Assembly (NCBI GenBank): GCA_902506565.1
Contig: LR732703.1
Coordinates: forward strand, 4,554,863 to 4,618,862
Length of the DNA stretch: 64,000 bases
Reading direction: 5' to 3'
Origin: Burkholderiales bacterium 8X
GTDB lineage: Bacteria; Pseudomonadota; Gammaproteobacteria; Burkholderiales; Burkholderiaceae_C
Part shown: piece by piece, positions 1 through 64,000 of the stretch
Position numbering within the stretch: position 1 is the first letter of the stretch
How the letters are laid out: the number at the start of each line of letters is the position of its first letter
Notes under the pieces: model-generated
What the model was told of the DNA's origin: nothing
What the model saw: only the letters and a program-made list of their open reading frames with translations
The model's database searches: none
Translations under genes and position numbers: made by a program

Positions 1-70
1 GCTTTGCTTCTTGCAGGATGACCTACTGGAGCCGCGGGTTCCGTGCGCCACCCCGCTTCGCAGGGAGACG

Positions 71-970
71 CTAGCAAGTTCTGCGCAGCGATGACGCTCC
101 GGACGTCGACGCCGAGGACGCACTCGACACCGCGTCACTGGCGTTGACGAACAACAGCCTTCTCGTGAGATGGCGTTGCAGATCTTCGGCGGCAGCGATG
201 CTGCGCAAGGCCGTCGTCGACATCTTCAAGAAGAAGATCAATAGCAAGGCGCAGCCGGCGAGCAGCCACCGCTGCGCGAACAAGGCCTGATCGATCGTTG
301 CCATCAGCTGCGCTTGGTCTTCGAACACCTTGCAAAGGATGTTGCGCTCCTCGGGTGTGAAGCCGCTCGCGGCCTGCGGCCCGGCCGCCGCAAGCGGCTT
401 GCCGCAATCCGGGCCTTGCAAGCGGGAGGCGGAAGGACTCATCGACCACAGCGGCCTTGCTGCGTCTGAGCCGAGCAGGAAGTAACGCTGCTCGGACGCC
501 GACGTGAACCGGACCAGGGCGGTCTGTGAAAACAGCGCCATGACGGCCGCGGAGAACAGCGCGATGGCCAGCAGCGTCGAAACGGCCAGCGCGAGCCTTC
601 TTCCGACCGTCGGCAAACGCTCGCGCAACTGGCAATGAATCGGGTCGAAGAGCTCGCCGCATGCGGCGACGGCCGGCATCTCCACCTCATGCATGCGCGC
701 CCATGCGATCAGGCGGTGGCACTGCGCCAGCGTGTCCACCCGAATGCCGTACATGGAGCGGAAATGCATCAGATTGGTGGCGCTCGCGACCAGCCGCTGG
801 ATCTCGAAATCGCTGACGACATCATTGCCATGGAAGAAGCGCCACAGCCGATACATCGGGAGATGCATCGATCGGGTCCTGAGTCCGACGAAGCCGAGGA
901 CCAGCACGGCGGAGAGGCTGGCGAACATGGCCAAAAGACTCGACATGGTCGAGATTGAAACCGAGTCCAT
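71..970 (-). CDS. Membrane protein of unknown function (DUF6216-like)
   Basis: 299 residues. Three hydrophobic segments are visible: one at the N-terminus (about 10-30), one near 125-148 and one near 233-250, so this is an inner-membrane protein with a roughly 90-residue loop between the last two helices. The motif 'MYRLWRFFHGNDVVSDFE' just after the first helix recalls DUF6216 proteins of beta- and gamma-proteobacteria; that family assignment is from memory and tentative. The C-terminus is Ser/Ala-rich. The start ATG lacks a clear ribosome binding site; Met9 is an alternative. It lies next to a toxin/immunity remnant array, so an immunity-like or accessory role is possible, but nothing in the protein itself shows this. 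Confidence 0.6.
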   Translation of the reverse strand: MDSVSISTMSSLLAMFASLSAVLVLGFVGLRTRSMHLPMYRLWRFFHGNDVVSDFEIQRLVASATNLMHFRSMYGIRVDTLAQCHRLIAWARMHEVEMPAVAACGELFDPIHCQLRERLPTVGRRLALAVSTLLAIALFSAAVMALFSQTALVRFTSASEQRYFLLGSDAARPLWSMSPSASRLQGPDCGKPLAAAGPQAASGFTPEERNILCKVFEDQAQLMATIDQALFAQRWLLAGCALLLIFFLKMSTTALRSIAAAEDLQRHLTRRLLFVNASDAVSSASSASTSGASSLRRTC

Positions 971-1059
971 CCGCGCTCCCTGTTTGTTTGATCTGGATGC
1001 TGCGCTCCGGGTGGACGAGGCGCTGACCGGTCGATTACAGCGCAGGCGGGTGGATGGCT

Positions 1060-1350
1060 CTATCCCCGCGATGCACTGCCCTCGGAGCCCTGGAGAAACT
1101 TTCCTAGATCTTGTGGTAGGTCAGCGTCATCAACCACACCTTCGGTCAGTTCCCTTATCGCCTTGAACACCGATGGTGGTACCTCCTTATTTTCTTCTGC
1201 AAGAATCTAAGCAAGAACCCGGAGTGCCTCGGCCGGTTCCCCATGATCGATCAAGAACGAGACCTCTTCTTGTTCTGCTTCGGTTACCACTGCAGCAAGA
1301 GATGCGAGTAGTCCTCGCGCGCGACCTAAGTAGGCTTCAAGAAGATTCAC
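1060..1350 (-). pseudogene. MafI-like immunity protein, interrupted by in-frame TAG
   Basis: Reading from a GTG at 1350, the frame gives VNLLEAYLGRARGLL, then an acidic helix with 'EEVSFLIDHGEPAEALRVLA', then a TAG at 1209-1207. Beyond it the same frame continues with ILAEENKEVPPSVFKAIREL and ends at a TAG at 1062-1060. The joined product of about 96 residues has the size and all-helical layout of small MafI-type immunity proteins that partner EndoU nucleases: an acidic helix, 'hxIxHxEPxxALExL', then a second helical half. The GTG overlaps the TGA of the upstream toxin remnant (GTGA), typical of a translationally coupled toxin/immunity pair. One in-frame stop makes it a pseudogene unless suppressed. 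The family call rests on pattern memory, not a search. Confidence 0.6.
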
Positions 1351-1635
1351 GGGTTTCTCGGCACGTTAACAGGGTATCCAGTCCAGATTTGACCTCGACG
1401 AATCAGCACTTCTAATTCGACATCCTCCCTTATTCCACGGACAAACACATCTCCGCCTTGCCCGGCGCGTGTCGTAGACAGTGGATGTGTAGCAAATGGC
1501 GGAGATGCTGTGCATGATTTTGTCGTCGGACCATCCTTTGGGAAGCATTCCCCGGAAGACCGGCGCCAACCCCATGACGGCCGCCGAATGGTCTTGCCTA
1601 GCATTGGTTGAGCCCCTTAACCGACGGCTTATTTT
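1347..1635 (-). pseudogene. EndoU-like toxin C-terminal fragment, frameshifted
   Basis: Two overlapping frames join into one sensible sequence. The first, open from just after the previous gene's stop, reads through QDHSAAVMGLAPVFRG and MLPKGWSDDKIMHSISAI. The second continues ATHPLSTTRAGQGGDVFVRG, IREDVELEVLIRRGQIWTGYPVN and VPRNP before a stop. Removing one T from the ATTTGC run at about 1494-1497 restores a single frame. The pattern 'WSDxKIMxxISxIATxP ... GxRDxVxIxVxI ... IxTxYP' is that of bacterial EndoU ribonuclease toxins found at the C-termini of CdiA, Rhs and MafB proteins. No delivery domain, secretion signal or clear start codon is attached, so this is an orphan toxin tip. Its stop overlaps the immunity-like gene downstream. 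Confidence 0.65.
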
Positions 1636-1962
1636 TTATAGATCAAGAGCCACAGTCAGTTTCAGTCGCTGGACTTTGGTCAAGTTCCTTCCATAGCTTT
1701 CGACTCCAATTCGGTCGATCTTCACCGGCAGTTTCAATCGCGAAACTTGAACAAGGAGCAGTTCAATATCAGAGAGAAGAACAAAGTAAATGTCCTCTGC
1801 TTGTTCATGCACCCAGTTGACGACCAACGCATCAACAACCGGGATACCACTACTCTGCAATGCTTCGCTCAGCGGTCCATCAATGTTGTCGCGCAGCGCG
1901 ATATTAGAACGAATTAAGTCATCGCGGATCTGATTCTCGGTGCGACTTCCAAGAAGCTTCAT
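1636..1962 (-). CDS. Small protein of unknown function in orphan immunity cassette
   Basis: 108 residues, no signal peptide or membrane helix. The protein begins MKLLGSRTENQIRDDLIRSN, has a core 'WVHEQAEDIYFVLLSDIELLLVQV' that looks like alternating beta strands, and ends in 'RLKLTVALDL'. I do not recognise a named family. Its ATG overlaps the stop of the CdiI-type immunity gene upstream by four bases, so the two are co-translated. Base composition is distinctly more AT-rich than the rest of the window, as in polymorphic-toxin modules. The reading frame ends at a TAA, and the EndoU-like remnant continues directly in the same frame. Likely a second immunity or cassette-associated gene; that role is inferred from position. 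Confidence 0.6.
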   Translation of the reverse strand: MKLLGSRTENQIRDDLIRSNIALRDNIDGPLSEALQSSGIPVVDALVVNWVHEQAEDIYFVLLSDIELLLVQVSRLKLPVKIDRIGVESYGRNLTKVQRLKLTVALDL

Positions 1963-2300
1963 TTCATCAATCCTGAAAAGGCGGTTTGGAGATTGCCCAA
2001 TTCGCGACTACGAAGTAATTCGACAATGTGTCTCAACCAATCACGCACGTTGATTCCAACCGCGCTTGGCTGATAGCAGCAACCTAACTTGTGTAGCTCG
2101 TGCTCGATTTCAGCATCGCTTTTCGGTCCGTCGATGCAGCAGTGCAGATAGTCAATGATTCTTTCGACTTCGCAGGAACAAGGCTTGCTATTCAAATAGT
2201 TGAGAATCGCGCCATCCGGTTCAGACGCCTCCAAATCCCAATCTTGATGAAAATAGCCATCCAAGAATGACCTGAGCTCCGTGATTTTATTGTCGGTCAA
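1959..2300 (-). CDS. CdiI-type contact-dependent inhibition immunity protein
   Basis: 113 residues. The N-terminal pattern 'ELRSFLDGYFHQDWDLEA' and the later 'ELHKLGCCYQP ... NVRDWLRHIVELLRS' match the CdiI_2-type immunity family, whose hallmark is '(F/L)xxGYxHQDW' near the start and 'LGCxYxP....xxWLxxI' near the end. Such proteins neutralise the C-terminal toxin domain of a CdiA or Rhs effector in the same cell. No cdiA, cdiB, rhs or vgrG gene is in the window, so this is an orphan immunity gene. It overlaps the 82-residue open frame upstream by 14 bases and the next gene by 4. AT-rich composition suggests horizontal acquisition. It appears intact. Confidence 0.75.
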   Translation of the reverse strand: MTDNKITELRSFLDGYFHQDWDLEASEPDGAILNYLNSKPCSCEVERIIDYLHCCIDGPKSDAEIEHELHKLGCCYQPSAVGINVRDWLRHIVELLRSRELGNLQTAFSGLMK

Positions 2301-2535
2301 AAAAGCTTACCTCATTTTGTCGTAGTCGAACTCGCACGGTAGACGCACCACAAGGCGCAAGCGACTTTGCAAGGTATTTTGGTCGCGCATCAGCCTCGAG
2401 GACTTGCATATGTGTCAATGGCTCTCTCCTTAAATTCAGCTTAACGACATACATAGCCAAGCAATTAACAGGAGCATTTAGAAGATATTCGCCGCCACGG
2501 CCGAGATCAGCGAGACCATCAACAGCCCGCGACAC
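2287..2535 (-). CDS. Short open frame, possible toxin remnant upstream of immunity gene
   Basis: 82 residues from a GTG at 2535; an in-frame stop at 2544-2542 closes the frame just upstream, so it cannot be part of a longer protein in the present sequence. The product has no signal peptide and no motif I recognise. It overlaps the start of the CdiI-type immunity gene by 14 bases, the position normally held by the toxin C-terminus in a toxin/immunity module. I therefore infer, weakly, that it is the truncated tip of a toxin. It could also be a chance open frame. Confidence 0.35.
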   Translation of the reverse strand: MSRAVDGLADLGRGGEYLLNAPVNCLAMYVVKLNLRREPLTHMQVLEADARPKYLAKSLAPCGASTVRVRLRQNEVSFFDRQ

Positions 2536-2778
2536 CGCGCCTCAAGCAATCACGCGAAGCGCGGCGCCCATCCTCCAGCGTGCAAGCCGCACGCCCTCCG
2601 TCGTTCTTCATCTCTCATCCCTTGACCCCTCGCCAGCCGTGACAAGCTTGTACGCAGAGAGGCCGGCGCATTGTGCAGGCGATTCGCCAGCTCATCCATT
2701 GCCCTTCAACAACGTGTGAAGACAAAAGCGCTCATCGATAACCCAAGAAACAATTCGAACCCCGTCCCCCACCCGCCC

Positions 2779-2803
2779 AAAAAAAATGGCTCCCGAAGAA
2801 GCC
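2779..2803 (-). terminator. Intrinsic terminator of the minus strand
   Basis: On the minus strand GGCTTC-TTCG-GGAGCC forms a six-pair stem (one G-T pair) closed by a stable UUCG-type tetraloop, followed by A and eight T. It lies about 145 bases after the stop of the 383-residue gene and should end that transcript. A second, weaker inverted repeat (TCTTCC/GGAAGA) sits immediately upstream in the transcript. Confidence 0.7.
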
Positions 2804-2915
2804 AGAAAAATCTTCCTTGCGGAAGAGCCGTAGGGAGGAGGCACGGACTCCTGGGATAAGAGAGCCCGCCCTTGTTTCGGCTCGGAAATTCTAGGACTGC
2901 CATTGCGATCCCGAT

Positions 2916-2933
2916 ATGACCCGATCGGGTCAT
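2916..2933. repeat. Perfect 18-bp palindrome ATGACCCGATCGGGTCAT
   Basis: ATGACCCGATCGGGTCAT is its own reverse complement with no loop. It lies 12 bases after the stop codon of the minus-strand 383-residue gene. It has no T tract, so it is not a standard terminator by itself; it could be a regulator or recombinase half-site pair, or the basal stem of a longer hairpin. Confidence 0.5.
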
Positions 2934-2945
2934 TCACCCGAAAGC

Positions 2946-4097
2946 CTAGCTCCCGAGCCGACTCATCTCCAACGCATATGCCATCTCGATCTCATCGATC
3001 TGGGCGATCTCCCAATCGTCCATCAGCACGGGGTCCGTGAAGACCTTGTGGGCTTGCTCCGGGCTCTCGCACTCGAACTGCGTTCTCCGCGCGGCCAACG
3101 CCGCCTGCTTGAACGACTCGAATCCACCGGGGTCCGAATCGTCGGGCGATGCTGCCTCCTGCACGCGTCGAGAACCGGCGCGCAGGTCCGACAGCACCTG
3201 CTGCGCGAAGTCGGACATGGCGTTGCGATTGCGAGAAAGATCCTTTGCATAGCCCTTGTCGAGCGCCACCACGTTCGCCCAGGCCTCTTTCAAGGTGGCT
3301 TGTTCGTGGGCATCGCCGGTCGCGGACAACAGGCCAGCCGGCAGCTCCAGCCCGTTCGACGCACTCGGCTCGAACGATCTCGTTCGCGAACCATCTTCCT
3401 CGCGGATCCATCCGGAGCGATCGGGTTGCTGGCGGTCGCGCGCCTCGATCGACGCGATCAGCCGGTCCTCGGCAATCCTCTGCCTGTCGCGTTCGGGTCG
3501 GTCTTTTTCCTCGTCTTCCCGCGCCAACCTATCGACCGCCGCCAGGCGCGCGGCCCGCTCACGCTTCGCGGCTTCCGGGTCGACTTCCGGCTCCGGTTCG
3601 GGTGCGAAGACCACCGCAGCCTTGGCAGGCGCCCCGGCGGCCAAAGGCACCGCCGCCGACGGCGGATGCTGCACGCCGGATGTCACCGTGCCCGACGATG
3701 CGATCAATGCCTTGGGCTTGGCATCGGCGGTCTTGTCGCCGGACTCCGCGTCCTTGCGTTTCTGCTTCGCCTCGTAGGCCGCGAAGCGCTTCGCCTCCTC
3801 GGCCTCGGCCGCGGCCTTGGGGTCCGCCGGCTTCGGCTCCTTGGACTTGCGCACTTCGACCGCGTCGGCAGGCGGCTGCTCGCCCGCTATCGATTCGTAC
3901 CCGTCGGACGTTCGATCCGATTCGACCGGGAACTTCGCATGTTCGTAGCCCTCCGGCGGCAGCTCGCGCTGGGCCAGACCTTCCGAGATTTCCGTATGCG
4001 GCGGCTGCGTGACGGCCTTGCTGCCGCGCGTGCGCCCGGCGTTCTTTTTCGAGTCGGGATCCATGGCCTGTTCCTGTCTGGGTGTCGAAGATGACAC
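2946..4097 (-). CDS. Hypothetical charged, low-complexity protein
   Basis: 383 residues from a GTG with AGGA five bases upstream; an ATG twelve codons in (4064) with a GGA element is an equally good start. The first 270 residues are rich in Glu, Lys, Ala and Pro, with no predicted fold: a Lys/Glu/Ala-rich stretch at 80-125, a Pro/Glu segment near 165-175 and a long Arg/Glu helix near 175-225. The last 110 residues look more ordered and helical and end in 'VLMDDWEIAQIDEIEMAYALEM'. No signal peptide, membrane helix or known motif. Transcribed alone, with a terminator downstream. The family is unknown to me; the long charged linker plus a small C-terminal helical region would suit a cytoplasmic scaffold or adaptor, which is only a guess. 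Confidence 0.6.
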   Translation of the reverse strand: MSSSTPRQEQAMDPDSKKNAGRTRGSKAVTQPPHTEISEGLAQRELPPEGYEHAKFPVESDRTSDGYESIAGEQPPADAVEVRKSKEPKPADPKAAAEAEEAKRFAAYEAKQKRKDAESGDKTADAKPKALIASSGTVTSGVQHPPSAAVPLAAGAPAKAAVVFAPEPEPEVDPEAAKRERAARLAAVDRLAREDEEKDRPERDRQRIAEDRLIASIEARDRQQPDRSGWIREEDGSRTRSFEPSASNGLELPAGLLSATGDAHEQATLKEAWANVVALDKGYAKDLSRNRNAMSDFAQQVLSDLRAGSRRVQEAASPDDSDPGGFESFKQAALAARRTQFECESPEQAHKVFTDPVLMDDWEIAQIDEIEMAYALEMSRLGS

Positions 4098-4189
4098 TCA
4101 TCCTAGGAAGGCACAGCGGCAATACCATCCGCCTGGTGCACTGCTTCGGCGCGAGCAGGGCCGGCGCGGCTTCGGCCCTCCAGGGTCCG

Positions 4190-4633
4190 TCAGTCGCCGG
4201 CCGGAAGCTTGAACAAGCTGGTCGCTTCCAGCTCCAGCACCAGGAGCTCGCGCTGGTTCGACATGCGCCAGCGCCAGCGCAGGATGCCGAGCGTCGGCCG
4301 CTTCTCGGAGCGCCGCACCTCGAGCACCTCCGCGGTCAGCATCAACGCATCGCCCGGCCGCACCGGGTTCGGCCAGCGGATATGGTCCAGCCCCGGCGAT
4401 GCGAAGGACTCCGAGCCGGCCAGCACCGCGTCGGTGACCAGCCGCATGGCCATCGCACCGGTGTGCCAGCCGCTCGCGATGAGCCCGCCGAAGGGGCCTT
4501 CCGCCGCCAAGGCAGGATCGACATGGAACCACTGCGGGTCGTAGGCCTTGGCGAACTGCAGCACCTCGTCTTCGGTCACGAGGTAGGGCCCGGCCTCGAT
4601 GACCTGGCCCGGGTAGAAGTCGGCGAACTTCAT
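4190..4633 (-). CDS. MaoC-like (R)-specific enoyl-CoA hydratase/dehydratase
   Basis: 147 residues, a single hot-dog fold MaoC-type domain. The hydratase signature is 'FAKAYDPQWFHVDPALAAEGPFGGLIASGWHT', with the expected Asp and His at about residues 32 and 37 and the Gly-Gly-x-Ile-Ala-Ser-Gly turn. Such enzymes add or remove water on CoA thioesters. Its start codon directly abuts the stop of boxA (one base apart), so it is the last gene of the boxCBA operon. MaoC-like genes often accompany box clusters, where a role in handling dehydroadipyl-CoA or similar intermediates is plausible but not shown by sequence. Confidence 0.85.
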   Translation of the reverse strand: MKFADFYPGQVIEAGPYLVTEDEVLQFAKAYDPQWFHVDPALAAEGPFGGLIASGWHTGAMAMRLVTDAVLAGSESFASPGLDHIRWPNPVRPGDALMLTAEVLEVRRSEKRPTLGILRWRWRMSNQRELLVLELEATSLFKLPAGD

Positions 4634-5911
4634 CTAGTAGGTTTCGAGATGCAGGCGGCCTTCGCGCTTGAGCGCAGCGCCGATCGAATCCCAATCGAGA
4701 CCGGCGTCGGCAGCGACATCGCGAAGCGCGAGCACCACGCCTTCTTCCATGCTCTTCAGGCCGCACACATAGAAGTGCGCGTGACTGTCCTTCAGCATCT
4801 CGATCAGGTCGGCCGCGCGTTCGCGCATCACGTCCTGCACATAGCGCTTCGGCGCGCCGGGCGTGCGCGAGAACGCGAAGTTGATGTCGATGAAATCCTT
4901 GGGCAAGGTCTGCAGCGGACCGAAGTACGGCAGCTCCTGCTGCGTGCGCGCGCCGAAGAAGAGCATCAGCTTGCCGCCTTCGAACTTGCCGCTCTTGCGC
5001 AGGCGCCGCCGCCATTCGGTCATCGCGCGCATCGGTGCGCTGCCGGTGCCGGTGCAGATCATGACGATGTGCGACTTCGGGTGGTTGGGCATCAGGAAGG
5101 ACGCGCCGAAGGGTCCGACCACCTGCACCTTGTCCCCGACCTTCAGGTCGCAGACGTAGTTGCTGGCAACGCCGCGGACCGGCCGGCCCTGGTGATCCTC
5201 GAGCACGCGCTTGACGGTGAGCGATACGTTGTTGTAGCCCGGCCGCTCGCCGTTTCGCGGACTCGCGATGGAGTACTGGCGCGCGAAGTGCGGCTTGCCG
5301 TTGGCATCCACGCCCGGCGGCACGATGCCGATCGACTGTCCCTCCAGCACCGGGAAGGGCATGGTGCCGAAGTCGAGCACGATGTGGTGCGTCTGGTTCT
5401 CGTAGCCCGCCTCGGTGCAGTTGAAGTTGCCGACCACGGTGGCGGTGGTCGGGCTCTTCGGCGGATGCAGGTTGGTGTACGCATGCGCCGCCGACCAGGG
5501 CGGCGTGGTGGCGCCGTACTGCGCGGAGTTGAAGACCGGCTCGCCCGCCTCGCTCGCCGGCTGCGGCACGTTGGGTGGCGCCGGCGCCACGGCATCGCCT
5601 GGCGCCGTGCCGAGTTCGGCCTCGAGCTGATCGGCCGGCAGTTCGGCCGGCAACTCGTCCCACGTGAGCTGCTCTTCGATCGAATAGGCGCGCACCCGCG
5701 GCATCTTGCGCCAGTTGTCGATCGACCCGGTCGGGCAGGGCGAGATGCAGGCCATGCAGCCGTTGCACACGTCGGCGCGGACCACGTAGTTGCGATCGTC
5801 GTGCGTGATGGCGCCGATCGGGCAGGTGGCCTCGCAGGTGTTGCACCGGATGCAGATCTCGGGGTCGATCAGATGCTGGTTGATGACGTTGGCTTCGACG
5901 ACCATTTCCAT
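4634..5911 (-). CDS. boxA: Benzoyl-CoA 2,3-epoxidase, reductase subunit BoxA
   Basis: 425 residues. The N-terminus carries two [4Fe-4S] ferredoxin motifs, C20-x2-C23-x2-C26-x3-C30 and C49-x2-C52-x2-C55-x3-C59. After a Pro/Ala-rich linker (about 80-115) comes a ferredoxin-NADP reductase module with the FAD-binding 'RQYSIASP' and the NADPH-binding '[12 protein letters not shown]'. BoxA passes electrons from NADPH to the di-iron oxygenase BoxB, which epoxidises benzoyl-CoA. Length and domain order match the family. It sits between boxB (40-base gap) and the MaoC-like gene. Confidence 0.95.
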
Positions 5912-5951
5912 GTTGTTCTCCTTGAGCCCTCCCTGCGGCGGCGATCGATGC

Positions 5952-7379
5952 TCAGCCGAAGCGCACGTATTCGAAGTCGACCGGCTGGCGGTTGATGCCC
6001 ATGACCGGCGGCGCGATCCAGCCCGCGAACTTGCCCGGGTCGACCACCCGGCCCATGAGCGAGGCGACGAAGGCGAAGTCGTCAGGCGTCGGGAGCCATT
6101 CGTTCTTCTTGGCGTCCCATTCGGCTTCGCTCACCACGCGGCCATCCGGCGACATCTTGATGCCGGCGAGTGCGCCGATCTGGCGGTTGAAGGCCTTATG
6201 CGGCACCGTGAGGCGGGTCGGGATGCCGGCTTTCTCGAGCACCTTGTTCCAGCGTGCGACGCCGGCGACCGAGTCCTTGATGAAGTCGTCGCGCAGCACT
6301 TCGTTGAGCGCATTGAGCATCGGCACTTCCTTCTCGAGCAGCTGGCCGTTCTGCACCTCCAGCACCTTGTAGGTCTGGCCCTTGAGCACGTGATCGTCGG
6401 TGCGCTTGCCTTCTTCGTAGCGGCCCTTGAGGCCGGAGCTGTAGAAGGTGGCGGCGTTGCTCGACTGGTCGGCGCCGAAGAGGTCGATGGTCACGCTGTA
6501 ATGGAAATTCAGATAGCGCTGGATGGTGCCGAGATCGATGGCACCGGCCGCACGCACCTTCTGCGGGTCATCGGTCTTGAGCTCGTTCATCACGGCCGCG
6601 GTGCGCGACAGCACGCGCGACACGCCGCTTTCGCCGACGAACATGTGGTGCGCCTCTTCGGTCAGCATGAACTTGGTGGTGCGCGCCAGCGGATCGAACG
6701 CGCTCTCGGCCAATGCCGACAGCTGGAACTTGCCGTCGCGATCGGTGAAGTAGGTGAACATGAAGAAGGCCAGCCAATCCGGCGTCTTCTCGTTGAAGGC
6801 GCCCAGGATGCGCGGGTTGTCCACGTCGCCCGACTGGCGCTGGAGCAGCGCCTCGGCTTCTTCGCGGCCATCGCGGCCGAAGTGCTTGTGCAGCAGGTAG
6901 ACCATCGCCCACAGGTGGCGGCCTTCTTCGACGTTGATCTGGAACAGGTTGCGCAGGTCATACATGCTGGGCGCGGTCAGGCCCAGGTGGCGTTGCTGCT
7001 CGACCGATGCCGGCTCGGTGTCGCCCTGCGTGACGATGATGCGGCGCAGGTTGGCGCGGTGTTCGCCGGGCACGTCCTGCCAGGCGCGCTCGCCCTTGTT
7101 GTCGCCGAAATGGATCTCGCGGTTGGCATCGCCCGGATTCAGGAAGATGCCCCAACGATAGTCGCGCATCTTCACGTGGCCGAACTGGGCCCAGCCCTGC
7201 GGGTCGACGCTGACCGCCGTGCGCAGGTAGACGTCGTAGTTGGTCGAGCCCTCGGGGCCCACGTCGTCCCACCAGTTGATGAAGTTCGGCTGCCAGCCTT
7301 CGAGCGCGCGCTGCAGCGTGCGGTCCTCGCCGAGGTTGACGTTGTTGGGGATCTTCTCGCTGTAGTTGATCGTGCTCAT
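5952..7379 (-). CDS. boxB: Benzoyl-CoA 2,3-epoxidase, oxygenase subunit BoxB
   Basis: 475 residues, the usual family length. BoxB is a class I di-iron oxygenase that converts benzoyl-CoA with O2 to 2,3-epoxybenzoyl-CoA. Iron-binding candidates are seen in '[20 protein letters not shown]' and '[12 protein letters not shown]', the Glu...Glu-x2-His pairs of a four-helix bundle. The start is supported by its position 26 bases after boxC and by the conserved opening '[20 protein letters not shown]'. Electrons come from BoxA, encoded next. Confidence 0.95.
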
Positions 7380-7404
7380 CGTTGTTCCTTGGTTGGTCGC
7401 GGCG

Positions 7405-9093
7405 TCAGACGCGGTTCAGATCGAAGCCGGCCTTTTCGCCGGTGCCATAGACCTTGAGCGCACCCTTTTCGCCGACGGCGTTGGGGCGGTTGAAGATCCA
7501 GTTCTGCCAGGCCGTGAGTCGGCCGAAGATGCGGGTCAGCATGTTTTCCTGGCTCGCGAAACGCAGGTTGGCCTCGAGGCCGGTGAGCGCGTCGGGCGAC
7601 ATGGCCGCACGCTCCTCGATCGCCATGCGGATCTCGTCGTCCCAGTCGATGTCGTCCGGCGCGGCGGTGACCAGGCCGAGCGCGAGCGCCTGGTCGGCAT
7701 CGAGCGGCTTGCCCGCGGCTGCCCGTGCGGCTTCGAGCGGTGCGCTTTCTTCGTAGAAGCGGCGCTGCAGGCGGCTCTGGTCGTTGACCATCGGGAAGAA
7801 GCCGAAGTTGAACTCGTCGAGCGCGATCTTCGGCGCCTTGTCGGCATCGTCGGGCAGCGCCAGCATGTAGGCGCGATCGGCGGCGAAGGCGACTTCGGCC
7901 AGCGTGCCGGCGAAGCACGAGCCCGGCTCGATCAGCGCGAACAGGCTGCGCGACGAGACGTCCAGCCGCGCCAGGGTGCGGCGCAGCGCGCCAATCGTCT
8001 CGCGCACCAGCCAATGGTCCTTGTGGGCGAGCATGGTGGCGTCGCTCGCGAGCACCGCCTGTGCGTCGCCTTCGGTCTTGAGCAGCCAGGTGCCGATGTT
8101 CAGCTCGTTGGTGCGCAGGTTGAGGATCGTGTCGTCGAGTTCGCGCGCCATCGCGAGCGGCCACCAGTCGACGCCGGCGGCTTCGATCGCGGCGATATCG
8201 CCCGGCTGGCTGCCGGTGGGCGCCTTGACGGTGATCGTCGCGGTGCGGCGGCTGCGGTCGATGTCGACCGCGACATGCCGGTAGCGCAGGCTGTCGGCGC
8301 CGTCTTCGCGCTCCAGGCGGGTCAGCACGACGCCCTTGGCGCCTTGCTCGGCGCCGGGCCGCAGGCTGGCCTTGGCCAGGTCGGCGGCGCGCTCCTGCAC
8401 GGCCGAGGCGAACTGCGCCGGCTTGGCGATCGCATCGACCAGCCGCCATTCGACCGCACGCTGTCCGCGCACGCCTTCGACGCTGGTGCAGAAGATGTCG
8501 GCCAGGTCATGGCGAACATGCCGCTTGTCGGTAACCCGGGTCAAGCCGCCGGTGCCGGGCAGCACGCCGAGCAGCGGCACCTCGGGCAGCGAGACCGAGG
8601 ACGAGCGGTCGTCGACCAGCACGATCTCGTCGCAGGCCAGCGCCAGCTCGTAGCCGCCGCCGGCGCAGGCGCCGTTGACTGCCGCCAGGAACTTGAGCCC
8701 CGAGTGCTTCGACGAGTCTTCCATGCCGTTGCGGGTCTCGTTGGTGAACTTGCAGAAGTTCACCTTCCAGGCGTGGCTCGATACGCCCAGCATGAAGATG
8801 TTGGCGCCCGAGCAGAAGATCCGGTCCTTGGCGCTGGTGACGATGACCGAGCGCACTTGCGGATGCTCGAAGCGGATGCGGTTCAACGCATCGTTGAGCT
8901 CGACGTCGACGCCGAGGTCGTAGCTGTTGAGCTTGAGCTTGTAGCCGGGGCGGATGCCGCCGTCTTCGGCGATGTCCAGCGACAACCGGGCGATCTCGCC
9001 CTCGACGCTGAGCTTCCAGTGCTTGTACTGGGTCGGGTCGGTGCGGTAGTCCACACGGTCGGGCGCCTTGATGGCTTCAGCGGTTTCGGTCAT
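7405..9093 (-). CDS. boxC: 2,3-epoxybenzoyl-CoA dihydrolase BoxC
   Basis: 562 residues from the ATG at 9093, which has AGGAG nine bases upstream; a longer frame exists but lacks a site. BoxC is a large crotonase-family enzyme that opens the epoxide ring hydrolytically, giving 3,4-dehydroadipyl-CoA semialdehyde and formate. The N-terminal crotonase half carries 'GACAGGGYELALACDEIVLV' and 'SLPEVPLLGVLPGTGGLTR'; the C-terminal half is a second, diverged crotonase-like region. First gene of the boxC-boxB-boxA-MaoC operon. The promoter region upstream carries five TGCA boxes. Confidence 0.95.
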   Translation of the reverse strand: MTETAEAIKAPDRVDYRTDPTQYKHWKLSVEGEIARLSLDIAEDGGIRPGYKLKLNSYDLGVDVELNDALNRIRFEHPQVRSVIVTSAKDRIFCSGANIFMLGVSSHAWKVNFCKFTNETRNGMEDSSKHSGLKFLAAVNGACAGGGYELALACDEIVLVDDRSSSVSLPEVPLLGVLPGTGGLTRVTDKRHVRHDLADIFCTSVEGVRGQRAVEWRLVDAIAKPAQFASAVQERAADLAKASLRPGAEQGAKGVVLTRLEREDGADSLRYRHVAVDIDRSRRTATITVKAPTGSQPGDIAAIEAAGVDWWPLAMARELDDTILNLRTNELNIGTWLLKTEGDAQAVLASDATMLAHKDHWLVRETIGALRRTLARLDVSSRSLFALIEPGSCFAGTLAEVAFAADRAYMLALPDDADKAPKIALDEFNFGFFPMVNDQSRLQRRFYEESAPLEAARAAAGKPLDADQALALGLVTAAPDDIDWDDEIRMAIEERAAMSPDALTGLEANLRFASQENMLTRIFGRLTAWQNWIFNRPNAVGEKGALKVYGTGEKAGFDLNRV

Positions 9094-9108
9094 CGGTCGT
9101 CTCCTGGG

Positions 9109-9174
9109 ATGATGCAAAGTGCATTCAGGTGCAGCGGGGACATGCATCATGCTGCATGTTTTCTCGCGAGTCAA
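9109..9174 (-). promoter_or_regulatory. boxC promoter with five TGCA operator boxes
   Basis: On the minus strand TTGACT (9174-9169), a 17-base spacer and CATGAT (9151-9146) form a good sigma-70 promoter for boxC. TGCA occurs at 9113, 9120, 9130, 9143 and 9153, five times in 44 bases, covering the -10 element and the start of the transcript. BzdR/BoxR repressors of benzoate clusters are known to bind TGCA repeats and to release DNA when benzoyl-CoA is present. Promoter and operator assignments here are inferred from that pattern. Confidence 0.65.
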
Positions 9175-9213
9175 GCCACAGGATGTAAGAACGGAAGAAC
9201 ATCGGCGCGGCCT

Positions 9214-10185
9214 TCAGGCGGGCTGACCGAAGGACTCGCGAACCGTGGAACGCAGCTTCTCGAAGCTCTGCGACAGCGTGCGACCCGAGGTATCGACGCT
9301 CAGGTCGGCCTTCGAATAGAAGGCGGCGCGGCCGCTCAGGATGCGGCGCAGGTCGTCCATCGCCTCGCGGCTGGCGGCCATCGGCCGGGTGTCGCCCTGC
9401 GCGGCGACGCGGCCCATGTGCTCCTCGGGCGCCGCCTGCAGCCAGACGGTGGTGCAATGGGTCAACAGCTCGTTGAAGGTGGCCGGGTCCGAAACGATGC
9501 CGCCCGGGGTCGCGATCACGCATTCGCTGTAGATCTGCACGGTTTCCTCGAGCGCCCGCCGTTCGTAGCGGCGATAGGCGTTGGTGCCGTACAGGTCGTG
9601 GATCTCGCGCACGCTGCAGCCCGCCACCTTCTCGATCTCGCGGCTGAGCTCGATGAAGGGCACCTCCAGGTCCTCGGCCAGCATCTGACCGAGCGTGGAT
9701 TTGCCCGCGCCGCGCAGGCCGACCAGCGCGATCCGACGCCCACGTGCCGGATCCTGCGAGGTGCTGCCCAGCATCTCGGAGAGCGCGAGGCGCGCCCGGC
9801 GGAGGTCGGCCTCGCCGCGGCGCTCCAGCAGCTCGCGAATCAGGAGCCATTCGGGCGAGCTGGTGGTCACGTCGCCGACCAGTTCCGCGAGCGAACATTG
9901 CAGTGCGGTCGCGACCTGCTGCAGGACCAGGATCGACGCATTGCCCATGCCGTATTCCAGGTTGGCCAGGTGGCGCTCCGAAACGTCCGCCGCCTTGGCG
10001 ACGGCCTTGCGCGTGAGGCCGCGCCGCGCACGCAGGTTGCGCACGCGTTCGCCCAAGGCGGCCAGGAGCGGGTTCTTCGGCTCGTCGCCTTCGACCGCGG
10101 CAGCGCCCGGGCTCGGGCCAGAGCCGGTATTCGGCGAGGCCTCGGCCTCGGGTGGCGCGACCAGCGCGCCGACTTGCTCGTTCAT
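9214..10185 (-). CDS. boxR: BoxR/BzdR-type benzoyl-CoA responsive repressor
   Basis: 323 residues. An Xre-type helix-turn-helix lies at about 44-103 ('LGERVRNLRARRGLTRKAVA'). After a linker comes a shikimate-kinase-like domain (about 150-310) with Walker A 'GLRGAGKST'. This architecture is specific to the BzdR/BoxR family, in which the kinase-like domain senses benzoyl-CoA and the HTH binds TGCA repeats. The N-terminal 35 residues are a variable Ala/Pro-rich tail. It lies upstream of boxC, separated by the TGCA-rich promoter, and divergent from the DUF4863-boxD-bcl operon, so it probably represses both and perhaps itself. Confidence 0.92.
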   Translation of the reverse strand: MNEQVGALVAPPEAEASPNTGSGPSPGAAAVEGDEPKNPLLAALGERVRNLRARRGLTRKAVAKAADVSERHLANLEYGMGNASILVLQQVATALQCSLAELVGDVTTSSPEWLLIRELLERRGEADLRRARLALSEMLGSTSQDPARGRRIALVGLRGAGKSTLGQMLAEDLEVPFIELSREIEKVAGCSVREIHDLYGTNAYRRYERRALEETVQIYSECVIATPGGIVSDPATFNELLTHCTTVWLQAAPEEHMGRVAAQGDTRPMAASREAMDDLRRILSGRAAFYSKADLSVDTSGRTLSQSFEKLRSTVRESFGQPA

Positions 10186-10345
10186 TGAAGATCCCTCGGT
10201 CCTGGCCGGCGGCTCAGGGTAAACACCAGATATGCACTATATTGCTTGACACTGTCGCGTCCGGTGCTATCGTTCATCCGCAAGCAAGATACTGCACATG
10301 CCGTCTTGCCGCAAGTTTCCTTTCACCGAAGGACCGGACCTCACG
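10186..10345. promoter_or_regulatory. Divergent promoter region between boxR and the ligase operon
   Basis: Plus strand: TTGACA (10246-10251), 16 bases, TATCGT (10268-10273) preceded by a TGC extended -10. Minus strand: a TATAGT (10241-10236) is a candidate -10 for boxR, with no good -35. TGCA boxes occur at 10233 (touching the boxR -10) and 10293 (just after the likely plus-strand start). This fits autoregulation of boxR and control of the DUF4863-boxD-bcl operon by BoxR. All inferred from motif positions. Confidence 0.55.
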
Positions 10346-10819
10346 ATGTCAAAAGAAAGCTTCCACGGACTGCTCGCCGGGCTGACCGCCGAAATTGCAG
10401 GGCGGCCGCTCGACGACCAGCTGGACCGCTGGCTCAACGAGCGGCACGGCCCCGGCAGCCCGACCTACGACGGCCTCAAGCAGGCCTGCATCGAGGGCGT
10501 GGCCGAGGGTTGGCTGTGCGACCGCGAAGGCGGCGGCATTCGCTACGGGCGAGTCTTCAAGGCAGACGACGCACTCCACCGTTTCTCGGTGGACGTGGTC
10601 GACATGAAGGACCTGGCCGGCCCGCACCATGCCCATCCAAATGGCGAAATTGACCTGATCATGCCGCTCGAGCCCGGTGCCACCTTCGACGGCCGCCCGG
10701 CCGGCTGGTGCGTCTACGGCGCCGGCACCGCGCACCATCCGACCGTGGCCGAGGGCCGGGCCTTGATCCTCTACCTGCTGCCCGAGGGGCAGATCCAATT
10801 CACCCGGGCCGCCGCATGA
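10346..10819 (+). CDS. DUF4863 family protein (hydroxylaminobenzoate lyase-like fold)
   Basis: 157 residues from the ATG at 10346. The family (DUF4863) includes the 4-hydroxylaminobenzoate lyase PnbB; the small beta-rich C-terminal part with 'GPHHAHPNGEIDLIMPL' and 'GAGTAHHPTVAEGRALILYLLP' looks cupin-like, with several His residues suited to metal binding. In box clusters this gene is a frequent companion with no established role. Here it is the first gene of the plus-strand operon, and its stop overlaps the boxD start by four bases (ATGA). There is no nitrobenzoate pathway gene nearby, so a lyase role on 4-hydroxylaminobenzoate is not implied. Confidence 0.8.
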   Translation: MSKESFHGLLAGLTAEIAGRPLDDQLDRWLNERHGPGSPTYDGLKQACIEGVAEGWLCDREGGGIRYGRVFKADDALHRFSVDVVDMKDLAGPHHAHPNGEIDLIMPLEPGATFDGRPAGWCVYGAGTAHHPTVAEGRALILYLLPEGQIQFTRAAA

Positions 10820-12366
10820 CCGAGCTTCTTCCCAACTACATGGCCGGCCGCTGGCAGGCGGGCAGCGGCGAAGGCACCGCCCTCCTCGATCCGGTGCTGG
10901 GCACCGAGCTCGTGCGGGTCGACTCGACCGGCCTCGACCTGGCAGAGGCCTTCCGCTTCGCGCGCAACTCGGCAGGCGCCGCCCTGCGCGCGCTCACCTA
11001 CCGCGAACGCGCGGCCTTGCTCGCCTCGGTGGTCAAGGTGCTGCAGGCGAATCGCGACGCGTACTACGACATCGCCACCGCGAACGCCGGCACCGTCAAG
11101 AACGATTCGGCGGTCGACATCGACGGCGCGATCTTCACGCTCGGCCAGTACGCCAGGTGGGGCGACGCGCTCGGCGACGTGCGGGCGCTGCGCGACGGCG
11201 ACGCGGTCAAGCTGGGCAAGGAGCCGGTCTTCATGTCGCAGCACCTGCAGGTGCCGACGCCGGGCCTCGCGTTGTTCATCAACGCCTTCAACTTCCCCTC
11301 GTGGGGCTTGTGGGAAAAGGCGGCGCCCGCCCTGCTCTCCGGCGTGCCGGTCGTCGTCAAGCCCGGCACCTCGACCGCGTGGCTCACGCAGCGCATGGTC
11401 AAGGACGTGGTCGATGCCGGCGTGCTGCCGGCCGGCGCGCTCTCGGTGATCTGCGGCAGCTCGAAGGGGCTGCTCGACGCGCTGGAGGGCTTCGACGTGC
11501 TGTCCTTCACCGGCTCGGCCGAGACCGGCGCCACCATTCGCTCGCATGCCGCGGTCACGCAGCGCTCGGTGCGCGTGAACATCGAGGCCGACAGCCTCAA
11601 CGCCGCCCTCCTGATGCCCGATGCCGCGGCCGATGGCGAATCCTTCGGCCAGCTGGTGCGCGAGGTGGTGCGCGAGATGACCGTCAAGTCGGGACAGAAA
11701 TGCACCGCGATCCGCCGCGTGCTGGTGCCGGAGGCGCTGTACGACAGCGCGGCCGAGGCGATCGGCGCCAAGCTTTCGAAGATCACCGTGGGCAACCCGC
11801 GCAACGAGGGCGTCCGCATGGGTTCGCTGGTGAGCCGCGCGCAGCTCGATGCGGTCAAGGCAGGCCTTGCCGCCCTGTCGGCGCATGCCGAGGTGCTGCA
11901 CGACGGCCGCTCGCAACCCTGGATCGATGCCGACCCTGCCGTGGCTGCGATCGCCGCGCCGGTGCTGCTCGGCGCGCGCGATGCCGACTCGGCGCACGGC
12001 GTACACGACATCGAGGTCTTCGGGCCGGTCGCCACCCTGCTGCCCTACAAGAACCTCGCGCATGCGCTGGCACTCGCCCATCGCGGACAGGGCTCGCTGG
12101 TGACTTCGCTCTATGGCGCCGACGCCGCGGCGCTCGGCCAGGCCGCGGTGCAGCTCGCGGCGAGCAACGGTCGGGTGCATGTCGTCACGCCGGATGTCGC
12201 GAATGCACAGACCGGCCACGGCAACGTGATGCCGATGTCGCTGCACGGCGGGCCGGGCCGTGCCGGCGGCGGCGCCGAACTGGGCGGCTTGCGCGCGCTC
12301 GACTTCTATCACCGCCGAAGCGCCGTGCAGGCCAGCCCGGCGGTGCTCGCGCAACTCGGCCTTTGA
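10816..12366 (+). CDS. boxD: 3,4-dehydroadipyl-CoA semialdehyde dehydrogenase
   Basis: 516 residues, aldehyde dehydrogenase superfamily. The NAD(P)-binding core has 'FNFPSWGLWEKAAPALLSG' and 'VLSFTGSAETG', and the catalytic cysteine is C296 in 'KSGQKCTAIRR'. In the box pathway this enzyme oxidises the semialdehyde released by BoxC to 3,4-dehydroadipyl-CoA using NADP+. The ATG at 10816 overlaps the previous stop. The symbol follows the name used for the Aromatoleum evansii enzyme; other strains call it boxZ or just aldH. Confidence 0.88.
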   Translation: MTELLPNYMAGRWQAGSGEGTALLDPVLGTELVRVDSTGLDLAEAFRFARNSAGAALRALTYRERAALLASVVKVLQANRDAYYDIATANAGTVKNDSAVDIDGAIFTLGQYARWGDALGDVRALRDGDAVKLGKEPVFMSQHLQVPTPGLALFINAFNFPSWGLWEKAAPALLSGVPVVVKPGTSTAWLTQRMVKDVVDAGVLPAGALSVICGSSKGLLDALEGFDVLSFTGSAETGATIRSHAAVTQRSVRVNIEADSLNAALLMPDAAADGESFGQLVREVVREMTVKSGQKCTAIRRVLVPEALYDSAAEAIGAKLSKITVGNPRNEGVRMGSLVSRAQLDAVKAGLAALSAHAEVLHDGRSQPWIDADPAVAAIAAPVLLGARDADSAHGVHDIEVFGPVATLLPYKNLAHALALAHRGQGSLVTSLYGADAAALGQAAVQLAASNGRVHVVTPDVANAQTGHGNVMPMSLHGGPGRAGGGAELGGLRALDFYHRRSAVQASPAVLAQLGL

Positions 12367-12386
12367 GCGTGCTTCGAGGAGACAAC

Positions 12387-13955
12387 ATGAGCCTTCCCAC
12401 CCAGTTCAATTTCGCCGAGCACCTGTTCGCCCTCAACCGCGGGCGCGCCGAGAAGGCCGCCTATGTCGACGATCGCGGCACGCTCGGCTACGGCGAACTC
12501 GAAGAACGCGCGCGCCGTCTGGCCGCCGCGCTGCTGGCAGCCGGCATACGGCGCGAAGACCGGGTGCTGCTCCTGATGCTCGACGGCACCGATTGGCCGG
12601 TGAGCTTCCTCGGCGGCCTGTACGCCGGCGTGGTGCCGGTGGCGGTGAACACGCTGCTCACCACCGACGACTACGCCTACATGCTGGAGCACAGCGGCGC
12701 GACCGCCGCGCTGGTCTCGGGCAGCTTGCTCGGCACCCTGCAAGAGGCGCGCTCGAAAGGCCCGAACTCGCTGCGCCACCTGATCGTGTCGCAGCCCGTG
12801 GGCGCCCTGCCAAACAACGCGCAGGACATCGAGGCGGCGATCGCCTCGCACGAAGCCCTGCCGCGCGCCGCGCTCACCACGCCGCAAGACCATGCCTTCT
12901 GGCTCTATTCGTCCGGCTCGACCGGCAAGCCCAAGGGCACGGTCCACACGCACGGCAATCCGTGGTGGACCGCCGAGCTCTACGGCAAGCCGGTACTGGG
13001 CCTCGCCGAAGACGATGTCTGTTTCTCGGCGGCCAAGCTCTACTTCGCGTACGGCCTCGGCAACGGCCTGACCTTTCCGCTCTCGGTCGGCGCCACCGTG
13101 CTGCTGATGGCCGAGCGCCCGACGCCCGATGCCACCTTCAAGCGCTGGACCGGCGGCGTGCAGGGCTGCAAGCCCACCGTGTTCTTCGGCGCGCCCACCG
13201 GCTTCGCCGGCATGCTGGCCTCGCCTACGCTGCCGAAGCGCGAAGACGTGGCGCTCCGGATGTGCTCCTCCGCCGGCGAAGCCTTGCCGGGCGAGATCGC
13301 GCAGCGCTTCAAGCAGCATTTCGGCGCAGAGATCATCGATGGCATCGGCTCGACCGAGATGCTGCACATCTTCATCTCGAACCGTCCGGGCGACATCCGC
13401 TACGGCACCACCGGCAAGCCGGTCGAGGGCTATGCGATCGAGCTGCGCGGCGAGGACGGCCAGCCGGTGGCGGACGGCGAGGTCGGCGACCTCTACATCA
13501 AGGGTCCGAGCAGCGCGCTCATGTACTGGGGCAATCCCGAGAAGAGCGCCGACACCTTCAAGGACGGCTGGACCAAGAGCGGCGACAAGTACTCGCGCGA
13601 CGCCGACGGCTACTACACCTACGCCGGCCGCAGCGACGACATGCTGAAGGTGAGCGGCATCTACGTCTCGCCCTTCGAGGTCGAGGCCACGTTGATGCAG
13701 CATCCGTCGGTGCTCGAGGCGGCGGTGATCGGCAAGGAGGACGCGGACGGCCTCACCAAGACCAAGGCCTACGTGGTGTGCAAGGCGGGCCAGTCGGTCG
13801 GCGAGGACGAGCTCAAGGGCTTCGTCAAGGAACGCCTGGCGCCCTACAAGTACCCGCGCTACATCGAGTTCGTGGACGAACTGCCGAAGACCGCGACCGG
13901 CAAGATCCAGCGCTTTCGGCTGCGCGAGCGCGAAAAGGCGCAGGCGCCCGCATGA
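12387..13955 (+). CDS. bclA: Benzoate-CoA ligase
   Basis: 522 residues, ANL adenylate-forming family. The phosphate-binding loop 'YSSGSTGKPKGTVHTHGNP' lies near residue 173; the A5 region is 'DGIGSTEMLHIFISN', the A8 hinge 'AGRSDDMLKVSGIYVSP' and the C-terminal catalytic Lys lies in 'LPKTATGKIQRFRLR'. The substrate-region sequence 'KLYFAYGLGNGLTFPLSVGA' is characteristic of benzoate-CoA ligases. It activates benzoate with ATP and CoA, feeding BoxAB. The ATG at 12387 has GAGGAG seven bases before it. Related substrates such as halobenzoates may also be accepted in this family. Confidence 0.93.
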   Translation: MSLPTQFNFAEHLFALNRGRAEKAAYVDDRGTLGYGELEERARRLAAALLAAGIRREDRVLLLMLDGTDWPVSFLGGLYAGVVPVAVNTLLTTDDYAYMLEHSGATAALVSGSLLGTLQEARSKGPNSLRHLIVSQPVGALPNNAQDIEAAIASHEALPRAALTTPQDHAFWLYSSGSTGKPKGTVHTHGNPWWTAELYGKPVLGLAEDDVCFSAAKLYFAYGLGNGLTFPLSVGATVLLMAERPTPDATFKRWTGGVQGCKPTVFFGAPTGFAGMLASPTLPKREDVALRMCSSAGEALPGEIAQRFKQHFGAEIIDGIGSTEMLHIFISNRPGDIRYGTTGKPVEGYAIELRGEDGQPVADGEVGDLYIKGPSSALMYWGNPEKSADTFKDGWTKSGDKYSRDADGYYTYAGRSDDMLKVSGIYVSPFEVEATLMQHPSVLEAAVIGKEDADGLTKTKAYVVCKAGQSVGEDELKGFVKERLAPYKYPRYIEFVDELPKTATGKIQRFRLREREKAQAPA

Positions 13956-14004
13956 GGCGCCCGGCTGCCGCACCGCGGCCGCGCGCCGGGACGGGGTCTT
14001 GCGC

Positions 14005-14820
14005 ATGACCCGCGACGCCGACGTGGCCATCGAGTTCGCCGACATCGACTGGCAAGGCCGGCCGGTGCGCATCGAATACCAGCGGATCGGGTTCTCGGCG
14101 CGCAGCAGCGCGCCGCTCGTGGTGTTCCTGCACGAAGGGCTCGGCTCGGTCGCGATGTGGAAGGACTTTCCTCGGCGGCTGTGCGATGCCGGCGGCTTTC
14201 GGGGCATCGTGTTTTCGCGCCCTGGATACGGCCGCTCGACCCCGCGCGCACCCGGTGAGAGCTGGACCATCGACTTCATGCATCGGCAGGCGTGGGAAGT
14301 GCTGCCGGCCTTCCTGGACGCGGTCGCCGCGGGCGAGAAGCCCTGGCTCTTCGGCCACAGCGACGGCGGCTCGATCGCGCTGTTGTTCGCTGCCCGCTTT
14401 CCCGAGCGGCTGGCCGGGCTGGTCGCGATGGCGCCGCACATCTTCGTCGAGGACGTCACGGTGGCCAACATCGAGGAGGCTCGCAAGGCCTACGAGAACG
14501 GCAACCTGGCCGAACGCCTCGGCCGCTATCACGACGATGTCGACTCGGCCTTCGGGGGCTGGAACCGCGCCTGGCTCGACCCGGTTTTTCGGGGCTGGAA
14601 CATCGAAGGCGAGATCGGCGATATCCGTTGCCCGGTGCTGGCCATCCAGGGCGTGGACGACGAGTACGGCACACTCGACCAAATCCGCGGCATTGCGCGA
14701 AAAGTGGCGCAAACCCGATTGTTCGAGATCCTCGACTGCGGGCATTCCCCGCATCGCGACCAGCCCGAAACGGCGATAGTGGCGACCATTTCATTCATCA
14801 ACTCCCAGGAGAAATCATGA
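14005..14820 (+). CDS. Alpha/beta hydrolase of the box operon
   Basis: 271 residues from the ATG at 14005 (a TTG two codons earlier is possible). The nucleophile elbow is 'GHSDGGS' with Ser119; the oxyanion region is 'FLHEGLGSVAMWKDFP'; the catalytic His is likely in 'DCGHSPHRDQPE' near the C-terminus, with Asp in 'GVDDEYG'. It is between the benzoate-CoA ligase and the ABC transporter genes and overlaps the next start by four bases. Candidate roles are hydrolysis of a lactone or thioester side product of the box pathway, or release of stalled CoA; the sequence does not decide. Confidence 0.85.
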   Translation: MTRDADVAIEFADIDWQGRPVRIEYQRIGFSARSSAPLVVFLHEGLGSVAMWKDFPRRLCDAGGFRGIVFSRPGYGRSTPRAPGESWTIDFMHRQAWEVLPAFLDAVAAGEKPWLFGHSDGGSIALLFAARFPERLAGLVAMAPHIFVEDVTVANIEEARKAYENGNLAERLGRYHDDVDSAFGGWNRAWLDPVFRGWNIEGEIGDIRCPVLAIQGVDDEYGTLDQIRGIARKVAQTRLFEILDCGHSPHRDQPETAIVATISFINSQEKS

Positions 14821-15986
14821 GCACCCGCATCGCACGCATCTCGCTGACCGCGCTCGCGCTGGCCTCGATCGCCAGCCTCGGCCACGCGCAGGCGCAGCCC
14901 AAGCTGAAGGTCGGCTTCATGCTGCCGTACAGCGGCACCTACACCGCGCTCGGCGTCGCGATCGAAAACGGCTTCAAGCTGCATGTCGAGGAAAAGGGCG
15001 GCAAGCTGGGCGGCCGCGAAATCGAGTACATCAAGGTCGACGACGAGTCCGATCCGGCCAAGGCGACCGACAACGTCAACAAGCTGATCAAGCGCGACAA
15101 CGTCGACGTGATCATCGGCACCGTGCATTCGGGCGTGGCGATGGCGATGGCCAAGGCCGCCAAGGAAAGCGGCACCGTGCTGATCGTGCCGAACGCCGGC
15201 GCCGATGCGGTGACCGGCCCGATGTGCGCACAGAACATCTTCCGCAGCTCGTTCTCGAACTGGCAGCCGGCCTACGCGATGGGCGAAGTCGCGGCCAAGG
15301 AAGGCAAGAAGACCGCGATGACCATCACCTGGAAGTACGCGGCCGGCGACGAGTCGGTCAACGGCTTCAAGGAAGGCTTCGAGAAGGGCGGCGGCAAGGT
15401 CACCAAGCAGCTCACCGTGCCGTTCCCGAATGTCGAGTTCCAGGCGCTCCTGACCGAGATCGCTGCCGCCAAGCCGGATGCGGTGTACTCGTTCTACGCG
15501 GGGGGCGGGGCGGTGAAGTTCGTCAAGGACTATGCGGCGGCCGGCCTCAACAAGACGATTCCGCTGTACGGCCCGGGCTTCCTGACCGACGGCACGCTCG
15601 ACGCGCAGGGCGATTCGGCCCAGGGCATGCTGACCACGCTGCACTACGCCGACGGCCTCAACACGCCGCGCGACAACGCGTTCCGCACGGCCTATGCCAA
15701 GGCCTTCAAGCTGCAGCCGGACGTGTACGCGGTGCAGGGCTACGACGCGGCTCAGATGCTGGCGATCGGCCTGACGGCCACCAAGGGCGACATCGGCAAG
15801 AAGGCGGAGTTCGCCGCCGCGATCGAGAAGGCGAAGATCGACAGCCCGCGCGGCACCTTCTCGGTCGGCAAGTCGCACAACCCGGTGCAGGACGTCTATC
15901 TGCGCAAGGTGGACGGCAAGGAGAACAAGGTGGTTGGCGTGGCGGTGAAGGGCTTGGCCGATCCTGCTCGTGGATGCAGGATGTAA
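14817..15986 (+). CDS. ABC transporter substrate-binding protein (aromatic acid uptake)
   Basis: 389 residues, LivJ/LivK-type periplasmic protein. A Sec signal peptide runs to about residue 26 ('...ASLGHAQA'). The mature protein begins 'QPKLKVGFMLPYSGTYTALG', the usual start of the two-lobed type I fold, and ends in a Cys/Arg tail common in this family. It overlaps the hydrolase stop (ATGA) and precedes livHMGF. Being in the same operon as benzoate-CoA ligase, it most likely binds benzoate or a related aromatic acid rather than leucine. That specificity is inferred from context. Confidence 0.9.
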   Translation: MSTRIARISLTALALASIASLGHAQAQPKLKVGFMLPYSGTYTALGVAIENGFKLHVEEKGGKLGGREIEYIKVDDESDPAKATDNVNKLIKRDNVDVIIGTVHSGVAMAMAKAAKESGTVLIVPNAGADAVTGPMCAQNIFRSSFSNWQPAYAMGEVAAKEGKKTAMTITWKYAAGDESVNGFKEGFEKGGGKVTKQLTVPFPNVEFQALLTEIAAAKPDAVYSFYAGGGAVKFVKDYAAAGLNKTIPLYGPGFLTDGTLDAQGDSAQGMLTTLHYADGLNTPRDNAFRTAYAKAFKLQPDVYAVQGYDAAQMLAIGLTATKGDIGKKAEFAAAIEKAKIDSPRGTFSVGKSHNPVQDVYLRKVDGKENKVVGVAVKGLADPARGCRM

Positions 15987-16203
15987 AGCTCGCCCCCAGG
16001 CTCGCGCACTTCGTGTCGCTCTCCACCCCCTACCGGGGGCAACCCCAGCGGCCCGGCTGAGCCGGTTCCGCGGGGTTCGCTGGTCAAAGCCGGCGCTTCG
16101 CGCGGCTTGAAGTGCTTCGGGTCGCTGGTTAACGCCAGCGCTTTCTGGGGTGCTTCGGGTCGCTGGTCAAAGGCGGCGCCTTGCGCTGTCTGTGGTGCTT
16201 CGG
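15987..16203. repeat. Intergenic repeat element with three imperfect units
   Basis: The 280-base gap before livH holds no gene. At 15987-16077 it contains two hairpin-forming stretches, CCCCC-tac-GGGGG near 16026 and CCGGCT-ga-GCCGG near 16054. From 16078 a unit starting CGCTGGT and ending GTGCTTCGG recurs at 16078, 16123 and 16161 with changes in between. The first part resembles a dispersed intergenic element I associate with Variovorax-type genomes. It may dampen read-through between the binding-protein gene and livH. Confidence 0.5.
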
Positions 16204-16266
16204 TTTAGCGGCTTTTTGCTGCTGGCGTGAATGCTGCATGTCTGCAGCTGACTATGAAGGGGTCTT

Positions 16267-17133
16267 GTGGACGTTGGTACGTTTTTGGTTCAGTGCCTGA
16301 ACTCGGTTCAGTACGGGTTGCTGTTGTTCCTGGTGGCTTCGGGGTTGACTCTGATCTTCGGGATCATGGGCGTGATCAATCTGGCGCACGGCAGCTTCTA
16401 CATGATCGGGGCGTACATGGCGTTCGCGCTGTCGCCGCTGTTCGGTGACCAGTTCATCGTGATGCTGGTGGCGGGCGTGGTGCTGGCTGCGGTGTTCGGG
16501 TATTTGCTCGAATGGGCGTTCTTCAGCTTTCTCTATCAACGCGACCACCTGCAGCAGGTGCTGATGACCTACGGGCTGATCCTGGTGTTCGAAGAGCTGC
16601 GCTCGATCCTGATCGGCAACGACGTGCACGGCGTGAAGGCACCACCCTGGCTCGAAGGGAGCTTCGCGCTCGGAAGCCTGATGACGTATCCGTGGTACCG
16701 GCTCTTCGCCTCGGCAGCCTGCATCCTGCTGGCGCTCGGGCTGTACTACGTCGTCAATCGCACCCGGCTGGGCATGATGATCCGCGCCGGTGCGAGCAAC
16801 CGCGACATGGTGCGCGGGCTCGGCATCGATATCCGGCGGCTGTATCGGGTGGTGTTCGCGGCAGGCGTGGCGCTGGCGGCGCTGGCCGGCATGATCGCGG
16901 CGCCGATGTCGTCGGTATATCCGAACATGGGCGCGAGCGTGCTGATCATCTGCTTCGTGGTGGTGGTGATCGGCGGCATCGGCTCGATCACCGGGGCGCT
17001 GGTGGCGTCGCTCCTGGTCGGCTTCGTCGATACCTTCGGCAAGGTGTTCTTCGCCGAACTGAGCGGCATGGGCATCTACGTGCTGATGGCGATCATCCTG
17101 ATCTGGCGGCCAGAAGGCCTCATCAAGCGATGA
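16267..17133 (+). CDS. livH: Branched-chain-type ABC permease LivH
   Basis: 288 residues with eight or so membrane helices and the conserved 'VINLAHGSFYMIGAYMAF' near the N-terminus and 'GGIGSITGALVASLLVGFVD' near the C-terminus, both hallmarks of LivH. The start is a GTG with AGGGG upstream. One half of the transmembrane channel with LivM; overlaps livM by four bases. Confidence 0.92.
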   Translation: MDVGTFLVQCLNSVQYGLLLFLVASGLTLIFGIMGVINLAHGSFYMIGAYMAFALSPLFGDQFIVMLVAGVVLAAVFGYLLEWAFFSFLYQRDHLQQVLMTYGLILVFEELRSILIGNDVHGVKAPPWLEGSFALGSLMTYPWYRLFASAACILLALGLYYVVNRTRLGMMIRAGASNRDMVRGLGIDIRRLYRVVFAAGVALAALAGMIAAPMSSVYPNMGASVLIICFVVVVIGGIGSITGALVASLLVGFVDTFGKVFFAELSGMGIYVLMAIILIWRPEGLIKR

Positions 17134-18092
17134 GCCGCGGCATGAACAAGTTTTCTTATTGGCTGCCGCTGATCTGCGCGGTGGCGCTGGCGGTGTTCGG
17201 GCCGATGCTGGGGCCGTACCTGAGCGGGCTGGTGGTCAAGGTGATGATCCTGTCGATCTTCGCGCTCAGCCTCGAGCTCCTGGTCGGCATGACCGGGCTG
17301 GTGAGCCTGGGCCATGCGGCCTTCTACGGCATCGGAGCCTATGCGGCGGTGCTGGGCTCGGGCAAGGACGGCGGTTCGGTCTTCACGCTGTTGCCATTGG
17401 CGATGGGCTGCGCGGCGGCTTATGCGCTGGCGGTGGGCGCGCTGAGCCTTCGAACCCGCGGCGTGTACTTCATCATGGTCACGCTGGCCTTCGCGCAAAT
17501 GGCGTTCTTCGTGTTCCACGACACCGCGATCGGCGGCGGCAGCGACGGCATCTACATGTACATCCGGCCGACCCTCGGCACGCTCGACCTCGAGAACCAG
17601 ACGGTGCAGTTCTACCTGGTGCTGGCTTCGCTGGTGCTGACCTATGCGCTCCTGGCGCTGATCCGCCGATCGCGCTTCGGCGCGGCGCTCGCCGGCATCC
17701 GCGTGAACGAGCAGCGCATGCGGGCGGCGGGCTTTCCGGTGTACGGCTACCAGCTGGCCGCCTTCGTGCTGGCCGGCGCGCTGGCGGGTCTTGCGGGTTT
17801 CCTCGTGGCTTCGCGGGATGGCGTGGTCAACCCGGAGCTCCTGGCCTGGCACAACTCGGGCGAGGTGTTGCTGATGATCATCCTCGGCGGGCTCGGGCAT
17901 TTGCGCGGCGCGGTGATCGGCGCGGTCGCCTTCACGCTCCTCAAGGAGTTGCTGTCGACCCATGCGCTGGTCGGGCCGCTGGCCGACCATTGGCAGCTGA
18001 CGCTCGGCCTCGCGATCATCGCGTTCGTCGCGCTGCTGCCCAAGGGCATCGTCGGCATCGCGGCGCGGCTGTCGCCGAAGGGAGCGGCATGA
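17130..18092 (+). CDS. livM: Branched-chain-type ABC permease LivM
   Basis: 320 residues from the ATG overlapping the livH stop; a second Met four codons later is also possible. Many membrane helices; the signature 'LVGMTGLVSLGHAAFYGIGAYAAV' and the later 'GGLGHLRGAVIGAVAFTLL' identify LivM. Forms the channel with LivH. The stop overlaps livG by four bases. Confidence 0.92.
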   Translation: MSRGMNKFSYWLPLICAVALAVFGPMLGPYLSGLVVKVMILSIFALSLELLVGMTGLVSLGHAAFYGIGAYAAVLGSGKDGGSVFTLLPLAMGCAAAYALAVGALSLRTRGVYFIMVTLAFAQMAFFVFHDTAIGGGSDGIYMYIRPTLGTLDLENQTVQFYLVLASLVLTYALLALIRRSRFGAALAGIRVNEQRMRAAGFPVYGYQLAAFVLAGALAGLAGFLVASRDGVVNPELLAWHNSGEVLLMIILGGLGHLRGAVIGAVAFTLLKELLSTHALVGPLADHWQLTLGLAIIAFVALLPKGIVGIAARLSPKGAA

Positions 18093-18847
18093 ACCCGGCG
18101 AACCAGGTCCTGCTCCGTGTCGAGAAGCTCACGCGCCGCTTCGGCGGGCTGGTCGCGGTGAACGCGGTCGACCTCGACCTGCGGCTCGGCGAGGTGCATG
18201 CCGTGATCGGCACCAACGGCGCCGGCAAGTCGACCCTGATCAACATGCTGTCCGGCGAGCTGGCTGCCTCAGAGGGCCGGGTCGCGCTCGACGGCGAAGA
18301 CATCACCACCCGCGCGCAGTTCCGGCGCGCCCGGGCCGGCATCGGCCGCAGCTACCAGCGCACCACCATCTTCCCGGAGTTCTCGGTGCTCGAGAACTGC
18401 CGGCTGGCCGCGCAGGCCGCGACGCCCCGCGCCTGGGCGCTGTGGGAAGCTTCCGCGGCTTGCGGGACGAGCAACGGCGCAGCGCGCGAGGCGCTCGAAG
18501 CCGCCGGGCTCTCCGAGATGGCCGGCCGCATCGCCGGCACCTTGAGCCACGGTGCCAAGCGGCAGCTCGAAGTGGCGATGTGCCTTGCGACGCGGCCGCG
18601 CGTGCTGCTGCTCGACGAACCGCTCGCCGGCATGGGCGCCGAGGAAACCGAGCGCATGCTGACCCTGTTGGCCCGGCTCAAGACATCGCACGCGATCCTG
18701 CTGGTCGAGCACGACATGGACGCGGTCTTCCGCATCGCCGACCGCATCACCGTGATGGTGAACGGCACCGTGATCGCGACCGGCGACCCGGCGGCGATCC
18801 GCGCCAATCCCGAAGTGCGCACCGCCTACCTCGGGGAAGGCGCATGA
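18089..18847 (+). CDS. livG: ABC transporter ATP-binding protein LivG
   Basis: 252 residues. Walker A 'GTNGAGKSTL', signature 'LSHGAKRQLEVAMCLA', Walker B 'VLLLDEPLAGM' and H-loop 'LVEHDMDAVF' are all present. The long insertion after Walker A with 'GRSYQRTTIFPEFSVLENCRL' is typical of LivG. Energises uptake together with LivF. The signature has 'SHG' instead of 'SGG', as is normal for LivG. Confidence 0.92.
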   Translation: MNPANQVLLRVEKLTRRFGGLVAVNAVDLDLRLGEVHAVIGTNGAGKSTLINMLSGELAASEGRVALDGEDITTRAQFRRARAGIGRSYQRTTIFPEFSVLENCRLAAQAATPRAWALWEASAACGTSNGAAREALEAAGLSEMAGRIAGTLSHGAKRQLEVAMCLATRPRVLLLDEPLAGMGAEETERMLTLLARLKTSHAILLVEHDMDAVFRIADRITVMVNGTVIATGDPAAIRANPEVRTAYLGEGA

Positions 18848-18869
18848 AGCTCCACCAGCGAGGCGCAGC

Positions 18870-19571
18870 ATGCTGAAGATCGAAGGCCTCAACACCTACT
18901 ACGGCGACAGCCACATCCTTCGTGGCGTCGAGGTCGAGCTGCCTGCCGCCCGCTCGGTCGGCCTGCTCGGGCGCAACGGCATGGGCAAGACCACGCTGAT
19001 CCGCAGCTTGATGGGCTATGTGCGGCCGGCTTCCGGCCGAGTGCTGCTCGACGGGCAGGACGTGACTGCCTGGCCGCCCGAGAAGATGGCGCGGCGCGGC
19101 ATCGGCTACGTGCCAGAGGGCCGTGGCATCTTCCCGAACTTGTCGGTACGCGAGAACCTGGTGATGAGCGCGCGTGCCGGCATCGACGGCAGGCGCGAAT
19201 GGACCTTCGATCGCGTGATGCAGACCTTTCCGCGGCTCACTGAACGCCTGTCGCATGGCGGTCAGCAGCTTTCGGGCGGCGAGCAGCAGATGCTGTCGAT
19301 CGGCCGGGCGCTCATGACCAACCCGCGGCTCATGATCCTGGACGAAGCCACCGAAGGCCTGGCGCCGCTGATCGTCGCGGAGATCTGGCGCGTGATCGCC
19401 GGCATTCGCTCGAGCGGCATCGCCACGCTGATCGTCGACCGCGATTGGCGCAAGGTGCTCGCGAACACCGATCACGCCGTGGTGATGGAGAAGGGCCGCA
19501 TCGTTCGACATGGCGCGTCGCAAGAGCTGGTTGCCGAGCCGGCGGTGCTCGAGGACCTGCTCGGGGTCTGA
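18870..19571 (+). CDS. livF: ABC transporter ATP-binding protein LivF
   Basis: 233 residues. Walker A 'GRNGMGKTTL', 'GYVPEGRGIFPNLSVRENL', signature 'LSGGEQQMLSIGRAL' and Walker B 'LMILDEATEGLAP' identify LivF. The H-loop region reads 'TLIVDRDWRKVL' rather than the common 'VEQN', a known variant. A 22-base gap separates it from livG; it is the last gene of the transport operon. Confidence 0.92.
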   Translation: MLKIEGLNTYYGDSHILRGVEVELPAARSVGLLGRNGMGKTTLIRSLMGYVRPASGRVLLDGQDVTAWPPEKMARRGIGYVPEGRGIFPNLSVRENLVMSARAGIDGRREWTFDRVMQTFPRLTERLSHGGQQLSGGEQQMLSIGRALMTNPRLMILDEATEGLAPLIVAEIWRVIAGIRSSGIATLIVDRDWRKVLANTDHAVVMEKGRIVRHGASQELVAEPAVLEDLLGV

Positions 19572-19637
19572 AGGTCTGCGGTTCGAGACCTCCAAGAGGC
19601 CGAGCGCGAAGCGCGCCCGACACCGCCGACCTTCGGC

Positions 19638-20192
19638 TCAGCCGCTCGGCGAGCCGGTCCGGATGCGTGCCCTGACCGGCGGAGCCGCAGCCGCCGGACC
19701 CGGCGGCCCATTCGAGAACTCGGTGTTGAGCAGCAGCACCTTGCCGTTCCGGCGGACGATCGTGCTCACGCCATGCAACTCGAGCTGCGTCGGCGCATTG
19801 GCGAGGCCGAGCCGGCTGCTGACCTGGACGATGGCGGTGCGCTTGCCGGTGCCGAACTGGATCGAATGAATCTTGTAGCTGCCGACGATTCGGAGCGCCG
19901 CGCCCTCTCGGTCGGTCCGACGTGCCCAATCGGCGAAGAGCCGGCGGAAGGCGTTGCAGGCATCCTCGCGCGAGGAGGACCGAAGCGGATGGATCTCGCC
20001 GACGGTCGGGCCGGGTTGTGCGGCGTACTCCGGGGCCAGCATGTTGCACAAGACCTCGGGTTGCCGGTCGAGCGCGGCGGCCTCGAACTGGTCGAAAAAA
20101 GCCGTCACGTCGCTCGTATCGAGCTTTCGTCCGCCCACCAGAAACCACCATGCCGCCACGACGACCACGGCCAATAGCCACAACTTTTTCAT
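19638..20192 (-). CDS. Membrane-anchored hypothetical protein with NTF2-like domain
   Basis: 184 residues from the ATG at 20192 (MKKLWLLAVVVVAAWWFLVGG), giving an N-terminal anchor or uncleaved signal at 3-20. The remainder, with 'VTAFFDQFEAAALDRQPEVLC' followed by alternating helix and strand and 'FADWARRTDREGAALRIVG', resembles the NTF2/SnoaL fold, which often serves as a small ligand-binding or scaffold domain. The C-terminal 20 residues are Pro/Ala-rich. No enzyme motif. Monocistronic, convergent with livF. Confidence 0.6.
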   Translation of the reverse strand: MKKLWLLAVVVVAAWWFLVGGRKLDTSDVTAFFDQFEAAALDRQPEVLCNMLAPEYAAQPGPTVGEIHPLRSSSREDACNAFRRLFADWARRTDREGAALRIVGSYKIHSIQFGTGKRTAIVQVSSRLGLANAPTQLELHGVSTIVRRNGKVLLLNTEFSNGPPGPAAAAPPVRARIRTGSPSG

Positions 20193-20352
20193 GCGCTCGT
20201 TGGCCGGCACTGCCGACCCTCCCTGAGCCGCCGAATGTGCCAGCATGCCCAGGCATCCACAAGCGCCGATCGCGCAGCAAGCCGGCCTAGCGACAATTGA
20301 TCAGATCAACGAGCGGCGCCGGCCGCTGAACCCCGCCGATGAAATACCGCCG

Positions 20353-20784
20353 ATGAAAGCAATCGTCCTGGCCGCCATCCGCTTCTATCAACGGGCGATC
20401 TCGCCGAGCAAGGGATTCGGTTGCGCGCACCGGGTGCATCGGGGCAGCGCCAGTTGCTCCGCGCTCGGGCTGCGAGCGGTCCGGCGCTACGGCGTCCTCA
20501 AGGGAATGGCGGTGCTGCGGCTACGGCTCGGTCGCTGCAGCGAGGTTTATCGAGAAGCGCATCCACCCCGCAAGGCCTTGATGCGGCGGGCCGTGCCGCC
20601 CTTGCAACGAGGATCCTGCGAGGTCCCTTGCGACCTCCATTGCGACGCGCCGGGTGGCAGGCTGCTGGAAGTCTGCGATTGCCTCGACTGCGGCTCCTGC
20701 GGCAGTCGAAGGCGCGAGAAGCCGTCCGAGCCGCGCCGGACGGCCAAGGCGATTACATCGCGCCGCCGCTCTGGGCGTGCTTGA
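20353..20784 (+). CDS. YidD-like protein with Cys-rich C-terminal extension
   Basis: 143 residues from the ATG at 20353. The first 65 residues match YidD, the small membrane-associated factor that aids YidC insertion: 'IRFYQRAISPSKGFGCAHRV', 'SCSALGLRAVRRYGVLKGM' and a final Arg-Cys. The usual 'P(T)CS.Y' is altered to 'SASCSALG', and the 'CHP' end is 'RCSEVYR'. A further 70 residues, with cysteines clustered in 'CEVPCDLHC' and 'CDCLDCGSCG', are not part of standard YidD and could bind metal. Standard yidD lies with rnpA and yidC, which are absent here, so this is probably a paralogue. Confidence 0.65.
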   Translation: MKAIVLAAIRFYQRAISPSKGFGCAHRVHRGSASCSALGLRAVRRYGVLKGMAVLRLRLGRCSEVYREAHPPRKALMRRAVPPLQRGSCEVPCDLHCDAPGGRLLEVCDCLDCGSCGSRRREKPSEPRRTAKAITSRRRSGRA

Positions 20785-21412
20785 GGTGGGCCTCGACCAC
20801 CGGGATCATCTTGTTCGCGAGGGCCTTGACGTCGGCGTCCTTGGCATTCGACTGGGTCTTCTTGAGAAGTTCGAGCGTGTTCTTGTGGTCACCCACGCCG
20901 GCCTGCTTCATGTATTGCTTGTCGAAGGTGTCGCCCTTGAGCGCCTTGAACTCGACCATCACGGCCTTGTGCTTCATGTCGGGGCTGTCGGGCAGCTTCA
21001 CGCCCTTGCTCTGGGCGAGGGTCTGCACTTCGCCGAGGGCCTTGGTGTGATCGTCGATCATCATCTGCGCGAACTTCTTGACCTTGTCGCTCTGGGATTT
21101 CTCGAGCGCCACCTTGCCGGTCTCGATCTCGGCGATGTTGGCCTGCGCGATATCGCGCAGCATGCCGCTGTCGGCGCGATTGAGCTTGCTGTCCGATGCG
21201 GTGGATGCCGCACCCGAGCCGCTGCTCATCGCGCCACCGGTGCCGCCCGTTCCGCCGCTCATGCCGCTTCCGGCCGCGCTTCCCGCATTGCCACCCGAGC
21301 TCGATTGCGCCGCGACCGGCTGGAAGGCGATGGCCGCGAGCAAGGCGATGGCACCGGCCACCGGGGCGCTGCGACGGGAAAAACGTTCGAACTTCGATGC
21401 GTGTTGGTTCAT
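20753..21412 (-). CDS. DUF4142 family ferritin-like protein, exported
   Basis: 219 residues from the ATG at 21412. A signal peptide runs to about residue 36 ('...AFQPVAAQ'), followed by a Gly/Ser/Met-rich linker, then a DUF4142 four-helix domain (about 75-210) with 'DIAQANIAEIETGKVALEKS', 'KKFAQMMIDDHTKALGEVQ' and 'VVEAHLKHAQ'. DUF4142 proteins are periplasmic or outer-membrane linked; function is unknown, with roles in stress tolerance suggested. The 3' end overlaps the convergent YidD-like gene by 32 bases. Confidence 0.85.
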   Translation of the reverse strand: MNQHASKFERFSRRSAPVAGAIALLAAIAFQPVAAQSSSGGNAGSAAGSGMSGGTGGTGGAMSSGSGAASTASDSKLNRADSGMLRDIAQANIAEIETGKVALEKSQSDKVKKFAQMMIDDHTKALGEVQTLAQSKGVKLPDSPDMKHKAVMVEFKALKGDTFDKQYMKQAGVGDHKNTLELLKKTQSNAKDADVKALANKMIPVVEAHLKHAQSGGAM

Positions 21413-21551
21413 GAAAACTCCAGGATGAAAAAGTGGTTGGATGCGTTCAGCCTCCGATTGCCCCGGGCTTCGCCATGTAGGGCTAGGGCGCATGGCGGCG
21501 CGCGCCAAATCGGGCATTCCGGCTGAGTCCGGTTCCAGTATCCGGAGCGTG

Positions 21552-22385
21552 TCAGCGCCCATCGCCGCTGCCCGGTGCCGCCATCTTGCGATGCTGTTCC
21601 GCCAGCACCGAGGACGGCGTGACGTTGGCCAAGGCGGCCTGCATCTTGTTCTTCCAGCCAGCGACCACGTCGCCCTCGCCGTGCATCATGGCCTCGAAGC
21701 CGATGCGCGCGACCTCGGCCGGATCGGCCTTGCTGTCGTCCTGTCCGACCTGCGTGTCCAACATGTCGGCCCGCTTGAAGAACTCGGTGTCGGTCGGCCC
21801 CGGCATCAGGCAGCTGACCGTCACGCCGCTGTCCTTGAGTTCGTTGCGCAGCGCGAACGAGAACGAATCCAGGAAGGCCTTGGTGCCGTTGTAGACCGCC
21901 TGGAAACTGCCGGGCATGAAGCCCGCGATCGATCCGGTGATGAGGATGCGTCCCTGCCCGCGCGACCGCATGTCGCGGCCAACCTTCTGGATCAGGTAGA
22001 TCGTGCCGGTGATGTTGGTGTCGACCACCAGCCGCGCCTCGGCGAAGTCCTGGTCGAGAAAGCCGTGGCCGAGGCCGCGGCCGGCATTGGCGAGCAACGC
22101 ATCGACATGGCGGCGCTCGATGGCTGCGTAGAGCCGGTCCACGCCCTCGACGGTCGAGAGATCCGCCTGGACCGAACGCACTTCGACGCCCTCGCCGCGA
22201 AGCGCTGCGGCGGCCGTCTCGATCTCGGGTTCGTCGGCCGCAATCAACAGGTCGTATCCCTTGCGGGCGCAGCAGCGCGCAAGTTCGAAGCCGATGCCGC
22301 TCGAGGCGCCGGTGACGATGGCGAGTGGTCGACGGCCGCCGGCGGCCTGGTTGGAAGCGAGGTCTTGATCGGTATCGGTGGCCAT
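21552..22385 (-). CDS. SDR family oxidoreductase
   Basis: 277 residues. Classical short-chain dehydrogenase: NAD(P)-binding 'VTGASSGIGFELARCC' near 25, 'LLANAGRGLGH' near 95, catalytic Ser in 'ILITGSIAGFMPG' and Tyr/Lys in 'AVYNGTKAFLDSF'. The C-terminus is a charged tail. AGGAG upstream supports the start. The substrate cannot be told. Monocistronic and divergent from ku. Confidence 0.88.
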   Translation of the reverse strand: MATDTDQDLASNQAAGGRRPLAIVTGASSGIGFELARCCARKGYDLLIAADEPEIETAAAALRGEGVEVRSVQADLSTVEGVDRLYAAIERRHVDALLANAGRGLGHGFLDQDFAEARLVVDTNITGTIYLIQKVGRDMRSRGQGRILITGSIAGFMPGSFQAVYNGTKAFLDSFSFALRNELKDSGVTVSCLMPGPTDTEFFKRADMLDTQVGQDDSKADPAEVARIGFEAMMHGEGDVVAGWKNKMQAALANVTPSSVLAEQHRKMAAPGSGDGR

Positions 22386-22731
22386 TGAAACTGCTCCTGG
22401 GATGAAAGAAAACGGATGAGTCCGGCACCGCTCGCCGCGTGAAGCCGGACCCCTTCGAAACGAGGATCGAACGGTGATGCACGCGAGTTCACAGCCGATG
22501 GCGCAAGGTGTTGCCGGAATCGGCCTACCTCAGCAGCAGGAGTCGGTGTGCGGTGCGGCGGTGCGGCGTTGCCGCGATGCGCCGAAACCACGGCAGGCAG
22601 CGAGCGCGGCGCCGGCCTCTTTCCTGCCGGCGCAAACAATGGCAAGCTGCCCAAGGCAGAGTCCGCTTGCTTCCCGCAGTCCCCCGGCATCCCGCCGGAT
22701 GGCCGTCCATACCAACGCATCGAGGAACCCC
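22386..22731. other. Divergent intergenic region, no gene seen
   Basis: About 345 bases between the SDR gene (minus) and ku (plus). Both promoters should lie here, but I find no convincing -35/-10 pair. The short open frames inside are Arg/Ala-rich shadows without ribosome binding sites. Confidence 0.5.
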
Positions 22732-23682
22732 ATGGCCGCACGTTCGATCGCCTCGCTCTCGCTTTCCTTCGGCCTGGTGTCGATCCCGGTAAGGCTTTAT
22801 TCGGCCACCGAGAGTTCGGCCACGGTGCGCTTCAACCTGCTCGCCAAGGATGGCTCGCGCGTGAAGCAGCAATACGTGTCCGAGCGCGACCCGACGGTGG
22901 TGGTGCCGCGTTCCGAGATGGTGAAGGGCTACGAGTTCGAGAAGGACCGCTACGTGATCTTCCAGCCGGACGAACTCAAGGCGCTCGAAGAAGGCGCAAG
23001 CCATGCGATCGAGATCGTGACCTTCATCCCGGAGAAGGCGGTCGATCCGATCTACTTCGACAAGGCCTATTTCCTTGCGCCCGACAAGCGCGGCGGCAAG
23101 CCCTACAACCTGCTCAAGGAAGCGATGCTTCAAAGCGGGAGATGCGCGCTCGCCAAGTGGGCCTGGAAGTCGAAGCAGTACGTGGTGCAGGTGCGTGCCG
23201 GCGAAGACGGCCTGGTGCTCCAGCAATTGCTGTACGCGGACGAGGTGCGTTCTCTCAAGGACCTGGAGATCGAGAAACTCACGCCGTCACCGGCCGAACT
23301 CAAGCTGGCACTGCAGCTCATCGACCAGATCTCCGAAGACAGCTACGAGCCGACGATGTTCGAGGACGAGGAGAAGAAGCGCGTGCTGGCCGCGATCGAC
23401 GCCAAGATCGAGGGCAAGCACATCGTTGCCGTGGAACATGCCGAGGATTCGCCGACCGCCGAGGTCATCGACCTGGCCGAGATGCTGCGTGCCAGCCTCT
23501 CGCGCACGCCGGCCAAGGCAGCCGCGAAGAAGGTGGCCGCACCCGCCAAGGCAGCGCCCGCCAAGGCGGCAGGCGGCACGGTGAGCCCGCTGGTCGCGAC
23601 CGAGCGCAAGGGCGCCAGGCGGGCGCCGAAGATCGAGGAAGCCAGCCCGCAACCGGTGCGCGCACGAGCTGCCAAGAAGTGA
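22732..23682 (+). CDS. ku: Non-homologous end-joining protein Ku
   Basis: 316 residues from the ATG at 22732, with GAGGA upstream. The Ku core is clear: 'SIASLSLSFGLVSIPVRLYSA', 'MVKGYEFEKDRYVIFQPDEL', 'VDPIYFDKAYFLAPDKRGGK' and 'AKWAWKSKQYVVQVRAGEDG'. Bacterial Ku forms a homodimeric ring on double-strand ends and recruits the ligase LigD. After residue 260 comes a Lys/Ala/Pro tail ('AKAAAKKVAAPAKAAPAKAA' and onward), as in other proteobacterial Ku proteins, likely for DNA binding. No ligD in the window. The next gene starts 2 bases after the stop and is probably co-transcribed. Confidence 0.95.
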   Translation: MAARSIASLSLSFGLVSIPVRLYSATESSATVRFNLLAKDGSRVKQQYVSERDPTVVVPRSEMVKGYEFEKDRYVIFQPDELKALEEGASHAIEIVTFIPEKAVDPIYFDKAYFLAPDKRGGKPYNLLKEAMLQSGRCALAKWAWKSKQYVVQVRAGEDGLVLQQLLYADEVRSLKDLEIEKLTPSPAELKLALQLIDQISEDSYEPTMFEDEEKKRVLAAIDAKIEGKHIVAVEHAEDSPTAEVIDLAEMLRASLSRTPAKAAAKKVAAPAKAAPAKAAGGTVSPLVATERKGARRAPKIEEASPQPVRARAAKK

Positions 23683-23683
23683 C

Positions 23684-24550
23684 GTGAGCGAGGAGCTGCC
23701 CGAAGGCGCGCACAGCCTGCGCAGCGTGCAGGCGATGCTGGGGCTGTCCCGGCGCACCATCGAAGGCCTGATCGAACTCGGCTTCGTCAAGCCGGCGCGC
23801 GGTGCGCGCAATGCCTGGCGCTTTTCTTTCAGGGACATCGTGCTGCTGCGGACGGCCCACGAACTGCAGGCCGCCCACATCTCGTCCCGCAAGATCCTGC
23901 GTGCGCTCGCCCGCCTCAAGGCCACGCTGCCCGAGGAAATGCCGCTGGCCGGCCTTCGCATCAGCGCGGTCGGCGACACCATCGCGGTGCGCGAGGCGAA
24001 TGCGCCGTCCCGATGGGCGGCCGAGTCCGGACAGATGCTGATCGACTTCGAGGTCGGCGCCTCGCCCGGGTCGGTGTTCGCCTTTCGATCGACGCAAGCC
24101 GATCCTCCCCCTGGCGCCGCGGCCGAGGCCGAGCCGGGGCCGCGGGATGCCCGAGCGCTTTTCTTGCTGGGCGAAGCACTCGAAAGCACCGATGCCGAGG
24201 CCGCCGAGCAGGCCTATCGCGACGCCCTGGCGGCAGATCCGCACCTGCGAGACGCGTATCTCAATCTCGGCGCGATGTGGTGCGAAGCCGGCCGTGCGGG
24301 GGAGGCTGCATCCCTCTACGAGCAGGCCGTGAGCCATTGCCCCGACGAGCCGCTCCTCCACTACAACCGCGCAGTCGCGCTCGAGGATGCCGGCGACGAC
24401 CAGGCGGCCATCGCCAGCTACGAGGCCAGCCTCCGGCTCGACCCGCGCCTGGCCGATGCGCATCACAACGTGGCGGCGCTCTACGACCGGCTCGGCAAGC
24501 CGCAGGCGGCGCTGCGGCACTTCAGCGCCTTGCGACGACTCCAGCGCTAG
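23684..24550 (+). CDS. MerR-like HTH protein with TPR repeats
   Basis: 288 residues from a GTG one base after the ku stop. The N-terminus (about 11-80) is a MerR-type winged helix: 'SLRSVQAMLGLSRRTIEGLI', 'ARNAWRFSFRDIVLLRTAHE'. The C-terminal half (about 155-285) contains at least three TPR units ('AEQAYRDALAADPHLRDAYL', 'LHYNRAVALEDAGDDQAAIA', 'ADAHHNVAALYDRLGKPQAA'). The middle segment is of unknown fold. Position directly behind ku suggests a regulator or adaptor of the repair locus; this HTH-TPR pairing is uncommon and its role is not known to me. Confidence 0.8.
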   Translation: MSEELPEGAHSLRSVQAMLGLSRRTIEGLIELGFVKPARGARNAWRFSFRDIVLLRTAHELQAAHISSRKILRALARLKATLPEEMPLAGLRISAVGDTIAVREANAPSRWAAESGQMLIDFEVGASPGSVFAFRSTQADPPPGAAAEAEPGPRDARALFLLGEALESTDAEAAEQAYRDALAADPHLRDAYLNLGAMWCEAGRAGEAASLYEQAVSHCPDEPLLHYNRAVALEDAGDDQAAIASYEASLRLDPRLADAHHNVAALYDRLGKPQAALRHFSALRRLQR

Positions 24551-24621
24551 CGGCGGCTGCAGTTACAGTTCAGCCGACGAACGGCGAGCCGCCATCCGGA
24601 GGCTCGAACCAGGGAGGCGCA

Positions 24622-25524
24622 ATGCGTCGGACAACAAGATTCTTCTACGGCCGGACCGTGGGCGCCGGCGTTTGCCTTGCCATCGCCGCCGCATGCACGG
24701 CGAGCGCCTCGGTCCGGCTGCCGCTCGGAGGCGCCACCGCGGGCTCCGAGCACGATGCGGCCTTCCAGATCGAGCGGCCCTGCGGCACTGCGCGATTCAC
24801 CACGTCGCTCACCGTGCGAATCCCGCCGGGCTTCGAGGTGCTCGGTGCAGAGGCGCCGAAGGGCTGGCGGGTCGACATCCTCCGGATCGGCCGCGGCAAG
24901 GTGCGCTGGACCGCGGTGGCGCCCGAGGCGGTGCTGGTGGGCAACGAGCGCGGCGAGTTCGTGCTGCGCGGCCGCGTCATGCGGACACCCGGCACGCTGT
25001 ACTTCCACGCACTCCAGGGCTGCGACATCGGCAGCATCGAGTGGTCGGAGGTGCCGGGCAACGTGGCGGGCGAGAAGCTGGTGCGGCCGGCGCCGAGGCT
25101 GGACGTGCTGCCGGCCGGCGTCGCCCCGGTGGACATCCGGGACGGCTGGGTCCGGCCCACGGTGCCGGGCCAGCACACCACCGCCGCCTACATGAAGCTC
25201 AGCGCGCCGATGGGCAGCCGGCTGGTCGGCATCGACTCGCCGGTGGCCGGCGAGACGGGCATCTACATCGTGCGGATCGAAGGCGACACCTTGCAGCGCC
25301 GCCCGGTGGAAGGCGGCTTTCCGCTGCCGGCGCGGCGTTCGATCGAGCTTCGGCCGGGCAGCTACCACGTGATGCTGTTCGACTTGAAGAAACCGCTGCC
25401 GGCCGGATCGAGCGTGCCGATGACCTTCCACTTCGTCGATGCGAAAGGGACCTCGACCTCGGCGCAGGTGGTGCTGCCGGTCGGCATGCCGGCGCCCAAG
25501 CCTGCGCCGCGCCGATCGTCCTGA
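24622..25524 (+). CDS. YcnI (DUF1775) - PCuAC copper-protein fusion
   Basis: 300 residues, exported (signal peptide to about residue 30). Residues about 31-150 match the YcnI/DUF1775 domain ('AAFQIERPCGTARFTTSLTV', 'IPPGFEVLGAEAPKGW'). Residues about 165-285 match the PCuAC (DUF461) copper chaperone ('TTAAYMKLSAPMGSRLVGI', 'FPLPARRSIELRPGSYHVML'). Both families deliver copper in the periplasm. Key ligands look lost: the YcnI mature N-terminal His is absent ('SASVRL' replaces 'AHV'), and in PCuAC the 'H...M...M' segment reads 'GIYIVRIEGDTLQRR', leaving only His-x-Met of 'YHVML'. AGGGAGG precedes the ATG. Confidence 0.75.
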   Translation: MRRTTRFFYGRTVGAGVCLAIAAACTASASVRLPLGGATAGSEHDAAFQIERPCGTARFTTSLTVRIPPGFEVLGAEAPKGWRVDILRIGRGKVRWTAVAPEAVLVGNERGEFVLRGRVMRTPGTLYFHALQGCDIGSIEWSEVPGNVAGEKLVRPAPRLDVLPAGVAPVDIRDGWVRPTVPGQHTTAAYMKLSAPMGSRLVGIDSPVAGETGIYIVRIEGDTLQRRPVEGGFPLPARRSIELRPGSYHVMLFDLKKPLPAGSSVPMTFHFVDAKGTSTSAQVVLPVGMPAPKPAPRRSS

Positions 25525-25549
25525 ACGGCCTCGGCGTGTCGAAGGATGA

Positions 25550-27790
25550 TCAGCCGGCCGCTTCGCCCGGCCTGCTCGCGTCGCTCGGCCTCGCCAACGG
25601 CAGCTCGACCGTGAACGACACCCGGCCCGCATCGTCGTAGCCGTAGTGGATGCGGCCCTGGTGGCCCTTCACGATCTCGGCGGCGATGTAGAGCCCGAGG
25701 CCGAGACCGTTCGGATTGCGAGAGTTGCCCATCGAGCCGGCCTTGAGCGGCTCGAACAGCACCTTGACCACCTCGGGCGGGATCGGCTCCGAGAAGTTGG
25801 AGACCACCAGCACCGCGTGGCCGTCGCTGCCTTCTTCGAGCGCCAGCGCGATCGGCTCGCCCGGCTGGCCATGATGGCGGGCGTTGCTGATCAGGTTGCC
25901 GACTACCTGTGCGATCCGGTCGGCGTCGATCGGCACCAGGAGGCTGGGCGCCAGACGCAGCTCGATCGACAAGTCGGGATGCGCCATCTTGGCGTCGTCG
26001 ACCAGGCTGTGTACCAGCGCGGCCAGGTCATGGTCCGCGATCTGCAAGCCGAGCCCCAGGCCGCCATGCAAGCGGCTCATGTCGAGCACCTGGGTGATGA
26101 GCCGGCCCATGCGTCCGGTCGAGGCGGCGATGCGCTGCCCGACCCGGGCGCTGGCATTGCCCTGCTCCAGGATGCGGGCCGCCATGCTGATGGTCTGGAG
26201 CGGATCGCGCAGGTCGTGCCCGAGCACCGCCAGGAGCCGCGCCCGGGCCCGCTCCATCTCGCCGGCGCGCGCAGCGGTGGCACGGCCGAGCTCGTCGAGC
26301 ATCTGCCGCGCGATCGAGAGATCGGCTTCGTCCCACGGAACCGCGGTGCCGGCGACTTCCTGCCGCCATTCGGCGAAGGAACCGCCCGGCGTGAGCCGCG
26401 TGCCGAGCGGGCCGACGCGCACCGCCTTGGCCAGCGGCCCGCTCCAGGTGACGGTATGGGTCTGCTCGGCCCGAAGGAAGACCAGCGCGCCGTGCCCCAT
26501 CCGGTCGAAGCGCAGTGCCAGCACGCCGCAAAAGGGATCGAGTTCGCGCCGGAGCGGCTCGGGCAATTCGTCGCGGCGCCAGCTCGACAGCAGGTCGTCC
26601 GGCTGCTCGTCGATCCATTTCAGGAGCGCCCGCGCCGCCGGCGGGCCCAGCTCGCCTTGCATCGTCTGCTTGCCCGAATGCGCGAACAGCAGGGCGTCGT
26701 GCGCGATCACCTGCTGCATCTCGGAGCCGAGCGCGCCGACCTCGCGGGCCGCGTCCTCGCTCTGCAGCACCACGTCGACCAGCCGGGTGCGAAGGTCGGC
26801 CGCGGCCGAACGACGCGCGGCATGAGCCCGCTCCAACGCGGTCTGCACCGAGGACGAGACCATCTGCGACAGCACGTCGCAGGCCATCCGGATCGCGAAC
26901 GGCACGCGGTGGGGCGTCCGGTGATGGCAGGCGATCAGGCCCCACAGCCGGCCGCCGACCACGATCGACACGCTCATCGAGGCCGCCACGCCGATGTTCT
27001 TCAGGTACTCGATGTGGATCGGCGACACGCTTCGCAGCACCGCGTGGCTCAGGTCGAGCGGCGTGGCGTCGCCCGGGAGCGCCTCGATCGGCACCTGGGC
27101 GTCGCCGACATCGGCGATCAAGCGCAGCGTATTGATGATGTAGAGACGCCGCGCCTGCGCCGGGATGTCGGCGGCGGGAAAGCGGCGATGAAGGTACGGG
27201 TCGAGCTCGGGAACCACCGTCTCTGCAACCACCTCGCCGCTGTCGTCGTGATGGAAGCGATAGGCCATCACGCGATCGAAGCCGGTGATCTCGCGCACGG
27301 TGCGCACCGCCTCTTCGAGCATGGGACCGATGTCGCGGCGGCCGCGCAGCCGCCCCATGCCGCGGTGCGCCAGCAGCGCGAAGCTGGCAAGCGCATCCTG
27401 CCCGGGTGCGCGGCGCTCGTATTCGATGATCACCCGGCCGTCGAAGGCGTGCAGCACCACGTCGTGGGTGGGTTCGCCGGGCGCCTCGCCGATTTCGAGC
27501 TCCAGCGCCACCGGCGGCACCTCTTCTTCGTCGGCGGCATCGCGGCACATGCCTTCGAACGCCAGGGCCAGCGCGTCGCCGCCGCCGAGTTCGCTGGCGC
27601 TTGGCATCGAGCCGAGCGGCGGCAGCGAGCCGAGCAGGTTGCGAGCATCGCGGCTCGCATGAGTGAGTACGCCCTTCGCATCGAAGGCGAGCAGCACGCC
27701 GTGCGGCTGGATGAAGCCGGGAATGTGGATCGGCTCCTGGTCGCAGTTGTCGAGGTTGACGCTCGACAAGCTGATCGGCGACTGACTCAT
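25550..27790 (-). CDS. bphP: Bacteriophytochrome histidine kinase
   Basis: 746 residues from the ATG at 27790. The PAS domain has the biliverdin-attachment Cys at 16 ('NLDNCDQEPIHIPGFIQPHG'). The GAF domain has 'FPAADIPAQARRLYI' (usual PASDIP with Ser changed to Ala) and 'IACHHRTPHRVPF'. The PHY domain follows (about 330-495). The HisKA His is H525 in 'LGHDLRDPLQTISMA', and the ATPase region has 'NLISNARHHG' and 'GLGLGLYIAAEIV'. It is a red/far-red light sensor kinase. No heme oxygenase or response regulator gene is adjacent, so both must be elsewhere. Confidence 0.93.
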   Translation of the reverse strand: MSQSPISLSSVNLDNCDQEPIHIPGFIQPHGVLLAFDAKGVLTHASRDARNLLGSLPPLGSMPSASELGGGDALALAFEGMCRDAADEEEVPPVALELEIGEAPGEPTHDVVLHAFDGRVIIEYERRAPGQDALASFALLAHRGMGRLRGRRDIGPMLEEAVRTVREITGFDRVMAYRFHHDDSGEVVAETVVPELDPYLHRRFPAADIPAQARRLYIINTLRLIADVGDAQVPIEALPGDATPLDLSHAVLRSVSPIHIEYLKNIGVAASMSVSIVVGGRLWGLIACHHRTPHRVPFAIRMACDVLSQMVSSSVQTALERAHAARRSAAADLRTRLVDVVLQSEDAAREVGALGSEMQQVIAHDALLFAHSGKQTMQGELGPPAARALLKWIDEQPDDLLSSWRRDELPEPLRRELDPFCGVLALRFDRMGHGALVFLRAEQTHTVTWSGPLAKAVRVGPLGTRLTPGGSFAEWRQEVAGTAVPWDEADLSIARQMLDELGRATAARAGEMERARARLLAVLGHDLRDPLQTISMAARILEQGNASARVGQRIAASTGRMGRLITQVLDMSRLHGGLGLGLQIADHDLAALVHSLVDDAKMAHPDLSIELRLAPSLLVPIDADRIAQVVGNLISNARHHGQPGEPIALALEEGSDGHAVLVVSNFSEPIPPEVVKVLFEPLKAGSMGNSRNPNGLGLGLYIAAEIVKGHQGRIHYGYDDAGRVSFTVELPLARPSDASRPGEAAG

Positions 27791-28111
27791 GCCTTCGCCG
27801 CCGGCATCTTCTTCATTGAACCTTGCATCGTCTCGGTGGAACGCGAATTGATCGACAACCCTTGAGCGTACCCGTTTCGGCTGTCGTCGCAACTCCGATT
27901 CGCGGGCAGACCTCGTTCGCGACAGGCCCGTCGCGGCTGGCTTCCGAGGTCGCCGAGGAGCACGGTGTCGGGCACCGGCCGATCTGCCGCGTCGGCCATG
28001 TCCTTATCGACGGTGCGGCGGGGTCCGGCCTGCGATGCGCGGCAGGCGGGGAATGCTGGCGCGACGCGCCGGAGCCGACCGGCATCGAGCGATTCGAAAA
28101 GGAAGACAGAC
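27791..28111. other. Divergent intergenic region, no gene seen
   Basis: About 320 bases between the bacteriophytochrome gene and the DUF3606 gene. Open frames crossing it are Arg-rich and unlike proteins. Promoters for both flanking genes are expected but none stands out. Confidence 0.5.
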
Positions 28112-28291
28112 ATGGCAGACGACTTGAGCAACCGGGGCCCGCAGGACCGGTCCCGGATCAACGTGAACGAACCCCACGAGTTGCGCTATTGGACCCACAC
28201 GCTCGGCGTGAGCGAAGCCAAGCTGCGCTCGGCGGTCGCCGCAGCCGGCACCGGGGTCGCCGCGGTCAAGAAGTACCTCAGCATCGCCTGA
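28112..28291 (+). CDS. DUF3606 small protein
   Basis: 59 residues from the ATG at 28112, with GGAAG nine bases upstream. The sequence 'RSRINVNEPHELRYWTHTLG' followed by 'VSEAKLRSAVAAAGTGVAAV' and 'KKYL' is the DUF3606 signature, a tiny helical protein widespread in Burkholderiales and Rhizobiales and often stress-induced. Function unknown. Confidence 0.88.
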   Translation: MADDLSNRGPQDRSRINVNEPHELRYWTHTLGVSEAKLRSAVAAAGTGVAAVKKYLSIA

Positions 28292-28355
28292 CCGGCGAAG
28301 CACGGCAAAGCACGGCACCGCACGGCGCACGCGAGGCGTCCTGCCGGTCGACCGA

Positions 28356-29129
28356 TCATCCAGCGGCGCCGGCACCGCGGTTCGCGGCGATCGACGAAGC
28401 CGCCGGCATTCCGACGGTCGGCCGCAGGCCCATCCGCAACGACTGGCCGCGTCCCGCAGCCTCGGTGGCGAGCTGGTGAAAGCAGGCCAGCATGGCGTTC
28501 ACGGCCGGCGCACGATCGACGCCCTGGCGCCAGTCCGGGACCTCGTGGGACATCTGGCGGCAAAGGTCGTCCCATGATTCCGCCAAGGCGGCCCAGGCAG
28601 CGACTTCGGGCTCGCGGGTTCGGCCGGCCAGCACCGCCATCTGGGGGCGCAGCGACGGCACCTGTTCGAGCATCAACCTGCATTGGCGCAGCTCGCCCGC
28701 GTCGGACGGCAGGTCGAGCGCGTCGCTGCCGTGGTGCGGCGGCCGGATGCCCGAAAGCAAGGTGAAGAGCGCCAGGCTCGAAAGCCCCTGGTCGCCGGTG
28801 GCGAGCCAGCGCACCGCGTCTGCGTCGAGCCGGCGCGCGAGCCCGCCGAGTTGCGCCCGGACGCGGGTGGTGGCCGAGGTCGAAGCCTGGTTCCGGATGT
28901 TCACGAGCCCGTCGCGCGGACCGATCACGGCCGTTGCGCCGAGCATTCGCGCGGCGCTGGCGTCCAGCAGGTCGGTGTCCTGGGCCTCGCGCATGAGTTT
29001 CAGGAATGCGCCGAGCGGCATGTTGCCGTAGACGATGGTGCAGCCTTCACGAATCTGGATCTTGTACGGCGCTTGGGCCGTGGCTTCTGCAGGGCTTTGG
29101 GCAGCTGTCGGCGCGGTCCGTGGGTTCAT
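28356..29129 (-). CDS. Hypothetical protein
   Basis: 257 residues from the ATG at 29129. The N-terminal 20 residues are Ala/Thr/Pro-rich. Then comes 'YKIQIREGCTIVYGNMPLGAFLKLM', a strand-turn-strand that may be a small sensor-like fold, then 'ATAVIGPRDGLVNIRNQ' and a helical C-terminal half ('ALAESWDDLCRQMSHEVPDW'). No signal peptide, membrane helix or known motif. An AGGAGG lies directly against the ATG with no spacer, which is too close for normal initiation; another start may be used. The coding pattern looks genuine. Unknown family. Confidence 0.6.
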   Translation of the reverse strand: MNPRTAPTAAQSPAEATAQAPYKIQIREGCTIVYGNMPLGAFLKLMREAQDTDLLDASAARMLGATAVIGPRDGLVNIRNQASTSATTRVRAQLGGLARRLDADAVRWLATGDQGLSSLALFTLLSGIRPPHHGSDALDLPSDAGELRQCRLMLEQVPSLRPQMAVLAGRTREPEVAAWAALAESWDDLCRQMSHEVPDWRQGVDRAPAVNAMLACFHQLATEAAGRGQSLRMGLRPTVGMPAASSIAANRGAGAAG

Positions 29130-29313
29130 CCTCCTGATATCGGCCGGGCCGACGTTCGCAGGAGGGTCCGGCCCGCCGAAAAATCCCATGAAGACGCATG
29201 GATTGTTCGAAATTCCACGTTTTGCAGGTTTCGGCGGGGTTTGCCGCGCCCGCAGTGCGATTTCATCGGCGGCCGTCGGACCCTTTTCGGGTGAGGAGGC
29301 GGGCGCCGACCGG

Positions 29314-30654
29314 CTAAGGCGCTCTCGGCCGCGAACGGTTGGGGCGAGCCGGCGGCCGGCTTTTCTGCTGGTCGTCGTCGCCGTCCAGCAGCTTTTCGAG
29401 CTTCTGCCCGATGCGGGCCCCGATCGCCGTGCCCACGCCTGGCAGCACCGCGGTGCCGATCGCGGCGCCAGTAGCGGCGCCGCCGGTGAGCGAGAACTGC
29501 GGCTTGTCCAGTGTGCCGCCGAGCTTGAACGGCACGCCGACCAGCCCGTCGACCACGTCGATCGCCGCCTCGCCGTCGAGCCGCCGATTGAAGACCGTCG
29601 CGCTGCCGCTGGCGGTGAGCAGGCCCGAACGGGCACGCAGGCCGGTGTAGCGGATGACGATGCCGTCGTCCTTCGACTGGGTCTCGAGCGTGCCCGAGAG
29701 TTCGTCGAAGACGGTCTGGCCGCTCCGGTCGGTGCCAGCCGTGCTGACCGCCTTGAGCAGGTCGAAGCCCTTGAGGGTCGCCGGGCGAACGCTGAATCGG
29801 GTGCGCGTGTGCAGGTTGCGGACCAGGTCGCCGGGGTTGTCGCCTTCCGACTCGAGCAGCGTTTCGCCACTGAAGCGCCCGGCCACCGAGTTGTTGCGCT
29901 TGAAGGCGCCGGTCAATCCGCCGATGTCGACCTGCTGCGGCGACAACCGGCCTTCGGCCCGCAGCCGGCCGCCTTCGAGCGTCCGCAATTCGGCGTTGCC
30001 GTTCCAGGTGCCGCCACCGACGTCGATCAAGACCCGCCAACGGTCCTGTTCGCCGTCCCGCTCGAACCGGGCCTGGGCGACCGGCGTGACGCCGACCCGC
30101 GAGATCTCGGCCGTGCGCGGCCGCCAAGCTGCGTCGAATTGCACGTCGGCGTCGTAGGCGAGCGCAATGCCGCGCCGGTCGATCCAGGTGACATCGCGCA
30201 GCTGCAGGCGGTCGAGCGGGATCTCGGCCAGCTTCCAGTCGCCGCCGAGCAAGGGCTGGGTTTCGGAAGCCGGATCGCCCTTGAAGCGGCCGCGGAAGTC
30301 GCGCACCGAGGCCCGCGGGAACACGGCGCCTTCGATCTCCAATCGATCGACCGAGATCGTTCGTTGCCACAGCGCCGAAAGACGCGGATGCACCACCACG
30401 CGCCGCACCGTGATCGGCTCGGCCTGCCCGGTCGCGAGCCCTTCGAACTCCACCACCGGCACCGGCCGCAGCGCCCAGCGCACCGAGCCGACCTGCAACG
30501 CGATGCCCGAGCGCTCCTCGAAGCCGGCGCTGAGCCGCCGGGCCAGTTCCTCGTCGCTCGGCACATAGCGATGCACCAGCCATGCGAACACCGCGACCAG
30601 CAAGGCCGCAGCAGCGGCGATGCCGACAATCCAGCGGCGGGCGGCGGGCTTCAT
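29314..30654 (-). CDS. AsmA-like envelope protein
   Basis: 446 residues from the ATG at 30654. A single N-terminal membrane helix (about 8-26) is followed by a long beta-rich periplasmic region. The opening 'VHRYVPSDEELARRLSAGFE' and 'LQVGSVRWALRPVPVVEFEG' match the AsmA N-terminal domain, and the 'LDGEAAIDVVDGLVGVPFKLGGTLDKPQFSL' region near 370-400 matches the AsmA C-terminal part. It ends with a Gly-rich helix and an Arg/Pro tail. AsmA-like proteins are thought to bridge the periplasm in lipid transport. Divergent from the thioesterase gene. Confidence 0.82.
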   Translation of the reverse strand: MKPAARRWIVGIAAAAALLVAVFAWLVHRYVPSDEELARRLSAGFEERSGIALQVGSVRWALRPVPVVEFEGLATGQAEPITVRRVVVHPRLSALWQRTISVDRLEIEGAVFPRASVRDFRGRFKGDPASETQPLLGGDWKLAEIPLDRLQLRDVTWIDRRGIALAYDADVQFDAAWRPRTAEISRVGVTPVAQARFERDGEQDRWRVLIDVGGGTWNGNAELRTLEGGRLRAEGRLSPQQVDIGGLTGAFKRNNSVAGRFSGETLLESEGDNPGDLVRNLHTRTRFSVRPATLKGFDLLKAVSTAGTDRSGQTVFDELSGTLETQSKDDGIVIRYTGLRARSGLLTASGSATVFNRRLDGEAAIDVVDGLVGVPFKLGGTLDKPQFSLTGGAATGAAIGTAVLPGVGTAIGARIGQKLEKLLDGDDDQQKSRPPARPNRSRPRAP

Positions 30655-30729
30655 CCGGGGGAGCTTAGCCTGCCGAGGCAAAGGCAGGCAGTCGCTATAG
30701 TTTTGTACCCCCATCCTGGAGAAGATTGC

Positions 30730-31164
30730 ATGGCGCCCATCTGGACCAAAGAGATCTCGATCGAGATCCTGACCAAGACCCACATCGATACCGCGGTCGC
30801 AACGCTCGGCATCGAGTTCCTCGAGATCGGCGACGACTTCATCCGCGGCCGCGTGCCGGTGCGCAAGGGCACGGTGCAACCCTTCGGCATCCTGCACGGC
30901 GGCGTATCGGTGGTGCTGGCCGAGACGCTCGGGTCCTGCGGCGCGCACTACTCGGCAGCCGAAGGCCGGCGCGCGGTCGGGCTCGACATCAACGCCAACC
31001 ACCTGCGCCCGACCTCGAGCGGCTGGGTCACCGGCATCGCGCGGCCGGTACACCGCGGCCGCACCACCCAGGTCTGGCAGATCGACATGACCAACGACGA
31101 AGGCAAGCCCACCTGCGTCTCGCGCATCACCATGGCGGTGGTCGCCGAGAAGGCCGGGTCATGA
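30730..31164 (+). CDS. Hot-dog fold thioesterase (PaaI/YbdB/MenI type)
   Basis: 144 residues. The motif 'QPFGILHGGVSVVLAETLGS' holds the conserved HGG and the catalytic Glu of the hot-dog acyl-CoA thioesterase family, followed by 'VGLDINANHLRPTSSGWVTG'. It would hydrolyse small or aromatic acyl-CoA esters. The stop overlaps the permease start by four bases, though no functional link is obvious. The ATG follows GGAGAAG. Confidence 0.88.
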   Translation: MAPIWTKEISIEILTKTHIDTAVATLGIEFLEIGDDFIRGRVPVRKGTVQPFGILHGGVSVVLAETLGSCGAHYSAAEGRRAVGLDINANHLRPTSSGWVTGIARPVHRGRTTQVWQIDMTNDEGKPTCVSRITMAVVAEKAGS

Positions 31165-32453
31165 GCGGCTCCTACTTTCCCCGCTGGCGCCCGGTGAGCG
31201 CCGGCACCGGCACCGTGGTCGCGCCGGACGAACGGCTCGGCTGGCCCCAGACCGCCGCCATGGGCGTGCAGCACGTGATCGCGATGTTCGGCGCCACCGT
31301 GCTGGCGCCGATCCTGATGGGTTTCAACCCGAACATCGCCATCCTGATGAGCGGCGTCGGCACGCTGATCTTCTTCGCGCTCACCGGCGGACGGGTGCCG
31401 AGCTACCTGGGCTCCAGCTTCGCCTTCATCGGGGTCGTGATCGCCGCAACCGGCTACGGCGGCCAGGGCCCGAACCCGAACATCGCGGTGGCGCTCGGCG
31501 GCATCGTCGCCTGCGGCGTGCTGTACATGCTGATCGGCGCGATCGTGCAGGCGGTCGGCACCGGCTGGATCGAGCGCTTCATGCCGCCGGTGGTGACCGG
31601 CTCGGTGGTCGCGGTGATCGGCCTCAACCTGGCGAACGTGCCGATCAAGAACATGGCGGCCGGCAACTTCGACGCCTGGATGCAGGCGGTGACCTTCGTC
31701 TGCGTCGGCCTGGTGGCGGTGTTCACCCGCGGCATGCTGCAGCGCCTCCTGATCCTGATGGGCCTGCTGCTCGCGAGCGTGATCTACGCGCTGCTGACCA
31801 ACGGCCTCGGCATGGGCAAGCCGATGGACCTGTCGGGCATCGCGAACGCGGCCTGGTTCGGCATGCCGCTCTTCACCGCGCCGGTGTTCGAAGGCCGCGC
31901 CATGCTGCTGATCGCGCCGGTGGCGATCATCCTGGTCGCCGAGAACCTCGGCCACCTGAAGGCCGTGACCGCCATGACCGGCCGCAACCTCGACCCGCTG
32001 ATGGGCCGGGCCTTCATCGGCGACGGCGTCGCGACCATCGTGAGCGGCAGCGTCGGCGGAACCGGCGTCACCACCTATGCCGAGAACATCGGCGTGATGG
32101 CCGCGACCCGGATCTACTCGACCGCGGTGTTCGTGACCGCGGCGCTGATCGCCCTGCTGCTCGGCTTCAGCCCGAAGTTCGGCGCCTTGATCCAGGCCAT
32201 TCCACTGCCGGTGATGGGCGGCGTGAGCATCGTCGTGTTCGGCCTGATCGCGGTCGCCGGCGCCAAGATCTGGGTCGACAACCGGGTCGACTTCTCGCAG
32301 AACCGCAACCTGATCGTGGCGGCCATCACGCTGATCATCGGCACGGGCGACTTCACGCTCAAGTTCGGCCAGTTCGCGCTCGGCGGCATCGGAACCGCGA
32401 CCTTCGGCGCGATCCTGCTCTACGCCCTGCTCGGCCGTGCGCGCAACGCCTGA
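31161..32453 (+). CDS. Nucleobase:cation symporter (UraA/RutG type, NCS2)
   Basis: 430 residues with about 14 membrane helices. The N-terminal 'QTAAMGVQHVIAMFGATVLAP' and the central 'VAENLGHLKAVTAMTGRNLDP' and 'SVGGTGVTTYAENIGVMAATR' are the NCS2 signatures typical of uracil permeases, including the conserved Glu in 'VAENLGH'. Imports uracil or another pyrimidine with protons in the inner membrane. Translationally coupled to the thioesterase. Exact substrate uncertain. Confidence 0.88.
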   Translation: MSGSYFPRWRPVSAGTGTVVAPDERLGWPQTAAMGVQHVIAMFGATVLAPILMGFNPNIAILMSGVGTLIFFALTGGRVPSYLGSSFAFIGVVIAATGYGGQGPNPNIAVALGGIVACGVLYMLIGAIVQAVGTGWIERFMPPVVTGSVVAVIGLNLANVPIKNMAAGNFDAWMQAVTFVCVGLVAVFTRGMLQRLLILMGLLLASVIYALLTNGLGMGKPMDLSGIANAAWFGMPLFTAPVFEGRAMLLIAPVAIILVAENLGHLKAVTAMTGRNLDPLMGRAFIGDGVATIVSGSVGGTGVTTYAENIGVMAATRIYSTAVFVTAALIALLLGFSPKFGALIQAIPLPVMGGVSIVVFGLIAVAGAKIWVDNRVDFSQNRNLIVAAITLIIGTGDFTLKFGQFALGGIGTATFGAILLYALLGRARNA

Positions 32454-32577
32454 CGCGTCTTGCATGACGGCCAAAGTTTGCAACCTGTTGCAACTCGTGC
32501 CCTGCCTTGGCTCGGCAGGGCACGGCCCGCCGCGCTGCGGCCGTTAGACTCAACCGCTTTTCGCAACCCTCAAATCC

Positions 32578-33327
32578 ATGGCCGATGCACCCGCCGCGCG
32601 CATCCGAGCGGTATTCGAATTCAAGAGCGCGACGCTGCCTCTGATCGCCGTCATCCTGAAGACGGCAGACCTCCACGTGCTGGCCCAGGCCCTCGACGCG
32701 CAATTGGCTGATTCGCCCGATTTCTTCGAGCAGGAGCCGGTCGTGATCGATCTCTCGCAGCTCGGCGCGGACGATGCGGAGGCCGATGCCGACATCGACT
32801 TCCCGCTGCTGCGCGAACTGCTGGCGCACTACCAGACCCAGCCGATCGCGGTCCGAGGCGGTACCGATGCACAGCACCGGGCGGCGCGCGAGGCGGGCCT
32901 CTCGATCACCGCGATGCCTTCCAGCCCGGCGCCCAAGCCCATCGCCGAAGCGCCGCCCGAAGCGCCCCAGGTGATTCGCGAGGTCCAGCTGCCGGCGGCC
33001 GGCACGCTCCTGATCGACCGGCCGCTGCGTTCGGGCCAGCAGGTCTATGCCCGCGGCGGCGACGTGATCGTGACCGCGGTGGTCAACTTCGGCGCCGAGG
33101 TCATCGCCGACGGCCATGTCCACGTGTATGCGCCATTGCGCGGCAAGGCGATCGCCGGCGCGCGAGGCGATGCCGATGCCCGCATCTTCACGACCTGCAT
33201 GGAAGCGCAGCTGGTGGCGATCGCCGGCATCTACCGGACCGCCGAGGTGGCGCTGCCGGCCGAGATCGCCGGCAAGCCCGCCCAGATCTCGCTGGACGGC
33301 AAGAAGATCCTGATGACCCCGATCTGA
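32578..33327 (+). CDS. minC: Septum site-determining protein MinC
   Basis: 249 residues. The N-terminal MinC domain (about 7-105) inhibits FtsZ; the C-terminal beta-helix (about 140-247) has 'PLRSGQQVYARGGDVIVTAV', 'GAEVIADGHVHVYAPLRGKA' and 'FTTCMEAQLVAIAGIYRTAE', which bind MinD. A short Pro/Ala linker joins them. First gene of the minCDE operon, 154 bases before minD. Confidence 0.95.
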   Translation: MADAPAARIRAVFEFKSATLPLIAVILKTADLHVLAQALDAQLADSPDFFEQEPVVIDLSQLGADDAEADADIDFPLLRELLAHYQTQPIAVRGGTDAQHRAAREAGLSITAMPSSPAPKPIAEAPPEAPQVIREVQLPAAGTLLIDRPLRSGQQVYARGGDVIVTAVVNFGAEVIADGHVHVYAPLRGKAIAGARGDADARIFTTCMEAQLVAIAGIYRTAEVALPAEIAGKPAQISLDGKKILMTPI

Positions 33328-33481
33328 TGCGATGACCCAGCAGCGACGGCACACCCGGCAAACGTCACCCGGCCGAAACGCAGCGCGGCGCCCAGCGAGC
33401 GCGCCGACGGCGGCGATCCGCGGCGATGCGAAAGAATCAACTGGCCGGACGGCCCAACAACTTGATGGAAGAAGGAATGCA

Positions 33482-34297
33482 ATGGCCAAAATCGTGGTGG
33501 TGACCTCCGGCAAGGGCGGCGTCGGCAAGACGACCACCAGCGCAAGCTTCGCCTCCGGGCTGGCGCTCGCAGGCAAGAAGACCGCAGTGATCGACTTCGA
33601 CGTCGGGCTGCGCAACCTGGACCTGATCATGGGCTGCGAGCGCCGCGTGGTGTACGACCTCATCAACGTGATCCAGGGCGAGGCCAACCTGAGCCAGGCG
33701 CTGATCAAGGACAAGCAGTGCGACAACCTCTACGTGCTCGCCGCGTCCCAGACCCGCGACAAGGACGCGCTGACGCAGGAAGGCGTCGAGAAGATCCTGA
33801 AGGACCTCGCCGACCAGGGCTTCGACTACATCGTGTGCGATTCGCCGGCCGGCATCGAGACCGGCGCCCTGATGGCGATGCATTTCGCGGACGAGGCGCT
33901 GATCGTCACCAATCCCGAGGTGTCCTCGGTGCGCGACTCGGACCGCATCCTCGGCATGCTGGGCTCCAAGACCAAGCGTGCCAAGGAAGGCGGCGAGCCG
34001 ATCAAGGAACATCTCCTGATCACCCGCTACAACCCGAACCGGGTCGCGGGCGGACAGATGCTGTCGCTGGACGACATCAAGGACATCCTGCGCATCAAGC
34101 TGATCGGCGTCATTCCCGAATCCGAGAGCGTGCTGCAGGCCTCCAACCAGGGCGTGCCCGCGATCCACGACAAGGAAAGCGATGTCGCGCAGGCCTACAT
34201 GGACGTGGTCGCCCGCTTTTTGGGCGAAGACCGGCCGATCCGCTTCATCGAAGCCGAGAAGCCCAGCTTGTTCAAGCGGCTCTTCGGCACGAGGTAA
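33482..34297 (+). CDS. minD: Septum site-determining ATPase MinD
   Basis: 271 residues from the ATG at 33482 with AAGGA upstream. Deviant Walker A '[13 protein letters not shown]', '[20 protein letters not shown]' and '[20 protein letters not shown]' are invariant MinD features. The C-terminal amphipathic membrane-targeting helix is '[12 protein letters not shown]'. It recruits MinC and oscillates with MinE. The stop is two bases before minE. Confidence 0.97.
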
Positions 34298-34299
34298 GC

Positions 34300-34578
34300 A
34301 TGTCCTTTCTCACATTCCTGCTCGGCGAGAAGAAGAAGACGGCCAGCGTGGCCAAGGAGCGGCTGCAGATCATCCTGGCGCACGAGCGCGGCAGCCTGGG
34401 CGGCAAGCGCCCGGACTTCCTGCCCGAGCTGCAGCGCGAACTGATCGCGGTGATCTCGAAGTACGTGTCGATCAAGGCGGAAGACATCAAGGTCAACCTC
34501 GAGAAGCAGGACGACCTCGACGTGCTGCAAGTCAAGATCGAATTGCCCGAATCGGGCGCGACGCTCTCGGCGCGCTGA
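34300..34578 (+). CDS. minE: Cell division topological specificity factor MinE
   Basis: 92 residues. The N-terminal '[20 protein letters not shown]' membrane and MinD-binding segment and '[11 protein letters not shown]' contact helix are followed by the topological domain '[19 protein letters not shown]' and '[13 protein letters not shown]'. Stimulates MinD ATPase. Last gene of minCDE. Confidence 0.96.
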
Positions 34579-34735
34579 GCCGCTCGCTAGGCGCTGCCGG
34601 GCGCAGCGCGACCCTGCCTCCGTAGCGCTCGCCCTCGCGCCTGGCGAGACCCCTTCTGCGGGTTTCCATCGCTTTGGCTAACACGCCGTGTGCGCGTATC
34701 GTGGCGCCTCCACCACCCTCCGGAGAAAGCGAACC

Positions 34736-35293
34736 ATGGCCACCCGAAGCAGCAGCAAGACGAGCTCCGACGACAAGAGTTCCAGCACCGCTGGAAAGTC
34801 CCGTTCCACCGCTTCCGACGCCACCGGCGCCGGTCGAGCCGCCGACTCCTTCGCCAGCGCCCAGGAGGCCTTCGTCAAGCCGCTGCGCGGCATGGCCGAG
34901 GGAATGGCGGAGCGCATGCAGAACCTGCCGATGGCCGGCGCTGCCGGTGCCCTGCTGCAGAGCGGCCGCAAGGACCTCGAGGCGCTGATGCAGGCGAACG
35001 AGAAGTCCTACCAGGGCCTGCAGACGCTGGTTCAGCGCCAGACCGAGATGCTCAAGGCGTCGATCCTCGACTGGCAGGGCACGGTCAAGGGCATGACCAC
35101 CGCCGACCCGCGCGAGAACATCGCCAAGCTCGACGCGATGGGCAAGGCGGCCTTCAAGCAGGCCTTGAACGACATCCGCGAACTCTCCGAACTGGCGGCC
35201 AAGTCGCAAGCCGAGGCCTTCGACGTGGTGCGCCAGCGCATCCAGGACAACGTCGACGAGGTCGGCAAGCTGCTCAAGACGCCACGCAAGTAG
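34736..35293 (+). CDS. phaP: Phasin family protein
   Basis: 185 residues from the ATG at 34736 with GGAGAAAG upstream. After a Ser/Thr/Lys-rich tail (1-40), a long helical region contains 'RKDLEALMQANEKSYQGLQT', 'QTEMLKASILDWQGTVKGM' and 'DIRELSELAAKSQAEAFDVV', the phasin pattern. Phasins coat polyhydroxyalkanoate granules. No PHA synthase is nearby. The symbol is given by family only. Confidence 0.85.
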   Translation: MATRSSSKTSSDDKSSSTAGKSRSTASDATGAGRAADSFASAQEAFVKPLRGMAEGMAERMQNLPMAGAAGALLQSGRKDLEALMQANEKSYQGLQTLVQRQTEMLKASILDWQGTVKGMTTADPRENIAKLDAMGKAAFKQALNDIRELSELAAKSQAEAFDVVRQRIQDNVDEVGKLLKTPRK

Positions 35294-35416
35294 CCGGCAG
35301 ACGGCCCTTTGTCGCGCCCGGCCCCGGCGCCTTCGCCCGAGGCGAGAAAAGCGCTTGGCAGCCGGACCGCAAGGCGTATATTGGCCGGATTCGCCACCAA
35401 CGGAACGCCATCCGGT

Positions 35417-35665
35417 ATGCCAACGCCTCCCATCCAAAAAACCGCCACGAAGGCGCAGGCCGAGCAGATCGCGACACGCGAGCGCCTCCGGATCGCGCTG
35501 CCCGCCGCGGTCGACCTGCTCCAGCATCGGCAAGCCGGCTTGATCGACACCGACGACATCGATGCGTACGTGCAGCTGAACTGGCTCGAATGGCATGGCG
35601 GCGGGCTGCGCTTGACGATCACCGGGCGCAACGTGTGCGCCCAGATGTCGACCCCGGCAACCTGA
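35417..35665 (+). CDS. Small hypothetical protein
   Basis: 82 residues from the ATG at 35417 (a longer frame from 35309 lacks coding character at its start). A helical part 'AEQIATRERLRIALPAAVDLL' is followed by 'LIDTDDIDAYVQLNWLEWHG' and strands 'GGLRLTITGRNVC'. No motif known to me. It reads as a genuine compact domain, perhaps alpha/beta, but function is unknown. Confidence 0.55.
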   Translation: MPTPPIQKTATKAQAEQIATRERLRIALPAAVDLLQHRQAGLIDTDDIDAYVQLNWLEWHGGGLRLTITGRNVCAQMSTPAT

Positions 35666-35701
35666 GCTTCGGCTGTTGCGGTCGTTGCGGCTCTTGCCGA
35701 C

Positions 35702-36115
35702 TTACTGGTTGGCGATGATCTGCGCGATCAGGCCGGTGGCGATGGCTGCGAGCACGTAGTCGCCGCCCACGCCGACCCACTGGTAGCCGCGCGGCGGCGC
35801 CTGCAGGCGGTGGCTGCGGTAATCGGTCACGACGTAGTTGCGAGCCCGGTATTCGCGCGGCACGTAGCCGCCGCGGCGCCACTCGGCATGTGGGTTGGGA
35901 TAGGCGCCACGACGGTCGGCGAAGCGGCCGTCCCTGAAGTCGGGCCCGCCGCGGCGCGCGTCGTCCCGATGGTCGAAGCGATGGTCGCGCATCTCGCGAT
36001 GTTCACGACGGTCCGGTCCGTGGTTGTCGAAGCGGCGGTCTTGTGCAAAGGCACTGCCTGCCATGCACATCGCGAGCGCCGCGGCGGCCGCTGCCATGCG
36101 TTGGGTCTTGATCAT
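35702..36115 (-). CDS. RcnB family periplasmic protein
   Basis: 137 residues with a signal peptide to about residue 24 ('...MAGSAFAQ'). A long region rich in Arg, Asp and His (about 25-80) is followed by 'GYVPREYRARNYVVTDYRSH', 'LQAPPRGYQWVGVGGDYVLA' and a final hydrophobic stretch, the RcnB pattern. RcnB in E. coli modulates nickel/cobalt efflux; related proteins are common and mostly uncharacterised. GGAG precedes the start. The His/Asp-rich part could bind metal. Confidence 0.8.
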   Translation of the reverse strand: MIKTQRMAAAAAALAMCMAGSAFAQDRRFDNHGPDRREHREMRDHRFDHRDDARRGGPDFRDGRFADRRGAYPNPHAEWRRGGYVPREYRARNYVVTDYRSHRLQAPPRGYQWVGVGGDYVLAAIATGLIAQIIANQ

Positions 36116-36216
36116 CCTGAACTCCTTTGCGTTGATGAGGAGTCCAGTGTGGAAGGCCGATGTATCGCGCAGCCGCGTGCTCTGTCAGGCCGCGGTGAAG
36201 CAAGGTAAAGCCGTCT

Positions 36217-36777
36217 TCACCCGCTTCGCGCCATGCGTTCGCTCTTCCAGTACACGTCGTCGCCGCCGTCGACCCGGTTGAGCACGCGGGCCAGCACGAA
36301 CAGCAGGTCGCTCAGCCGATTGAGGTAGTGCCGCGGTGCCTCGTTGACGATTTGCGCCTCGCCCAAGGCCACCACCGCCCGTTCGGCACGGCGGGCGACG
36401 GTGCGGCAGACATGCGCTTGCGAAGCCGCCCGCGTACCCGCCGGGAGGATGAATTCGGCGAGCCGCGGCAGCGCCGCATTGTGCTCGGCGAGCGCCTCGT
36501 CGAGCTGCAGCAATGCCTCGGGCTTGAGCAGCGTGTAGCCGGGCATCGACAGCTCGCCGCCGAGGTTGAAAAGCTGATGCTGCACCTCGACCAGCAGCTC
36601 TCGCAGCGCCTCCGGCATCGGCTCGCACAGCAGAAGCCCGATGTGCGAATTGAGCTCGTCCACGTCGCCCATCGCATGCACCCGAAGGCTGTCCTTGGAG
36701 ACCCGCGTGTTGTCGCCGAGGCCGGTGCTGCCGTCGTCGCCGGTGCGGGTTGCGATCTGTGTCAGGCGGTTACCCAT
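36217..36777 (-). CDS. Cob(I)alamin adenosyltransferase, PduO/MMAB type
   Basis: 186 residues from the ATG at 36777. ATP-binding 'TRTGDDGSTGLGDNTRVSKD', then 'GDVDELNSHIGLLLCE', 'RTVARRAERAVVALG' and 'NRLSDLLFVLARVLNR' are the PduO-type signatures. It transfers the adenosyl group of ATP to cob(I)alamin, making coenzyme B12. No B12-dependent enzyme or riboswitch is adjacent. Divergent from the FAD-oxidase gene. Confidence 0.93.
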   Translation of the reverse strand: MGNRLTQIATRTGDDGSTGLGDNTRVSKDSLRVHAMGDVDELNSHIGLLLCEPMPEALRELLVEVQHQLFNLGGELSMPGYTLLKPEALLQLDEALAEHNAALPRLAEFILPAGTRAASQAHVCRTVARRAERAVVALGEAQIVNEAPRHYLNRLSDLLFVLARVLNRVDGGDDVYWKSERMARSG

Positions 36778-36836
36778 GGGGTCCTTGGTGAATGGTTCGG
36801 TTCGTAGAATGTTAGACCCCTCCAGGAGACACAAAG

Positions 36837-38261
36837 ATGAACGCCCCGACCGTCCTCTCCCACCTCACGCCCGAGCTGGCGCTGCGCGAGGTTCCCGATG
36901 CGCTCATCGATGCGTTGAAGAGCCGTTTCGGCGACCGCTGTTCCACGGCGCTCGCGGTGCGCACGCAACACGGGCGCGACGAGTCGTCCTTCGACGCGCC
37001 GCCTCCTTCGGCGGTGGTGTTCGCGGAGAGCACCGAGGACGTGGCCGAGGCCGTGCGGCTTGCCAGCCAGTTCGAGGTGCCGGTGATCCCCTTCGGCGTC
37101 GGTTCCTCGCTCGAAGGCCACCTGCTGGCGGTGCAGGGCGGCATCAGCATCGACGTGAGCCGCATGAACCGGGTGTTGTCGGTCAATGCGGACGACCTCA
37201 CCGTCACCGTGCAGCCTGGCGTGACGCGCAAGCAGCTCAACGAGGAGATCAAGAGCACCGGCCTCTTCTTTCCGATCGATCCGGGCGCCGATGCCTCCAT
37301 CGGCGGCATGACCGCCACTCGCGCCAGCGGAACGAACGCCGTGCGCTACGGCACCATGCGCGAGAACGTGCTGGCCCTCGAGGTCGTCACCTCGAGCGGC
37401 GAAGCCATCCGCACCGGCACCCGCGCCAAGAAGTCCTCGGCCGGCTACGACCTGACCCGACTGATGGTCGGCAGCGAAGGCACGCTCGGCGTCATCACCG
37501 AGATCACGCTGCGCATCTATCCGTTGCCCGAGGCCGTGTCGGCCGCGATCTGTTCCTTCCCGAGCATCGAGGCGGCGGTGCGTACCACCATCGAGATGAT
37601 CCAGCTCGGCGTGCCGATCGCTCGGGTGGAGTTGATCGACGTGAACACGGTCCGCATGGTCAACGCCTACGCCAAGCTGGGCCTGCGCGAGGAGCCGATG
37701 CTGCTCATGGAATTCCACGGCTCGCCGTCGAGCGTCAAGGAGCAGGCCGAGGTGGTGCAGGAACTCGCGGACGGCCATGGCGGCAATGCCTTCGAGTGGG
37801 CGAGCACGCCCGAGGAGCGCACCCGCCTCTGGACCGCACGGCACAACGCGTACTTCGCGGCGATCCAGTCACGCCCGGGCTGCCGCGCGATTTCGACCGA
37901 TACCTGCGTGCCGATTTCGCGGCTCGCGGACTGTCTGCTCGAATCGGTTGCCGAGGCCGACGCGAGCGGCATCCCGTACTTCCTGGTCGGCCATGTCGGC
38001 GACGGCAACTTCCACTTCGGCTACCTGATCGATCCGAACGATGCGGACGAGCGCGCACGCGCCGAGCGGCTCAACGTGGCGCTGGTGAGCCGGGCCATTT
38101 CACTGGAAGGCACCTGTACCGGCGAGCACGGCGTCGGTCTGCACAAGATGGACTTCCTGGTGACCGAAGCCGGCGCCGGCGCGATCGACATGATGCGCAC
38201 GATCAAGCGGGCGCTCGATCCGAAGAACATCATGAACCCGGGAAAGATCTTCACGGTCTAG
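36837..38261 (+). CDS. FAD-linked oxidase (D-lactate dehydrogenase/glycolate oxidase type)
   Basis: 474 residues. A PCMH-type FAD-binding domain (about 50-230) has 'VIPFGVGSSLEGHLLAVQGG', 'IDPGADASIGGMTATRASGT' and 'MVGSEGTLGVITEITL'. The FAD-oxidase C-terminal domain has 'FLVGHVGDGNFHFGYLID' and 'GTCTGEHGVGLHKMDFL' with the His residues typical of D-2-hydroxyacid dehydrogenases. Probably oxidises D-lactate, glycolate or another 2-hydroxy acid and reduces cytochrome c or quinone. Alone in its transcription unit. Confidence 0.88.
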   Translation: MNAPTVLSHLTPELALREVPDALIDALKSRFGDRCSTALAVRTQHGRDESSFDAPPPSAVVFAESTEDVAEAVRLASQFEVPVIPFGVGSSLEGHLLAVQGGISIDVSRMNRVLSVNADDLTVTVQPGVTRKQLNEEIKSTGLFFPIDPGADASIGGMTATRASGTNAVRYGTMRENVLALEVVTSSGEAIRTGTRAKKSSAGYDLTRLMVGSEGTLGVITEITLRIYPLPEAVSAAICSFPSIEAAVRTTIEMIQLGVPIARVELIDVNTVRMVNAYAKLGLREEPMLLMEFHGSPSSVKEQAEVVQELADGHGGNAFEWASTPEERTRLWTARHNAYFAAIQSRPGCRAISTDTCVPISRLADCLLESVAEADASGIPYFLVGHVGDGNFHFGYLIDPNDADERARAERLNVALVSRAISLEGTCTGEHGVGLHKMDFLVTEAGAGAIDMMRTIKRALDPKNIMNPGKIFTV

Positions 38262-38377
38262 CCGCGGCGACCGCGCCGTCGGCAGCGACCGCGCCGACGG
38301 TTCCGAGCGCCGCGCCTCGAAGCCGCTGCTGCGGTCGGGCGCCGCGTAGGGCAGCGCCGTCCCCCAGTCGACAGGCG

Positions 38378-39298
38378 TTATTTCTTCTGGTTGCGACGCG
38401 GCTGCGTCGATGCCGGCACCGGCTGCGGCGCCGACGTCTGCGAGGGCGGCGCAGCGCCGTCGACCGAAAGCCTGCCGCCGCCGCCGAGCCCCTGCCCCTG
38501 CACGGTCTGCGCCTTGTAGTTGCGCAGCGAGACGACCATCTGGTTGAAGGCGTCCATGAAGGCGGCGCTGATCACCTTGCCCTGCGCCGTATTCGTGTAG
38601 CCGCCGAGCGCACCACCGCCGGAGCCGCCGAACACCGTTCCGAAGGCGCCGAAATCGGTCTTGGAGGCGCTGCCCTCGGATGCCGCCACCTGGACCCCCG
38701 AGCGGTTGTCGATCAAGGTGAGGAGCGCGCTGGCTTCCTTGGTCTGCAGGTTGCCGCCGACCGCGCTGATCACGCCGCCGTAGCGCCCGCCGACCAGCCC
38801 GCCCAGACCGCCGCCGATACCGCCCGCGTTCTGGTTGCTGAAGACGATTTCGGGCGAAAGGCCGTAGTCCGAGGCGACCATCTGACCGGCGCCGAAATTG
38901 CTGCCCTGGCGCATCTCGCCCGACTGCATCAGCTGGCGTTCGCGCGACATCGCGTTCATGCCGGCCGCACCGCGCTCGACCACGACGAAGCAGTTCGATT
39001 GCTGCACCAGGAGGCGCAGCAGGTTGGCCGTCGGCGGCAGACGGTATTCGTTGCGAAGAATGGTGTACCAGCCGGCCGACTGGTTCTCGATGAGCGACAC
39101 GGTGCCGAGCGGCGCCGCGCAGCGTTCGAGGCTGCTGCTGGTGTTGGCGGAAGCCGTTCCGGCGGCGCTGCCGGTGGCGACCGTCTTGGCGGATTGGCTG
39201 CCCATCTGCATGTCGGTGGTCTGGCAGCCGGCCAGCAAGGCCGCGCCGAGGGCGATCGATGCGAGCGCAGGGCTCGTGGAACGGCGGATGGTCGGCAT
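38378..39298 (-). CDS. CsgG/HfaB-like outer-membrane lipoprotein
   Basis: 306 residues from the ATG at 39298. A lipoprotein signal with lipobox 'ALLAGC' places the lipidated Cys at about residue 25. The body, with 'RLLVQQSNCFVVVERGAAGM', 'MVASDYGLSPEIVFSNQN', a Gly-rich turn and 'KEASALLTLIDNRSGVQVAA', matches the CsgG fold that forms curli or holdfast secretion pores. A Gly-rich insertion near 155-175 and a Pro/Gln/Ser-rich tail are variable. No csgA/csgB-like substrate is nearby, so the partner is unknown. Confidence 0.75.
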   Translation of the reverse strand: MPTIRRSTSPALASIALGAALLAGCQTTDMQMGSQSAKTVATGSAAGTASANTSSSLERCAAPLGTVSLIENQSAGWYTILRNEYRLPPTANLLRLLVQQSNCFVVVERGAAGMNAMSRERQLMQSGEMRQGSNFGAGQMVASDYGLSPEIVFSNQNAGGIGGGLGGLVGGRYGGVISAVGGNLQTKEASALLTLIDNRSGVQVAASEGSASKTDFGAFGTVFGGSGGGALGGYTNTAQGKVISAAFMDAFNQMVVSLRNYKAQTVQGQGLGGGGRLSVDGAAPPSQTSAPQPVPASTQPRRNQKK

Positions 39299-39411
39299 GA
39301 TGGCCCCTTTTCGATGCGGCTTGGAAGGCTGGATAGAACAGCCTTCGAGCTTAGGCGCCGTGTCTTGCGGCGCCAATCGAACGGAAGCAGGAGCCGGCCT
39401 GCCGCCCCGGC

Positions 39412-40365
39412 CTATGCCGTTTGTCGGATCCGGTCGATCAGGCCGTTGAGCGCCTCCAGCGAGCCGAAATGGATGGCGAGTTCGCCGCTCTCGGTCAACT
39501 TGCCGCCCTTCTTGCTTCGCTTCTTGACGCGAACCTCGACCCGGGCAGCCAGCAGATCGGCGAGTTCTTCCTCGACCCGCTGCAGGTCGCGCGACTTCGA
39601 CTCGGCGGCGGTGCGCTTCGGCGGCACCAGGCTGAATTCGGCGGCCAGCTTCTTGACCAGCGCCTCGGCCTCGCGCACCGACATCTTCTTGGCTGCGATC
39701 TGGTTCGCGGCCGTGATCTGGGTGCCCTTGTCGAGCGACAGCAGCGCCCGGGCGTGACCCATGTCGATGTCGCCCGCCATCAGCATCTGCTGCGCCGGCT
39801 CGGCCAGGTTGAGAAGCCGGAGCAAGTTGCTCGCAGCGCTGCGCGACCGGCCGACCGCTTGAGCCGCGCTTTCGTGAGTTAGCCCAAACTCTCCGACCAG
39901 GCGTTGCAGGCCTTGAGCTTCTTCAAGAGGGTTCAGGTCTTCGCGCTGGATGTTCTCGATCAGCGACATGGCGGCCGCCGCTTCGTTCGGCACGTCGCGG
40001 ACGAGAACCGGAACCGTATCCAGGCCGGCCAGCTTGGCGGCGCGGAACCGCCGTTCGCCCGCGATGATCTCGAACTCGGCGTTCTTCTGATCCGCCAGAT
40101 CCGCGTCCAGCCGCCGCACCAGGATCGGCTGCATGATGCCCTGGGCCTTGATGCTCTCGGCCAACTCGTAGAGCGCGCCTTCGTCCATCCGGGTGCGCGG
40201 CTGGTAGACGCCGGGCACCATCTGGTCGAGGCGCAGCGAGGTGGGATTCGGTATCGGCAAGGGCTCGGCGCCGGCGACGGCGTCCGGCCCGCTATAGGTC
40301 GGGCCCAGCAGGGCTTCGAGTCCGCGGCCGAGGCCCTTGGGTTTCTTGGTTGCCATGACGGTCAT
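39412..40365 (-). CDS. parB: Chromosome partitioning protein ParB
   Basis: 317 residues from the ATG at 40365, chosen because it overlaps the preceding gene's stop (ATGA) and follows GGAAAAAG; an ATG three codons later is possible. The CTP-binding region has 'GVYQPRTRMDEGALYELAES' and 'EIIAGERRFRAAKLAGLD'; 'SLIENIQREDLNPLEEAQ' and an HTH 'LTHESAAQAVGRSRSAASNL' follow, with a C-terminal dimerisation domain. ParB loads on parS, two copies of which lie in mnmG and rsmG upstream. Last gene of the operon. Confidence 0.95.
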   Translation of the reverse strand: MTVMATKKPKGLGRGLEALLGPTYSGPDAVAGAEPLPIPNPTSLRLDQMVPGVYQPRTRMDEGALYELAESIKAQGIMQPILVRRLDADLADQKNAEFEIIAGERRFRAAKLAGLDTVPVLVRDVPNEAAAAMSLIENIQREDLNPLEEAQGLQRLVGEFGLTHESAAQAVGRSRSAASNLLRLLNLAEPAQQMLMAGDIDMGHARALLSLDKGTQITAANQIAAKKMSVREAEALVKKLAAEFSLVPPKRTAAESKSRDLQRVEEELADLLAARVEVRVKKRSKKGGKLTESGELAIHFGSLEALNGLIDRIRQTA

Positions 40366-40925
40366 TCTTTTTCCATTAATTCGTTCAGGTGGGCACGGCC
40401 CTCGGGCCAGTCTCCGAGGCCGGAGTCGGCGTTGAGATGACCGCGGGCGCCGGCGTCGACGAAGCGCGAGCCCCATGAGGCTGCCATCCCCCGCGATCGG
40501 TCCTGGGCGCAGTAGGGATCGTTGCTCGCCGCGACCAGCAGGCTCTGGAAAGGCAGCGGCCGGCGCTCGATCGGTGCCCAACCGGGAATCATCTGGCGCA
40601 GGTCGTCGCGTTCCAGGTCGCCCGGCGCCACCAGCAGGGCCGCTGCGACCCGTGAGGTATGGGCCGAATGAGCAGACCAGGCCGCCACCAGCAGGCAGCC
40701 AAGGCTGTGCGCGACCAGCACCACACGACCGGGCGCAGCCAGGATTTCTTCTTCGACCCGGGCGCACCAATCGCCGCGGAGCGGACGAACCCAATCGTGC
40801 TGCTCGACGCGCCGATCGCCGTGGATGGCCTCCCAACGGCTTTGCCAATGCCCGGGCTCGCTGCCCTGCCAGCCGGGTAGTTGAAGGATGGTGGTCAGCT
40901 GCCCCACGTGGCGCGTCTCATTCAT
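40362..40925 (-). CDS. RBBP9/YdeN-type serine hydrolase
   Basis: 187 residues, small alpha/beta hydrolase. The opening 'ILQLPGWQGSEPGHWQSRWE' and nucleophile elbow 'LVAHSLGCLLVAAW' are typical of the RBBP9/YdeN family; Asp lies in 'SNDPYCAQD' and His in 'GARGHLNADSGLGDWPEG'. It is inserted between parA and parB, overlapping each by four bases, so it is made with the partition proteins. Whether it takes part in segregation is unknown. The arrangement recurs in Comamonadaceae, from memory. Confidence 0.88.
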   Translation of the reverse strand: MNETRHVGQLTTILQLPGWQGSEPGHWQSRWEAIHGDRRVEQHDWVRPLRGDWCARVEEEILAAPGRVVLVAHSLGCLLVAAWSAHSAHTSRVAAALLVAPGDLERDDLRQMIPGWAPIERRPLPFQSLLVAASNDPYCAQDRSRGMAASWGSRFVDAGARGHLNADSGLGDWPEGRAHLNELMEKE

Positions 40926-41956
40926 TCGCCGTCGGGGCTTTGCAGCGTGAAGATCGGCGTGGCCGGCGGCGAGCTGGCGGGGGCTTTCGGCTGTGATTCC
41001 ACCGACGGGGCCAGGCGCTGCGTGGCGGCACTGCGTGACTGCCCTGCCGGGCCGCGGGCGGGCGAAATCGCCGCAGGCGCACCTGAAGCCGGTGCCGGTG
41101 CCGGTGCCGGTGCCGGTGCCGGTGCCGGTGCTCGCACCGGTGGCGATGCAGGTGCCGCGGTCGAAGCCGACAAGCTTGCAAACGCGCTGGCTGGCGGGAG
41201 CTTGCGCACCAGTTCCTCCGCGAAGGCCACGAAAGCCTGACTACCCTTGGCCGCCGGGTCGAAGACCACGCCCGGCAAACCGTAGCTCGGCGCTTCGGCG
41301 AGCCTCACGTTGCGAGGAATCAGCGTGTCGAAGACCTTGTCGCCGAAATGGCTTTTGAGTTGGTCGCTTACCTGCTGCTGGAGCGTGATGCGCGGATCGA
41401 ACATGATCCGCAGCAGACCGATGATCTGCAGGTTCTTGTTCAGGTTGGCATGAACCTGCTTGATCGTGTTCACCAGGTCGGTCAGCCCCTCGAGCGCGAA
41501 GTATTCGCACTGCATCGGCACGATCACCCCGTGAGCGGCGCACAGCCCGTTGAGCGTCAGCAAGCTCAAGCTCGGCGGGCAGTCGATCAGGATGAAGTCG
41601 TAGTCGGCACCGGCAACCGCCAGAGCCGTCCTCAGGCGCTTTTCACGGCGGTCCAGCGCCACCATTTCGACCTCGGCGCCAGCAAGTTCACGGTTCGCTC
41701 CGAGCACGTCGTAGCCGCACTTTTCTGCCCGGACCGAGGCCTCGGCAACCGATGCCGACTCGAGCAGCACGTCGTAGACGGTGGTTTCGAGTTGCCGCTT
41801 GTCGATGCCCGAACCCATGGTGGCGTTGCCCTGCGGGTCCAGGTCGATCATCAACACGCGCTGTCCGACCTTGGCCAACCCTGCCGCCAGATTGACGGTG
41901 GTGGTCGTCTTGCCGACGCCGCCCTTTTGGTTGGCGATACAGAAGATCTTGGCCAT
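40922..41956 (-). CDS. parA: Chromosome partitioning ATPase ParA with long Pro/Ala tail
   Basis: 344 residues. Deviant Walker A '[20 protein letters not shown]', 'MIDLDPQGNATMGSGID' and 'ILIDCPPSLSLLTLNGLCAA' identify chromosomal ParA (Soj). The normal protein ends near 'EELVRKLPP' at about residue 255; here about 89 extra residues follow, Pro/Ala/Ser-rich, including an alternating Pro-Ala run coded by a GGTGCC microsatellite. The start directly follows the LysE-family gene (one-base overlap). Confidence 0.94.
   Translation of the reverse strand: MAKIFCIANQKGGVGKTTTTVNLAAGLAKVGQRVLMIDLDPQGNATMGSGIDKRQLETTVYDVLLESASVAEASVRAEKCGYDVLGANRELAGAEVEMVALDRREKRLRTALAVAGADYDFILIDCPPSLSLLTLNGLCAAHGVIVPMQCEYFALEGLTDLVNTIKQVHANLNKNLQIIGLLRIMFDPRITLQQQVSDQLKSHFGDKVFDTLIPRNVRLAEAPSYGLPGVVFDPAAKGSQAFVAFAEELVRKLPPASAFASLSASTAAPASPPVRAPAPAPAPAPAPAPASGAPAAISPARGPAGQSRSAATQRLAPSVESQPKAPASSPPATPIFTLQSPDGE
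41091..41130. repeat. GGTGCC hexanucleotide microsatellite in parA
   Basis: Forty bases of uninterrupted 6-bp repeat (about 6.7 units), coding alternating Pro-Ala in the ParA tail on the minus strand. A 6-bp unit keeps frame, so length changes would vary the tail by two residues at a time. Confidence 0.9.
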
Positions 41957-42570
41957 CAGCGGGAGACGGCGAGCTTGACGCCGAAGCCGATCAGAAAGAT
42001 GCCGGCCAGCTTCTCGAGCGTGGATCGAACCCGCGGATTGGCGCGCATCCGCTCGGCCAGGAAGTAGGTCAAGAGCGTGGCGAGCAAACCATAGGCGAAG
42101 GTGAGCGCTGCAATCGTCGCCGCCATGAAGGCGAAGGTGGCGAAGCCTTGATGACGCGCCGGATCGACAAAGAGCGGAAAGAACGCCATGTAGAAAACAA
42201 TGGCTTTTGGGTTCAGCAGGGTGATGAGCAGCGCTTGCCGAAAGTATTGCCGCGGACGAATGTTCAGGATCGGCGCGGCACCGGGCTTGGCGGTGAGCAT
42301 TTTGAACCCAAGCCAAGCCAGGTAGCCGGCACCGAGCCATTGCACGGCCGCAAATGCAGCGGGATAGGCCGCCAGCAACGCTGCCACGCCGGCAACCGCA
42401 GCCCACATGAGCACCTGATCGCCTGCGATCACGCCCAACGTGGCCGCCAAGCCACCGCGGATGCCGCCTTTGCCAGTCGACGTGATCAGCGCCAGGTTTC
42501 CCGGCCCGGGAATCGCCAGGAAGATGATGATGGCAGCGACGAACGCGCCGTAGTCAGCAATGCCGAACAT
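41956..42570 (-). CDS. LysE/RhtB family exporter
   Basis: 204 residues with six membrane helices. The N-terminal 'IIIFLAIPGPGNLALITSTG' and 'GGIRGGLAATLGVIAGDQVL', and the later 'ALLITLLNPKAIVFYMAFFP', are LysE/RhtB hallmarks. Exports amino acids or related small molecules. It sits in the mnmG-rsmG-parAB operon, sharing one base with parA, an unexpected place for a transporter. Confidence 0.9.
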   Translation of the reverse strand: MFGIADYGAFVAAIIIFLAIPGPGNLALITSTGKGGIRGGLAATLGVIAGDQVLMWAAVAGVAALLAAYPAAFAAVQWLGAGYLAWLGFKMLTAKPGAAPILNIRPRQYFRQALLITLLNPKAIVFYMAFFPLFVDPARHQGFATFAFMAATIAALTFAYGLLATLLTYFLAERMRANPRVRSTLEKLAGIFLIGFGVKLAVSR

Positions 42571-42599
42571 GGAAAACCTTGAAGCAAGAGGGATCGAGT

Positions 42600-43262
42600 C
42601 TAAGCCAGCGGTTCAGCGCCGCATTCGCCTTCTTGCTTTCGCGCCCAGACGATGCAGCGCGCTGCGTCCAACCCAGGAACATCGAGTTGTTCCACGTGAA
42701 ACACATCGATGCCGCTGCCGAGACCGGAGAGTTCGTCCGTCGGTACTTTGCCCTTTAGCGCCATCCAACAACCTTCCGAGGAAAGCAGGTGTCGCGAGCC
42801 ATCGAAGAAATCCGCAAGCGACGCGAACGCTCGCGAGCTGATCACCGCGTACTGGCCTCGGTGTGCCTCGACCCGCTCATGAACCGCGCGGAGATTTTCC
42901 AAGCGAAGTTCGGCAGCTACCTGCTGCACGAACGCCACCTTCTTTGCCACGGCATCCAGGCAAGTCACGTTCAAATCTCGTCGCATGATCGCGATGACCA
43001 CGCCCGGCAAGCCGGCGCCCGAACCCACGTCCAGCAAGTCGCCCGCGCTGGCGAACTGGCGCGCGAGCGGTGGCATTGCTGCCAAACTGTCGAGAAGGTG
43101 ATGGCTCAGCACAGAGTCCGTGTCACGCAAGGCGGTCAAGTTGTAGACCTTGTTCCACCGGAGTATCAATTTGCCGAAGGCGAGCAGCTGTTCCAGCTGA
43201 AGCTCGCTCAGCTGAAGTCCGAGGGCTTCACCGCGCGATCGCAAACGCTCGACGTCGCTCAT
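42600..43262 (-). CDS. rsmG: 16S rRNA (guanine527-N7)-methyltransferase RsmG
   Basis: 220 residues. The SAM-binding motif '[20 protein letters not shown]' and '[20 protein letters not shown]', with '[15 protein letters not shown]', identify RsmG (GidB), which methylates G527 of 16S rRNA. Its ATG overlaps the mnmG stop by four bases. A parS-like site lies inside the gene. Confidence 0.95.
42688..42703. promoter_or_regulatory. parS-like site, one mismatch
   Basis: TGTTCCACGTGAAACA differs from the consensus parS palindrome TGTTTCACGTGAAACA by one base. It is inside rsmG, about 2.3 kb from parB, and a perfect copy lies 1.1 kb away in mnmG. Confidence 0.85.
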
Positions 43263-45211
43263 TCGGCTTGCTGCGCCTCGGTGGCCACCGCGGCGGCATC
43301 CATTCCAAGGCCTTTGCCGTGGCGCCGAAGATGCACCATCAGCAACGAAATGGCAGCCGGCGTGATGCCGGAAATGCGCGAAGCGAGTCCCAGCGTTTCG
43401 GGTCGATGCTTGTTCAACTTTTGGCGGACTTCAAAGCTGAGCGCAGAGACCTCGCTGTAATCGAGATCCGCAGGAAGCTTGAGGCTTTCCAGTCGAGAGG
43501 CTCGCTCGACTTCGTCATGCTGGCGGCCGATATACCCGGCGTACTTCGCAGCAATCTCGATCTGCTCGATCTCGACTTCGCCGAGTTCGACCATCGGCCC
43601 GTACTTGCCGCCGTCCAGCGACATCAAGTTCTTGTAGCTGACGCCAGGGCGCCGCAGCAGGTCGCCCAGGTTGTACTCGCGTTCGATGGCCTTTCCGAGT
43701 ACCCGCGCAGATTCTTCAGGCGGAAGATTGCGCGGGTTGACCCAGACCGACTTCAGCCGCTCTGTTTCACGTGAAACATCGTCGCGCTTTCGGCAGAACG
43801 CGGTCCAGCGAGCATCCTCCACAAGCCCCAACTTTCGGCCTGCTTCGGTCAGGCGCATGTCGGCGTTGTCTTCCCGCAGCTGCAGCCTGAACTCTGCGCG
43901 GCTGGTGAACATGCGATACGGCTCGGTCACGCCCTTGGTGATCAGGTCGTCGACCAGCACGCCGATATAGGCTTGGTCACGCCGCGGCAGCCACGGCTCG
44001 TCGCCCCGACACTGCAGGGCTGCATTCAAGCCGGCAAACAGACCTTGGGCCGCCGCTTCTTCATAGCCGGTGGTGCCGTTGATCTGCCCGGCGAAGAACA
44101 AGCCCTTGATAGCCCGCGTCTCGAAGTTGCTCTTGAGCTCGCGTGGGTCGAAGTAGTCGTATTCGATGGCATAGCCCGGACGAAGGATGTGCGCGTTCTC
44201 AAGCCCCTGCATCGACCGGACCAGATCGAGCTGGACATCGAAAGGCAAGCTGGTCGAGATGCCGTTCGGGTAGTACTCGTTCGTGGTCAAACCCTCGGGC
44301 TCGAGAAAGATCTGGTGGCTGTCCTTGTCCGCGAACCGATTGACCTTGTCCTCGACGCTCGGGCAATAGCGCGGTCCGACGCCATCGATCTTGCCGGTGA
44401 ACATCGGCGATCGATCGAAACCCGATCGGATGATCTCGTGGGTGCGTGCGTTGGTCGACGTGATCCAGCAAGGAACCTGTCGCGGGTGCATGTCGACGCT
44501 GCCCATGAAACTGAAGACCGGCAAGGTCTCGCTGCCACCCGGCATGCCATCACCAGGCTGCTCGACACACTTGGCGAAGTCGATGGTTCGGCCATCCAGG
44601 CGAGGCGGCGTGCCGGTCTTGAGCCTTCCCTGCGGCAACTTGAGTTCTTTCAAGCGCGCAGACAGCGAAACCGCTGGCGGGTCACCCGCGCGCCCCGCCT
44701 GGTAGTTGTCGAGACCCACGTGGATTCGCCCATCCAGGAAGGTGCCGGCGGTCAGCACCACTGCTCGCGCGCGGAATCGAATGCCGACCTGCGTGACGGC
44801 GCCCACGACCTTGTCGCCTTCGATCATGAGGTCATCGACGGCTTGCTGGAACAGCATCAGGTTCGGCTGATCTTCGAGCCGCCGACGGATAGCCGCCTTG
44901 TAGAGGATTCGATCGGCCTGCGCCCGGGTGGCACGCACCGCCGGGCCCTTGCTCGAATTGAGAATGCGGAATTGAATGCCGGCCTCGTCGGTCGCGATGC
45001 CCATCGCACCGCCGAGCGCATCCACTTCCTTCACCAGGTGGCCCTTGCCGATCCCGCCGATCGACGGGTTGCAGCTCATCTGGCCGAGCGTTTCGATGTT
45101 GTGTGTCAGCAGCAAGGTTCGAGCGCCCATCCGCGCCGATGCCAAGGCCGCTTCGGTTCCGGCATGGCCGCCGCCAACGACGATGACGTCGAATTCTTCG
45201 GGATAGAGCAT
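43259..45211 (-). CDS. mnmG: tRNA uridine-5-carboxymethylaminomethyl modification enzyme MnmG
   Basis: 650 residues from the ATG at 45211 ('[20 protein letters not shown]'). FAD-binding GGGHAG, '[20 protein letters not shown]', '[20 protein letters not shown]' and '[20 protein letters not shown]' are invariant GidA/MnmG features. With MnmE it modifies U34 of certain tRNAs. First gene of the operon leading to parAB; a perfect parS site is in its 3' half. Confidence 0.97.
43763..43778. promoter_or_regulatory. parS centromere site
   Basis: TGTTTCACGTGAAACA is a perfect match to the 16-bp consensus parS bound by ParB. It lies within mnmG, as often seen in origin-proximal regions, and is coded through as amino acids around 'DDVSRETER'. 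Confidence 0.95.
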
Positions 45212-45434
45212 GAATGGTTGCGCGCCTGCGCCGGCTGCGATGAGGGGCATCGATTTTATCCACCGATGCCAGGCTCTGCAGGGCCGTTCGGCAGATGGCC
45301 CTGCATGGCAACGGCGCCGCAAATCCTTAACCAGCCTAGCATCTTCGCTATTGTTTTAATAGCAGCATCCGCCTGCCGACCGGGTGGGCACGAAGCGCGG
45401 AGTTGGCAGCGCTGCCCGGCGCGCTCTTTCGGCT
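45212..45434 (-). promoter_or_regulatory. mnmG upstream region with candidate promoter and hairpin
   Basis: No gene is seen in the 365 bases between mnmG and the transglutaminase gene. On the minus strand TAAAAT (45258-45253) with CTGCAG 17 bases before it is a candidate mnmG promoter with a weak -35. At 45347-45363 GCTATT-gtttt-AATAGC forms a six-pair hairpin of a type seen repeatedly in Comamonadaceae intergenic DNA. Confidence 0.4.
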
Positions 45435-45590
45435 TGACCCGCCGCGCTGATCGGTTGCGCTGATCCGCCGTGCTAAACCGTCTTGCTAATCCGCCGCGTT
45501 AATCCGCCGCGTTGATCCGGCGGGTTAATCCGGCGGGTTAATCCGGCGCGTGAATCCGCCGCGCCGTTTCGCCGTACTAATCCGTCGCGC
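45435..45590. repeat. 13-bp minisatellite, about 12 copies
   Basis: Twelve consecutive 13-base units of the form TAATCCGCCGCGT occupy exactly 156 bases. Units five and six are identical; others differ by one to several bases (for example TGATCCGGCGGGT, TAATCCGGCGCGT, and the diverged CGTTTCGCCGTAC). The last units reach into the 3' end of the transglutaminase gene and supply its stop codon. Confidence 0.88.
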
Positions 45591-46497
45591 TCAGCGTATG
45601 AGCCGACGACTCCGGATCGCTGTCACCGGTCACCGCGACCGGCACCGGTTTTTCGATGCCGACCAATTGCCCGCTCGGCTCGGGCGTGGTCGAAGGCGAC
45701 AACGATTCATCCTGCGTTTCCCGAACGACCAGGCTCTTCCCGGTCATCTGCACCGGGCCGAAGATCGTGCAGAAAGCGACGTCCTTGGCATCGCGCCCGG
45801 TGCCGACCCGCACCAGCCGATCCACCGGCGCCATCCGCGTCGGATCGAACAGCACCCACTGGCCGCCGATCCACGCCTCGAACACCGCATGGAAGTCCTG
45901 CGGCGGCTCGCTGAACCAGACATAGCCGACCACCAGCCGCGCCGGGATGTTCAAGGCCCGGCAGAAAGTGATGCCGAGGTGCGCGAAGTCGCGGCAGACA
46001 CCTGCGCGCTCGACGAACACTTCGCGCGCCGTCGTCGTCGACACGCTGCTGCCCGGCTCGTAGGTGATGCTTTCGTAGATCCAGTCGACGATCGCCTGCA
46101 CCCGTCCGATGCCCTGCGGCAAGTCGCCGAAAAGCTGCTGCGCGCAGCGCGACATGAGATCCGACTCGCAGTACCGGGTCGGCATCAGATAGTGGATCAG
46201 TTCGTTCGGAACCCGGTTGACCGGCACTTCCTCGAGGTCCGGCGAAACGATCGGCTGGGCGCGCTGAACATGCGCCTTGTACGAGATGCGGAGCGGCCCC
46301 GGCGCGGCGTCGAAGCGGAAGAAACGGTTGCCGCTCGATTCGTCGCAGAAGGCCTGCAGCTTCACCGGCGGCTCGATGGTGAGCTTTTCGCTGATCACCG
46401 CCTGCGATCCGCTCCGTGCCGCTTCGATGTTGAGCAGCATGTGAGCCGGCGCGCGGACTTCGTAGTCCAGTTGCGCTTCGATGGTCGAGAAATGCAT
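45577..46497 (-). CDS. Transglutaminase-like cysteine protease domain protein
   Basis: 306 residues. An N-terminal beta domain (about 1-90) is followed by a transglutaminase-like domain with catalytic Cys168 in 'ERAGVCRDFAHLG', His in 'PQDFHAVFEAWIGG' and Asp in 'VLFDPTRMAPVDR'. Such bacterial proteins are likely peptidases or amidases, not crosslinkers. No signal peptide, so probably cytoplasmic. The C-terminal 50 residues are Pro/Ser/Thr-rich, and the last residues come from the 13-bp repeat. Confidence 0.87.
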   Translation of the reverse strand: MHFSTIEAQLDYEVRAPAHMLLNIEAARSGSQAVISEKLTIEPPVKLQAFCDESSGNRFFRFDAAPGPLRISYKAHVQRAQPIVSPDLEEVPVNRVPNELIHYLMPTRYCESDLMSRCAQQLFGDLPQGIGRVQAIVDWIYESITYEPGSSVSTTTAREVFVERAGVCRDFAHLGITFCRALNIPARLVVGYVWFSEPPQDFHAVFEAWIGGQWVLFDPTRMAPVDRLVRVGTGRDAKDVAFCTIFGPVQMTGKSLVVRETQDESLSPSTTPEPSGQLVGIEKPVPVAVTGDSDPESSAHTLSATD

Positions 46498-46643
46498 GGC
46501 GATGAACCGGCTTCGTCACCGGCAGAAAAGAGGTGGCCACAAAAAAGATGCGGCGCCCGGAGGCACCGCATCGGCATGGTTGTCGGATCGATCGGCGCCG
46601 ATCGCGCCGCGCGGTCCCCGCAGTGCGAGACCCGCTACCCTGG

Positions 46644-46829
46644 CTAGTCGATCGCCTTCTTCACCGCGCCGACACCCAATGCGGCCAGCACCAGGAAGAT
46701 CACGGCCAGGATCAGGAACAGACCGAACAACACCTTCGCGATGCCTGCTGCGCCTGCGGCCACGCCGCCGAAGCCCAAAGCACCTGCCACCAGCGAAACG
46801 ATCGCAAAAATGATCGCGTACTTCAACAT
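46644..46829 (-). CDS. DUF1328 small membrane protein (YtjA-like)
   Basis: 61 residues from the ATG at 46829 with AAGGAG upstream. Two membrane helices with '[20 protein letters not shown]' between, and a short basic end 'VKKAID', are the DUF1328/YtjA pattern. Function unknown; often stress-induced in beta-proteobacteria. Confidence 0.88.
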
Positions 46830-47011
46830 GCTCAGCTCCTTGTCGAGACGGCCATCCGCCCCTTGAAGCCCAGCATAGGAATGCACCCGGCTGTTCCGGA
46901 TAGTCGCCACGCCTTTCGAGCCGTAGGACAAAAACGGGACGGGTTCGAAACCGCTAGCATCGACCCGCATTCATCCACACACAACAAACCCGTTCACCCT
47001 GGAGCAATCGA

Positions 47012-47632
47012 ATGAAACTGTATTTCTCGCCCGGCGCCTGCTCGCTTTCTCCGCACATCGTGCTGCACGAGGCCGGTCTCGCGTTCGAGCCGGTCATGGC
47101 CAGCACCAAGACCCACAAGCTGGCCGATGGCGGCGACTACTACGAGATCAATCCGCTCGGCTACGTGCCGATGCTCGAACTGGACGACGGCACGCGGTTG
47201 CGCGAAGGCCCGGCGATCGTGCAGTACATCGCCGACCTGGCGCCCGCCAAGAACCTCGCGCCGGCCGCCGGCACCCTGCAGCGCTATCGGCTGCAGGAGT
47301 GGCTCAACTTCATCGGCACGGAGATGCACAAGGGCTATTCGCCGATGTTCAACCCGAACATGCCCGAAGAAGCCAAGACCATCGCGCAGACCCGACTCAA
47401 GTCCCGCTACCAATGGCTCGATGGCCAGTTGAAGGACAAGGAGTACCTGATGGGCGAACACTTCAGCGTGGCCGATGCCTACCTGTTCACCGTCACCAAC
47501 TGGGCCAAGCCGACCAACCTCGACCTCGCGCCCTATCCCAACGTGCAAGCCTGGCATGCCCGTGTCGGCGAACGTCCGGCCGTGCAGGCCGCGCTCAAGG
47601 CCGAGGCCGACGCCAAGGCTGCCGCGGCCTGA
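47012..47632 (+). CDS. Glutathione S-transferase (GstA/beta class)
   Basis: 206 residues. The N-terminal thioredoxin-like domain begins 'MKLYFSPGACSLSPHIVLHE', with the Ser/Cys region of beta-class GSTs and 'GYVPMLELDDGTRLREGPAI'. The helical C-terminal domain has 'FSVADAYLFTVTNWAKPTN'. Conjugates glutathione to electrophiles in the cytoplasm. GGAG precedes the ATG. Confidence 0.93.
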   Translation: MKLYFSPGACSLSPHIVLHEAGLAFEPVMASTKTHKLADGGDYYEINPLGYVPMLELDDGTRLREGPAIVQYIADLAPAKNLAPAAGTLQRYRLQEWLNFIGTEMHKGYSPMFNPNMPEEAKTIAQTRLKSRYQWLDGQLKDKEYLMGEHFSVADAYLFTVTNWAKPTNLDLAPYPNVQAWHARVGERPAVQAALKAEADAKAAAA

Positions 47633-47674
47633 CCTGAACCTGCGCCCGAACCTGCTCCTGAAGCGACAGGCGCC

Positions 47675-49429
47675 CTAGAGCAGATCCGGCCGCTCGCGCA
47701 TGCGGGCGGCGGTCTGCCGGATCGCGGCGACATCCGCTTCGCCGAATCGCTCGAGGTTGCGGGTCATCATCACGGTCCGCGGGTTCGCCTTCAGCATCGT
47801 CTCGTGGCGAGCGACGAAGTCCCAGTACATCACCGTCATCGGGCATGCGCCCTCGCCGCTTCGAACACCCGGCTTGTAGCGGCAGCTGTCGCAGTAATTG
47901 CTCATGCGCCGGATATAGGCGCCGCCGCCCGCATAGGGCTTGGTCACGAAGCGGGCGCCGTCCGCGAAGAGCGACATGCCGACCGTGTTCGGCAACTCCA
48001 CCCATTCGATCGCATCCACGTACACCGACAGATACCAGGCGTGCACCTGCGAAGGCGCCACGCCGAAGGTCAGCGCGAAGTTGCCGGTGACCATCAAGCG
48101 CTGGATGTGATGCGCGTAGCCGCGCGCGAGCGTCTGGCCGATCGACTGGCGCATGCAGTTCATCTGCACCTCGCCGGTCCAGTACCAGCCCGGAAGGTCG
48201 GCTTCGTGTCCGAGCACGTTGGCTTCGAGCAGCTTCGGCATCCGCCACCAGTAGACGCCCCGCATGAACTCGCGCCAGCCGAGGATCTGACGCACGAAGC
48301 CTTCGACCGCCTCGAGCGGTGCCCGGTGGGCCTTCCATTCGGCGACCGCGGCCGCGATCACCTCTCGGGGATCGAGCAACTTGAGATTGAGCGATGACGA
48401 CAGGAGGCCGTGGTACAGGAAGGGCTCGTCCGTCCACATCGCATCCTGGAAGCGACCGAAGTCCTGCAGCCGATGCGCCATGAAGTCCTCGAGCGCGAGC
48501 AGCGCGTCGGCGCGGGTCACCGGCCAGTCGAACTGCTCGGCGCTGCCGTAGTGATCGCCGAAATGCAGCTCGACGTCCGCCAGCACTTCCCGCGTGACCG
48601 CATCCGGCTCGAAGCTGGGTGGGCGCGGCAGCAGGCCCGGCCCGGCGCGGCCGAAGGCGCCGCGGTTGTCGTGGTCGAAGTTCCACTGCCCGCCAGCCGG
48701 ACCGCCGGCGGGATCGAGCAGCAGCTGGTGCTTCTCGCGCATCCGCCGATAGAAGGCTTCCATCACCAGCCGCGACTTGCCGCGGACATGGTCCCTGAAT
48801 TCGGATCGCGAGGCGAGGAAGTGCAGGTCGTCGCGCTGGTCGAGCCGCACGCCGGCCTCGCGGCAGCATTCGGCGATGGCTTGTTCCAGGCGCCATTCGC
48901 CGGCCTCGACCATCACCACCGCCTGGGGCGCGTGGCGCGCGATCGCATCCGCCAATGCATCCGCGAGGGTCGCGAAATCGTGGCTGCCGATGCGCCGGTA
49001 GGCGAGCGGCCAGCCGCGCGCCTGCACCTCGAGCGCGAAGTGCCGCATCGCCGAGAAGAAGATGGCGGTGCGCATCTTGGTGCTCGGCACATGCTCGGAT
49101 TCCTCGCGCACCTCGGCCATCCAGATCGCATCCCGGGCGGGATCGAAACGCTCGAGTGCGACGCTGGTCGGGCTGAGCTGGTCGCCCAGCACCACGACCA
49201 GGTGCCGCAGCGGGGATGGCAATGCGCGTTGCGGCTGCAGGCCTTCGAAGCCGCCGTCGAGCGATTCGGGGGAGGGTTCGCTCGCACCGCTCGCGCGATG
49301 GGCCTCGCCGGGTTCGCCGCTGATGCCGCTCGCGTCGCTCATGTCGCTGATGCCGCTGATGCCGCTGATGCCGCTGATGCCGCTGATGTCATCATCCTTC
49401 GCTCGCCTCGAACTCGACGCCTCTTTCAT
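47675..49429 (-). CDS. FeS-type (6-4) photolyase/cryptochrome (PhrB-like)
   Basis: 584 residues from the ATG at 49429, fixed by ATGA overlap with the MFS stop. After a 70-residue low-complexity leader with repeated Gly-Ile-Ser, the DPRP domain begins 'LRHLVVVLGDQLSPTSVALE'. The FAD domain has 'LGWREFMRGVYWWRMPKL', 'RLMVTGNFALTFGVAPSQVH' and 'PNTVGMSLFADGARFVTKP'. Cysteines for a [4Fe-4S] cluster are in 'SNYCDSCRYKPG' and 'GACPMTVMYWDFV', with an earlier 'MNCMRQS'. This is the FeS-BCP class, which repairs (6-4) photoproducts by light. Confidence 0.9.
   Translation of the reverse strand: MKEASSSRRAKDDDISGISGISGISGISDMSDASGISGEPGEAHRASGASEPSPESLDGGFEGLQPQRALPSPLRHLVVVLGDQLSPTSVALERFDPARDAIWMAEVREESEHVPSTKMRTAIFFSAMRHFALEVQARGWPLAYRRIGSHDFATLADALADAIARHAPQAVVMVEAGEWRLEQAIAECCREAGVRLDQRDDLHFLASRSEFRDHVRGKSRLVMEAFYRRMREKHQLLLDPAGGPAGGQWNFDHDNRGAFGRAGPGLLPRPPSFEPDAVTREVLADVELHFGDHYGSAEQFDWPVTRADALLALEDFMAHRLQDFGRFQDAMWTDEPFLYHGLLSSSLNLKLLDPREVIAAAVAEWKAHRAPLEAVEGFVRQILGWREFMRGVYWWRMPKLLEANVLGHEADLPGWYWTGEVQMNCMRQSIGQTLARGYAHHIQRLMVTGNFALTFGVAPSQVHAWYLSVYVDAIEWVELPNTVGMSLFADGARFVTKPYAGGGAYIRRMSNYCDSCRYKPGVRSGEGACPMTVMYWDFVARHETMLKANPRTVMMTRNLERFGEADVAAIRQTAARMRERPDLL
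49346..49381. repeat. 9-bp in-frame repeat in photolyase leader
   Basis: Four perfect copies of GCTGATGCC, flanked by degenerate copies (about 49328-49390), encode repeated Gly-Ile-Ser near the N-terminus of the photolyase. A 9-bp unit keeps the frame when copies are gained or lost. Confidence 0.85.
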
Positions 49430-50679
49430 CCCGCCGACGGGCGCGTCAAAGGCTTCTGCCTCGATGCCAACAAGGCGCCCATCCAGAGCGCGAGCGCCGA
49501 GAAGACCAGCCCGCGTGCGAGCCCGCCCGCGCCGTCCGAGATCCAGCCGGTCGCGGTCGGCCCGACGATCTGTCCGAGCGCGAACACCACCGTGAAGACG
49601 CTGATGCCGGCCACCCATCGCTCGCGCGGCAGGTTGTGGCGCACCAGCGCCGTGGTCGAAGCCACCACCGACAGGAACACGCCGCCGAAGAGCAAGCCCG
49701 AGACCATCGTCGACCACCAGGCCGGGCTCAGCACCGGCAACACGGTCGCGATGCCGAGCAAGGCATTCAGCACCGACTGCGGCTGCCCGCCGCGATACCG
49801 GTCGAGCAAGCCGGCCCAGAGCCGCGACGACAGCACGCAGGCCACGCCGAGCAAGGCATAGAAGAGCGTGACGTCGCCCGGCCGGGCGCCCTGCTCCCGC
49901 AGCAACGCGATCACGAAGGTCATGTAGCCGATGTAGCCGGTGCCGAAGCAGGCATAGCCGGCGAGCGCCCAGCCGAACGGTCGGATCAGGCCCTGGTTTC
50001 GCGGTGGTGGCGCCGCGACGACTCGAAGCGCCGGATTTGCCTTCTGGCGCCCATCCCCCTCCAACTCCAACTCCAAGGATCGCGCCGCCCGCCACAACAC
50101 CGCTGTCGCGGCGAGACTGGCAGCGGCGAGCGCCCACCAGGCCCAGGCCCAGCCGTGCGGCACGGAACTCGCCGCCTCGAGCACCTGCGGCACCAGCAAG
50201 GCGGACAAGGTGATGCCGAACCCGGTGCCGCCGTAGTAGATGCCGAGCAGAAAGCCCGCGCCGGTCGGCTCCCGTTCGCCGAGCCGCGCCGCCAGCAGGC
50301 CACCGGCCACGAACACCCAGGCGCTGGCAAGACCTGCAAGCAGCCGCTGCACCAGAAGGGCCGGCGCCGAGACGAAGAAGCCGCTCGCCGCCATGAACAG
50401 GCTGGCCAGCAGCGCACCGGCGACCAGCAGCCTCGCCGCGCCGAAGCGCCGCATCAGCGCCGGCGTGCCGAGCGCTCCGAGCAGGTAGCCGGCCGCGTTG
50501 GCCGTGTTCATGCCGCCGGCCAGCGCGTAGCTCCAGCCCAGGTCGCTTCGCATCGGCGGCAGCAACAAGCCGTAGGAGAAGCGGGTGATGCCGAGCGACA
50601 CCGCCGCGCCCATCGACAGCGCCAAGGCGATCCAGAGCGGATTCGGCGGGTCGTTCTTCGCGGCTTGGAGGGTCGTCAT
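49426..50679 (-). CDS. MFS transporter, YbfB/YjiJ type
   Basis: 417 residues, 12 membrane helices. The opening 'VSLGITRFSYGLLLPPMRSD' and 'GGMNTANAAGYLLGALGTP' are characteristic of the YbfB/YjiJ (MFS_4) family, uncharacterised exporters. A charged loop (about 195-225) separates the two halves. The stop overlaps the photolyase start by four bases, so the two are in one operon. Substrate unknown. Confidence 0.88.
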   Translation of the reverse strand: MTTLQAAKNDPPNPLWIALALSMGAAVSLGITRFSYGLLLPPMRSDLGWSYALAGGMNTANAAGYLLGALGTPALMRRFGAARLLVAGALLASLFMAASGFFVSAPALLVQRLLAGLASAWVFVAGGLLAARLGEREPTGAGFLLGIYYGGTGFGITLSALLVPQVLEAASSVPHGWAWAWWALAAASLAATAVLWRAARSLELELEGDGRQKANPALRVVAAPPPRNQGLIRPFGWALAGYACFGTGYIGYMTFVIALLREQGARPGDVTLFYALLGVACVLSSRLWAGLLDRYRGGQPQSVLNALLGIATVLPVLSPAWWSTMVSGLLFGGVFLSVVASTTALVRHNLPRERWVAGISVFTVVFALGQIVGPTATGWISDGAGGLARGLVFSALALWMGALLASRQKPLTRPSAG

Positions 50680-50839
50680 CGGCGCGAATCATTCTGCGGC
50701 ATGCGCCATGCACCTACCAGAGGGACGAGAACCCGACGACAAGCAGGTCGCCGAGCTTGCGATTAGCCTTGTGCCATCAAGCAGCGCTTGTCTTGCGATC
50801 GGCCCATCGGCGATCGCCCCATCGATCCAACCCATCCAG

Positions 50840-51943
50840 ATGACCACTCTCTTCGACCCCCTGAAAGCCGGCGACCTCGAACTCGCCAACCGAATCGTCA
50901 TGGCGCCGCTCACCCGCAATCGCTCGCCGAACGCCATCCCGCCCGACATCGCGGTCACCTACTACGCGCAGCGCGCCACCGCCGGGCTCTTGATCACCGA
51001 GGCCACCGCCATCAGCCACCAGGGCCAGGGCTACTCCGACGTGCCCGGCCTCTACGGCACCGAGCAGCTCGACGCCTGGAAGCGCGTCACCGACGCGGTG
51101 CACGAGGCCGGCGGAAAGATCGCGGTCCAGCTCTGGCATGTCGGCCGCATCTCGCATGTCGACCTGCAGCCCGAAGGCGGTGCGCCGGTCGCGCCCTCGG
51201 CCATTCCGGCCAAGGCCAAAACCGTGCTGATCAAGAACGGCAAGGCCGAGTACGTCGACACTTCGCCGCCCCGCGCGCTCGATGCAAGCGAGCTGCCCGG
51301 CATCGTCCATACCTTCGCGGCCGCGGCGCGCAACGCGGTCGAGACCGCCGGCTTCAACGGCGTCGAGATCCACGGCGCCAACGGCTACCTGCTCGACCAG
51401 TTCCTCAAGTCGGGCAGCAACCGGCGCACCGACGACTACGGCGGCAGCATCGAGAACCGCGCCCGCCTGCTTCTCGAAGTGACCCGCGCGGTCGCCGAAG
51501 CCGCCGGACCCGGCCGCACCGGCATCCGCCTGTCGCCGGTGACGCCGGCCAACGATGCGCAGGACGACGATCCGCAGCCGCTCTTCGACTACGTGGTCAG
51601 AGAGCTCGGGCCGCTCGGCCTTGCCTACGTCCACGTCATCGAAGGCGCCACCGGCGGGCCGCGCGAAATCAAGGACCGGCCGTTCGACTACGAAGCGCTG
51701 CGCGCCGCCTACCGCGCGGCCGGCGGCAAGGGCGCCTGGATGGTGAACAACGGCTACGACCGCCCGCTGGCCGAACAGGCGCTCCAGGAAGGCGACGACC
51801 TGGTCGCCTTCGGCCGCCCCTTCATCTCGAACCCGGACCTGGTGAGGCGCCTGCGCGAAGGGGCCGAACTCAACCAATGGGACAAGGACACCTTCTATGG
51901 CGGCGGCGCCGAGGGCTACATCGACTACCCGGCGCTGGCCTGA
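50840..51943 (+). CDS. Old yellow enzyme family oxidoreductase (NemA-like)
   Basis: 367 residues from the ATG at 50840. FMN-binding and catalytic features are clear: 'IVMAPLTRNRSPNAIPP', 'QLWHVGRISHVDLQPEG', 'FNGVEIHGANGYLLDQFLKS', 'NRRTDDYGGSIENRARLL' and 'DLVAFGRPFISNPDLVRRLR'. The His-Gly-Ala-Asn substrate pair is present. Reduces activated C=C bonds and nitro compounds with NADPH. Divergent from the MFS gene. Confidence 0.92.
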   Translation: MTTLFDPLKAGDLELANRIVMAPLTRNRSPNAIPPDIAVTYYAQRATAGLLITEATAISHQGQGYSDVPGLYGTEQLDAWKRVTDAVHEAGGKIAVQLWHVGRISHVDLQPEGGAPVAPSAIPAKAKTVLIKNGKAEYVDTSPPRALDASELPGIVHTFAAAARNAVETAGFNGVEIHGANGYLLDQFLKSGSNRRTDDYGGSIENRARLLLEVTRAVAEAAGPGRTGIRLSPVTPANDAQDDDPQPLFDYVVRELGPLGLAYVHVIEGATGGPREIKDRPFDYEALRAAYRAAGGKGAWMVNNGYDRPLAEQALQEGDDLVAFGRPFISNPDLVRRLREGAELNQWDKDTFYGGGAEGYIDYPALA

Positions 51944-52057
51944 CCATTGATGGGATCGCCGGGACCGCTCGCGAGCGGCTGCCGGCGACGACCGAACGTG
52001 CAGCTTGCCGACCTCGGCGGGCTGCGCGATTTTCAGAACCTCGACATGGAGCATCCG

Positions 52058-52252
52058 ATGAGTCAGAAATTCCAGGTAACCGGCATGAGCTGCAGCCACT
52101 GCGTCGACAACGTACAAGACGCGGTCAAGACGATCGACCCCTCCGCCCAGGTGACGGTCGATCTCGAAACCGGGCATGTCGATGTCCTCAGCGAACATCC
52201 GCGGCAAGACATCGTCGCAGCGATCGAGAACGCGGGATACAAGGCCCAGTAG
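52058..52252 (+). CDS. Heavy-metal-associated (CopZ-like) domain protein
   Basis: 64 residues from the ATG at 52058, with GGAG upstream (a start four codons earlier is possible). A single HMA ferredoxin-like fold with the metal motif 'MSCSHCVDNVQDAVKTID' and the end 'IVAAIENAGYKAQ'. Binds Cu(I) or a similar soft metal and passes it to a P-type ATPase, none of which is in the window. Follows the OYE gene by 114 bases. Confidence 0.92.
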   Translation: MSQKFQVTGMSCSHCVDNVQDAVKTIDPSAQVTVDLETGHVDVLSEHPRQDIVAAIENAGYKAQ

Positions 52253-52363
52253 CGACAAAGTGCTCACCACAGCTGCGATCTCGCAGCCGAAGTGAACACT
52301 AAAGTTGTGTTTTTTGTTTCAAAGTGCAAAATGCGAGGACCGTTTAGACCGACCTGAATCGCC

Positions 52364-53134
52364 ATGCTTTCGTCCATCCTGCCCAGTTCGATGCGCCAGT
52401 CCGCCTACCGCCGGAAGTTCATGGACAACGTCGAGGAAAACCTCTTCATGGGGTCCTTCGAAAGCTTCGCAGCCGCGGAGGCGGGTGCGCCGCCCAGCAA
52501 GGCGATCGGCTACGACAACGAGGAAGCGGCCAAGACGCTCTACAGCCACCAGGTCTACTTCTACGATTACCCGGCGCTGTTCTGGCTCGGTCGATCGCTG
52601 GACGCCGGCATGCGCACCGTGTTCGACCTGGGCGGCCATGTCGGAATCAAGTACTACGCGTTCCGCCGCATGCTCGACTACCCGGCGGCCCTGCGCTGGA
52701 CGGTGTGCGACGTGCCCGGCGTCGCCAAGACCGGGCAGGCCCTGGCGGTGGAGCGCGGCGCCACGGCCCAACTCGACTTCTGCACCGACTTTCGTGCGGC
52801 GAGCGGCTATGACGTGCTCTATGCCTCGGGCAGCCTCCAGTACCTGCCGACCCGCATCGCGGAAATCATCGCGGCGCTGCCGGTCAAGCCGCGCCGCATC
52901 ATCCTGAACACCACCGCCGTGCATCCCGAGCGCACGCTCTTCACGCTCAACAGCATCGGCTTCGCGGTCTGCCCGTACCGCATCCAGCACCAGGACGAAC
53001 TTTTGGCCGAGCTCACCGCGTCGGGCTACAAGCGCCGCGACGTCTGGCGCAACGAAGGCAAGCCGATCGAGGTGCCTTTCGTCGACGGCGGCGACAAGCC
53101 CTACTACGCGGGCTGCTGCTTCGACCTGGTGTAG
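52364..53134 (+). CDS. TIGR04325-like putative methyltransferase
   Basis: 256 residues. The Rossmann-like core starts 'GMRTVFDLGGHVGIKYYAF' with 'WTVCDVPGVAKTGQALAVER', 'GYDVLYASGSLQYLPTRIAE' and 'RIILNTTAVHPERTLFTLNS'. This matches the TIGR04325 family of putative SAM methyltransferases, common beside surface-polysaccharide genes. Alone here. The opening 'ENLFMGSFESFAAAEAGA' is also typical of the family. Confidence 0.78.
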   Translation: MLSSILPSSMRQSAYRRKFMDNVEENLFMGSFESFAAAEAGAPPSKAIGYDNEEAAKTLYSHQVYFYDYPALFWLGRSLDAGMRTVFDLGGHVGIKYYAFRRMLDYPAALRWTVCDVPGVAKTGQALAVERGATAQLDFCTDFRAASGYDVLYASGSLQYLPTRIAEIIAALPVKPRRIILNTTAVHPERTLFTLNSIGFAVCPYRIQHQDELLAELTASGYKRRDVWRNEGKPIEVPFVDGGDKPYYAGCCFDLV

Positions 53135-53162
53135 CCGAGGCCGAGCCGCCCGCCCGGACGCT

Positions 53163-54173
53163 TCAGCGCCCGCGCACCATCGACAAGACCTGCGAAGGAT
53201 TCAGCGTCCGGGCCTTTTCCTGGATCGCCGGCAGGTAGCGGGTCTGGATGCCCTGGGCTTCCTGCGCCACGCTGGCGTAGGTGTCCTTCAACATCTGGGT
53301 GGAGAGCGTTCGACCGCCGGCGTAGTAGCGCTTGGCCACGTGCCCGAGCGCATAGGTCGCCGCGAAGCTCATGCCGGAGCTCACCGCCTGGTTGCCGAGG
53401 CCGCGCAGCAGCCCGCCGCCGACCTTGCCGAGCAGCCCGCCGAGGAGCTTGCGCCCGGCCTGCTCCAGGTATTGCGAGGTGAGGCCGACGCCCACCGTGG
53501 CCAGGAAGTCCTTCACATGGCCGCTATCGAGCTCGTAGCCGTGCGCCTTGCCGATGCCGTAGACCAGCTTCATCTGCAGCGGGATGATGGCCATGGTCGA
53601 GAGCGTTTCGGGTAGCAGCTCGAGCGCGCCGTTCAGGATGGCCGCATCGAGGATGGACTTGTCGAGCACGGCTTCGTCGACCAGCGGCCTGGCGGCCGCG
53701 GCGGGCAGCGACGCGGGCGAGGTCGCTGCTGCCGGCACCATCGCCGAGCCGGCCACGCCGGCCGCAGCAGCCGTCACCGCCGGCAAGACCTCGAGCGGCG
53801 CGGAAGCCATGGATTCAGCATCCTTCGAAAACCGCTCCGCCGCCGCCGCTTCGAGACCGAGCAAGGTTCGCACTTCGGCCAGAAAGCGCTTCTCGGTCTC
53901 CGACTGCGTACCGTCCGCATCGCAGACGCACACCGCCATCTCGTAGGCCAGCTGCTTCGCATCCCGGCTTTCGAGGGCCGCGACCAGTTCGGCGAGCGAT
54001 ACCCGCTTCATCAACACGTCCTGGCAGAAGGCCGGCAGATTCATGCCGCCGGAATCCGACAGGCCCTCCGCGATGCGCTTGATTTCGTCGCGTTCTCGGT
54101 CGTGCTTGTCGCCATCCGCGAAGGCGGCCAAGAGACTCAGCTTGACGATGGCCTGGGTTTCGACAGGGGTCAT
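53163..54173 (-). CDS. TerB-like protein with C-terminal hydrophobic domain
   Basis: 336 residues from the ATG at 54173. The N-terminal domain (about 1-110) is TerB/DUF533-like: 'AIVKLSLLAAFADGDKHDRE', 'YEMAVCVCDADGTQSETEKR'. After an Ala/Pro linker, the C-terminal 170 residues ('QMKLVYGIGKAHGYELDSGH', 'FAATYALGHVAKRYYAGG') resemble the YcjF/DUF697 domain, with amphipathic helices likely to associate with membrane. Function unknown. Divergent from creB. Confidence 0.72.
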   Translation of the reverse strand: MTPVETQAIVKLSLLAAFADGDKHDRERDEIKRIAEGLSDSGGMNLPAFCQDVLMKRVSLAELVAALESRDAKQLAYEMAVCVCDADGTQSETEKRFLAEVRTLLGLEAAAAERFSKDAESMASAPLEVLPAVTAAAAGVAGSAMVPAAATSPASLPAAAARPLVDEAVLDKSILDAAILNGALELLPETLSTMAIIPLQMKLVYGIGKAHGYELDSGHVKDFLATVGVGLTSQYLEQAGRKLLGGLLGKVGGGLLRGLGNQAVSSGMSFAATYALGHVAKRYYAGGRTLSTQMLKDTYASVAQEAQGIQTRYLPAIQEKARTLNPSQVLSMVRGR

Positions 54174-54251
54174 GGGATCGGTTCTCCTACGGGGTTCGGC
54201 CCGGTTCGTTCCGCCTCGGCGCCAAAGGTTCCGGGCGCTACCATCGCCGGC

Positions 54252-55073
54252 ATGCCACCCAAGCCCCGGATCCTGATCGCCGAAGACGAATCCGCGATCG
54301 CCGACACGCTTCGCTACGTGCTCGAGACCGACGGCTTCCTGCCCGTGTGGTGCCCGACCGCCGCCGAGGCGATCGCCCGGTTCAGGGCCGAGCCGCCGGC
54401 ACTTGCGATCCTGGACGTCGGCCTTCCGGACATGAATGGTTTCGAGCTTTTCAAGCGGCTGCAAGCGCTGCCCGGCGCCGCGGCCGTTCCGATGCTGTTC
54501 CTCACGGCCCGGAGCGACGAGATCGACCGCGTGGTGGGGCTCGAACTCGGCGCGGACGACTATGTCGCCAAGCCCTTCTCGCCGCGCGAGCTGGTGGCGC
54601 GGGTCAGGAGCATCCTGCGGCGCACGGCACGCCGGACCGACGGCGAAATGGCGGACGAACCCGACGCGGGCGCGTCGAACGGAATGGATCGCGCGACGCC
54701 GCCTTCGCTTTCGTCCCCGCCTTCGTCCAGCGACACCGTTGCGCCGGCTTCGGCACCTGTTTCGCAGCGCGGACCGTTCCAGCTCGACACCGAGCGCATG
54801 CAGATCCGCTACTACGGCCGCCCGCTCGAACTCTCGCGCTACGAATACGGCCTGTTGCGCCTCCTGGTGCAACGCCCCGGGCGGGTCTTCACCCGTGACG
54901 AGCTGCTGCAACAGGTCTGGGACGACGCGAGCGACAGCTTCGATCGCACCGTCGATGCGCACGTCAAGACGCTGCGCGCCAAGCTGCGTGCCATCGCGCC
55001 GGAGGTCGAGCCGATCCGCACCCTGCGCGGCACCGGCTACGCGCTCAACGAAGACCTTCCCGCGTCGACATGA
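54252..55073 (+). CDS. creB: Two-component response regulator, CreB-like
   Basis: 273 residues. An N-terminal receiver domain with phosphoacceptor Asp55 ('LAILDVGLPDMNG'), Thr and Lys of 'FLTARS' and 'YVAKPFSPREL', then a Ser/Pro linker (about 130-175) and an OmpR-type winged helix ('ELSRYEYGLLRLLVQRPGRV', 'RTVDAHVKTLRAKLRA'). The closest known relative by pattern is CreB, which answers penicillin-binding-protein inhibition or metabolic signals. The linker is longer than usual. creC follows. Confidence 0.85.
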   Translation: MPPKPRILIAEDESAIADTLRYVLETDGFLPVWCPTAAEAIARFRAEPPALAILDVGLPDMNGFELFKRLQALPGAAAVPMLFLTARSDEIDRVVGLELGADDYVAKPFSPRELVARVRSILRRTARRTDGEMADEPDAGASNGMDRATPPSLSSPPSSSDTVAPASAPVSQRGPFQLDTERMQIRYYGRPLELSRYEYGLLRLLVQRPGRVFTRDELLQQVWDDASDSFDRTVDAHVKTLRAKLRAIAPEVEPIRTLRGTGYALNEDLPAST

Positions 55074-55095
55074 AGCCCGGCCAAAAGCCGCACGC

Positions 55096-56532
55096 ATGAC
55101 GCGCCGGACCCGCATCTTCATCGGCATCCTGCTGATCTACGGCATCGGCATCGCGTTCTTGCTGTACAGCGTGGTCGCGGACATCGACCCGCGCTACCGC
55201 GAATCCGCCGAGGAGTCGCTGGTCGATACCTCGCAGCTCATGGCCAGCCTGGTCGAGCAGGACGTGATCGCCGGCGCCATCAACACCGCGCGGCTCGAGC
55301 CGCTTTTCAGGAGCGTCTACGCGCGCGCGTTCTCGGCGCAGATCTACAACCTGCACAAGCGCCGGGTCGAACTCCGGATGTACGTGACCGATCGCCGCGG
55401 CCGGGTTCTCTTCGACTCGCTCGGCCGCCACACCGGCGCCGACTTCTCGCGCTGGAGCGACGTGAGCCGCTCGCTGGCCGGGCTGTACGGCGCCCGCACC
55501 ACCCGCGACATCGAAAGCGATCCGGCCACCTCGGTGATGTACGCCGCGGCGCCGGTCCGATGGAACGACGAGATCGTCGGCGTGGTAAGCGTCGGCAAGC
55601 CGGTGCAGAGCTTCGGCCAGTTCGTGATCGACGCGCGGGCCCGCACGATCTGGGTCGGCGTCGGCTCGGCGCTCGCGCTCCTGGTGCTGGCGATCATCGT
55701 GTCGATCTGGCTGGTGCGGCCCTTCGGCCTCATTACCGACTACCTGCGCTGGCTGCGCAGCCAGCGCCAGCCGCCGGGGCTCGGGCGCATGGTCCGGCGC
55801 ATGGTGGACACGCTTCGCAGCAGCCTCGGCGAAGTGCGGGATGCGCTCACCGGCCGCAACTACGTGGCCGACTACGTGCAGACCTTCACCCACGAGATCA
55901 AGAGCCCACTGTCCGCGATCCGCGGTGCCGCCGAGCTGCTGCAGGAACCCGCGATGCCGCAGCCGGAGCGCGAACGGTTCCTCGCCAACATCGCAAACGA
56001 GACCGAACGCATCCAGGAGATCGTCGACCGGATGATGGAGCTGACCGCGCTCGAGGCCCAGCGCGCGCTCGAACGCAGCGAGCCGGTCGCGCTGGCGCCG
56101 CTGTTGCAGCAACTCGCGGCCGGTGCGCGGGATGCGGCGGGCTTGCGCGGCATTCGCCTGGTCGTCGCGATCCAGCAGGAGGCCCAGGTCGAGGGCGACC
56201 CGTTCCTGCTCCGGCGCGCGGTCAGCAACCTGCTGGACAACGCGCTCGATTTCTCGCCGGCCAATGCCGAGGTGGTGTTGGCGCTGCATGTCGAAGGCCG
56301 CCGCGCCCGCATCAGCGTGCGCGACCACGGGCCGGGCGTGCCGGAGTTCGCCAAGGACAAGGTGTTCGAGAAGTTCTATTCGCTCGCGAGGCCGCACACC
56401 CGCCGCAAGAGCACCGGGCTCGGGCTCGCCTTCGTGAAGGAGATCGCCGAGCTGCACCGCGGAAAGGTGGCGCTTTCGAATGCGCCGCGCGGCGGCGCCT
56501 TGGCATCGTTCACGCTGCCGATCGGCGGTTGA
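55096..56532 (+). CDS. creC: Sensor histidine kinase, CreC-like
   Basis: 478 residues from the ATG at 55096. Two membrane helices (about 8-25 and 185-205) flank a periplasmic sensor with 'RRVELRMYVTDRRGRVLFDS' and 'MYAAAPVRWNDEIVGVVSVG', a CreC-type PAS-like fold. Then come HAMP, HisKA with His266 ('QTFTHEIKSPLSAIRGAAEL') and ATPase with 'NLLDNALDFSP' and 'KSTGLGLAFVKEIAELH'. creD, the usual third gene, is missing; PBP1A lies convergent downstream. Confidence 0.87.
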   Translation: MTRRTRIFIGILLIYGIGIAFLLYSVVADIDPRYRESAEESLVDTSQLMASLVEQDVIAGAINTARLEPLFRSVYARAFSAQIYNLHKRRVELRMYVTDRRGRVLFDSLGRHTGADFSRWSDVSRSLAGLYGARTTRDIESDPATSVMYAAAPVRWNDEIVGVVSVGKPVQSFGQFVIDARARTIWVGVGSALALLVLAIIVSIWLVRPFGLITDYLRWLRSQRQPPGLGRMVRRMVDTLRSSLGEVRDALTGRNYVADYVQTFTHEIKSPLSAIRGAAELLQEPAMPQPERERFLANIANETERIQEIVDRMMELTALEAQRALERSEPVALAPLLQQLAAGARDAAGLRGIRLVVAIQQEAQVEGDPFLLRRAVSNLLDNALDFSPANAEVVLALHVEGRRARISVRDHGPGVPEFAKDKVFEKFYSLARPHTRRKSTGLGLAFVKEIAELHRGKVALSNAPRGGALASFTLPIGG

Positions 56533-56595
56533 ACCCGCCCGACCCGTAAAGCCGCCGAACGCAGGCGACCGACATCGGGCGCCGGCTCTTCAACC

Positions 56596-59118
56596 TCAAT
56601 CGCGCGACCGGAAGAAATCGAAGAAGCGATTGCGCGAAGGCGCTGACGGCGAAGGCTCGTTGCCCGCCGGCGGCACCGCATAGGCTTCCGCCGGCGGACT
56701 GCCGCCGAACGCCTCCGCGCCCGGCACCGGCGTCGGCACGATCGGCTCCAGTTCGACCCCCAGGCTGGCCACCGCGCGGCCCGGACCGACATCGTCGTAG
56801 TACAGCTCGCCTTCGGCCATCATCACGCCCGGCGGCGCCTTCAGCTCGGCCACCGGCACGCCCTTCAGGGCGGCCTGCATGTAGTCGATCCAGACCGGCA
56901 GGCTGACGCTGCCGCCGGTCTCGCGGTCGCCGAGCTTGCGCGGCGTGTCGTAGCCCATCCAGACCACCGCCACCCGCGACGGCTGGAAGCCGGCGAACCA
57001 GGTGTCGATCGAATCGTTGGTGGTGCCGGTCTTGCCGTAGAGATCGTTGCGCTTGAGCACCTGGTAGGCGCGCGAGCCGGAGCCGCCCCGCACCACGCTC
57101 TGCAGCAGGTTGGACACCACGTAGGCATTGCGGGCCGGGATTGCGCGCTGGGTCTCGTCCATCGCGGGCGCGGGCGCCTCGAACAGCACTTGCCCGCGGT
57201 GATCGGCGATGCGCGTCACCAGGAGCGGCGCGACCCGCATGCCGCCATTGGCGAACACCGCGTACGCCGTCGCCATCTGCATCGGCGTGACCGAGCCGGC
57301 GCCGAGGGCCATCGGCAGGTAGGCGGGATGCTTGTCGGCGGCGAAACCGAAGTTGCCGACCCATTGCTGCGCGTAGGGCACGCCGATTGCATCCAGCATG
57401 CGGATGGTCACGCTGTTCTTCGACTTCTGGAGCGCACGGCGAAGCGGCATCGGTCCCTCGAAGGTGCCGTCGTAGTTCTTCGGCTCCCAGGGCGCGCCGC
57501 CCGGCGTGGCGGAGGGGTAGCTGAGCGGGCCGTCATTGACCACGGTGGCGGGCGCAAAGCCTTTTTCGAGCGCGGCCGAGTAGATGAAGGGCTTGAAGCT
57601 GGAGCCCGGCTGCCGCCAGGCCTGGGTCACATGGTTGAACTTGTTCTTCTCGAAGTCGAAGCCGCCCACCATCGCCTTGACCGTGCCGTCACGCGGATCG
57701 AGCGCGACCAGCGCGCCCTCGACCTCCGGCTGCTGGGTGATCTCCCATGCGTCCTTCGGCGTCTTCGAGACGCGGATCACCGCGCCCGGGCGCACGCGGA
57801 TCTCGGGCGCCGCCTTGGCTGCCAGGCCCGAGCGCGCCGCCTGCAGCCCGGCGCCGCTGATCTTGAACACCTCGCCATCCGCGCGCACCGCCTCGACCTC
57901 GCGGGCGCTGGCCGACAGCACCACCGCCGACATCATGTCCGGCTCGTCCGGATGCTCCGACAGCACCTCGTCGATCGCATCGTCCCGCTCGCGCGCATCC
58001 GCGGGCAACTCGATGAAGGCCTCGGGGCCGCGGTAGACCTGGCGCCGCTCGTAGTCGAGGATGCCCTTGCGCAATGCCCGGTAGGCGGCCGCCTGCTCGT
58101 CGGCCACCAGCGAGGTGGTCACCTTGAGCCCGCGGGTGTAGGTGCTGTCGCCATATTGCGCGAGCATCAGCTGGCGCACGGTCTCGGCCACGTACTCGGC
58201 ATGGAGCCGATTCGGGTCGGCCGCGTCCTTCAGTTTCAGCGACTCGGCCTTGGCGGCAGCGACCTCGTCCGCGCGGATGAAGCCGGCCTCCTTCATGCGG
58301 TCGATCACGTAGCGCTGCCGCTCCTTGGCACGTTCGAGATTGGCGATCGGGTTGCGGGTGCCGGGCGCCTTCGGGAGGCCCGCCAGCATCGCCGCCTCGG
58401 CCACCGTGACCTGCTGCAAGGGCTTGCCGAAGTAGGTTTCGGAAGCGGCGGCGAAGCCGTAGGCACGATTGCCGAGATAGATCTGGTTGAGGTAGATCTC
58501 CAGGATCTGGTCCTTGCTCAGGCGCTGTTCCAGCCGGTAGGCCAGCAGCACTTCGTAGGCCTTGCGGGTCAACGTGCGTTCCGAACTCAGGAACAGGTTG
58601 CGCGCCACCTGCATCGTGATGGTGGATGCGCCCTGGGCCCGGCCGCCATCGAGGTTGGCGACGAGCGCCCGCGCCAGGCCGAGCATGTCGACCCCGCCGT
58701 GCTCGTAGAAGCGCGCATCCTCGGCGGCCAGCACGGCATTGCGCATCTGGAGCGGAATCGAGGCCAGCGGCACCAGCGTGCGCCGCTCCTCGCCGAACTC
58801 GCCGATCAGCACGCCGTCGGACGAATACACCTGCAGCGGCAGCTTGGGGTGGTAGTCGGCGACCGACGAGATGTCCGGCAGGTTGGGCGAGATCAGCGCA
58901 TAGCCGATGCCGGCGGTGAGCACCAGGGCCAGCACCGTGCCGGCGGCGGCCGCGCCGCCCCAGACGGCGATGCGCCGGAGCCGGGAAGGCTTGCTGCCAG
59001 CGGCTGCGCCATTCGAGCGGACTCGCGCCTTGCGCTCGGGCGGCGTTCCGCCGGGCCGGATCGGGCCGTCGCCCCAGGGATCTTGCTTGGAAGAAGAGGA
59101 TTTTTCGTCGTCGGTCAT
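56596..59118 (-). CDS. mrcA: Penicillin-binding protein 1A (class A)
   Basis: 840 residues from the ATG at 59118. A short cytoplasmic tail, one membrane helix (about 50-75), a GT51 transglycosylase domain with catalytic Glu133 ('AVLAAEDARFYEHGG') and 'GASTITMQVARNLFL', an OB-like insert, and a transpeptidase with Ser506-x-x-Lys ('PGSSFKPF'), 'KSKNSVT' and the 'KTGTT' box at about 696. It polymerises and crosslinks peptidoglycan. The C-terminal tail is Pro/Ser-rich. Convergent with creC. Confidence 0.93.
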   Translation of the reverse strand: MTDDEKSSSSKQDPWGDGPIRPGGTPPERKARVRSNGAAAGSKPSRLRRIAVWGGAAAAGTVLALVLTAGIGYALISPNLPDISSVADYHPKLPLQVYSSDGVLIGEFGEERRTLVPLASIPLQMRNAVLAAEDARFYEHGGVDMLGLARALVANLDGGRAQGASTITMQVARNLFLSSERTLTRKAYEVLLAYRLEQRLSKDQILEIYLNQIYLGNRAYGFAAASETYFGKPLQQVTVAEAAMLAGLPKAPGTRNPIANLERAKERQRYVIDRMKEAGFIRADEVAAAKAESLKLKDAADPNRLHAEYVAETVRQLMLAQYGDSTYTRGLKVTTSLVADEQAAAYRALRKGILDYERRQVYRGPEAFIELPADARERDDAIDEVLSEHPDEPDMMSAVVLSASAREVEAVRADGEVFKISGAGLQAARSGLAAKAAPEIRVRPGAVIRVSKTPKDAWEITQQPEVEGALVALDPRDGTVKAMVGGFDFEKNKFNHVTQAWRQPGSSFKPFIYSAALEKGFAPATVVNDGPLSYPSATPGGAPWEPKNYDGTFEGPMPLRRALQKSKNSVTIRMLDAIGVPYAQQWVGNFGFAADKHPAYLPMALGAGSVTPMQMATAYAVFANGGMRVAPLLVTRIADHRGQVLFEAPAPAMDETQRAIPARNAYVVSNLLQSVVRGGSGSRAYQVLKRNDLYGKTGTTNDSIDTWFAGFQPSRVAVVWMGYDTPRKLGDRETGGSVSLPVWIDYMQAALKGVPVAELKAPPGVMMAEGELYYDDVGPGRAVASLGVELEPIVPTPVPGAEAFGGSPPAEAYAVPPAGNEPSPSAPSRNRFFDFFRSRD

Positions 59119-59347
59119 GTGGCACCCATGCTCGCGCGGCTGGCAGAAGGGCGTGTGAAGTCCTGTAACCCGCGACTTCACACGGAGTTCACACAAGCCG
59201 GCAGCACCGCCTCGGACTTCCGCCAGCCTTCGCCGCGGCTTCCTATTGTCTTCTCCGGCGGATTCGACAGTGGACCGGTGCGCCATCGCGGCTTCGCGAA
59301 CGCATCCACCAACCGAACCGATCGACTTCCCGAAAAGGACTGCCGCC

Positions 59348-61444
59348 ATGCGAGCGACCCGAATGTTTCACCTGCCACGCCTTTCAAGCCGACCCGGCGC
59401 CCGGCTGTGGCTCGCCACCACCTGCCTGGCCGCAGCGAGCTTCGTGCTGCTCGTGCTGGCGCGGCCGCTCCATGCCCAGGAGGCCGCGCCGCGCGCCGCC
59501 ACCGAGAGCCCGTACTTCTTCGTCAGGAGCGACGATCCCGCACTCGACCGGCTGCCGCTCAAGGGCACCGAGGTCGAGGTCAAGGTCACCGGCGTGATCG
59601 CCGACGTCACGGTCACGCAGCACTACCGCAACGAGGGCAACCGCCCGATCGAGGCGCGCTACGTGTTCCCCGGCTCGACCCGGGCCGCGGTCGGCGGCCT
59701 GAACGTGCGCCTCGGCGATCGCCTGGTCACCGCGCAGATCCGCGAGAAGCAGCAGGCCCGCATCGAATACGACGCCGCGCGGGACGAGGGCAAGACCGCG
59801 GCGCTGCTCGAGCAGCACCTGCCGAACGTGTTCCAGATGAACGTCGCCAACATCCTGCCGGGCGACGACGTGAAGGTCGAGCTGCGCTACACCGAGCTCC
59901 TGGTGCCGCAGGCCGGAAGCTATCGTTTCGTGTTCCCCACCGTGGTCGGGCCGCGCTACAACAGCCCGGCTTCGGAAAACAGCGCGGCGCGCTGGGTGGC
60001 TCAGCCGACCTTGCGAGCCGGCGCGCCGAGCCCGGCCGCCTTCGGCATCAAGGTCGCGCTGCAGGCACCGGTCGGCGTGCATGACGTGCGTTCCGCGACC
60101 CACCCGATCGAGCTGCGCCAGAGCGACGGCGACCGCCGCGCCGACATCGCCCTCGCGCCCTCCCCGCAGGCGGCGAACGACCGCGACTTCGTGCTCGACT
60201 GGCGCTTGGCCGGCGACCGGATCGAGTCGGGCCTGATGCTCTACCGCGGCCAGGGCGAGAACCCCGAGAACTTCTTCCTCGCGATGATCGAGCCGCCCCG
60301 CTCGGTCGCGGCCAGCGCGATCTCGCCGCGCGACTACATCTTCGTGGTCGACATCTCGGGCTCGATGCACGGCTTTCCGCTCGATACCGCCGAGACCATG
60401 CTCGAGCGGCTGATCGGCGGCCTGCGACCGAGCGACACCTTCAACGTGCTGCTGTTCTCGGGCAGCAACAAGATGCTTGCGCCGCATTCGGTGCCGGCCA
60501 CGCGCGCCAACATCGAGCGGGCCCTCGCGACGCTCGCCGACTACCGCGGCGGCGGCGGCACCGAGCTGATCCCGGCGCTCAAGCGCGCCTATGCCGAGCC
60601 CAAGGCCGAAGAGGTCTCGCGCACGGTCGTGGTGGTCACCGACGGCTACGTCACGGTCGAGCGCGAAGCCTTCGAGCTGGTGCGCAAGAACCTGTCGAAG
60701 GCCAACCTGTTCGCCTTCGGCATCGGCAGCTCGGTCAATCGCCACCTGATCGAAGGCCTGGCGCGTGCCGGCCGGGGCGAACCCTTCGTGCTCACCGATC
60801 CGATCCAGGCGCCGGCCGAGGCGGCGCGCTTTCGCCGCATGATCGAGTCGCCGGTCCTGACCGGCGTCAAGGCGCGCTTCGAAGGTTTCGACGCCTACGA
60901 CGTCGAGCCCGCGGCGCTGCCCGACGTGCTGGCCGAACGCCCGGTCGTGGTGTTCGGCAAGTGGCGCGGCGAAGCGCGCGGGAGCCTGGTGCTCGAAGGG
61001 CGTGGTGCAGCCGGCGCATACCGCCAGGTGCTGAAGGTCGAGGATGCGGCGCGGCCGGATGCGACCGGCTCCGCCTTGCGGGCGCTCTGGGCGCGGCATC
61101 GCATCGAAAGCCTCGGCGACCAGGAAGCGCTCGAAGGCGGCGACGCCTTGAAGGGCCGGATCACCGAGCTGGGCCTGCGCTACGGCCTGCTGACCTCGTA
61201 CACCAGCTTCATCGCGGTCGACCAGCGGGTACGCAACACCGCGCCGTCCACCGGCGCCACCGTCGACCAGCCGCAGCCGCTGCCCCACGGCGTGGACGAA
61301 CGCGCGGTCGGCGGCAGCCTGGGTGCCGAGGTGCCGAGCACGCCCGAGCCGGAGCTTTTCGGCGCCATCGCCGTGGTGCTTTCGATGCTGGCGATGATTC
61401 GCCGTCGCTCGCGCCGGCGCGACGAACGCCGCTTCACCGCCTGA
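59348..61444 (+). CDS. VIT/VWA surface protein with PEP-CTERM-like sorting tail
   Basis: 698 residues from the ATG at 59348 with AAGGA upstream. Signal peptide to about 42; VIT domain (about 55-180) with 'GVIADVTVTQHYRNEGNRPI' and 'QHLPNVFQMNVANILPGDDV'; VWA domain with MIDAS motif D335-x-S-x-S ('FVVDISGSMHGF') and 'GGTELIPALKRAY'. The C-terminus carries 'VPSTPEPE' (about 662-669), a 16-residue hydrophobic helix and an Arg cluster: the three-part exosortase sorting signal. It resembles the marine proteobacterial sortase-target family (TIGR03788-like) but with an exosortase instead of a sortase downstream. Confidence 0.87.
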   Translation: MRATRMFHLPRLSSRPGARLWLATTCLAAASFVLLVLARPLHAQEAAPRAATESPYFFVRSDDPALDRLPLKGTEVEVKVTGVIADVTVTQHYRNEGNRPIEARYVFPGSTRAAVGGLNVRLGDRLVTAQIREKQQARIEYDAARDEGKTAALLEQHLPNVFQMNVANILPGDDVKVELRYTELLVPQAGSYRFVFPTVVGPRYNSPASENSAARWVAQPTLRAGAPSPAAFGIKVALQAPVGVHDVRSATHPIELRQSDGDRRADIALAPSPQAANDRDFVLDWRLAGDRIESGLMLYRGQGENPENFFLAMIEPPRSVAASAISPRDYIFVVDISGSMHGFPLDTAETMLERLIGGLRPSDTFNVLLFSGSNKMLAPHSVPATRANIERALATLADYRGGGGTELIPALKRAYAEPKAEEVSRTVVVVTDGYVTVEREAFELVRKNLSKANLFAFGIGSSVNRHLIEGLARAGRGEPFVLTDPIQAPAEAARFRRMIESPVLTGVKARFEGFDAYDVEPAALPDVLAERPVVVFGKWRGEARGSLVLEGRGAAGAYRQVLKVEDAARPDATGSALRALWARHRIESLGDQEALEGGDALKGRITELGLRYGLLTSYTSFIAVDQRVRNTAPSTGATVDQPQPLPHGVDERAVGGSLGAEVPSTPEPELFGAIAVVLSMLAMIRRRSRRRDERRFTA

Positions 61445-61454
61445 GGAGATCTCG

Positions 61455-62417
61455 ATGTCGAATGCCTTCTTTCTCGACCTCTCGCGGCTCGCGGCCACCC
61501 ATCCTCGGCTGATCGATCGCGGCATCGGGCTCGATCGCGCACCGGCCGCCGGTTGGCTGGCGCTGCAGGCAGCGGCTTTGTGGCCGACCTGGCGCTGGAT
61601 GGCCGAGCGCATGCAGGACGGCTCGGACGATCCGCTCGGCCTGCTGGCGATCGCCGCCTTGCTGGCCGTGGCCTGGACGCATCGCAAAAGCCTGCGGCCA
61701 TCGCCCAGCCTCGGCTGGCTCGCGTTGGCAGCGGTGGCGAGCGTGGCGGCCACGGTGGCCACCACCGGCGTCGGCGCGCTGCCGCCGGCGATGCCGCTCG
61801 CCGCCGCGCTGCTGGCCGTCGCCGCGATGGGTTGCGGCTTGCTGGCCTTTCTTCCGCGGAGCGTCGCCGCGGCGCCGGTCATCGGGCTGGCGGTGCTGGC
61901 GCTGCCCCTGCTGTCGTCGCTGCAGTTCTATGCCGGCTATCCGCTGCGCGTGCTGACTGCCGAGGCCAGCCGCTGGTTGCTGGCGCCGGCCTTCGAGGTG
62001 ACCCGGCAAGGTCATACGCTGTTGGTCGACGGTCGATTGATCATCGTCGACGCCCCGTGCTCCGGCGTGCAGATGGCCTGGTTCGGCTACTTCACCGCCT
62101 GCGTGGTGGCGCTCTGGCTGCAACGCTCCGGACGGAGCTTCGCGGCACGGCTGCCCGCCGTCGGCATGCTGGTGCTGACGGGCAACGTGCTTCGCAACAG
62201 CCTGCTGGTGGCGTTCGAAGGCGCCGGGCATCCGGCAAGTCCTTGGCTGCACGATGCGATCGGATTGGTCCTGCTGGCGTTGGTCTGTGTCGGCATCGCC
62301 AAAGCGATGGGGCTGGGCGGATCGCCGCGCGAGGCGAGCTCGGCTTTGACCGGCTGCGCTGCGTGGGCCGATCCGGCCCGCGGACGCTTGCCGGCGGGAC
62401 GAGGAGTTCGGTCATGA
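61455..62417 (+). CDS. Exosortase dedicated to the VIT/VWA protein
   Basis: 320 residues, about eight membrane helices. The exosortase triad is visible: Cys202 in 'VDAPCSGVQMAWF', Arg247 in 'GNVLRNSLLVAFEG' and His266 in 'WLHDAIGLVLLAL'. Exosortases cut PEP-CTERM-type tails and probably transfer the protein to an anchor. The gene starts ten bases after its likely substrate and overlaps the next gene by four. NCBI-style names such as XrtQ may apply; I cannot confirm the subtype. The last 35 residues are an extra Ala/Arg-rich tail. Confidence 0.88.
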   Translation: MSNAFFLDLSRLAATHPRLIDRGIGLDRAPAAGWLALQAAALWPTWRWMAERMQDGSDDPLGLLAIAALLAVAWTHRKSLRPSPSLGWLALAAVASVAATVATTGVGALPPAMPLAAALLAVAAMGCGLLAFLPRSVAAAPVIGLAVLALPLLSSLQFYAGYPLRVLTAEASRWLLAPAFEVTRQGHTLLVDGRLIIVDAPCSGVQMAWFGYFTACVVALWLQRSGRSFAARLPAVGMLVLTGNVLRNSLLVAFEGAGHPASPWLHDAIGLVLLALVCVGIAKAMGLGGSPREASSALTGCAAWADPARGRLPAGRGVRS

Positions 62418-63094
62418 CCGCCAGGCTCCCCGCGAACCGTTGGACGACCGCGACCGCGACCATGAGCATCACGGCCCGCTTCGCGAACTTGGCGGAAGGC
62501 GTCGAGCAGCTGTTCGCCAATCGGTTTGCGAACCGAATCCTGCACAAGGCCTTCTTCGCGCTGGCCATGGCGCTTTGCTTGACCTGGTCGCTGGCCTCGG
62601 CATTGCACATCCGGTCGACGTCCGCCTCGTCCCCGGCTGTCTCGTCGCGGGCGGCTTCGACTTCGGCATCGGCCCTGCACGAATGGCCGGCCACCTGGGA
62701 CGGCCTGCCGCTCCGGCCGCTCGCCCTCTCCGCGGTCGAGCAGCGTTTCGCGGACCGCTTTCCAGGCTCCTTGGCGCGGCTCACCGACGGCCGCGAGACA
62801 CTGGTGTTCCGCCAGGTCCTCGAGCCGACCCGCATGCTGCATCCGGCTGCCGATTGCTACCGCGCGCTCGGCTATCGCCTGCAGCAGCAGCGGCTGGAGC
62901 GGGACGCCGCCGAGCGGCTCTGGCATTGCTTCGTCGCGGTCGATGCCGCCGGCCGCAAGTTGCGGGTCTGCGAACGCATCGTGGATGCGAAGGGTGTTGC
63001 TTTTACGGATACTTCGGCCTGGTACTGGGCGGCGGCCAGCGGCCGCTCCGCCGGACCGTGGCAAGCTCTGACCCTGGCCCGAAGGATCGAGTGA
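62414..63094 (+). CDS. EpsI-like periplasmic protein of the exosortase unit
   Basis: 226 residues. One membrane helix (about 50-68) anchors a periplasmic domain of about 145 residues with 'RQVLEPTRMLHPAADCYRAL', 'ERLWHCFVAVDAAGRKLRVC' and 'FTDTSAWYWAAASGRSAGPW'. The 'HPAADCYRALGY' segment recalls the 'HxPxxCxxxxGW' region of EpsI/DUF3485 proteins that accompany exosortases. Four conserved-looking Cys/His residues could be functional. Start overlaps the exosortase stop (ATGA). Family assignment tentative. Confidence 0.65.
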   Translation: MTARLPANRWTTATATMSITARFANLAEGVEQLFANRFANRILHKAFFALAMALCLTWSLASALHIRSTSASSPAVSSRAASTSASALHEWPATWDGLPLRPLALSAVEQRFADRFPGSLARLTDGRETLVFRQVLEPTRMLHPAADCYRALGYRLQQQRLERDAAERLWHCFVAVDAAGRKLRVCERIVDAKGVAFTDTSAWYWAAASGRSAGPWQALTLARRIE

Positions 63095-63101
63095 GACGGA
63101 T

Positions 63102-64000
63102 TTGAAGAAGGCGCTGCTTTTCCTGCTTTTCGCGGCCTTGGCGCTGCTGCTGACCACGCTGGTGGCCCTGGTGCTGGTGTTGAAGATCGCGCTGGCGCCG
63201 AGCGCCGACGAGTGGCCCGCCCGCTTCAAGGTCGGGCCGGCCACGCTCGAGATCGGCGTCCCCACCGCGCTGCGCCTGGCCACGTCATCGTGGTTCGCGC
63301 CGTGGTTCGCCGGCCGCCGCTTCGATACGCCGCAGGGCCCGGTGCAGGTCGGCTGGAACGAGGCATCCAACACGCTGCAGCTCGACTGCGCGCCTTGCGC
63401 GGTCCAGGTGCCGTCGCTGGGCACCGAGCCGCTCCGGCTCGATCGTCTCCGCCTGACGGCCCGGCGCGACGGTGGCACGCTCAACGGCATGCTGGAAGCC
63501 TTGCCCGCCGCCACGGCACCGAGCGCGACGGCGAGCGACGGCGGCGAGAACCTGCTGCGCGCCCGCTGGGACGGCCGCCTGACGCAGAAGGCACTGCAGC
63601 TCGACATCCATGTCGCCGAAGCGCCGATCGCCCGCTGGTACACCGCGCTGGCGCCGTCGATTCCCGAACTGCAGCGCGCCCGCATCGACGGATCGCTGGA
63701 GGCGCGGGTGCAGCTCGGGCTGCCTTCCGGACGTTACTCGGTGCAGCCACAGATTTCGCAGTTCGAAGTGCAGGGTCTCGGCACCGAGGCGATGCTGAAC
63801 GCCCGCAGCAGCTGCGGCCCGCCGGCCCGGCTCGCCACCGACAGCTGGCTGGCCCGCGCGGTGGTGGCCGCGGAAGACCAGCGCTTCTTCAGTCATCCGG
63901 GCTTCGACGTGGTCGAGATGCTGGCCTCGCTCGAAGGCAACCAGAAGGCCGGGCAGGTGGAGCGCGGCGGCAGCACGATCACGCAGCAGCTGGCGCGCCT
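63102..64000 (+). CDS. Membrane protein with GT51 transglycosylase domain (partial)
   Basis: At least 299 residues, open to the window edge. The likely start is a TTG at 63102 (LKKALLFLLFAALALLL), 7 bases after the previous stop; no ATG lies nearby in frame. One N-terminal membrane helix, then about 215 residues of beta-rich sequence ('LQLDCAPCAVQVPSLGTEPL', 'IPELQRARIDGSLEARVQLG') reminiscent of AsmA-like domains, then a GT51 core: 'VVAAEDQRFFSHPGFDVVEM' with the catalytic Glu and 'ERGGSTITQQLARL'. It should polymerise lipid II. Belongs to the exosortase operon by spacing. Confidence 0.8.
   Translation, partial: MKKALLFLLFAALALLLTTLVALVLVLKIALAPSADEWPARFKVGPATLEIGVPTALRLATSSWFAPWFAGRRFDTPQGPVQVGWNEASNTLQLDCAPCAVQVPSLGTEPLRLDRLRLTARRDGGTLNGMLEALPAATAPSATASDGGENLLRARWDGRLTQKALQLDIHVAEAPIARWYTALAPSIPELQRARIDGSLEARVQLGLPSGRYSVQPQISQFEVQGLGTEAMLNARSSCGPPARLATDSWLARAVVAAEDQRFFSHPGFDVVEMLASLEGNQKAGQVERGGSTITQQLAR

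Follow-up and report, generated by a model that had tools for sequence, protein, structure and literature searches.

A YcnI-PCuAC fusion protein with degenerate copper sites in both halves, and its intact paralogue

The gene at positions 24622-25524 (+ strand) of the window, by which we mean the whole 64,000-nucleotide stretch of DNA that was analyzed, encodes a 300-aa fusion of a YcnI (DUF1775) domain and a PCuAC domain with degenerate copper sites, as judged from the ORF, its translation and Pfam. The 300-codon ORF is intact, starts with ATG and is preceded by a GGGAGG ribosome site, and its GC3 is 0.91, compared with 0.82-0.88 in five genes of the same genome (those encoding Ku, MerR-TPR, the phytochrome kinase, the paralogue and the paralogue's receptor, all described below). 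The protein, hereafter P0001, begins with a predicted signal peptide read from the sequence (aa 1-29; 24622-24708), in which A-S-A precedes Ser30 and whose predicted cleavage falls where the related fusions have their A|H junction. The DUF1775 domain (aa 37-162; 24730-25107) and the PCuAC domain (aa 172-275; 25135-25446), both delimited by Pfam and structural superposition, score 50 bits against PF07987 and 90.9 bits against PF04314, above the curated cut-offs of 25 and 29.4, respectively. The coordinates of the ORF and the fusion of two copper-family domains, as given in a preliminary description of this DNA, are borne out. A Cys also lies five residues before Ser30 (Cys25), in a context resembling a weak lipobox, and the second degenerate fusion presented below has one four residues before residue 1; since 13 of the 108 intact fusions of our alignment likewise have a Cys somewhere within aligned positions 22-29, the idea of a lipoprotein was dropped and the Cys rejected as evidence for it.

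Upstream of the fusion gene, on the same strand, lie a Ku gene (22732-23682; Pfam Ku) and, 71 bp before the fusion, a MerR-TPR gene (23684-24550; Pfam MerR_1 and TPR), and a bacteriophytochrome histidine kinase gene (25550-27892, - strand; Pfam PAS_2, GAF, PHY, HisKA and HATPase_c) is convergent with it. The listed Ku ORF (22474-23682) appears to be over-extended, its likely start being the ATG at codon 87 (22732); among 29 other loci, 20 have an ORF in which the Ku match starts between residues 80 and 90. Neither promoter-like sites (0.3 expected by chance) nor terminator-like sites (2.3 expected) were found in 22300-28100, and the nearest recognised neighbours of the fusion (Ku, MerR-TPR and the phytochrome kinase) include no TonB-dependent receptor. 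A relative of MerR-TPR is present in 53 of the 101 genomes of the genus, Variovorax, and Ku adjoins MerR-TPR at all 30 fetched loci, that is, in the window and at 29 relatives. The fusion follows this pair in the window only, being found at 0 of the 29 relatives within the fetched flank of ~1-1.5 kb, and the gene order thus makes it most likely that a duplicate was inserted downstream of two conserved genes that have no link to copper.

Our alignment comprises P0001, 108 further full-length fusions (82 from the genus, 25 from the family and one from the genome of P0001) and the second degenerate fusion, L122p; P0001 was counted apart from the 108 and L122p also stands outside them, making 109 other fusions in total. 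The 25 family fusions were taken from a 399-genome family sample, among the matches listed; in that run, DUF1775 matches of ~103 bits or more were treated as single-domain proteins, PCuAC being present in the same ORF in 0 of the 30 best high-scoring family matches, and one lower match (L191) was also read. Before counting, we dropped L122 and L194, which are copies of the degenerate gene represented as L122p, the sequences with the PCuAC part only (L123, L124, L179, L182, L191 and L193) or the DUF1775 part only (L172, L173, L181 and L189), the repeats L126 (of L049) and L141 (of L052), and L195, which was without match.

In the YcnI half of P0001, both the alignment and the superposition place Ser30 (24709-24711) where the N-terminal brace His is expected; mature residue 1 is His in 107/107 other fusions with a residue there, L115 being left out of this count because its N terminus is missing at a contig end. 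The G-H-x-C motif is replaced by E-R-P-C (aa 51-54; 24772-24783), with Arg52 (24775-24777) in a column that is His in all 108 other fusions. In the PCuAC half, the former first ligand set (aa 215-226; 25264-25299) has changed from His215 to Tyr, Met217 to Val, Met219 to Ile, Met224 to Leu and Met226 to Arg, and the original residues occur in 108, 107, 104, 108 and 108 of the 108 fusions, respectively. The primary copper site, HXnMX21/22HXM, is broken at Tyr215 and Arg226, and what remains of it is the HxM half, His249-Val-Met251 (25366-25374), whose His and Met columns are each invariant in the other fusions (108/108). In our reading, the replacement of three of the four lost Met with Val, Ile or Leu, and of one with Arg, is mostly what a beta strand lacking sulphur ligands would accommodate. 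Finally, the C-terminal tail (aa 291-300; 25492-25521) is devoid of any His, as compared with an HxH within the last 25 residues of 107/108 other fusions; L105 is the single row without this HxH and also the single row with Ile at 217.

Outside these positions, much is retained. Trp141 (25042-25044), at the position of YcnI Trp137, is shared with all 108 other fusions, as are Cys54 (24781-24783) and Cys134 (25021-25023), which are present in L122p as well and probably form a disulfide within the DUF1775 half. At least 95% of the 108 fusions agree in 83 columns, nine of them ligand-type and 74 other; P0001 keeps 2/9 of the former versus 58/74 of the latter (Fisher p 0.0014), with the reservation that the nine ligand columns are not independent events, as several lie on one strand. 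The replacement of the YcnI N-terminal His and of the first His/Met set of PCuAC, both asserted in the preliminary description, is hence upheld and sharpened by comparison with relatives and known structures; the further assertion that only His-x-Met is left is right as to His249-Val-Met251 and misses Trp141. The retention of this Trp, the loss of the C-terminal HxH and the intact paralogue in the same genome are additions to that description. P0001 has also gained His at 44, 129, 185 and 270, positions that are His in 0, 0, 0 and 1 of the 108 other fusions, respectively. A PmoF-like HX10H brace was considered and rejected, given that the His of P0001 lie at 44, 129, 185, 249 and 270 only and that none are 11 apart.

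The alignment also bears on the ordinary fusions themselves. Their near-C-terminal HxH, found in 107/108 (e.g., in L054), together with the His-bearing tail of three alphaproteobacterial fusions, suggests from sequence conservation that the tail is a conserved third copper-binding element. Moreover, by our own reading of the alignment, the invariant GHxC His of ordinary fusions lies within about one residue of the place of YcnI Glu50, so that these proteins may use a two-histidine brace, made of residue 1 and the GHxC His, rather than a monohistidine brace.

An AlphaFold2 model of P0001, built on 40 sequences, has a mean pLDDT of 85.6, with values below 50 for aa 1-26. Its YcnI half matches 8um6, 7me6 and 7mek with Z scores of 18.5-19.0 and rmsd of 1.4-1.5 over 124-125 residues, aa 30-164 superposing on YcnI 27-154, and its PCuAC half matches AccA (9yah) with a Z score of 19.3 and rmsd of 1.8 over 119 residues, and Thermus PCuAC (2K6W) with a Z score of 15.3. 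Both beta-sandwich folds, that of YcnI and the cupredoxin-like fold of PCuAC, are accordingly predicted to be kept.

The genome of this soil bacterium holds two DUF1775 and two PCuAC matches, which correspond to the window fusion and to one second fusion (L054; C1:2184243-2185076), 48-50% identical to P0001. In this paralogue the ligands are intact, with His at mature residue 1, GHAC, VHEMKMDGDTMRMR, YHLM and a C-terminal HKH. A TonB-dependent receptor adjoins it, and a similar receptor was present in the DNA fetched around 71 of 79 loci that we obtained by scanning with the fusion alignment, a few of which are PCuAC only. A DUF2946/CruR regulator was sought upstream of the paralogue's receptor, and two ORFs there gave no Pfam match.

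We then asked how widely P0001 itself occurs. At the cut-offs used, no orthologue was found in 399 family genomes (E <= 1e-80), 369 class genomes (E <= 1e-45) or an 84,980-species set, the family and class runs giving nothing closer than intact fusions; within the genus, a search of all 101 genomes at E <= 1e-95 yielded nothing besides P0001 itself, and the top other hit of a 100-genome run at E <= 1e-3 reached 53% identity. A single-sequence contig scan relied on six exact 8-residue patterns and hit 46 stretches, none of them a relative, these cut-offs and patterns being such that diverged orthologues could be missed. The alignment-based contig scan, from which the 79 loci were kept, gave best identities of 53-54%, and among plasmid records 112 had a match, all under 60% identical, the ten listed being 26-28% identical. 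Three alphaproteobacterial fusions taken from these plasmid records (Methylobacterium, Sinorhizobium and Paracoccus) have retained the residue-1 His, HGC and the His/Met set of PCuAC, and their tails contain His. To date, one genome is known to carry a P0001-type gene.

Among the 109 other full-length fusions examined, one is likewise degenerate in both halves. This protein of 288 aa, L122p, is encoded in another Variovorax genome, G077 (L122:1106-1972; G077:C51), and in the fusion alignment it keeps 48/74 of the other conserved columns and 0/9 of the ligand columns, having no Trp, no HxM and no HxH tail. It is the sole DUF1775 match of G077, and falls below the Pfam cut-off; a further PCuAC domain of that genome, standing apart from the fusion (L123), carries the usual His/Met residues. 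L122p is 34% identical to P0001 and has a branch length of 5.6; its placement in the tree is unsure and it is not joined with P0001 there. Nearby genes encode, among others, a DUF899 protein and a glutathione S-transferase.

What the losses would mean for copper can be gauged from the characterized proteins. In YcnI, His27 at the N terminus and Glu50 are reported to bind Cu(II), next to which lies Trp137 (PMC8424229), and a Trp137Phe strain is described as growing like the deletion strain (PMC12362106), a copper-bound structure of YcnI W137F nonetheless being available (8um6). According to PMC8424229, DUF1775-PCuAC fusions are already known in proteobacteria, the His is present in 10,393 of 10,647 DUF1775 sequences, the Glu is absent from many proteobacterial members, and the legend of Figure 5 names His-less classes, including one with "only the Trp conserved"; a minority state with loss confined to the YcnI half is thus already known. 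In AccA, as reported in PMC13006917, single changes of primary ligands to Ala move the Cu(I) log KD from -16.5 to between -13.5 and -13.9, change of more than one primary residue produces a deletion-like phenotype, and deletion of the tail moves the Cu(II) log KD from -12.4 to -9.5 with no effect in cells; the same source describes methanotroph PCuACs that are without the primary motif and use HX10H instead. In the mostly open literature on YcnI/DUF1775 and PCuAC, no fusion with both sites lost was found among the matches listed. Since P0001 lacks two primary ligands, the tail and the brace His, high-affinity binding of Cu(I) or Cu(II) at its known sites is, by analogy with these proteins, unlikely, and since Trp141, His249 and Met251 remain, weak copper binding would be possible.

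Based on these observations, we favor, with a probability of roughly 0.6, a model in which P0001 is a duplicated Variovorax chaperone fusion that has lost high-affinity copper binding and kept its fold, perhaps as an apo-like partner or regulator. An ordinary YcnI-PCuAC copper-chaperone fusion of Variovorax would have been duplicated, and the copy would have settled behind Ku-MerR/TPR, away from the copper locus of the TonB receptor. It would then have diverged fast, retaining the signal peptide, both beta-sandwich folds and the cysteine pair, and losing copper binding at the three expected places, namely the N-terminal His site, HXnMX21/22HXM and the C-terminal HxH. Such a protein would no longer usefully carry Cu(I) or Cu(II). 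In the periplasm it might serve as a modulator, a structural protein or an apo-like partner of the chaperone's contacts (the receptor, the paralogue or a cuproenzyme subunit). The new role put forward in the preliminary description is plausible in view of the intact ORF, the predicted folds and the graded conservation set out below, and might be structural or regulatory.

The main rival is slow decay, i.e., that P0001 is a redundant duplicate under relaxed selection, still folding, functionless and on its way to becoming a pseudogene; we consider this rather unlikely, and a recent onset of decay would also be compatible with the data. In the phylogeny, P0001 groups with its own paralogue and relatives within an unresolved cluster (support 95/58), in keeping with the favored model; its position there is uncertain (SH-aLRT 58), the length and the deviating composition of its row both being flagged by the tree tool. 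Its branch of 1.5 versus 0.3 for the paralogue, or about five times as long, lends some weight to decay. Decay would also agree with the occurrence of a P0001-type gene in this genome only, among 101 of the genus, with the lack of an orthologue in the family, class and 84,980-species sets at the cut-offs used, with the presence of an intact paralogue in the genome, and with the failure to find a promoter-like or terminator-like site in 22300-28100. However, the 300-codon ORF is intact, with a ribosome site and high GC3, and the losses are concentrated at the ligands. Moreover, P0001 agrees with the residues common to its nearest relatives at 58/74, 35/55, 23/50 and 8/26 positions in four column classes of decreasing conservation, a gradient that selection for the fold would leave. 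When the paralogue was evolved neutrally in simulation to 50% identity, which is the divergence of P0001, just 19 of 500 ORFs stayed intact, with a mean of 3.2 stops. Taken together, the gradient and the simulation point to selection on the P0001 sequence during at least part of its history.

Alternatively, P0001 may be a re-wired metal protein, in which His249/Met251, Trp141 and the gained His form a weaker or different site, as in a copper sensor or a Zn/Ni protein. The retention of His249-x-Met251 and Trp141 and the four His that are nearly absent elsewhere would suit such a site, and the methanotroph PCuACs with HX10H in place of the primary motif, as described in PMC13006917, offer a precedent. 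However, the five His of P0001 include no HX10H spacing, Arg226 puts a positive charge at a former Met ligand, and the tail His are lost as well, so that we hold this explanation to be distinctly unlikely. That the substitutions are harmless and P0001 is still an ordinary copper chaperone, as passing both Pfam cut-offs and keeping half of the PCuAC tetrad might suggest, is very improbable in the face of the missing tail and two of four primary ligands, the residue-1 His of 107/107 other fusions that P0001 lacks, and the deletion-like phenotype of AccA with more than one primary residue mutated (PMC13006917).

Beyond the favored model of a single duplicated and copper-free fusion, one could imagine that fusions repeatedly yield metal-free "pseudo-chaperones", apo-mimics that would retain the folds of the two domains and tune copper uptake or cuproenzyme assembly by protein contacts alone, with P0001 and the G077 protein as two separate cases within a single genus; we deem this generalization unlikely. 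If P0001 is copper-free and yet used, the partner-binding role of YcnI-PCuAC proteins would be separable from metal carriage, and the intact and degenerate copies within one cell would constitute a natural pair for testing which contacts matter. In addition, annotation by Pfam match only ("copper chaperone PCu(A)C") can mislead on function.

P0001 thus stands beside several known systems. With L054 and the 107 further intact fusions it has in common the domain order, the signal peptide, Cys54/Cys134, Trp141 and the HxM, whereas these fusions keep the brace His, the GHxC His, the 215-226 His/Met set and the HxH (107/108), all of which P0001 is without. L122p resembles it in that the ligands are gone in both halves and the tail is lost, and differs in having lost the Trp and the HxM too and in having other neighbours. 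Bacillus subtilis YcnI (7MEK and 7ME6; Damle 2021, PMC8424229) shares the DUF1775 fold and the Trp with P0001, in which its His27 is replaced by Ser30. Likewise, Neisseria gonorrhoeae AccA (9YAH, PMC13006917) and Thermus PCuAC (2K6W) share the PCuAC fold and the HxM, whereas the first His and the Met of their motif are Tyr and Arg in P0001, which also lacks the His-rich tail.
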